A model generated the notes under the pieces. The model was not told the DNA's origin. It ran no database searches and saw nothing but the letters and a program-made list of their open reading frames with translations. A program made the translations under genes and the position numbers. This document shows, piece by piece, positions 1-27,264 of a stretch of 27,264 bases of DNA (position 1 is the stretch's first letter; each line of letters opens with the position of its first letter). The stretch comes from a virus, in the IMG/VR virus record IMGVR_UViG_3300044846_001178, positions 1 through 27,264 of that record. One strand, written 5' to 3'.

Positions 1-368
1 TAAATGTTGGTAATACATCGATAACGTTATATGCACCCGGGGATAGTGCAGTTATTGCTCCTAATACAAGCAATTTCCAAGGCGGAAATGCAAACCTAGG
101 ATATACAGCAATATTATCTGATTCAACAGTTGCTGATTTACAAGTTACTAGAGCATTACAAAATTCAGTGCTTCCAACTACTCCTCGTTTTATTGGAGAT
201 AATGAAGATGCACAAAGTATTGCAGTAGCAGGATTTGAATTCCGAGTTATTGGAAAAACTCAAATGATTGAAGATAAAATTGCAACAGTTACTATTATTG
301 CAAACGAAACTGGTGGAAGTGTTACATTAACAGTAACAGTTAAAAAAGCAACTACCGCAACATTATAA
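1..368 (+). CDS. C-terminal end of a structural-type protein (5' truncated)
   Basis: The reading frame is open from the left edge (first full codon at 3) to a TAA at 366-368, giving about 122 residues of the C-terminus of a longer protein. An ATG at 168 exists but the frame is open well before it, so it is probably internal. The residues are rich in Thr, Val, Ala, Asn and Gly, with alternating beta-type patterns near the end (V-T-I-I-A-N-E-T-G-G-S-V-T-L-T-V-T-V), as in beta-sandwich or Ig-like domains of phage virion proteins. No catalytic motif is visible. It ends two bases before the start of the next virion-type gene, so a tail or capsid-surface role is inferred from context and composition only. 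Confidence 0.55.
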   Translation, partial: NVGNTSITLYAPGDSAVIAPNTSNFQGGNANLGYTAILSDSTVADLQVTRALQNSVLPTTPRFIGDNEDAQSIAVAGFEFRVIGKTQMIEDKIATVTIIANETGGSVTLTVTVKKATTATL

Positions 369-370
369 AA

Positions 371-1627
371 ATGGATATAACTATGAAAATGAATGATTTC
401 ATTGCACGATTAAAACAACAACCACGTTTAGGTCAGGCTTTGTCAGAAGCCGGAAAACAATCAAGTACAGGGCCAACTAGTCCTGCAGTGCCATCACAGC
501 AAACTGCAATAATCACTGATCAGGTACAACAATTGGCTCAACAATTGGCTAATCAAATGGTTGCTGAAATGCAACAAACTCAGATTTTAGCTCGTAATGG
601 TAGAACATATACAAAATTTGACGCAGTAAATGATGTTGTAGGAAACCAAACAGAAACAGTAACAGCTGGGTTATGGACTGATAATTTAGCAAGTTTAACA
701 ACTTATTTTACTGCCTCAAGCCAAACTACATCGCAACGACGATATTATGTTGATGTTTATCAAGATACACCTGCAGCAGAAGGAGCAGCAGTACAATATT
801 CATTAGCATATGGTAATGCGTTAGGTAGTGGATCTGATTCACAAGGTCAATTGAATGATTCTCCGTCTAAAGCTATTTATTCGCAATACAGACAATTATT
901 ATTAGCCCCAACTGACACTAGATTTACGACAGCAGGTTCTGGTAGTACTGATTCAATATATATAGTTAATTTTAAACGTAACCGATTAAAAGAACGTTTA
1001 GATCCGGGAAATTTTGAACTTCCGCTAGTAAAAATATTATCTAGAGCTACAAATGCAACGGGTTCGGTAGTTACCGGTAGTGGTATTATTACATTGATTG
1101 ATGATTCATCTATTGCAGCTGCATCAGTTGGTCAATCTGGAAAAGTTTATAACATTGTTTCTGGATCTATTAATTCCGGTGTACATAATTCAGCAGCACC
1201 TATTTATTATGGATTAGTATATCCAGATTATGGAACATTAATATTAGATGGTAAAATGCTAGATCAGAACAGCGGGTTTGCAACTAATACTGGTTCTAGC
1301 TCAGAAGGTAATAATCATTTTGTATTGCATCATTCAACTAGTGATAAGTATGGGTTTATTGCAAGAAACTCTGAAAAAATTACTAGCACACATTATTTTG
1401 TAAGAATTAAAAATGCAGAATATAATTTTTCAAATAATCCATCTTATACAACCGGCAGTGTAGGCCAAATTGCACAGTCGACGTTTATTGGTGATCCAAA
1501 AACATATATAACTACAGTTGGATTATATAATGATCAACAAGAATTATTAGCCGTTGCTAAATTAAGTAAGCCGTTATTAAAATCATTTCAACGAGAATCA
1601 CTGATACGTGTTAAATTAGATTTCTAA
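371..1627 (+). CDS. virion structural protein, shares C-terminal module with the next gene
   Basis: This 418-residue protein starts at 371 just after the previous stop; ATGs at 386 and 392 are alternative starts, and none has a Shine-Dalgarno. The N-terminus (about residues 8-75) is Gln/Ala-rich and probably helical (DQVQQLAQQLANQMVAEMQQ). The body is Ser/Thr/Gly/Asn-rich and beta-like, with a motif around V-N-F-K-R-N-R-L-K-E-R-L-D-P-G-N-F. The last 45 residues contain Y-I-T-T-V-G-L-Y-N-D-x-x-E-L-L-A-V-A-K-L and end in I-R-V-K-L-D-F. From memory, this pattern belongs to conserved structural proteins of marine T4-like phages; the exact virion position is not known to me. The near-identical ending of the 545-residue neighbour indicates a shared attachment or folding module. 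No enzyme motif is seen. Confidence 0.7.
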   Translation: MDITMKMNDFIARLKQQPRLGQALSEAGKQSSTGPTSPAVPSQQTAIITDQVQQLAQQLANQMVAEMQQTQILARNGRTYTKFDAVNDVVGNQTETVTAGLWTDNLASLTTYFTASSQTTSQRRYYVDVYQDTPAAEGAAVQYSLAYGNALGSGSDSQGQLNDSPSKAIYSQYRQLLLAPTDTRFTTAGSGSTDSIYIVNFKRNRLKERLDPGNFELPLVKILSRATNATGSVVTGSGIITLIDDSSIAAASVGQSGKVYNIVSGSINSGVHNSAAPIYYGLVYPDYGTLILDGKMLDQNSGFATNTGSSSEGNNHFVLHHSTSDKYGFIARNSEKITSTHYFVRIKNAEYNFSNNPSYTTGSVGQIAQSTFIGDPKTYITTVGLYNDQQELLAVAKLSKPLLKSFQRESLIRVKLDF

Positions 1628-1642
1628 AAACAACAATGATTT

Positions 1643-1682
1643 AAGCCCCGGTATATTTATATTAAATGTCCCGGGGCTTTTA
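1643..1682 (+). terminator. Rho-independent-type hairpin with promoter-like motif in its loop
   Basis: AAGCCCCGG (1643-1651) is perfectly complementary to CCGGGGCTT (1671-1679), a 9-bp GC-rich stem in very AT-rich DNA. It is followed by a short T run (1678-1681). It lies 15 bases after the stop at 1627 and just before the ATG at 1688. The 19-base loop contains TATATTTATATTAAA, the recurrent intergenic motif. The T tract is short, so termination may be partial. Confidence 0.7.
1652..1666 (+). promoter_or_regulatory. recurrent AT motif, candidate late promoter (copy 1)
   Basis: TATATTTATATTAAA, with core TATTTATA at 1654-1661, lies 27 bases before the ATG at 1688. It is one of seven exact cores found in intergenic gaps of this window. 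This copy occupies the loop of the terminator hairpin at 1643-1682. A promoter role is inferred from recurrence and position. Confidence 0.5.
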
Positions 1683-1687
1683 CTATC

Positions 1688-3325
1688 ATGGCAGAAATAA
1701 AAATACAAAATAACGAAAATTTAAATCAAGGCATATATCCTTCGGTTTTTAAGAAACTCGATCAGGTTGATATCAATGTTAATCCATTCCAAGTATTTAA
1801 AAACTGGAGTGTGGTATCAGGTAGTAGTACATCTAGTTTACTTCCGTTACAAGGAATATATATTGATACAAATGTATTACCAATATTAGATAGTGAATTA
1901 ACATATAATGATGCTTCAAATATTAACGGTTCATTACAATCTATAACATATTTTAGTATAAATCATTTATACTATAAATACAAATCAAATCCAGCACAAA
2001 CATATGGCCCTACTGATATAACTAGAACTAAAAAGTTTTTATTTCAATCAGCGTCTATTTTTTCAATTCCACAAGTTAAAATTGGCGAAGGAATAAAACC
2101 TAGTTCATTTATTTTAACTGCTAGTTTTATTGCTGGTGCTGTTTATGGCTCATCATATTATGGTACTAGCTCATATAGTCAAGTTACTAATCTTTATGTT
2201 AAATCTGATCGTTATGGAAATTTATATAATGCAGCATATGATACAACATTAAATGTTTCTGATGTAAAATTTTATGAAGGATTTAATGAATATTTTGATA
2301 CATCTAGAATTACATACAAGTCAGAAAATGTTACATATGTTCCTGGAATTACTACTACGACCGGACAACAAGATATACTAGGGTTATCAGCTAAATTTAA
2401 TGGAAATGGGTTTATTGAAACTGAACTTGATGGATTATACGATCGTGATAATAATTATGCAATATCCTTTTTTATAAGTGGATCTAATACTGGTATTGCA
2501 AATCAATTGATTATAGCAAAAGCATCTGGCTCATCTAGTCCAACATATCCGTTTAAAATTGAATTAAGTGGTAGCAATCAATTGATATTTTCAGCTGCGG
2601 GTAGTAATACATTTAAAACTCAAATTACATCATCAACGGCAGTATCTAGTTCATGGTATCATGTTGTTTGTCAAAAATCAGGCAGCTCATTACAAATGTA
2701 TATTAATAGTACATTGCATGCTAGTGCGTCAAATAATTTATTAATTGTTCCAAGTTCACCATTCACTGCATCAGCTAGAATTGACAATACAGATACATTA
2801 AAAATAGGTGGTTATAGCACCAATAGCTCAAACGTACAAGGTTTAATTGATGAAGTTAGAATCTTTAATAAGTCACTTACAAACTCGCAGATAAGTGCGT
2901 TAACAGACCGTAGTGAGTCCGGTAGTGTTTTGCAAACTCAATATGTAGGAAACATATTTAATAAACATGGAATAGCAGTAATTTCATCTCCCGATTATCG
3001 ATTTAATAATATTATATATACGCCATTCACTGCCTCATATCGTAGTACTGTTACAATAAATGAATTAAGTGTAGTTGCACGATTAGATGCAGGCGATTTT
3101 AATATGTCAACCAACATAACATTAACACAAGATGATGACACTACATATTATTCATTTGTGTCAGGCAGCGACTTTGCACCATATATTACAACGATCGGAT
3201 TGTATAATGATTCTGGAGAATTGTTAGCAATTGGCAAATTAGCAAATTCAATTCGCAAAAGAAATGATGTTGATATGAACTTTTTAATACGGTTAGATTT
3301 AGATAAAACTATAACTAAAGGATAA
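1688..3325 (+). CDS. virion surface protein with LamG/concanavalin-like domain
   Basis: This 545-residue protein begins at 1688, the first ATG after the terminator. Residues about 232-407 form a laminin-G/concanavalin-A-like sandwich. Diagnostic stretches are F-N-G-N-G-F-I-E-T near the start, S-S-W-Y-H-V-V-C-Q-K-S-G-S-S-L-Q-M-Y-I-N in the middle, and G-L-I-D-E-V-R-I-F-N-K-S-L-T-N-S-Q-I at the end. Such domains usually bind carbohydrate or glycoprotein. The last 50 residues carry Y-I-T-T-I-G-L-Y-N-D-S-G-E-L-L-A-I-G-K-L, the same module that ends the preceding protein. A receptor-contact or decoration role on the tail or capsid is the likely reading. It has no signal peptide, consistent with virion assembly in the cytoplasm. 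The specific ligand cannot be told from sequence. Confidence 0.72.
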   Translation: MAEIKIQNNENLNQGIYPSVFKKLDQVDINVNPFQVFKNWSVVSGSSTSSLLPLQGIYIDTNVLPILDSELTYNDASNINGSLQSITYFSINHLYYKYKSNPAQTYGPTDITRTKKFLFQSASIFSIPQVKIGEGIKPSSFILTASFIAGAVYGSSYYGTSSYSQVTNLYVKSDRYGNLYNAAYDTTLNVSDVKFYEGFNEYFDTSRITYKSENVTYVPGITTTTGQQDILGLSAKFNGNGFIETELDGLYDRDNNYAISFFISGSNTGIANQLIIAKASGSSSPTYPFKIELSGSNQLIFSAAGSNTFKTQITSSTAVSSSWYHVVCQKSGSSLQMYINSTLHASASNNLLIVPSSPFTASARIDNTDTLKIGGYSTNSSNVQGLIDEVRIFNKSLTNSQISALTDRSESGSVLQTQYVGNIFNKHGIAVISSPDYRFNNIIYTPFTASYRSTVTINELSVVARLDAGDFNMSTNITLTQDDDTTYYSFVSGSDFAPYITTIGLYNDSGELLAIGKLANSIRKRNDVDMNFLIRLDLDKTITKG

Positions 3326-3329
3326 TACA

Positions 3330-3872
3330 ATGATACGATTAAAATCATTATTAGAAATGGTAGACACGGATTTAAAACGAATATTAGATAAAATTAAAAG
3401 TAAACAATTTAAATTTATCGGTGCTGGTGATAATGGACGTGTTTATGAAATAGATGATGAAGATCGTTGTTTTAAAATTACACAAGAACGTGACGAGTTC
3501 GAAGTTGCTACTGTTATTGTAGGACGATGGACTGAATTTACAACATTTATTCCAGTTTATTATGTCGATGATAAACAAAATATGTATATAATGGCAAATG
3601 CAAAAAAATTAACTGCAGCAGATACTAATACAATTGATAAATTTATGGAACAATTTGCTCAATATGCTAGATCTATAGGGGGAGAAGTTAGTATTTTTGA
3701 ATTTTTAGATAATGATGGAGCTAGAAATACTAATCAGAAACTAGTTAACTTTTTACGGGCTTTACAACGAGATATAACTAAAACTAATATTCCGGAATTA
3801 GATTTAGATTTAGATTTTAATTCAGGCAATATAATGATATGGAATGGTAATATGGTAATGGTTGATTGGTAA
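3330..3872 (+). CDS. small protein-kinase-like protein ending at the DFG-equivalent Asp
   Basis: This 180-residue protein starts four bases after the previous stop, with AAAGGA at 3317-3322 as a plausible ribosome site. A glycine loop G31-A-G-D-N-G36-R-V38 is followed by C-F-K49-I-T, matching the ATP-anchoring Lys of kinases. Near the C-terminus, D162-F-N-S-G-N167-I-M-I matches a catalytic loop of the D-x-x-x-x-N type, without the usual His-Arg before Asp. V-M-V-D179-W then matches the metal-binding DFG-type Asp. The protein ends one residue later, so the activation segment and most of the C-lobe are missing. It may be a minimal kinase, a pseudokinase, or a distant aminoglycoside-kinase-like fold. 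Substrate is unknown. Co-location with virion genes hints that it could be packaged or act late, but nothing shows this directly. Confidence 0.6.
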   Translation: MIRLKSLLEMVDTDLKRILDKIKSKQFKFIGAGDNGRVYEIDDEDRCFKITQERDEFEVATVIVGRWTEFTTFIPVYYVDDKQNMYIMANAKKLTAADTNTIDKFMEQFAQYARSIGGEVSIFEFLDNDGARNTNQKLVNFLRALQRDITKTNIPELDLDLDFNSGNIMIWNGNMVMVDW

Positions 3873-3888
3873 TGGTTGATTGGTAATT
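3855..3888 (+). repeat. 14-bp tandem duplication at the end of the kinase-like gene
   Basis: GGTAATGGTTGATT occurs at 3855-3868 and again at 3869-3882, followed by a partial third start GGTAAT (3883-3888). The stop codon (3870-3872) lies in the second copy. The second copy re-creates ATG-GTT-GAT-TGG-TAA out of frame. The stop is kept with or without the duplication, so the protein end is unaffected. Confidence 0.85.
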
Positions 3889-3905
3889 ACTAATTTATGT
3901 TAACG

Positions 3906-3920
3906 TATATTTATATAATA
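3906..3920 (+). promoter_or_regulatory. recurrent AT motif, candidate late promoter (copy 2)
   Basis: TATATTTATATAATA, with core TATTTATA at 3908-3915, lies in the 68-base gap between the stop at 3872 and the ATG at 3941, 25 bases upstream of that start. It is followed by further AT-rich sequence including TAATAAATA (3921-3929). Confidence 0.5.
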
Positions 3921-3940
3921 TAATAAATAAGAAAAATACT

Positions 3941-5710
3941 ATGAATAAAATATTAGAACAAATAATTTTTAAAAGTTTATTTGAAGACGTATCTAAAACT
4001 GTAATTAAACAAGCCCCAAGATCAGTTGTCGACAAAGCACGAGCCTTAAAAGGATATGCATTTCGCATACAATCAACTAGAACAGGTGGTACTGTTGATA
4101 TAGACACTCTAGTTAAAAGAGTACGTATTAATGATCAATATGGTGAAAATTCACATACTAGTGATGATAAATGGGTTTATATATTTGGTGCAGATTTACG
4201 GGATGCTGACAGAAAGTTTTTTTGTAACGTATTAATTTTACCTGTAACAGCTGCTATTAAAATTTATGGTAAAGACGGCGTAATTGATGCTCAACAAAAT
4301 GGGTTAATTGGAACTGCGCCTGTTTATCAGGAAGTGGCTATGGCTAAACCAACAACTGGCCAAAAAGTTGATAACGCTATTGAAATTACAAAAGCAGTTT
4401 TATCAAATAAAGAACCAGTTAAAGAACCAGTTAAACCAGGGGAATTAGAAAAGAAAAATTATGAGTTTACTACAGATTCTTCTGGAAATGTATTTGATGC
4501 TGACGGAAATATAGTTAAACTAGATGCTGACGGGAATCCAATTAAAACAGCTGCTTCTGGATCATCTGATTTTAAAAACGTGGAACTAAAAGGTGATGAA
4601 ATTATAATTAAAATGCCAAAAGATGGATTTAAATACGGTATTAAAAACAATGATGAATTTGCAAAACTACAAACGTTTATACTAGATTCATTAAAAACTC
4701 CATCGTTTACTGAGTTTTATAATAAACCTGAAATAAAACCAATTGCTGATAAATTTATTGGATATGGCGCTGATGGTAATTATGGTGTAACAACACAAGC
4801 TCTTATTGTTTGGCTTAATTGGGCAGTTAATGGAGTTCCTGGTATTAATGGCAAAACAATTTCGGTGGATTTAGCAAATAAATTTCTAGCAGGACAAAAT
4901 AAAATAAAAATCATTACAGAAAGTCTAGTATCTTATAAACCTAGATATATGACAATTATAGAATCTAAAATATTACAAGAACAATTAAAATTAAATTTAG
5001 ACAAACCACTACCGACAAATATTGTTACTACAGTACCGGTTAAACCTAAAGAAAAAGATCCAAAACCAGATCCTAAAGTAGATCCTAAAATACAAAAGAT
5101 GTCACCGGAGCAACAGAAAAAAGTAAAAGCTGATATAGAAAAAGCAAAGAAAATGGCAGATGATGCTCTTTTATTGGCATTAGCACAAACAAAAAAAGCA
5201 GCGGCAGAGAAAGCAAAGAAACCAGCTGGTGAATCAGGATTAATGCGCGGAAAGAATGGGTCTGTTATTCCTAAGGCTACATTTAATCTGTTTAAAGCTA
5301 CTACCGATCGGAAACCATATACTCTAGCAACAAAGTTATTTAAACCAATGGTTTATGGTAAAAGCAATTTAACAGTAAGAATGGGCATCGACCCACAGTG
5401 GCAAAGTTTACAAGGATTTACGAGTACTGGTGGAGGCAGCACGGCAGCTGCTACTATAAGTCGTGCTTTCGGAGCCAACGGCATAGCGGCAGTTATAGAT
5501 TTTTTTACTCCATCTACTAAGGCAAAGTGGTATTTTAATAAAATGTATAAAGGCGCAACTATAGGAAAGGAATTTATTATAAAAGGTGTACATTCAACAG
5601 TGTATTGGATTCCAGGTAATGCAGATCCTCAATTTATGACATGGTATTATATAACATCCGGAGCGAATAGCGCATGGTTTCCAACTGCTTGGTTCGAAAT
5701 ACCAAAATAA
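3941..5710 (+). CDS. large Lys/Pro-rich protein of unknown function, possible peptidoglycan-binding-like segment
   Basis: This 589-residue protein is not recognised as a whole. The start at 3941 is 25 bases after a candidate promoter motif. Around residues 185-200 there are two short D-A-D-G-N repeats. Around 275-295 the pattern G-A-D-G-N-Y-G-V-T-T-Q-A-L-I-V-W-L-N resembles the D-G-x-F-G-x-x-T-x-x-A core of PG_binding_1-type domains. Residues about 365-430 are low-complexity Lys/Pro/Ala (PKPDPKVDPK and K-A-K-K repeats), probably a flexible linker. The C-terminal 150 residues are aromatic-rich (Trp/Tyr/Phe) and globular-looking, ending F-P-T-A-W-F-E-I-P-K. A modular, wall-interacting or virion-associated protein is possible, but no catalytic lysozyme or amidase motif was seen. 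Confidence 0.45.
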   Translation: MNKILEQIIFKSLFEDVSKTVIKQAPRSVVDKARALKGYAFRIQSTRTGGTVDIDTLVKRVRINDQYGENSHTSDDKWVYIFGADLRDADRKFFCNVLILPVTAAIKIYGKDGVIDAQQNGLIGTAPVYQEVAMAKPTTGQKVDNAIEITKAVLSNKEPVKEPVKPGELEKKNYEFTTDSSGNVFDADGNIVKLDADGNPIKTAASGSSDFKNVELKGDEIIIKMPKDGFKYGIKNNDEFAKLQTFILDSLKTPSFTEFYNKPEIKPIADKFIGYGADGNYGVTTQALIVWLNWAVNGVPGINGKTISVDLANKFLAGQNKIKIITESLVSYKPRYMTIIESKILQEQLKLNLDKPLPTNIVTTVPVKPKEKDPKPDPKVDPKIQKMSPEQQKKVKADIEKAKKMADDALLLALAQTKKAAAEKAKKPAGESGLMRGKNGSVIPKATFNLFKATTDRKPYTLATKLFKPMVYGKSNLTVRMGIDPQWQSLQGFTSTGGGSTAAATISRAFGANGIAAVIDFFTPSTKAKWYFNKMYKGATIGKEFIIKGVHSTVYWIPGNADPQFMTWYYITSGANSAWFPTAWFEIPK

Positions 5711-5727
5711 ATTATTAAAAACTAGTT

Positions 5728-6210
5728 ATGGCAAAAAATCATTTTCACAGCTCAGGCAATTCAAAACGTGCTGCGGCATTAAAATACGGGTATAAATCTG
5801 GATTAGAACACACAGTTGCAGAACAAATAAAAACTGCGGATTATCCGTTAAATTACGAAACAGAAACACTTAATTACATAGTACCTGAACGTAAAGCAAA
5901 ATATACTCCTGATTTTATATTCACAAAAAAAAATGGTCAATTAATGTATATTGAAACAAAAGGACGATGGACTAGTATCGATCGTCTTAAAATGAAACAT
6001 GTTTTAGCATCAAATCCAGACATCGATATTCGCATGGTATTCCAAGCACCTACACAAAAAATATCAAAAGGAAGTAAAACTACATATGAATCATATGCAA
6101 TTAAATTAGGCATAAAACATGTTGGTAAAAAAGATATTCCTGCAGAGTGGATGGCAGAATGTATTAAAAATGGTGAATCTCCGCAAGAAATTAAAAGTTT
6201 CTTTTTTTAA
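5728..6210 (+). CDS. T7 endonuclease I-like Holliday junction resolvase
   Basis: This 160-residue protein matches the T7 gp3 endonuclease I family along its length. It cleaves four-way and branched DNA during replication, recombination and packaging. The PD-(D/E)XK active site is complete: E27 in S-G-L-E-H, D62 in Y-T-P-D-F, and E76 and K78 in Y-I-E-T-K-G-R-W. The conserved C-terminal stretch has I-R-M-V-F-Q, then K-G-S-K-T-T-Y, then I-P-A-E-W, also as in the T7 enzyme. Length is close to the T7 protein (149 residues). It starts 18 bases after the previous stop with no Shine-Dalgarno. T4 itself uses an unrelated resolvase (gp49, endonuclease VII), so this is a non-orthologous replacement in a T4-like genome. 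Confidence 0.92.
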   Translation: MAKNHFHSSGNSKRAAALKYGYKSGLEHTVAEQIKTADYPLNYETETLNYIVPERKAKYTPDFIFTKKNGQLMYIETKGRWTSIDRLKMKHVLASNPDIDIRMVFQAPTQKISKGSKTTYESYAIKLGIKHVGKKDIPAEWMAECIKNGESPQEIKSFFF

Positions 6211-6309
6211 AAATAGTTGCTAAAAAATTAGGATCTTAACTTTATTATCCTTATCTTTAATATAAGTAATTAGGGAATGGTCTCTAATTTAAAATTTAAA
6301 AAGAGAGTT

Positions 6310-6822
6310 ATGAAAAAAGAAAACAGTATTTTATTAGCAATTAGACATCAATTATCTGTATTAGGTTATTCAGAACAAGAAATTAATGACCAAGACGAAT
6401 CAATTTTATATTTTGCAGGATTACTTGTTAAAAGTATACCCGGACATGATGAATCTAAATTTAAAATTATAAACATTACACATCCGGCCGAGTATTTGTA
6501 TTATACACGTATTAATATTTTAGAAGATGGTAAATGGGAACATGATGCTCTTATGAGTACATTTGAATCAGATAGTGATTGGGAACGCGCTGTAAATAAC
6601 AAAGATTTAGGAGCGTGTCAGGCAATTGTTTTAGAAGTTGAAAAATTTTGTCAATCAAATCGAGTACCATATGCAGTTTTTAAGTTTGTAAATAAATTAT
6701 CAAAAAAAATAAAACAATCGGATTCAAATATTTGGAATGCTTTAAATGATAGTTTTTATATCGTTGACGCATATTGTGATGAAGATAAAGCTGAATATGT
6801 AGATGGCGTTACCGGTAAATAA
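6310..6822 (+). CDS. hypothetical protein
   Basis: This protein is 170 residues from ATG 6310. The frame also has an ATG at 6277 that would add 11 residues. I prefer 6310 because AAGAGAG (6301-6307) sits just before it and the protein then begins with the common M-K-K-E-N. It is a soluble, acidic protein with a hydrophobic stretch near I-L-Y-F-A-G-L-L-V and an acidic C-terminus (A-Y-C-D-E-D-K-A-E-Y). No signal peptide, membrane segment or known motif was recognised. It follows the resolvase gene by about 100 bases and is closed by a strong terminator 9 bases downstream, so it is probably the last gene of its transcription unit. Confidence 0.7.
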   Translation: MKKENSILLAIRHQLSVLGYSEQEINDQDESILYFAGLLVKSIPGHDESKFKIINITHPAEYLYYTRINILEDGKWEHDALMSTFESDSDWERAVNNKDLGACQAIVLEVEKFCQSNRVPYAVFKFVNKLSKKIKQSDSNIWNALNDSFYIVDAYCDEDKAEYVDGVTGK

Positions 6823-6830
6823 TTTAACAG

Positions 6831-6858
6831 AGTACAGCAGAAAATGTTGTACTTTTTT
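6831..6858 (+). terminator. Rho-independent terminator with GAAAA loop
   Basis: AGTACAGCA (6831-6839) pairs with TGTTGTACT (6845-6853) through one G-U wobble, with loop GAAAA. It is followed by a run of six T (6853-6858). It begins 9 bases after the stop of the gene ending at 6822. Confidence 0.85.
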
Positions 6859-7058
6859 ACTATTTGCTCAGTATGGTTGGAAGTGTCAATTATTTTAACT
6901 ATATTTTATGAAGATTAATGAATTATTTAATTAATTGATTGATTCAGTTTTTTTGAATCGATCGTTAAGCCAGTAATGTAATGTATGTGCTTAACTAATA
7001 ATATAATATATATAATATATTAAATTGGATTCCTTACATTATTTTATTATATTATAAT
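6859..7058 (+). other. intergenic region with two inverted repeats, likely promoter region for the primase/nuclease unit
   Basis: This 200-base gap holds no gene that I can support and no tRNA. GATTGATTCA (6937-6946) pairs with TGAATCGATC (6954-6963) with one G-U, loop GTTTTTT. TTAAGC (6965-6970) pairs with GCTTAA (6989-6994). From about 6995 to 7058 the DNA is almost pure A/T (repeated TAATATA), which could contain a promoter. The TATTTATA core used elsewhere is absent here, so this unit may be controlled differently, perhaps earlier in infection. The inverted repeats could be operators or RNA structures. Confidence 0.45.
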
Positions 7059-8000
7059 ATGACGAATCTTAAACTCCTCCAATTATTAGAATCAATATTG
7101 GGTAAAGGGAAATCTACTTCCGGAGACAACATCGCATTCTTTTCTCCATTCGTTTCACATTACAAGCCTAAATTAGAAATTAACATTAAAACAACTAGTG
7201 CTGGAGAAAATCATTGGCACTGTTGGATATCTGATAAAAAAGGTCGAAGCATTGCTTCTTTGTTTAAACAATTAAATTTACCAAAAGAACGGTTTGAACA
7301 ACTTTCTAGAATAATTGAATCAGCAAAATATCGTGTTGATACAACTAAAGAAAAACAAGAAATAATACAACTACCAAAAGAATACATACCACTTTGGAAC
7401 AAAAAAAATACACCTGATTATCGAAATGCAATTCACTATCTTACACAACGAGGTGTATCTATTTTTGATATTTTAAAATATCGTATTGGATATTGCGAAG
7501 CTGGAGAATATTCCGGAAAAATTATTATACCAAGCTATGATGCTGATGGACAATTGAATTATTTTGTTAGTAGAGCATTTTATCAAGCTGATAAATTCAA
7601 ACATAAAAACCCTAAAATTTCAAAAGATATTATTGGGTTTGACTTGACAATTAATTGGGCAGAGCCAATCGTATTATGTGAAGGTGCATTTGATGCAATT
7701 GCAGTTAAGCGAAATGCCATTCCTTTATTTGGTAAAATTATTCAACCTGCACTTCAAAAGAAAATCATTGAAAAACGAGTACGAGACATTTATATTTGTT
7801 TAGATGCTGACGCATTACGCAATGCATTGCAATTTGCGGAACGATTTATGTCAGAAGGATTAAATGTATATTTTATTGAATTACAGGCAGAAGATGCATC
7901 GGAATTAGGTTTTAATAAAATTACAGAAATTATACAAAATACTTCAGTATTAACATTTGAACATGTTATAGAATTAAGAATGGGTCTTATATGGAAATAA
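7059..8000 (+). CDS. TOPRIM DNA primase-like protein (DnaG/gp61 type)
   Basis: This 313-residue protein has a C-terminal TOPRIM fold. I-V-L-C-E208-G-A-F-D supplies the conserved Glu, and Y-I-C-L-D249-A-D251-A the D-x-D. Together these bind the metal ions used to make RNA primers. The N-terminus (about 27-70) lines up with the DnaG zinc domain: S29-P-F stands where the family has C-P-F, and H-W-H-C55-W-I-S-D-K-K-G stands where the family has F-H-C-F-G-C-G. Most zinc ligands are therefore missing and only C55 remains. Length is close to T4 gp61 (342 residues). The last 10 bases overlap the start of the recombination nuclease gene, so the two are translationally linked. A TOPRIM nuclease is a less likely alternative. 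Confidence 0.8.
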   Translation: MTNLKLLQLLESILGKGKSTSGDNIAFFSPFVSHYKPKLEINIKTTSAGENHWHCWISDKKGRSIASLFKQLNLPKERFEQLSRIIESAKYRVDTTKEKQEIIQLPKEYIPLWNKKNTPDYRNAIHYLTQRGVSIFDILKYRIGYCEAGEYSGKIIIPSYDADGQLNYFVSRAFYQADKFKHKNPKISKDIIGFDLTINWAEPIVLCEGAFDAIAVKRNAIPLFGKIIQPALQKKIIEKRVRDIYICLDADALRNALQFAERFMSEGLNVYFIELQAEDASELGFNKITEIIQNTSVLTFEHVIELRMGLIWK

Positions 8001-11000
8001 AAAAAATACAATCAACTATTAGTAAAATTGATAAAATCTTTCATGTATCTGATATTCATATTCGTACATTGAAACGACATACAGAATACCGAGAAGTATT
8101 TCAAAACATGTTTAACTATATTAATAGTCATTCAACTGAAAATAGTATTGCAGTTGTTACTGGAGATATTGTTCACAGCAAATTAGATATGTCACCAGAA
8201 CTAGTACAAATGCTAGTTGATTTCTTTAATGGATTTGCAATACCTACAATTGTTATTCTAGGTAATCATGACATGAATTTAAATAATATGCATCGCATTG
8301 ATGCTGTTAGTCCTATTCTAGATGTTATTAATAATCCTAATATTATTTTTATCAAAGACAACGGGTTATTTGAATTTGGTGGAATTACATGGAATCATAT
8401 GGCAGTTGATAAAACACCTGATGAATATGTTCGAGCTAAAGATTTTGATGCACTATATAAAATTGCATTGCATCATGGAGCGGTAAATACTGCTAAAACG
8501 GATATCGGATATCAAATTTCAAATGAACATGTAACTACAGAAATGTTTGCTGGGCACGACATTACATTGTTAGGTGACATACATAAACCGGCACAATTTT
8601 TAGATGCTGCACAAACTATTGCATATCCTGGATCATTGATTCAACAAAATCATGGCGAAGCATTAGACCACGGCATACTAGTGTGGGACGTTGAAAATCG
8701 TCGTGCTGATTTTGCTGAAATACAAAATGATTATGGGTATGTAACTATAGAAACATTGGGTTCAACAATTGTTACATCACCTCATCGAATGCCAAATAAA
8801 CCTAGAATTCGTATTAAATTTAACGAGACTAGTGCAGCAGATATGAAACGGTTGATTGCAACTATTAGAAAAAAATACAATGTACAGGATATAACTATTC
8901 AAAGAACAATAACCAGTACTGACAATAATGCAGCAACTTCAATATCAATAGGCAATGTTAGAGATGTTGAATATCAGAATACGTTGTTAACTGATTATAT
9001 TGATATAAACTTTCCACAAGCAACCGCACAAGAACTTGATACAGTACGACATATCAATCGAACCATCAATTCAAAATTACCTGCAGTTGAATCAATACGA
9101 CATACAACATGGCATCCTATATCATTTGAATTTGAGAACATGTTTTCATATGGCGAAGGCAATGTTATTAATTTTGAAAACTTGTCAGATGTATGTGGTT
9201 TATTTGCTGCAAATACGTCAGGTAAATCTTCATTGTTAGATGCCATTACATATACTATATTTGATAAGTGTAGTAAAACAGGCAAAGCAAATGAAGTTTT
9301 AAACAACAAACAAACTACATTCAAAGGCGTTTTTAAATTTGAAATGAATGGCATTCAATATACAATTGAAAGACGCGGCACCAAGAAAAAAGAAAAACAT
9401 GTTAAGGTAGATGTAGATTTTTATACAGACACAGAAAATTTAAATGGCGAAGAACGAAGTGACACAAACAAATCAATTCGTCGTTATTTAGGTACATATG
9501 ATGATTTTATTTTAACTGCATTTTCACTTCAAGCTGACAATAACAATTTCATTGAAAAGTCGCAAAAAGAACGCAAAGATTTGTTGTCACAGTTTTTAGA
9601 TATTACGGTATTTGAACAACTATATCAACTTGCAGCTGATGAAATCAAAGAAACATCGGGCCGATTAAAAGATTATAAAAAAACAGATTTTGCAGAAATA
9701 ATTATTCAGTCTGATGATATTATAACTAAGAATCAAAATAAAATTCAAAAGTTAGAACAGTCAGAAGACGCGCTACAAGAAACTAGAAACACACTACAAG
9801 AAAAAATTGTTTCATTGATTGAAACAAAATTGCCAACTACATATGATGGACCTAATATCAATGCTTTAATTAAAATAGAGCAAAATTTAGAAAATTTAAT
9901 TGAACAACTACAAAAAGAAATTGAAATCTCAGAAACAGGAATTGAATCAATATCTGCAACAATTTCATCGGCAAGAACAAACATATCAAAAATTAATATT
10001 AAAGTTGTAACAGATAAATTACAGCAATTGCATAAATTGCAAGAACAACAACGTATTTTATTGTTACAAATTACAGCACAACAAGGAATATACAATGCGA
10101 AACAACAAAAAATTAATCATCTTAACACCCACGAATATGATCCAAATTGTAAATACTGTGCATCTAACGTATTTGTACAAGATGCAATCGAAGCCCAGAG
10201 TACGATTGACGCAGATCGAGAAACATTAAATTCGTTACAAGAAACAGCAACAGATTATGCATCTAAAATTTTAGCATTAAATGTACATGTTGCAACAAAT
10301 CAAACATTCAATGAATTAACTGCTAATATTGCAACAAATATTAATTTGCGAGAACGAGCAGAATTACAACAACAAATTTTAGAATCTGATTTACAAACTC
10401 GCGAATCTGAATTAGAAACATGTTTAGAACGGCAAGAATTGTTTAGTAAAAATGAAACAGCAATTAAACACAATGAAACGGTTGATGGATTAATTGATAC
10501 TTGCAAATCAGAAATTATAACATGCACTACTGATATAAAAACAATTCAGGAACAAATTAAAAACATGTACGGTGCTATTGAAGTAGCAAAAACACATAAA
10601 AGTACTGCATTAGAAAATTTAGAAAAATACCAACAACTAGAAATTGAATATAGAGCATATGAATATTATTTAGATTCAGTTAAACGAGATGGTATTGCAA
10701 TGGAACTAGTAGTTAAGGCACTTCCTAAGATAGAAGCAGAAATAAACAATGTACTCAATCAGATTGTTGAATTTAACATGGTATTGAATACTGACGGTAA
10801 AAATATCAACGGATATATTATTTATGATGAAGATAACTATTGGCCATTAGAATTAACAAGCGGCATGGAAAAGTTTATTGCATCATTAGCAATTAGAATT
10901 GCACTTATCAATGTATCAGCATTACCTCGTCCTAATTTTATTGCAATCGATGAAGGTTGGGGAAGTTTAGATGCAGAACATATTTCTGCAGTAGTAAATT

Positions 11001-11131
11001 TATTTGAATATTTTAAAACTAAATTTGATTTTTCAATAATTATTTCACACGTTGATTCTATGCGAGATATGGTAGATAATCTAATAGAAGTAAACAAGAT
11101 AAACGGATACAGCTGTATTAATCATTCGTGA
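7991..11131 (+). CDS. single-chain SbcD-SbcC / Mre11-Rad50-like recombination nuclease (gp47-gp46 fusion)
   Basis: This 1046-residue protein joins two T4 proteins in one chain. Residues about 14-340 are the Mre11/gp47 metallophosphoesterase: D21-I-H23, G58-D59, G91-N92-H93-D94, L-H-H-G, and G-D-I-H later. Residues about 370-1046 are the Rad50/gp46 ABC ATPase: Walker A A-N-T-S-G-K412-S-S, long coiled coils, a zinc hook C720-K-Y-C723 at the apex, signature T-S957-G-M-E, Walker B F-I-A-I-D987-E988-G, then S-L-D. The complex resects DNA ends to load recombinase for recombination-dependent replication. No stop or frameshift separates the halves; a linker near 340-370 joins them. Ten bases overlap the upstream primase gene. 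T4, T5 and bacterial versions are separate polypeptides. Confidence 0.95.
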   Translation: MEIKKIQSTISKIDKIFHVSDIHIRTLKRHTEYREVFQNMFNYINSHSTENSIAVVTGDIVHSKLDMSPELVQMLVDFFNGFAIPTIVILGNHDMNLNNMHRIDAVSPILDVINNPNIIFIKDNGLFEFGGITWNHMAVDKTPDEYVRAKDFDALYKIALHHGAVNTAKTDIGYQISNEHVTTEMFAGHDITLLGDIHKPAQFLDAAQTIAYPGSLIQQNHGEALDHGILVWDVENRRADFAEIQNDYGYVTIETLGSTIVTSPHRMPNKPRIRIKFNETSAADMKRLIATIRKKYNVQDITIQRTITSTDNNAATSISIGNVRDVEYQNTLLTDYIDINFPQATAQELDTVRHINRTINSKLPAVESIRHTTWHPISFEFENMFSYGEGNVINFENLSDVCGLFAANTSGKSSLLDAITYTIFDKCSKTGKANEVLNNKQTTFKGVFKFEMNGIQYTIERRGTKKKEKHVKVDVDFYTDTENLNGEERSDTNKSIRRYLGTYDDFILTAFSLQADNNNFIEKSQKERKDLLSQFLDITVFEQLYQLAADEIKETSGRLKDYKKTDFAEIIIQSDDIITKNQNKIQKLEQSEDALQETRNTLQEKIVSLIETKLPTTYDGPNINALIKIEQNLENLIEQLQKEIEISETGIESISATISSARTNISKINIKVVTDKLQQLHKLQEQQRILLLQITAQQGIYNAKQQKINHLNTHEYDPNCKYCASNVFVQDAIEAQSTIDADRETLNSLQETATDYASKILALNVHVATNQTFNELTANIATNINLRERAELQQQILESDLQTRESELETCLERQELFSKNETAIKHNETVDGLIDTCKSEIITCTTDIKTIQEQIKNMYGAIEVAKTHKSTALENLEKYQQLEIEYRAYEYYLDSVKRDGIAMELVVKALPKIEAEINNVLNQIVEFNMVLNTDGKNINGYIIYDEDNYWPLELTSGMEKFIASLAIRIALINVSALPRPNFIAIDEGWGSLDAEHISAVVNLFEYFKTKFDFSIIISHVDSMRDMVDNLIEVNKINGYSCINHS

Positions 11132-11143
11132 TTATATCATGCG

Positions 11144-11160
11144 TTATATTTATATAAAAG
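11144..11160 (+). promoter_or_regulatory. recurrent AT motif, candidate late promoter (copy 3)
   Basis: TTATATTTATATAAAAG, with core TATTTATA at 11147-11154, lies in the 41-base gap after the nuclease gene and 18 bases before the ATG at 11173. It separates recombination genes from a structural gene. Confidence 0.5.
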
Positions 11161-11172
11161 ATATTATTCGAA

Positions 11173-13860
11173 ATGAAACGTAAAGAAGCAGTATATAAAG
11201 GATTACGAGATATTCCGGTATATTTCGAAGATACATCATTAACATCTCCTGATTATTTTCAAATTACTGAATTTCCTTTGCGATTAACCGCAGGAAAAAA
11301 TCTATTTAAACTACGAGGACATCCTACTAATTTAAAATTAGGCGGACAAATAGGTTTAGAAGTTTTAGATTATAATGGTAATCCAATTTATTATGAAATT
11401 GTAAATTATCTTGATGAAGACAAGTCTCGAGTAATTGCAATTTATATTTATACAGATACGTCACCAGGCGATTGTACTATAACTATTATTGCAGAATCGA
11501 ACGTTATTAACGGAACTTCGGTACCACAAGAATGGCAAGGACGTCCAAATGTTAAGTGGAGTCGATCTGTTCCTATAAACCCAAATGTATCTAATATATC
11601 TGAAATAATTTTTGAATCAGAACCAACTGTAACAGTTGACGAAATAGTAGGAGTACAATTAAATAGAATTTACTCCGGAAGCACGCAGTTTCCAATATAC
11701 ACAACAGGCACTGTTAATTATTTTTCATATAATAACCAACCAGCAATTTCTATTACCGGCGGATTGTTTACATCGGATATGTCTACGGGTACTATAACTG
11801 TAGCTACACCGATTAATCCTTCGCCTACACCTAATTTTACTATATCTACAACACCGTATATATCAACTATAAAAAAGATATTATCGCCAACCATTGCGCT
11901 ATTAGATACAGAATATACAGCATATAGCAGTCAAAGTATTGCAAGTCATACATTTACTTCTTTTAATAATTCAGCATTTTCATTAGCATATGAAGCAACT
12001 CCAACATATGTTGCAACTCAAAATTCGCAGTCATTTGCTTATATACAAATTAATGGATTAGATCCAGCAACCGGCGATGTTTCTAGAATTAAAGTATTTA
12101 CAAACAATAACGGTACCGTAGGTTCATATGAACTAGTAAATGATGTTGAATTAACAGAAACAGAAATTTTTATTGCAAACACCGCATCATTATATCCAGA
12201 TACATCTATCGGCGTATTTACATCACAAAGCATTATCAATGCATATTGGTCAGCTGCTGCATATCAAAGCAATACTATATTAACACCTCCAACATTGGTA
12301 TTTAATACTGCATCTATAGATAATGCAATGAAAATATCTAGTTCAATAAATTTAGATGCAACTAATACTGTATTAAAAATACAAAATACAGTACCGGGGA
12401 TTTTCATTGAAAATTCTTCATATAAAGTAACAATAGATGCATTGGGTACTAGATCAGGAAGTATCGATCCAGTATTAGCCATATATGTATCAGGTAGTTC
12501 ATTTTATCAAGATCCAACTGATTTTTTCAATCAGCAGTTTCCTACAAAATTTGGTAAACGAATAGGAGAATTACGGGTAACTGGCGATAATCAACGATTT
12601 GATGATCAAGTAATAAACTTTGAGTCTGATTATACAGGCACCGGTGTTTTACAACTAGTTGTTGAATCAGGTAATTGGCAAGTTGCTGACATTAGAACAA
12701 CAACGGATAATGATGCCGGATATAGTCCCAATTATACTAGAATCAAAACTTTAATCCAAACTACACATAAAATCGACAATCAGATATCATTTAAAGTTGA
12801 ATATTACAATGTTAATGGAGAAAAAAGCAAACAAACGTCATATGTTTATAACAAAGATTGGGAAGGTGGTAACCGTTATATTGATGGAAATTATTCAATG
12901 CTTACTGGGTCTTTATATGTCGCAGATTCATTAGAAAGTGGTATTGCAATTAGTGGTTATCCCAACTCTGGTTTTATTCGATCATTGGGTTACGAAGGAT
13001 TTAATGCAGGATATCCTGGCTTTTTAATATGGACCGGATCTGCATTACCGGGTTCGTCAGGAACAAAAGGTGGCGGCGCTTACAGCGGAGTTGGTTTAGA
13101 ACTTTATGCAAACACTTCAAGTTATTTTAGATATTCAACTGCTGATTCAGAAATAGATGTACGAACCAATAAATTCTTTTTTGGAAATAATTCTACATTT
13201 ATTAGTGGTAGCGACGGCAATTTACAAATTTCATCTTCTGGATTTAAATTATCGCCACAAGGCGATGTAACAGCATCATCATTTATAGCAGTAAATGGAA
13301 GTAACGTATTATTTGATACTAACAATGAATTTGCTGATGGCGCAAATATTGGTCGCATAGTTTATTTTAATCAAGCAGAAACTTCATTGAATTTAGCATT
13401 AATTGATGGCGGCGAACTCAATGCACAAACTGCATCTGTATTCCAAACATTTATATTACCCGGCGAAACTAAGTGTCAAGTTTCGTGTACTTATGAAATT
13501 AATAATGCATCAACATCATCAGTTACATGCCAACTCCGCGCATATATAGCAACAGCAAGTATAGGACCAATCGTTGGGTCTAGTTATTATGGAGACTTTG
13601 CAAATAATGCATCAATTGGAAACCCATTTGCAATCGGAACGGCAGTACCAGCTATCACTATAGAATCCGGAGCACAAACTAGCGAAGTAACAAGTGGAAT
13701 TACATTTGCAAATAGACAAGGCATGTATGCTCAAATATATTTAGTTGCATATACAAACTCAACCGTAGCTAGCGGGTCATTAAAAATGAAAAACTTTGTA
13801 TGGCGTACTAGTAGAACCGTCGGTGGAGCTATAATTCCACCAGCATCTCCAAAATTGTAA
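11173..13860 (+). CDS. large virion structural protein, tail-fibre-like
   Basis: This 895-residue protein is rich in Ser, Thr, Asn, Gly and Ile with few charged residues, typical of beta-rich phage fibre or baseplate proteins. The N-terminus (about 30-110) contains F-P-L-R-L-T-A-G-K-N-L-F-K-L-R-G, then G-L-E-V-L-D-Y-N-G-N-P-I-Y-Y-E. Residues about 590-720 are repetitive and Gly/Ser-rich, with F-F-F-G-N-N-S-T-F-I-S-G-S-D-G-N-L-Q-I-S-S-S-G-F, resembling shaft repeats of tail fibres. The C-terminal 180 residues look like a beta-sandwich. No enzymatic motif or chaperone-type autocleavage domain was recognised. It is a lone gene between two copies of the candidate promoter motif, fitting independent late expression. 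The exact virion position is uncertain. Confidence 0.68.
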   Translation: MKRKEAVYKGLRDIPVYFEDTSLTSPDYFQITEFPLRLTAGKNLFKLRGHPTNLKLGGQIGLEVLDYNGNPIYYEIVNYLDEDKSRVIAIYIYTDTSPGDCTITIIAESNVINGTSVPQEWQGRPNVKWSRSVPINPNVSNISEIIFESEPTVTVDEIVGVQLNRIYSGSTQFPIYTTGTVNYFSYNNQPAISITGGLFTSDMSTGTITVATPINPSPTPNFTISTTPYISTIKKILSPTIALLDTEYTAYSSQSIASHTFTSFNNSAFSLAYEATPTYVATQNSQSFAYIQINGLDPATGDVSRIKVFTNNNGTVGSYELVNDVELTETEIFIANTASLYPDTSIGVFTSQSIINAYWSAAAYQSNTILTPPTLVFNTASIDNAMKISSSINLDATNTVLKIQNTVPGIFIENSSYKVTIDALGTRSGSIDPVLAIYVSGSSFYQDPTDFFNQQFPTKFGKRIGELRVTGDNQRFDDQVINFESDYTGTGVLQLVVESGNWQVADIRTTTDNDAGYSPNYTRIKTLIQTTHKIDNQISFKVEYYNVNGEKSKQTSYVYNKDWEGGNRYIDGNYSMLTGSLYVADSLESGIAISGYPNSGFIRSLGYEGFNAGYPGFLIWTGSALPGSSGTKGGGAYSGVGLELYANTSSYFRYSTADSEIDVRTNKFFFGNNSTFISGSDGNLQISSSGFKLSPQGDVTASSFIAVNGSNVLFDTNNEFADGANIGRIVYFNQAETSLNLALIDGGELNAQTASVFQTFILPGETKCQVSCTYEINNASTSSVTCQLRAYIATASIGPIVGSSYYGDFANNASIGNPFAIGTAVPAITIESGAQTSEVTSGITFANRQGMYAQIYLVAYTNSTVASGSLKMKNFVWRTSRTVGGAIIPPASPKL

Positions 13861-13875
13861 TATTTATATAAAAAG
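13860..13875 (+). promoter_or_regulatory. recurrent AT motif, candidate late promoter (copy 4)
   Basis: ATATTTATATAAAAAG, with core TATTTATA at 13861-13868, begins on the last base of the preceding stop codon and lies 16 bases before the ATG at 13885. If it is a -10-type element, the mRNA leader would be under about 12 bases. Confidence 0.5.
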
Positions 13876-13884
13876 AAATACATA

Positions 13885-15939
13885 ATGAATAAAATAACAG
13901 TTTTATTTCCCGGAGGATTCAAACCATTAACCGGAGCACATTTAGCATTAGCTGAACGATATGCAGAAGATCCACAAGTTGAACAAGTAATTCTTTTAAT
14001 TGGTCCTATGCCACGAGACGGAATTACAAGACAAAAAACAATTGAAATGTTCGATTTATTAAATTCTAATCCAAAACTTGAAATGCGTCCAACGGAATTT
14101 AATTCTCCGATTACCGCTGCATATGAATACTTGTTTGCATTACCAGAAGACGCAACGGGACGATATGCAATGGCAGCATCTACGAAAGGAGATGATTATG
14201 TTCGTGCTAAAGCGTTTGTTCCAAATGTAGACAAATATGCAACAATCGGAGATAAGAAAGGTCGTACAATACCTGCGGGTATTGATGCTATTGAACTAAA
14301 TATTGATGTAGAACCATTAACATATGACACAGGACAACCAATATCAGCATCAACCGTTCGATTAAATTTAATGAAAAATGATTATAATGCGTTTAGAAAA
14401 TCATATCCAAATAACGACGATGCATATGTAAAAAATGCATGGCAAATATTAAGGGGAGTACAAGAAGATTCATTATTTACCAAAGAATGGTGGGCAAAAT
14501 CATTGCATGAAGATGTAGAAGAAGTAATTGAAGCCATAATGAATACGAGTGAGCGAGGAGCTCATAATAAAAAAATTACAAAATTGCGAAGTTATTTAGA
14601 TAACAATCGCGATGATTCATTTGTATATGACTTTGATAAATTTCCAAAAACTGTTTTTGGTGGCGTATTAACTGAAGGTGGTGCCGCAGGACATATGGCA
14701 CACCCATATGATGATCATGGATTAACTTTTAATGAAATGAAAGAAATAGTTTCTCGAGGATTAGAAGGACGTTTAGATATTGAAGAAGCAGTAACTGAAA
14801 AGACTGATGGACAAAATATTCAAATTACATGGAAAAATGGAGAAATTGGTTTTGCTAGAAATAAAGGCACTGTAATTAATCCTATGACAACCTCAGAAAT
14901 TATTGCAGACTTTGAAAGAAAATATCAAAAAAGTATTGCAACAAATGGAGTTGCTGGATCTGAAGGATATAAACTAGTAGTAGACGCATATCGAGCATGT
15001 GCGGAAGATTTAACAGAATCGTTAAGAATGATCCCAGCTGATAAATTAAATGAAATATTTAAAAACGGACGAGTATTTGCTAACATGGAAATAATTTATC
15101 CTGCAACTAAAAATGTAATTACATATGATAAAGCTCATTTACAGTTTCATAATTTAGTTGAATATGATGAAACCGGCAATGTTTTAGAAACTGATATGAC
15201 TGGCGGCAAGCTATTACAAGGCATTATACAAGATGCAAATGCACATCTTCAAAAAACATTTTCATTTATTCCTCCACAGCAAATTAAATTAGGCCGAGTA
15301 TATGATTTTGAAGATCAGCAAGCAGCATTTTTTAGCGAAATTGATCAGCTACAAAATAAATTTGGACTACAACCAACAGATCTTGTAACTGAATATCATA
15401 AGGCGTGGTGGAGTGATGTAATTAAATCAAAAGCACAAACATATGCATATGATATTCCAGATAGTATATTAGAATCACTAGTATATCGATGGGCATTTAA
15501 TATTAAATCAACTAATATTACAATTCTTAAAAAAGGAATTGACAACCTAGAATTTGCAAATTGGGTAGCTGAATTTGATAAAAAAGATTTTAAAGTGTAT
15601 CAAAAACAAAACATGGAACCGTTTGAAAACATCTTTTTAAAGCTAGGAGCAGTTGTATTAAAAAATGCAGAAAATTTCTTAGCAGCAAATCCATCCGCTA
15701 CCGTACAAGAAATAAAACGTGAGCTAGCTGAATTAACTAGAGAGTTACAAACAAAAGGTGATGATGTTACTATTAAAAAATTAGAACACGAATTAAAGCG
15801 TTTACAGAAACTAGGCGGCTTCGAAGCAATTGTACCATCAGAAGGAGTTGTATTTGTATACGGCGGACATACATATAAATTAACAGGGGCATTTGCACCA
15901 ATCAATCAGATACTAGGAGTATTGAAATATACACGATAA
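13885..15939 (+). CDS. fusion of HIGH-superfamily nucleotidyltransferase and RNA/DNA ligase-like enzyme
   Basis: This 684-residue protein has two catalytic parts. Residues 1-170 are a HIGH-type nucleotidyltransferase (NMN adenylyl- or cytidylyltransferase fold): F-P-G-G-F12-K-P-L-T16-G-A-H19, a T-x-x-H variant of H-x-G-H, and I153-S-A-S-T-V-R159 matching the I-S-S-T-x-x-R motif. Residues about 270-684 carry covalent nucleotidyltransferase motifs: E-K306-T-D-G (adenylated Lys), A-R325-N-K-G, F-A-N-M-E402 (motif III), E653-G-V-V-F (motif IV) and Y-K665-L-T-G (motif V). The linking stretch holds E-G-G-A-A-G-H-M-A-H-P. Likely chemistry is nucleotide transfer to a small metabolite (perhaps NMN) and end-sealing of nucleic acid, probably RNA repair. 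Substrates are inferred, not shown. It stands alone between candidate promoter motifs among structural genes. Confidence 0.82.
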   Translation: MNKITVLFPGGFKPLTGAHLALAERYAEDPQVEQVILLIGPMPRDGITRQKTIEMFDLLNSNPKLEMRPTEFNSPITAAYEYLFALPEDATGRYAMAASTKGDDYVRAKAFVPNVDKYATIGDKKGRTIPAGIDAIELNIDVEPLTYDTGQPISASTVRLNLMKNDYNAFRKSYPNNDDAYVKNAWQILRGVQEDSLFTKEWWAKSLHEDVEEVIEAIMNTSERGAHNKKITKLRSYLDNNRDDSFVYDFDKFPKTVFGGVLTEGGAAGHMAHPYDDHGLTFNEMKEIVSRGLEGRLDIEEAVTEKTDGQNIQITWKNGEIGFARNKGTVINPMTTSEIIADFERKYQKSIATNGVAGSEGYKLVVDAYRACAEDLTESLRMIPADKLNEIFKNGRVFANMEIIYPATKNVITYDKAHLQFHNLVEYDETGNVLETDMTGGKLLQGIIQDANAHLQKTFSFIPPQQIKLGRVYDFEDQQAAFFSEIDQLQNKFGLQPTDLVTEYHKAWWSDVIKSKAQTYAYDIPDSILESLVYRWAFNIKSTNITILKKGIDNLEFANWVAEFDKKDFKVYQKQNMEPFENIFLKLGAVVLKNAENFLAANPSATVQEIKRELAELTRELQTKGDDVTIKKLEHELKRLQKLGGFEAIVPSEGVVFVYGGHTYKLTGAFAPINQILGVLKYTR

Positions 15940-15940
15940 C

Positions 15941-15957
15941 ATATTTATATAAAAAAA
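15941..15957 (+). promoter_or_regulatory. recurrent AT motif, candidate late promoter (copy 5)
   Basis: ATATTTATATAAAAAAA, with core TATTTATA at 15942-15949, begins just after the stop at 15939 and lies 23 bases before the ATG at 15973. It would drive the unit running through the terminase gene. Confidence 0.5.
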
Positions 15958-15972
15958 GATAAGGCTCAGGCA

Positions 15973-16785
15973 ATGGAAAAACACAAAAGCAAGTATAAAA
16001 AACCAGAAAATAAAAAACCTACGTATCGTAAAGATCTTAAAGATTATACGTTAGACGACAAACAAGGCAAATTAAACCCAAAAACTACAGGTGATAAACA
16101 ACTTAATGTTTTGCGTAAAACTGACAAAGAAATGCAAGATGACGGTAAAATGTATCCAACATATAAAGATGATGATCGATTATATAAAGATATTGAAGAT
16201 GGTGATTATGATCCAAAGACAGCCGCAAAAAGATTTAAAAAACGTCAAGATACTGAAGAAAAAGAAGTTACTGATGTTCTTAAAGATAAAATAGAAAATT
16301 TAACTAGAGAAGGAAAAGAACGTTTAGTTAGAGAATATATACGTAGAAAAATAGTTAAACTATTAAAAGAACAACCAACACCTACGCCGGAAGAACCTGT
16401 TGAAGAACCTGCAGATCCCGCAGCTGCGCCTGCAGATCCTGCAGCAGCTCCAGTAGATCCTGCCGCAGAAACACCTGCTCCAGAAGCACCAGCACCACCC
16501 GATCCGGCAGCTGCAGCGCCTGCACCAGAACCAACAGCAGCACCATCGCCGACAGCGGAATTAGATCCTGCAGCAAAAGAAGTATTATCAATTGAAAGAT
16601 TTGCAAAATATTTACATAAAGAAACAGGGAATATTTCTAGAATAAAATCATTAACTAAAGTATTTAATTCGGTATTCAAAGAAGCTGAACCAGAAGATAT
16701 TCAAAATTTTTATAAAATGTTAAGAACATTATCATTAAAAAAATTAGCAAGTTCACAGTCGCCGCAAGAGAAAACAACAAAATAA
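15973..16785 (+). CDS. hypothetical protein with long Pro/Ala linker
   Basis: This 270-residue protein has three parts. Residues 1-105 are highly charged and Lys/Asp-rich, likely disordered or DNA- or partner-binding. About 106-135 form a basic helix (E-G-K-E-R-L-V-R-E-Y-I-R-R-K-I-V-K-L-L-K). About 136-195 are a Pro/Ala/Glu linker with D-P-A-A-A-P repeats. The C-terminal 70 residues are a small globular, helical domain (S-I-E-R-F-A-K-Y-L-H-K). The linker DNA is GC-richer than its surroundings because of GCN and CCN codons. I do not recognise the family. It opens the unit leading to the terminase, six bases before the next gene, so a packaging or late-assembly role is possible. Open frames opposite the linker are codon-bias artefacts. 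Confidence 0.6.
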   Translation: MEKHKSKYKKPENKKPTYRKDLKDYTLDDKQGKLNPKTTGDKQLNVLRKTDKEMQDDGKMYPTYKDDDRLYKDIEDGDYDPKTAAKRFKKRQDTEEKEVTDVLKDKIENLTREGKERLVREYIRRKIVKLLKEQPTPTPEEPVEEPADPAAAPADPAAAPVDPAAETPAPEAPAPPDPAAAAPAPEPTAAPSPTAELDPAAKEVLSIERFAKYLHKETGNISRIKSLTKVFNSVFKEAEPEDIQNFYKMLRTLSLKKLASSQSPQEKTTK

Positions 16786-16791
16786 AAAAGT

Positions 16792-17436
16792 ATGTCTAAA
16801 AAGTTACAAAATGTTAAAGCCGTTCAACAAATGTTGGATGGTAATCATAAATTCCAAACAAAAAAAACAACGGGATTTAGTGATGCAAAATTAGTTGCAC
16901 AGAAAAATGAACGGCATGAAGTTGGGGATACTTGGGAAGAAACTGATTCAACAGGTAATATATTTGTTATAGAACAAAGAGATGGCTTCCGAATCAGAAA
17001 AACAAAAAATTCAGAAATTTTTCAAGAACTTCGAGATGATTTAAAATCATTTCCTAATTGTAGAAAAGAAACATGTACATGCACAGGCACACATCGACTC
17101 GATAAAAAAATGCAAGTAATTCATAAAATGTGTTTTGATTGCGTAATTGATATGGAACACGAAATGACAAAAGCTGGTACATATAAAGAATATTCTAAAA
17201 ATAAAATTCGTGAAAATGCATTAGCTTGGTTAGCATCAGCTGAACGAGATGTCGACATGTTAAAGCAAACATATACTCAAGCAGCTGAGTTTGTTACTAA
17301 TAGTGATGGTGCATTAGAAACTTGGAGTGCAAAAATGACTCCGGCTGAATTTGAAGAAACAGTGCTAGCACAATTTAATAAATTTAAAGAAAACTTTTTA
17401 AGAAACTTAGACGGAGAATCAAATGAAAACAATTAA
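16792..17436 (+). CDS. Cys-cluster protein in the small-terminase-like position, function unknown
   Basis: This 214-residue protein carries a probable zinc site: C90, C95 and C97 in F-P-N-C-R-K-E-T-C-T-C, then C114 and C117 in H-K-M-C-F-D-C. A basic N-terminal region precedes it. The second half is helical and acidic (A-W-L-A-S-A-E-R-D-V-D-M-L-K-Q). Its last 14 bases overlap the next gene. Being upstream of the large terminase, it occupies roughly the place of the T4 small terminase (gp16), and its size is similar. However, I see no helix-turn-helix and two membrane-protein genes lie between, so the assignment is only a possibility. A late regulator or assembly protein is equally compatible. 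Confidence 0.6.
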   Translation: MSKKLQNVKAVQQMLDGNHKFQTKKTTGFSDAKLVAQKNERHEVGDTWEETDSTGNIFVIEQRDGFRIRKTKNSEIFQELRDDLKSFPNCRKETCTCTGTHRLDKKMQVIHKMCFDCVIDMEHEMTKAGTYKEYSKNKIRENALAWLASAERDVDMLKQTYTQAAEFVTNSDGALETWSAKMTPAEFEETVLAQFNKFKENFLRNLDGESNENN

Positions 17437-17788
17437 ACCGCAGCAATGGAAAGTTTCAATGCTTAAGTATTGGAAATGGATAGTTGCTGGAATAGTAGCA
17501 ATATTAGGTATATTAGCAATTACACAATCAAAACGTAACAATAAAAAATTAGAAAAAACTGCAAAACAAATTGATGATAATAATCAACAAATTGATATAA
17601 TCCAAGGCAAAACAGAATTAGTTGAAGAACAGCGTGTACATGTAAAACAACGTATTGCAAAAAAACAAGCAACTATTGATGAATTAAAAACAGAAAAAGA
17701 AACAATATTGGTTGGGCCTGTTGCAATCGAAAATGCTAAAGAAAATATAATTAAAAAAACACGACGAGGACGTACATCAAAATTATGA
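17423..17788 (+). CDS. single-pass membrane protein with coiled coil
   Basis: This 121-residue protein overlaps the previous gene by 14 bases. GGAGA sits a few bases before the ATG, an unusually good ribosome site for this window. Residues about 17-34 (W-K-W-I-V-A-G-I-V-A-I-L-G-I-L-A-I-T) form one transmembrane helix near the N-terminus. From about 40 to 100 the sequence is a charged, heptad-like coiled coil (K-L-E-K-T-A-K-Q-I-D-D-N-N-Q-Q-I). The C-terminus is basic (K-K-T-R-R-G-R-T-S-K-L). An N-terminal anchor plus periplasmic coiled coil is the layout of an inner-membrane spanin, but signal-anchor topology is not certain because Lys residues lie on both sides. It overlaps the next membrane gene by ATGA, suggesting they work together. 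Confidence 0.65.
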   Translation: MKTIKPQQWKVSMLKYWKWIVAGIVAILGILAITQSKRNNKKLEKTAKQIDDNNQQIDIIQGKTELVEEQRVHVKQRIAKKQATIDELKTEKETILVGPVAIENAKENIIKKTRRGRTSKL

Positions 17789-18171
17789 AAAAATTTATAA
17801 TCATATTATTATTTCCAATCATTGGGTTTTCACAAAAAACAACAAAACCTGATACATGTTTTACTCAACAAGAACTTGCTGATATATCATTTGTATTGGA
17901 TTCACTTTGGGCTGCTGACGACATTAATAACAAATTAATTTGGGCGTATGACACAGTATTACTTACACAAAATACTTTAATTAAATTAGATTCAATACAA
18001 TTACAGTATAAAGATACTCAAATTAAATTGTTGCAAGACAACGTTGATTTATATGTAGCTCGAGAAAAATTATTACAACCAAAGTGGTATGATAAAAAAG
18101 GTTTGTGGTACGGAGCAGGATTTTTATCAGCATTAGGTGCTGGAATATTAGTTAATCAACTTATAAAATAA
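17785..18171 (+). CDS. exported protein with Bacteroidetes-style signal peptide and C-terminal membrane segment
   Basis: This 128-residue protein starts in a 4-base ATGA overlap with the preceding gene. Residues 1-16 (M-K-K-F-I-I-I-L-L-F-P-I-I-G-F-S) followed by Q17 form a signal peptide of the style common in Flavobacteriia. There is no lipobox Cys. Residues about 50-100 are heptad-like, and residues 108-126 (W-Y-G-A-G-F-L-S-A-L-G-A-G-I-L-V-N-Q-L) can span a membrane. The mature protein would be a periplasmic coiled coil anchored at its C-terminus. With the adjacent N-anchored coiled-coil protein it could form a lysis (spanin- or holin-like) or envelope-remodelling pair. This is inference from topology and overlap; no lysis family was recognised. 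Confidence 0.65.
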   Translation: MKKFIIILLFPIIGFSQKTTKPDTCFTQQELADISFVLDSLWAADDINNKLIWAYDTVLLTQNTLIKLDSIQLQYKDTQIKLLQDNVDLYVAREKLLQPKWYDKKGLWYGAGFLSALGAGILVNQLIK

Positions 18172-18176
18172 ACAAC

Positions 18177-19754
18177 ATGTCAGCAACTATAAAACAGATT
18201 ATTCAGCAACAATATATGATGTGTGCTAAAGATCCTGTTTTTTTTATGCGACAATATTGTTATATACAACATCCAAAAAAAGGTAAGATTAAATTTAACC
18301 TTTTTCCATTTCAGGAAGAGTCATTAACTGATTTACGAGATAATCGATACAGCGTTATACTTAAATCAAGACAGCTAGGAATATCAACACTGTCAGCAGG
18401 ATTTGCATTATGGAGCATGTTGTTTGCAGAAGACTTCAACGTACTAGTTATTGCAACAACACAAGAAGTAGCAAAAAACCTAGTAACTAAAGTGCGAGTA
18501 ATGCACGACAATTTACCTAGTTGGTTAAAGGGTACAATTGAAGCAGACAATAAATTATCTCTCAAATTTAAAAATGGCTCACAAATTAAAGCAGTATCAT
18601 CTGCCACAACAGGAGCACGTTCAGAAGCATTATCATTGCTTATTATAGATGAAGCTGCATTTATTCGTAACATTGAAGAAATTTGGATAGCGTCGCAAGC
18701 AACACTATCAACGGGTGGAGGGGCTATAGTTTTGTCTACACCAAACGGAGTAGGTAACTGGTTTCATCAAACATGGGCAGAGGCTGAAGCAGAGATAAAT
18801 GGATTCCATACAATTAAATTGAATTGGGAACTACACCCGGAGCGTGACCAAGCTTGGCGCGACCAACAAACACAATTATTAGGCGAAAGAGGTGCGGCAC
18901 AAGAATGTGATTGCGATTTCATTAGTTCAGGTCACACTGTAATTGATGGTGCTATATTAATGGAATTTGATGAAAAATGTATAGACCCAATTGAAAAGCG
19001 AGGCTTTGACAATGCGTATTGGATATGGGAATATCCTGACTATGCTAAAGATTATTTAGTTGTAGCAGACGTTGCGCGAGGTGATGGTGGTGACTGGTCT
19101 ACATTCCATGTTATTGATGTACAAGATGTACGACAGGTTGCAGAGTATAAAGGCAAACTGCCACCAAAAGATTTCGGTAATATGCTCGTAACAGTTGCAA
19201 CTGAATGGAACAATGCATTGCTAGCAATTGAAAATGCAAACATTGGTTGGGCTGCAATTCAGCCGGCATTAGACAGAAATTATGAAAATATATTTTATAC
19301 ATATAAAGATGACGGATACGTTGATACTGATGTACAATTGAAAAAAGGTTATGATATGAAAGATAAGAGCCAAATGGTTCCTGGAGTATCAACTACAACT
19401 CGTACACGACCATTAATGATATCAGCACTAGAAATGTATATGAGAGAGCGAACACCAGTAATTAGAAGCAAACGATTGATTCAAGAATTGTTTGTGTTTA
19501 TTTGGTTAAATGGTAAAGCTCAATCGCAAAGTGGATACAATGATGACTTGGTTATGGCATTCTGTATCGGGTTATGGTTACGTGATACATCACTCAAGTT
19601 AAGACAACAAGGTATTGAATTAACAAAACGGTCATTATCGCAATTTCAAAAAACAGATCCAGTTATATATACAGGCCGAGCATCCGATCAAGCAGATGGT
19701 TGGTCGTGGAATAATGGATATAATGATGAAGATTTAACATGGCTTATACGTTAA
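18177..19754 (+). CDS. gp17: large terminase subunit (gp17-like packaging ATPase/nuclease)
   Basis: This 525-residue protein is the motor that translocates DNA into the prohead and cuts concatemers. The ATPase domain has a variant Walker A K63-S-R-Q-L-G-I-S-T71, Walker B L-L-I-I-D158-E159-A, and coupling motif L-S187-T-P-N-G. The nuclease domain has D298 in V-A-D-V-A-R-G-D-G-G-D-W-S-T, E352 in A-I-E-N-A-N, and D456/D457 in Y-N-D-D-L-V-M-A-F, the RNase H-like acidic triad. Length is a little under T4 gp17 (610 residues). The usual Walker A Lys before Ser/Thr is replaced by Ile69; Arg65 or Lys63 may take its place. It begins five bases after the previous stop and ends before a candidate promoter for the portal gene. 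Confidence 0.95.
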   Translation: MSATIKQIIQQQYMMCAKDPVFFMRQYCYIQHPKKGKIKFNLFPFQEESLTDLRDNRYSVILKSRQLGISTLSAGFALWSMLFAEDFNVLVIATTQEVAKNLVTKVRVMHDNLPSWLKGTIEADNKLSLKFKNGSQIKAVSSATTGARSEALSLLIIDEAAFIRNIEEIWIASQATLSTGGGAIVLSTPNGVGNWFHQTWAEAEAEINGFHTIKLNWELHPERDQAWRDQQTQLLGERGAAQECDCDFISSGHTVIDGAILMEFDEKCIDPIEKRGFDNAYWIWEYPDYAKDYLVVADVARGDGGDWSTFHVIDVQDVRQVAEYKGKLPPKDFGNMLVTVATEWNNALLAIENANIGWAAIQPALDRNYENIFYTYKDDGYVDTDVQLKKGYDMKDKSQMVPGVSTTTRTRPLMISALEMYMRERTPVIRSKRLIQELFVFIWLNGKAQSQSGYNDDLVMAFCIGLWLRDTSLKLRQQGIELTKRSLSQFQKTDPVIYTGRASDQADGWSWNNGYNDEDLTWLIR

Positions 19755-19777
19755 ATTAGCACCGGTTCTGTAACTAG

Positions 19778-19794
19778 TTATATTTATATTAAAA
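19778..19794 (+). promoter_or_regulatory. recurrent AT motif, candidate late promoter (copy 6)
   Basis: TTATATTTATATTAAAA, with core TATTTATA at 19781-19788, lies in the 51-base gap between terminase and portal genes, 17 bases before the ATG at 19806. Confidence 0.5.
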
Positions 19795-19805
19795 TAAATT
19801 AAATT

Positions 19806-21644
19806 ATGGCGTCTCTAAGAAAACGGTTAAAGAATCTTTTCAGCACGAATGTTATTGTTCGTTCATATGGTAAAGATAAATTACGAGTAGTAGATACAAA
19901 TCGATTACAGTCGACTGGAAACATAACTCAAACAAAAATAGCAGATCGATATACAAGAATGCATGGTGCTAATAGGCATATGGCAGGTGGTATGGGTGGG
20001 TATGATTCTAACTATTATATGCATCAAAATCGTATGCAGTTATATACTGATTACGAAATGATGGATAAAGATCCTATTATATCATCAGCATTAGATATAT
20101 ATTCAGACGAATCAACACTAGCAGATCAATTTGGTGATATTTTAACAATTAAAACATCTAAAACACAAATACAAAAAATACTTTATAATTTATTTTATGA
20201 TATTTTAAATATTGATTTTAATTTATGGACATGGATTCGTAACATGACCAAATATGGTGATTTCTTTTTAAAACTAGATATTGCTGAAAATATTGGTATA
20301 TTAAATGCAAGACCATTTTCTAGTTATGAAATTGAACGATTTGAAGAATATGATGAAGCCACAGGAGAATATAAAATTACATTCAAACATGTAGGAGCTC
20401 CAAATTTTCCATATGATGTATTTGAAGTAGCACATTTCCGTATGCTATCAGATTCTAACTTTTTACCATATGGTAGATCGATGTTAGAAGGTGCACGTAA
20501 AGAATTTCAAAAATTAATGATGTTAGAAGATGCAATGCTTATTCATAGAATTATGCGTGCACCTGAAAAACGTATTTTTAAAATTGATATTGGTAATATT
20601 CCAACAAATGAAGTAGATTCATTCATGGAACAAATTATCACTAAAATGAAAAAAATTCCGCACATTGATTCACAAACAGGTAATTATAATCTTAAATTTA
20701 ATCTTAACAACATGTTAGAAGATTATTATTTACCGGTTCGAGGAGGACAATCATCCACATCAATCGATACATTACCAGGAATGACCTTCACCGGAATTGA
20801 AGATATCGATTATGTTAAACACAAAATGATGGCTGCACTTAAAATACCTAAACCGTTTTTAGGATATAGTGAAGCAGTAGAAGGCAAAACTACATTAGCG
20901 TCAATGGATATTAGATTTGCTAGAACAATTGAACGTATTCAAAAAATTGTTGTATCAGAATTAACTAAGATTGCGATTGTACATTTATATGCACAAGGAT
21001 TTGAAGGAGAAGATTTAATTGGATTTGAGTTAGAATTAACATCACCATCAATTATTTATGATCAACAAAAAGTTGCATTAATGAATGAAAAAATAACATT
21101 AGCTAATGCAATGAAAGATTCAAAATTAGTTTCTGACAGATACATATATGAATATATTTTTAATATGTCAGAAGAACAATGGCTACAAGAACGCAATGAT
21201 GTAGTAGAAGATCTTAAATTAAGGTTCCGTCAAAATCAAATTGAACAAGAAGGAAATGATCCAGCAATCACCGGCGTATCATATGGCACACCGCATGATT
21301 TAGCTACCGTTCATATGTCATCAAATGAAGTAGAGACAAAAGATCCCGGAGGTCGTCCTAGGGAAGGAATTAAATTTGGTCAACATAAAAATGAATTCGG
21401 ATGGGATCCTACAGGTAAAAAAGAAATAGATCAGGCATTTTCAATAAAAAATCAAAGCTCAACATTTACTCCAGATTCTCGAGCCGATAAAACAATTAAA
21501 TCAACAACAGAAAGTCGACACAACATATTAAAATACTTAAAAAATAAAAATCCAGAAATACTTTTAGAATCATTAAAATCAAATAAAATAACACAAATTG
21601 ATTTAGATGCCGGAACAATGTTAGATGAAAACAACATTTTATAA
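19806..21644 (+). CDS. gp20: portal vertex protein (gp20-like)
   Basis: This 612-residue protein forms the dodecameric portal at the unique head vertex, nucleating the prohead and docking the terminase. Family features visible are D-P-I-I-S-S-A-L-D-I-Y-S-D-E-S-T near residue 90, then R-A-P-E-K-R-I-F-K-I-D-I-G-N-I-P near 255. Further on come Y-Y-L-P-V-R-G-G-Q-S-S-T-S-I-D-T-L-P-G near 315 and K-I-P-K-P-F-L-G-Y after it. It is longer than T4 gp20 (524 residues), mostly through a C-terminal tail from about 500 that is polar and probably flexible (D-P-G-G-R-P-R-E-G-I-K-F-G). The start at 19806 has no Shine-Dalgarno. In T4, tail sheath and tube genes 18 and 19 lie between 17 and 20; here the two genes are adjacent. 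Confidence 0.95.
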   Translation: MASLRKRLKNLFSTNVIVRSYGKDKLRVVDTNRLQSTGNITQTKIADRYTRMHGANRHMAGGMGGYDSNYYMHQNRMQLYTDYEMMDKDPIISSALDIYSDESTLADQFGDILTIKTSKTQIQKILYNLFYDILNIDFNLWTWIRNMTKYGDFFLKLDIAENIGILNARPFSSYEIERFEEYDEATGEYKITFKHVGAPNFPYDVFEVAHFRMLSDSNFLPYGRSMLEGARKEFQKLMMLEDAMLIHRIMRAPEKRIFKIDIGNIPTNEVDSFMEQIITKMKKIPHIDSQTGNYNLKFNLNNMLEDYYLPVRGGQSSTSIDTLPGMTFTGIEDIDYVKHKMMAALKIPKPFLGYSEAVEGKTTLASMDIRFARTIERIQKIVVSELTKIAIVHLYAQGFEGEDLIGFELELTSPSIIYDQQKVALMNEKITLANAMKDSKLVSDRYIYEYIFNMSEEQWLQERNDVVEDLKLRFRQNQIEQEGNDPAITGVSYGTPHDLATVHMSSNEVETKDPGGRPREGIKFGQHKNEFGWDPTGKKEIDQAFSIKNQSSTFTPDSRADKTIKSTTESRHNILKYLKNKNPEILLESLKSNKITQIDLDAGTMLDENNIL

Positions 21645-21652
21645 AAAACAAC

Positions 21653-21670
21653 ATATTTATACTAAATATT
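21653..21670 (+). promoter_or_regulatory. recurrent AT motif, candidate late promoter (copy 7)
   Basis: ATATTTATACTAAATATT, with core TATTTATA at 21654-21661, lies between the portal stop (21644) and the ATG at 21687, 25 bases upstream of that start. The flank departs slightly from the other copies (ACTAAA instead of TWAAA). Confidence 0.45.
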
Positions 21671-21686
21671 TAAATGGTCAGCCAAT

Positions 21687-22538
21687 ATGAAGAAATTAAA
21701 ACATTCAAAATATAAGAATACAGCAATTCTTTTTGAAATGTTAGTACGTAAATTAACGTCAGAAACATTATCTTCTAATAAAACTGTAACTGCAGATTTA
21801 ATCAAAAAATACTTTGGAAAAAATACTGAATTATCAAAAGAATTATATTTGTATAATACATTATTAAAAGAGCAGTTTAAGAGCGAAGCTCAAGGATTAG
21901 ATTATATTCGAACAGTGAAATTATCATATGCAAAACTAAATCAATCAGCATTAAAACGTCAGCGTTATAATCTAGTAAAAGAAATTTCTGAAAAATTTAT
22001 ATTTGCAAATATGTCAAAAATGCATATTACTAATTATAAAGTATTAGCATCAGTATACATGTTATTTGAATATGATGAAACAGATAATGTAAAACAATTG
22101 TTAGAATGCAAGAATGTTATATTACAAAATAATTTAATTACGAGTCGCGTTAAAGTGATAAAAGATCCATTAATGGAACAATATGAAGCGCAGCCGAAAG
22201 ATATTCGACTTCTAACATATAAATTATTAGTAGATAAATTTAATGATAAATACGCTGGATTAGATAATTCACAAAAACAACTTTTAAACAAGTATATTGT
22301 AAATGTTAATGATACCGAAGCGTTAAAGGAATATATACAAACAGTAATTCCGACAATAAAAAAACAATTATCAGAACACGTAAACCATATTACTGATAAA
22401 GTAACTAAAATTAAAGTAGAAAAATTATCTGAAATGTTATGTACAGTCGAAAACATGAAAACAATTAAAGAATCTCATGTATTATCATTATTACGGTATT
22501 TTGATTTAATTCGAGAATTACAAGGACTACACGAATGA
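21687..22538 (+). CDS. hypothetical head-module protein
   Basis: This 283-residue protein is predicted helical, Lys/Leu-rich and soluble. It opens with M-K-K-L-K-H-S-K-Y-K-N-T-A-I-L-F-E-M-L-V-R-K-L-T, a pattern I associate with conserved unnamed proteins beside portal genes in marine T4-like phages (memory, not checked). No enzymatic motif, signal peptide or membrane segment is seen. It sits between portal and prohead protease, the place occupied in T4 by the small core proteins 67 and 68, but it is larger and not visibly related to them. Its stop overlaps the next start by ATGA (22535-22538), indicating translational coupling. A role in prohead core or portal assembly is inferred from position only. 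Confidence 0.65.
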   Translation: MKKLKHSKYKNTAILFEMLVRKLTSETLSSNKTVTADLIKKYFGKNTELSKELYLYNTLLKEQFKSEAQGLDYIRTVKLSYAKLNQSALKRQRYNLVKEISEKFIFANMSKMHITNYKVLASVYMLFEYDETDNVKQLLECKNVILQNNLITSRVKVIKDPLMEQYEAQPKDIRLLTYKLLVDKFNDKYAGLDNSQKQLLNKYIVNVNDTEALKEYIQTVIPTIKKQLSEHVNHITDKVTKIKVEKLSEMLCTVENMKTIKESHVLSLLRYFDLIRELQGLHE

Positions 22539-23200
22539 AATCAATAATAACTGAAATGTCAAAACAATTTCATAAAATTGAATCTGAATTTTGTGAATCA
22601 TGTGACAGGCCTAAATCTAATTGCGGTTGTGATGAAGAATTAGACGAAATGAATACAACTGGTGCTGTTGCTGGATATAATACACCTGCAGCATTTGCAA
22701 AGCCAGGTAAATGGAAAGGCAAACAAGCTCGATACGAAAACGTAAACACATCACCGTCTTATAAATTTGATAGTCTTCATGAACCAGAATCAGACGAAGA
22801 AGATCAGTCAGATAAAAATTTTGCAGTAGGTCCAAATTCATCATGGCATAAAGAAGCCGCAGAATATCCAACTGATGACCGAAAATTAGAACCTGTTAGT
22901 CACATGTATAATAAAGTTCAAGAAGCAATGGATAGCAAATATGAAGCTATTATTGAATCATATCGTAAATTTACTACGGATGATGCAACAACATCGCCTG
23001 AACAAAAAGTTAAAAAAACAATTCGTGAGGTATCAAAACGACTTCAAGAAATAGAAGAAATGGTAAATCATAGTTCTAGATTGAAAATTGAATCTGGGTT
23101 ATCTAGAGATGGCTATGGTAAATCAGTTAATACTGCATTAACAAAAATATCAGAACGATTAACAAAAATAGCAGAACGTGTGAGAGCATTAGGAGAATGA
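22535..23200 (+). CDS. hypothetical head-module protein with N-terminal Cys cluster
   Basis: This 221-residue protein starts in a 4-base overlap with the preceding gene. Near the N-terminus, F-C20-E-S-C23-D-R-P-K-S-N-C30-G-C32-D-E-E is a compact C-x2-C...C-x-C cluster that could bind one zinc. The middle (about 45-120) is polar and probably disordered. The C-terminal 100 residues are helical and charged (V-K-K-T-I-R-E-V-S-K-R-L-Q-E-I-E-E-M, then T-K-I-S-E-R-L-T-K-I-A-E-R-V). It ends one base before the prohead protease gene, whose Shine-Dalgarno lies inside its last codons. A core or scaffold accessory role is possible; the family is not recognised. Confidence 0.65.
   Translation: MKSIITEMSKQFHKIESEFCESCDRPKSNCGCDEELDEMNTTGAVAGYNTPAAFAKPGKWKGKQARYENVNTSPSYKFDSLHEPESDEEDQSDKNFAVGPNSSWHKEAAEYPTDDRKLEPVSHMYNKVQEAMDSKYEAIIESYRKFTTDDATTSPEQKVKKTIREVSKRLQEIEEMVNHSSRLKIESGLSRDGYGKSVNTALTKISERLTKIAERVRALGE
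23191..23195 (+). promoter_or_regulatory. Shine-Dalgarno for the prohead protease
   Basis: AGGAG at 23191-23195 lies six bases before the ATG at 23202 and inside the last codons of the upstream gene. It is one of the few strong anti-SD complements in the window. Confidence 0.6.
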
Positions 23201-23201
23201 T

Positions 23202-23831
23202 ATGACAAAACAACTAATATTAGAATATATGCCGTTTAATCCGATTGGTTCATTGTCAGAATCATCAGGCGCAGCTTTTGGTGTACCAGGAGGTTTTGTA
23301 GTACAAGGAATTTTACAACGAGCTGGCGCAAAAAATCAAAACGGCAGAATATATCCTAGAGTAATTTTAGAAAGAGAATGCAAACGTTATCAACAAGAAT
23401 ATATAGATCAACATAGAGCATTAGGCGAATTAGATCATCCAGAATCATCAGTAGTCAATTTAAATAACGTTTCACATAATGTGCTTAAAATATGGTGGAA
23501 GGGTGATGATTTATGCGGGGCAGTACAAATCTTAGAAACACCGTCAGGTAAGATTCTTAAAGAACTATTCAAAGCTGGAATCACTTTAGGTATTTCAAGC
23601 CGTGGATTAGGTTCCGTTAAAGAATTACGTAGTGAGGGTGTAGTAGAAGTACAAGAAGACTTTGAATTAATATGTTGGGACTTTGTATCTAATCCATCTA
23701 CACAAGGGGCATTTATGCGTCCTACGCACATGAACGAATCAACGAATAAACAAACCACCAATAACAAATATAATAAAGTAAACAGCATTATTACATCTAT
23801 TTTATGTGATGATGGCAAATGTAGGATATAA
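23202..23831 (+). CDS. gp21: prohead core protease (gp21-like)
   Basis: This 209-residue serine protease matures the T4-type prohead by cutting scaffold and capsid proteins after short (L/I)-x-E motifs. The conserved features are N-G-R-I-Y-P after the first strand, G-E-L-D-H79-P-E-S with the catalytic His, and L-G-I-S132-S133-R-G with the catalytic Ser. D160 lies in I-C-W-D-F-V-S-N-P. Length matches T4 gp21 (212 residues). The last 35 residues, after P-S-T-Q-G-A-F-M-R-P-T, are polar and probably a removable tail. The likely substrates, the gp22-like scaffold and gp23-like capsid, are encoded about 1.3 and 2.3 kb downstream. Confidence 0.93.
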   Translation: MTKQLILEYMPFNPIGSLSESSGAAFGVPGGFVVQGILQRAGAKNQNGRIYPRVILERECKRYQQEYIDQHRALGELDHPESSVVNLNNVSHNVLKIWWKGDDLCGAVQILETPSGKILKELFKAGITLGISSRGLGSVKELRSEGVVEVQEDFELICWDFVSNPSTQGAFMRPTHMNESTNKQTTNNKYNKVNSIITSILCDDGKCRI

Positions 23832-23833
23832 TT

Positions 23834-24214
23834 ATGAGAACTCCAAATTTAAAATTTATACTAGAATCTATTCTAGATGCAGATACACCTACTCCAATGA
23901 CGCGAGAAGAAAAACAAAATTTCATGCAAGAAATAGCAAATTTTTCAGCATTAGGAGAATCTGTTTATGGAAAAGGTGATTTAGAACGTACTTGTGAACG
24001 TGTTAAAAACATAGTTGACCGAGCAGATCGTATAATGACGGAAAGCGACGATTGGATGCAAAATGTTGCACATAAAAAAGGCAATAAACGTATGCATGAA
24101 GATTATAGAGACTTTCAAGATGCGGCTACTACATTAAAAGAAGCACAAGATAGAATGGCAATGGCCTATGAAAATATTGGACAACATTTGAATCGTTATT
24201 TTGATGTTAATTAA
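23834..24214 (+). CDS. hypothetical small head-module protein
   Basis: This 126-residue, highly helical and charged protein begins two bases after the protease stop, with AGGAT a few bases before the ATG. Met is frequent (R-I-M-T-E-S-D-D-W-M-Q and Q-D-R-M-A-M-A-Y). It has no Cys-based site, membrane segment or known motif. The N-terminus M-R-T-P-N-L-K-F-I-L-E-S-I-L resembles the short amphipathic starts seen on several proteins of this module. Position between protease and scaffold suggests an internal core protein, but nothing in the sequence proves this. Confidence 0.62.
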   Translation: MRTPNLKFILESILDADTPTPMTREEKQNFMQEIANFSALGESVYGKGDLERTCERVKNIVDRADRIMTESDDWMQNVAHKKGNKRMHEDYRDFQDAATTLKEAQDRMAMAYENIGQHLNRYFDVN

Positions 24215-24254
24215 TTTGGATAATTGAAAAAATATTATTATAATATATAGGTAA

Positions 24255-24677
24255 ATGATGAATAACATTAAGAAATTATACAAACAGTTTTTCGGATACA
24301 AATTGAATGAGTCTGATTTAAAACAAAAAGAAATTGATGAAGCTCAGCTCGTTAATAATTTAACAGATTATCGAGGCGGTATTGAATATGTAGTTCGAGA
24401 TCCGCAAACAGCACAAAGTGTTTTAGATGAAATTCGACAATGGTCACAAAAAAAAGGGTTTACTATTATTAAAAGTATATTATCAAAAACAGGCCGTATT
24501 GGATACATCTATTATAGATTAGGTGAAGATCCTGCATTAGAGTCTCAAAAGTTACAAGGATATCTAGCACAAAAGCCAGAACTTAAACATTTTAGATTTA
24601 AAGTTCGAAACGAAAAATCATCATCAACACAAGCACCAACACAAGCACCAACACGTAATCCACAAAGAAACATTTAA
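24255..24677 (+). CDS. hypothetical small protein with Thr/Pro/Gln tail
   Basis: This protein is 140 residues from the first of two adjacent ATGs (24255, 24258). AGG lies six bases upstream of the first. Residues 1-20 are amphipathic (N-I-K-K-L-Y-K-Q-F-F-G-Y-K-L). Residues about 45-110 look like a small alpha/beta domain (I-I-K-S-I-L-S-K-T-G-R-I-G-Y-I-Y-Y-R-L). The tail carries a direct repeat T-Q-A-P-T-Q-A-P-T-R-N-P, encoded by repeated CAAGCACCAACA. No known family was recognised. It ends nine bases before the bS21 gene and could be co-translated with it. Confidence 0.6.
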   Translation: MMNNIKKLYKQFFGYKLNESDLKQKEIDEAQLVNNLTDYRGGIEYVVRDPQTAQSVLDEIRQWSQKKGFTIIKSILSKTGRIGYIYYRLGEDPALESQKLQGYLAQKPELKHFRFKVRNEKSSSTQAPTQAPTRNPQRNI

Positions 24678-24686
24678 ACTAGTTAT

Positions 24687-24932
24687 ATGACAAAAAAACA
24701 AAAACAACATCAGACAATAGTTCCAGGCAATTCATTAGCTGTTGCTGTTACAGGCACCGCACGTGAAGATTTATCATTTGCATTAAAAGTATGGAAACGA
24801 AAAATTAAAAACTCAGAAATATTAGAACAAACTAAAGCCCGTAAAGAATTTATTAAGCCTAGTGTTAAAAAACGAAAACAATTAATTGCTGCAAAATTTA
24901 TGCAAAAAGTTAGAGACTCACACGCAATTTAA
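24687..24932 (+). CDS. rpsU: phage-encoded ribosomal protein bS21 homologue
   Basis: This 81-residue basic protein carries the bS21 pattern from residue 27 on: E-D-L-S-F-A-L-K-V-W-K-R-K-I, then E-Q-T-K-A-R-K-E-F-I-K-P-S-V-K-K-R, then A-A-K-F71-M-Q-K-V-R-D. The F-I-K-P-S-V and A-x-(Y/F)-(I/M)-Q-x-x-R-D features resemble Bacteroidetes bS21 rather than the E. coli type. bS21 sits on the 30S platform beside the 3' end of 16S rRNA. Aligned on P-S-V, F71 stands where Flavobacterium bS21 has Tyr54, reported to help hold the anti-Shine-Dalgarno. The first 26 residues are an extension absent from host-type bS21. It has no Shine-Dalgarno and lies directly before the scaffold and capsid genes. Phage bS21 genes are known; the substitution and context are my observations. 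Confidence 0.88.
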   Translation: MTKKQKQHQTIVPGNSLAVAVTGTAREDLSFALKVWKRKIKNSEILEQTKARKEFIKPSVKKRKQLIAAKFMQKVRDSHAI

Positions 24933-24954
24933 AATTTTAATGTAATACGATTTA

Positions 24955-24984
24955 AAGTCTTAGCAGAAATGTTAGGACTTTTTT
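24955..24984 (+). terminator. Rho-independent terminator with GAAA tetraloop
   Basis: AAGTCTTAGCA (24955-24965) pairs with TGTTAGGACTT (24970-24980) over 11 positions including two G-U pairs, closing a GAAA tetraloop. It runs into six T (24979-24984). It lies 22 bases after the bS21 stop, so bS21 probably ends its transcript and gp22 starts a new one. Confidence 0.85.
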
Positions 24985-25004
24985 ACTGGTTTTTCAAACA
25001 ATGC

Positions 25005-25020
25005 TATATTTATTGTAAAT
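25005..25020 (+). promoter_or_regulatory. imperfect copy of the recurrent AT motif (copy 8)
   Basis: TATATTTATTGTAAAT at 25005-25020 differs from the other copies at the end of the core (TATTTATT). It is 92 bases before the ATG at 25113, much farther than elsewhere, leaving room for a structured leader on the scaffold mRNA. Confidence 0.4.
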
Positions 25021-25044
25021 ACACTATTTTTCTATATATAGTGT
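25021..25044 (+). promoter_or_regulatory. hairpin in the scaffold mRNA leader or operator
   Basis: ACACTAT (25021-25027) is perfectly complementary to ATAGTGT (25038-25044) with a 10-base loop. It immediately follows motif copy 8, so it would be at or near the 5' end of the gp22 transcript. A 5' stabilising structure or a protein-binding site are both possible. Confidence 0.45.
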
Positions 25045-25102
25045 CTATAATTTATAATTTCTATTAAGATTTCAAATAATCTTATTTCCAAAAAACAAAT
25101 TT

Positions 25103-25107
25103 AGGAG
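25103..25107 (+). promoter_or_regulatory. strong Shine-Dalgarno for the scaffold gene
   Basis: AGGAG at 25103-25107 lies five bases before the ATG at 25113. Most genes in this window have none, so this site stands out. Confidence 0.75.
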
Positions 25108-25112
25108 TAACT

Positions 25113-26126
25113 ATGGCAAAAACAGATTTGCTAAAACAAGCAATCGCTGATGCTAAGGCCGTTAAAGAAACTGCATTAGCTAACGCAAAACTTGCATTGC
25201 AAGAAGCATTCCAACCAACGATGATGCGAATGATCTCTGATCAGATCGAAAATGAAGTGGATGGAGAAGAAGAAATGCCTGCAGAAGAACCAGAAATGGA
25301 TATGGCAGCAGGAGAACAAGGAATGGGTGTTGAAGACGAAATGGAAAACGATTTTAATTGGACAGACGATAGTTTATCTGCAACAGTAGGCGGAAATGAT
25401 TATGACTTTACAGTTGGAATGAGTGGCGATGACGAAGAAATGCCAGAAGAAATGCCAGATGATGAAGACATGAATGCTGAATATGCAGACACAGACGCAG
25501 TATCTAATGATGATAATTTAGATTTAGAATCAATCATTCGCGAATTAGAAGAAGATTTAGATGCAGCCGCGCCAGAAGAGATGGAAGATACGTCACTTGA
25601 AGCTGAAGGCATGTATAATGAATCTGAGCATATGGACGGCGAAGAGGTTGATACAGAACTTAATGATATTATCGAAGCAATTCTTCGTGAAGACGAAATG
25701 ATGGCAGATGATAGTATGGCAGTTGCTGGAAACCCAGGAGATGCTGAAGAAACTGAAGTAGTAAAAGCTGAATTAGAAGAAGCATATAAAACGGTACGTC
25801 AATTAAGATCTATCATCAATGAAGTTAATCTTTTAAATGCAAAACTTCTTTTCACAAACAAATTGTTCAGAAACTTTGAATTATCAGAAAATCAAAAAAT
25901 GAAAGTAATTGAAAACTTTGATAGAGCTGGTAATCCAAGAGAAGTTAAATTAGTATTTACAACATTAGCTGAAGCATTTAAAAAACCTCAAGCAAAACGT
26001 GTAGTTAAAGAATCTTTTGCATCGCGTGCAACAACAACAACCGCGCCATCTAGACAAACAACACAAGTTTTATCAGAAGGATTTGAATTAGCAAATCGTT
26101 GGAAGAAACTAGCAGGATTATTGTAA
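25113..26126 (+). CDS. gp22: prohead scaffold/core protein (gp22-like)
   Basis: This 337-residue protein lies directly upstream of the major capsid gene, the position of T4 gp22. The N-terminus is helical (L-L-K-Q-A-I-A-D-A-K-A-V-K-E-T-A). Residues about 45-210 are extremely acidic and Met-rich (E-E-M-P-A-E-E-P-E-M-D-M, D-D-E-E-M-P-E-E-M-P-D-D-E-D), and the C-terminal part is a coiled-coil-like helix (about 215-290). Such composition suits an assembly scaffold that is destroyed by the gp21 protease; several L-x-E or I-x-E sites are present. It is longer than T4 gp22 (269 residues). It ends 36 bases before gp23. The assignment rests on order and composition, because scaffold sequences diverge quickly. 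Confidence 0.82.
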   Translation: MAKTDLLKQAIADAKAVKETALANAKLALQEAFQPTMMRMISDQIENEVDGEEEMPAEEPEMDMAAGEQGMGVEDEMENDFNWTDDSLSATVGGNDYDFTVGMSGDDEEMPEEMPDDEDMNAEYADTDAVSNDDNLDLESIIRELEEDLDAAAPEEMEDTSLEAEGMYNESEHMDGEEVDTELNDIIEAILREDEMMADDSMAVAGNPGDAEETEVVKAELEEAYKTVRQLRSIINEVNLLNAKLLFTNKLFRNFELSENQKMKVIENFDRAGNPREVKLVFTTLAEAFKKPQAKRVVKESFASRATTTTAPSRQTTQVLSEGFELANRWKKLAGLL

Positions 26127-26148
26127 AACAACAAAAACAAACAAAAAC

Positions 26149-26154
26149 AAAGGA
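26149..26154 (+). promoter_or_regulatory. Shine-Dalgarno for the major capsid gene
   Basis: AAAGGA at 26149-26154 lies eight bases before the ATG at 26163, inside a purine-rich, C-A-A-A-A-repeat spacer (26127-26162) that is likely unstructured. Confidence 0.65.
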
Positions 26155-26162
26155 AAAAAGAA

Positions 26163-27264
26163 ATGAGTATTTCAAATTTATTACAAACCAATGATTTCGT
26201 ACAAAGAAACAACGCTAAAGCGTTAGCTTCTAAGTGGGAAAGAACCGGTTTATTAGAAGGTATCAAAACCGAAACAGAAAGAGCCGGTATGGCTCAATTG
26301 CTTGAAAACCAAGCAAGACAACTAGTGAAAGAAGCATCATCTACAGGTGTTGCAGCTGGATCTGAAGAATGGGCTGGCGTAGCGCTTCCATTAGTAAGAA
26401 GAATTTTTGCTGAATTTGCAGCAAAAGAATTTGTATCAGTTCAGCCAATGAATTTGCCATCAGGTCTTATATTTTATTTAGACTTTAAATATGGTACATC
26501 TCAGCCTGGATTTGATAATGACAATTTAAACAGAACAGGTGATCCATTTGGTTCTCCTAACGCTGATGACTCTATGTTTGGTGTTACAACTACATCGGGT
26601 GATCCATCAGGTGGTTTATATGGTGCAGGTCGTTTTGGTTATTCAATTAACGAAGTAACAGCATCAGTAACAGCTGCAACTGGTTCTCAACCAACAACGG
26701 TACAAGTTAATGGTGATTCTGACTATTCAGGTTCTGCATCTTATAAAATGTTAACAGTTAATGTACCGACAAATGCAGATTTATATGCAGTTCGTTCATT
26801 TACATTTTTATCAGGATCTGGAGCTGGTACTGAAATTGTTCCAGTTCAAGCATTCTCTACAATTGATAGCAATTACACTGCATCATTTGTTGTAACAACC
26901 GCACAAGCAACTGCAATTCAATTGGCAATTTCTGCTTCTAATTTCAAATTAGAGTACAGCAAACAACCAACTGACACAACTAGAGGTGATTTTGAAGACA
27001 AGTTAACTTATGCTAACGGATATAACGTTGATATCGACATTCCAGAAATTAACTTGGAAATGCAATCAGAACCAATCGTTGCTAAGACTCGTAAGTTGAA
27101 AGCAGTATGGACTCCAGAATTTGCTCAAGATTTAAATGCATACCATTCAATTGATGCTGAAGCTGAATTGACTTCAATGTTGTCTGAATATGTATCCATG
27201 GAAATCGATTTAGAAATTCTTGATATGTTAATCGCAGCAGCTCCAACAACTGAGTATTGGTCAG
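26163..27264 (+). CDS. gp23: major capsid protein (gp23-like), 3' truncated by the window
   Basis: The frame is open from ATG 26163 to the right edge (367 complete codons; T4 gp23 is 521 residues). It builds the hexamers of the head shell. Family features are G-L-L-E-G-I near residue 30, A-G-S-E-E-W-A-G-V-A-L-P-L-V-R-R near 70, and V-Q-P-M-N-L-P-S-G-L-I-F-Y-L-D-F near 97. Toward the edge come E-M-Q-S-E-P-I-V-A-K-T-R-K-L-K-A-V-W-T-P-E-F-A-Q-D-L, a highly conserved gp23 stretch, and M-L-S-E-Y-V-S-M-E-I-D. Possible protease sites of L-x-E type occur at L30-L-E32 and L46-L-E48 in the N-terminal region expected to be removed on maturation. It follows the scaffold gene with a good ribosome site and no terminator between, so the two are probably one mRNA. 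Confidence 0.96.
   Translation, partial: MSISNLLQTNDFVQRNNAKALASKWERTGLLEGIKTETERAGMAQLLENQARQLVKEASSTGVAAGSEEWAGVALPLVRRIFAEFAAKEFVSVQPMNLPSGLIFYLDFKYGTSQPGFDNDNLNRTGDPFGSPNADDSMFGVTTTSGDPSGGLYGAGRFGYSINEVTASVTAATGSQPTTVQVNGDSDYSGSASYKMLTVNVPTNADLYAVRSFTFLSGSGAGTEIVPVQAFSTIDSNYTASFVVTTAQATAIQLAISASNFKLEYSKQPTDTTRGDFEDKLTYANGYNVDIDIPEINLEMQSEPIVAKTRKLKAVWTPEFAQDLNAYHSIDAEAELTSMLSEYVSMEIDLEILDMLIAAAPTTEYWS

Follow-up and report, generated by a model that had tools for sequence, protein, structure and literature searches.

N-terminally extended bS21 proteins of T4-like phages with probable Bacteroidota hosts, and Shine-Dalgarno motifs before their head genes

What does a phage gain from a gene for a ribosomal protein, and could this protein influence which mRNAs the host ribosome selects? 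Phages encode bS21 more often, by far, than any other ribosomal protein. The question is of particular interest for the Bacteroidia, whose ribosomes hide the anti-Shine-Dalgarno (anti-SD) sequence; in F. johnsoniae, no gene other than rpsU is preceded by an obvious SD (PMC9976891), and a strong SD was confirmed in the bacterial rpsU genes that we examined. Here we analysed a 27-kb IMG/VR virus contig (27,264 nt, the entire stretch being referred to as the window) that encodes an rpsU homologue of 81 amino acids at positions 24687-24932 (+ strand).

The open reading frame is intact and matches the Pfam family Ribosomal_S21 (PF01165) with an E-value of 2.5e-9 and 37.1 bits, the curated cut-off being 27. 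Its best relative in the PDB is bS21 of F. johnsoniae (7jil_z, E-value 2.5e-7); residues 27-78 of the phage protein pair without gaps with residues 10-61 of 7jil_z, which places Phe71 (codon 24897-24899, +) opposite Tyr54. The Bacteroidia signature A-x-[YF]-x-Q is present as well, here with Phe71. The initial annotation had described a phage bS21 of the Bacteroidetes type with a characteristic C-terminal motif, with Phe71 at the place of Tyr54 and with an N-terminus about 17 residues longer than that of the host protein, all of which is borne out, except that the register offset of 17 is composed of about 15-16 residues of true extension plus a small loop insertion. Relatives are encoded in 112 IMG/VR stretches according to a first scan, at least 119 stretches contain the extension motif described below, and the phage bS21 genes are under purifying selection (pN/pS about 0.2-0.4); the reading frame is therefore real and not a chance occurrence. 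An AlphaFold2 model (pLDDT 88) predicts the three helices expected of bS21 (residues 26-43, 45-52 and 58-80), although a Foldseek search of the PDB with this model gave no match at E<=0.001.

The gene is part of a T4-like head module with all genes on the + strand: large terminase (terL, 18177-19754; Pfam E-value 7e-15), gp20-like portal (19806-21644; Portal_T4, E-value 4.7e-67), two unknowns, gp21-like prohead protease (Peptidase_S77, 23202-23831; Pfam E-value 1e-32), two further unknowns, bS21, an acidic protein of 337 amino acids (25113-26126) and the gp23-like major capsid protein (MCP, 26163-27264), truncated where the contig stops. The MCP start, MSISNLLQTNDF, is the same as in the MCPs of related contigs, which match the MCP of Flavobacterium phage immuto. 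The acidic protein lies between protease and MCP, as does the scaffold gene (gp22) in T4; since it has no Pfam or PHROG match, we call it scaffold by position only. SD motifs precede the protease gene (AGGAG, 23191-23195), the scaffold-position gene (AGGAG, 25103-25107) and the MCP gene (AAAGGA, 26149-26154), whereas terL, portal and the start region of bS21 (24665-24686) are without any.

Some further features of the window may be mentioned. Just upstream of terL, the overlapping reading frames 17423-17788 and 17785-18171 resemble a spanin pair: the first protein combines a membrane anchor at its N-terminus with a coiled coil, and the second has a signal peptide as well as the conserved motif DTCFT. 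Region 7991-11131 encodes a protein of 1046 amino acids that, by eye, looks like a fusion of an SbcD-type phosphoesterase and an SbcC-type ATPase. A protein of 684 amino acids (13885-15939) combines a nucleotidyltransferase-like N-terminus with a large C-terminal part; it has relatives in phage Mel-JY01 (annotated as cytidylyltransferase-like) and in huge phages, and with its N-terminus only in the Prevotella Lak phages. Rfam gave no match on the window. As to tRNA genes, one contig had four and the other none.

According to the initial annotation, the exchange of Tyr for Phe, with loss of the hydroxyl group, could relax the occlusion of the anti-SD. We consider this very improbable. Among 87 distinct extension-bearing phage proteins, position 71 is Phe in 47 and Tyr in 40 and never any other residue, and the adjacent A69 and Q73 are invariant, so that only the aromatic ring is conserved here. 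On a bS21 tree calculated without the column of position 71, the Phe/Tyr label changes seven times, with at least two changes forced by well supported branches, and phages of both kinds use SDs alike; the two residues are thus equivalent, and Phe71 was rejected as the functional change. Phages with a bS21 that lacks the extension have His or Tyr at position 54. Chen et al. (2022) likewise reported that phage bS21s retain an aromatic residue at position 54 (Tyr, His or Phe), with Phe occurring once (PMC9723584).

Phe54 also exists in bacteria: a scan of 84,980 bacterial species for the Phe pattern returned 14 stretches, five of which are true Bacteroidota bS21s, namely that of Capnocytophaga catalasegens and those of four Bacteroidales-like MAGs. 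The rpsU gene of C. catalasegens has a strong SD, which the four MAG copies lack. Because a Tyr-codon pattern proved overly strict as a denominator when applied to 395 Bacteroidota genomes, bS21 was read out by a genome search with PF01165; Tyr54 predominates in the sampled Bacteroidota sequences of the Bacteroidia type and Arg is found in the others. Phe54 is thus present in hosts but rare, so that the finding which would strictly have refuted the initial annotation, Phe being common in host bS21, was not obtained. In F. johnsoniae, Tyr54 is described as stacking on A1534, and the point mutation studied there is Y54A rather than Y54F (PMC9976891). The partial derepression of SD reporters by Y54A speaks for the hydroxyl explanation, yet for stacking the ring alone suffices, which, together with the alternation of Phe and Tyr and the bacterial Phe54, leaves the lost hydroxyl a weak explanation.

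The N-terminal extension offers a better candidate. It comprises residues 1-21 (MTKKQKQHQTIVPGNSLAVAV, 24687-24749, +), and a motif of about 16 residues, M[NST]KKQKQHQxIVPGN, begins nearly all relatives. Both column conservation and pN/pS identify the extension as the most conserved and constrained part of this bS21 family. Since some members of the set had been gathered by means of this very motif, its conservation was examined again with loci retrieved through other stretches: in pairs not selected on the extension, pN/pS is 0.21 for the extension, whereas the remainder of the protein has 0.41 and 0.33, and in a wider set the values are 0.18 versus 0.34 and 0.31. A counterpart was found in none of 69 bacterial bS21s, there was no match among PDB sequences, and the phage collection searched contained no isolate with the extension. 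AlphaFold2 predicts a short helix at residues 3-8. McNutt et al. locate bS21 next to uS11, where the 5' end of the mRNA leaves the ribosome through its exit channel (PMC9976891), and we infer that the extension would be directed toward this channel.

Phages with the extended bS21 have a pronounced SD signal, AGGA, GGAG and GAGG peaking at positions -13 to -8 of their genes. An SD precedes 213 of 733 unique genes (29.1%), compared to 40 (5.5%) at a control position. The bS21-less set of 80 T4-like relatives plus immuto, also deduplicated, has SDs at 36 of 664 genes (5.4%) and at 58 (8.7%) at the control position (Fisher test between the sets, 2e-33); many contigs are fragmentary, and for 31 of the 80 relatives the lack of bS21 was verified across the portion of the head module that their contigs include. 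Gene starts were taken as the first ATG of the longest reading frame, a rule that blurs the signal without creating it, and one caller served for all sets. An unbiased ranking of 5-mers near starts yielded AAAGG, AAGGA, GGAGA and AGGAG for the extension-bS21 phages, but only A/T-rich words for the bS21-less set. In six long contigs with the extension, 21-33% of the genes have an SD, compared to 62% in T4 and 2% in immuto.

The SDs are unevenly distributed among genes. In matched orthologues from phages with versus without bS21, they precede 88 versus 31% of the scaffold-position genes, 75 versus 0% of the MCP genes and 71 versus 16% of the protease genes, but 0 versus 3% of terL and 0 versus 1% of portal genes. 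Counted by bS21 cluster (31 clusters), the scaffold position has an SD in 27 of 30, MCP in 16 of 19 and protease in 19 of 30, while terL (0/24) and portal (0/26) have none; by sequence, 62 of 70 relatives have an SD at the scaffold-position gene. Early-type genes, ssb, recA-like and groEL among them, also bear SDs, so that SD use is not strictly late. The bS21 gene of the phages has no SD in any of 87 relatives and thus lacks the extended autoregulatory SD of Bacteroidia-type bS21 genes, whereas 31 of 55 bacterial rpsU genes have an SD. Median pairing energies are -8.2 kcal/mol for the scaffold position, -7.3 for protease, -6.2 for MCP and -0.3 for phage bS21, versus -16.5 for host rpsU.

Phages that encode a bS21 without the extension showed no SD excess; for example, SDs precede 6% of the genes in a His54 phage. 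Possession of bS21 alone is therefore insufficient, and attention shifts from bS21 as such to its extension, although these phages are unrelated to the window family. In a portal tree, the bS21-encoding phages and those lacking the gene fall into two clades, with just one change between them. The link between bS21 and SDs is hence a single contrast, for which another clade-specific gene or the host could be responsible.

Bacteroidota hosts are strongly indicated by three lines of sequence evidence: signal peptides, kinship to immuto and the Bacteroidia-type bS21 core. In Bacteroidetes, Gln is exposed after signal-peptide cleavage (Q-rule; PMC5837995). The secreted protein at 17785-18171 (+) follows this rule (MKKFIIILLFPIIGFS, followed after the cleavage site by QKTT), as do 34 of 73 signal peptides in the extension phages and 29 of 50 in immuto relatives; in the extension phages, Gln at +1 amounts to 23.6%, versus 4.3% in protein bodies. 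The window resembles immuto in terL (54% identity) and portal (46%), in line with a T4-like Bacteroidota phage, and sister contigs share enzymes with immuto at up to 73% identity (QueE 69%, FolE 72%) and a holin at 63%. The Bacteroidota promoter TAnnTTTG is overrepresented in the DNA of Bacteroidota and of a His54 phage, but neither in the extension phages nor in immuto; since immuto is a known Flavobacterium phage, the motif was discarded as uninformative for host calling. The 318-kb contig of an extension-less His54 bS21 phage has 16 such motifs versus 5.5 expected, and no SD signal. A counter-sign to Bacteroidota is Mel-JY01, a relative recorded from Microcystis.

The best overall explanation, which we regard as about evenly balanced between right and wrong, is that a lytic T4-like Bacteroidota phage makes a functional bS21 from this gene, and that this N-extended protein enters host ribosomes and enables SD use on phage mRNAs. 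Somewhat less probable, and put forward tentatively, is the further-reaching proposal that a phage ribosomal protein makes SD-blind Bacteroidota ribosomes read SDs, opening a private channel for SD-tagged mRNAs with the extension as the operative part. bS21 suggests itself as the agent since it is the one obvious translation protein and its own gene avoids SDs. Being translated without an SD, it could be made by the SD-blind ribosomes of the host, and its synthesis would escape the SD-based autoregulation that governs host rpsU. The phage protein would then displace host bS21 on 30S subunits, its C-terminal half and the ring at residue 71 preserving host docking, while the conserved extension would enter the mRNA exit region, where the anti-SD would be freed or re-presented. 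Ribosomes altered in this way could pair with the moderate SDs upstream of the genes for scaffold, capsid, protease and further products of high output, and late phage mRNAs would thereby be favoured over SD-less host mRNAs.

In support of this mechanism, alteration of bS21 in F. johnsoniae raises the translation of strong-SD mRNAs (PMC9976891), and in vivo incorporation into E. coli ribosomes is documented for one phage bS21 (PMC6375957). Against it count that loss of bS21 in F. johnsoniae did not help a weak-SD mRNA (PMC9976891), that the phage SDs are far weaker than that of rpsU, and that the retained ring and docking residues would equally suit a protein that occludes the anti-SD, the view taken in PMC9723584. 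The general idea was put forward earlier, with respect to different clades of phages (PMC9723584, PMC9976891). Of the original suggestion that a phage bS21 retunes anti-SD use, the link to SDs is plausible, and Phe71 as the means finds no support.

Three alternatives deserve discussion. It is possible, though rather unlikely, that another phage factor, or a phage-caused loss of host bS21, frees the anti-SD and that the phage bS21 merely refills ribosomes for general initiation. bS21-less ribosomes do gain activity on SDs and lose activity on other mRNAs (PMC9976891), such that a phage removing host bS21 might need its own, and the single clade contrast leaves other genes confounded with bS21; however, mere refilling does not explain why constraint on the protein is strongest in the extension, and a candidate for a protease that attacks bS21 did not emerge. 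We assign a similarly low probability to hosts that read SDs anyway, with the phage SDs being ordinary and bS21 a host-matched supply protein. Most phyla do commonly have SDs at canonical spacing, a syntenic bS21 and SDs are also present in the related Mel-JY01, whose recorded host is Microcystis, high Q-values occur in some non-Bacteroidetes of the wider group (PMC5837995), and the Bacteroidota promoter motif is not enriched. Such hosts are difficult to reconcile with Q-rule signal peptides near the level of immuto relatives, with a Bacteroidia-type bS21 carrying Phe or Tyr at position 54, where the other classes sampled have Arg, and with close gene kinship to a Flavobacterium phage.

Quite improbable, finally, is that the phage protein acts like that of the host, as in the model of Chen et al. 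(2022), occluding the anti-SD by stacking on A1534 and selecting phage mRNAs via a divergent N-terminal helix. The ring is kept in every relative and the model has been published for other clades (PMC9723584), but it leaves the strong gene-specific SD signal unexplained, and a ribosome with an occluded anti-SD would make SDs pointless or even detrimental.

Our search of the literature, which covered few subscription journals, retrieved no paper in which the use of SDs by Bacteroidota phages is connected with a phage bS21. In the models published so far, phage mRNAs are taken to be translated preferentially, but no signal on the mRNA is named. A candidate signal is available here, as SDs before specific head genes accompany a distinct form of bS21 and bS21-less sister phages do not have them, although the strongly indicated Bacteroidota hosts do not use SDs. 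The question thereby becomes testable by reporter assays in Flavobacterium. If true, exchange of a single protein would allow a virus to change which mRNAs the host ribosome selects. A large group of water-borne viruses with probable Bacteroidota hosts carries the extended bS21, and our data suggest, but do not prove, that this protein re-tunes host ribosomes toward viral messages.

Among known systems, bS21 of F. johnsoniae (PDB 7jil; PMC9976891) shares with the phage protein the Bacteroidia-type core, including F-I-K-P-S-V, A-x-[YF]-x-Q, the aromatic residue at position 54 and the register. The phage family differs by its conserved extension of about 16 residues, by Lys instead of Asp24 (87/87), Val or Ile instead of Phe23 and Trp at position 19, and by the lack of the extended autoregulatory SD of F. 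johnsoniae rpsU. The Bacteroidetes phages of Chen et al. (2022; PMC9723584) also have bS21 next to head genes, an aromatic residue 54 and predicted Bacteroidetes hosts; their bS21 is, however, encoded on the strand opposite to the structural genes, whereas window and Mel-JY01 have both on the same strand, and the window family has, in addition, the extension and SD-bearing head genes, in contrast to the extension-less bS21 phages sampled. Pelagiphage HTVC008M likewise encodes a bS21, the one shown to enter E. coli ribosomes (PMC6375957), but of the alphaproteobacterial type and with no tie to SD-blind ribosomes. Closest in gene order is Microcystis phage Mel-JY01 (PP395634; bS21 at 7953-8180), which shares the succession protease, one gene, bS21, scaffold position and MCP, the use of SDs and an N-terminus of similar length, while its bS21 has Lys instead of an aromatic residue at position 54 and a diverged N-terminal motif. 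Its terL (58% identity) and portal are closer to those of the window phage than are those of immuto, and it has one Q-rule-like signal peptide; given this kinship and the signal peptide, the Microcystis host record of Mel-JY01 deserves checking.
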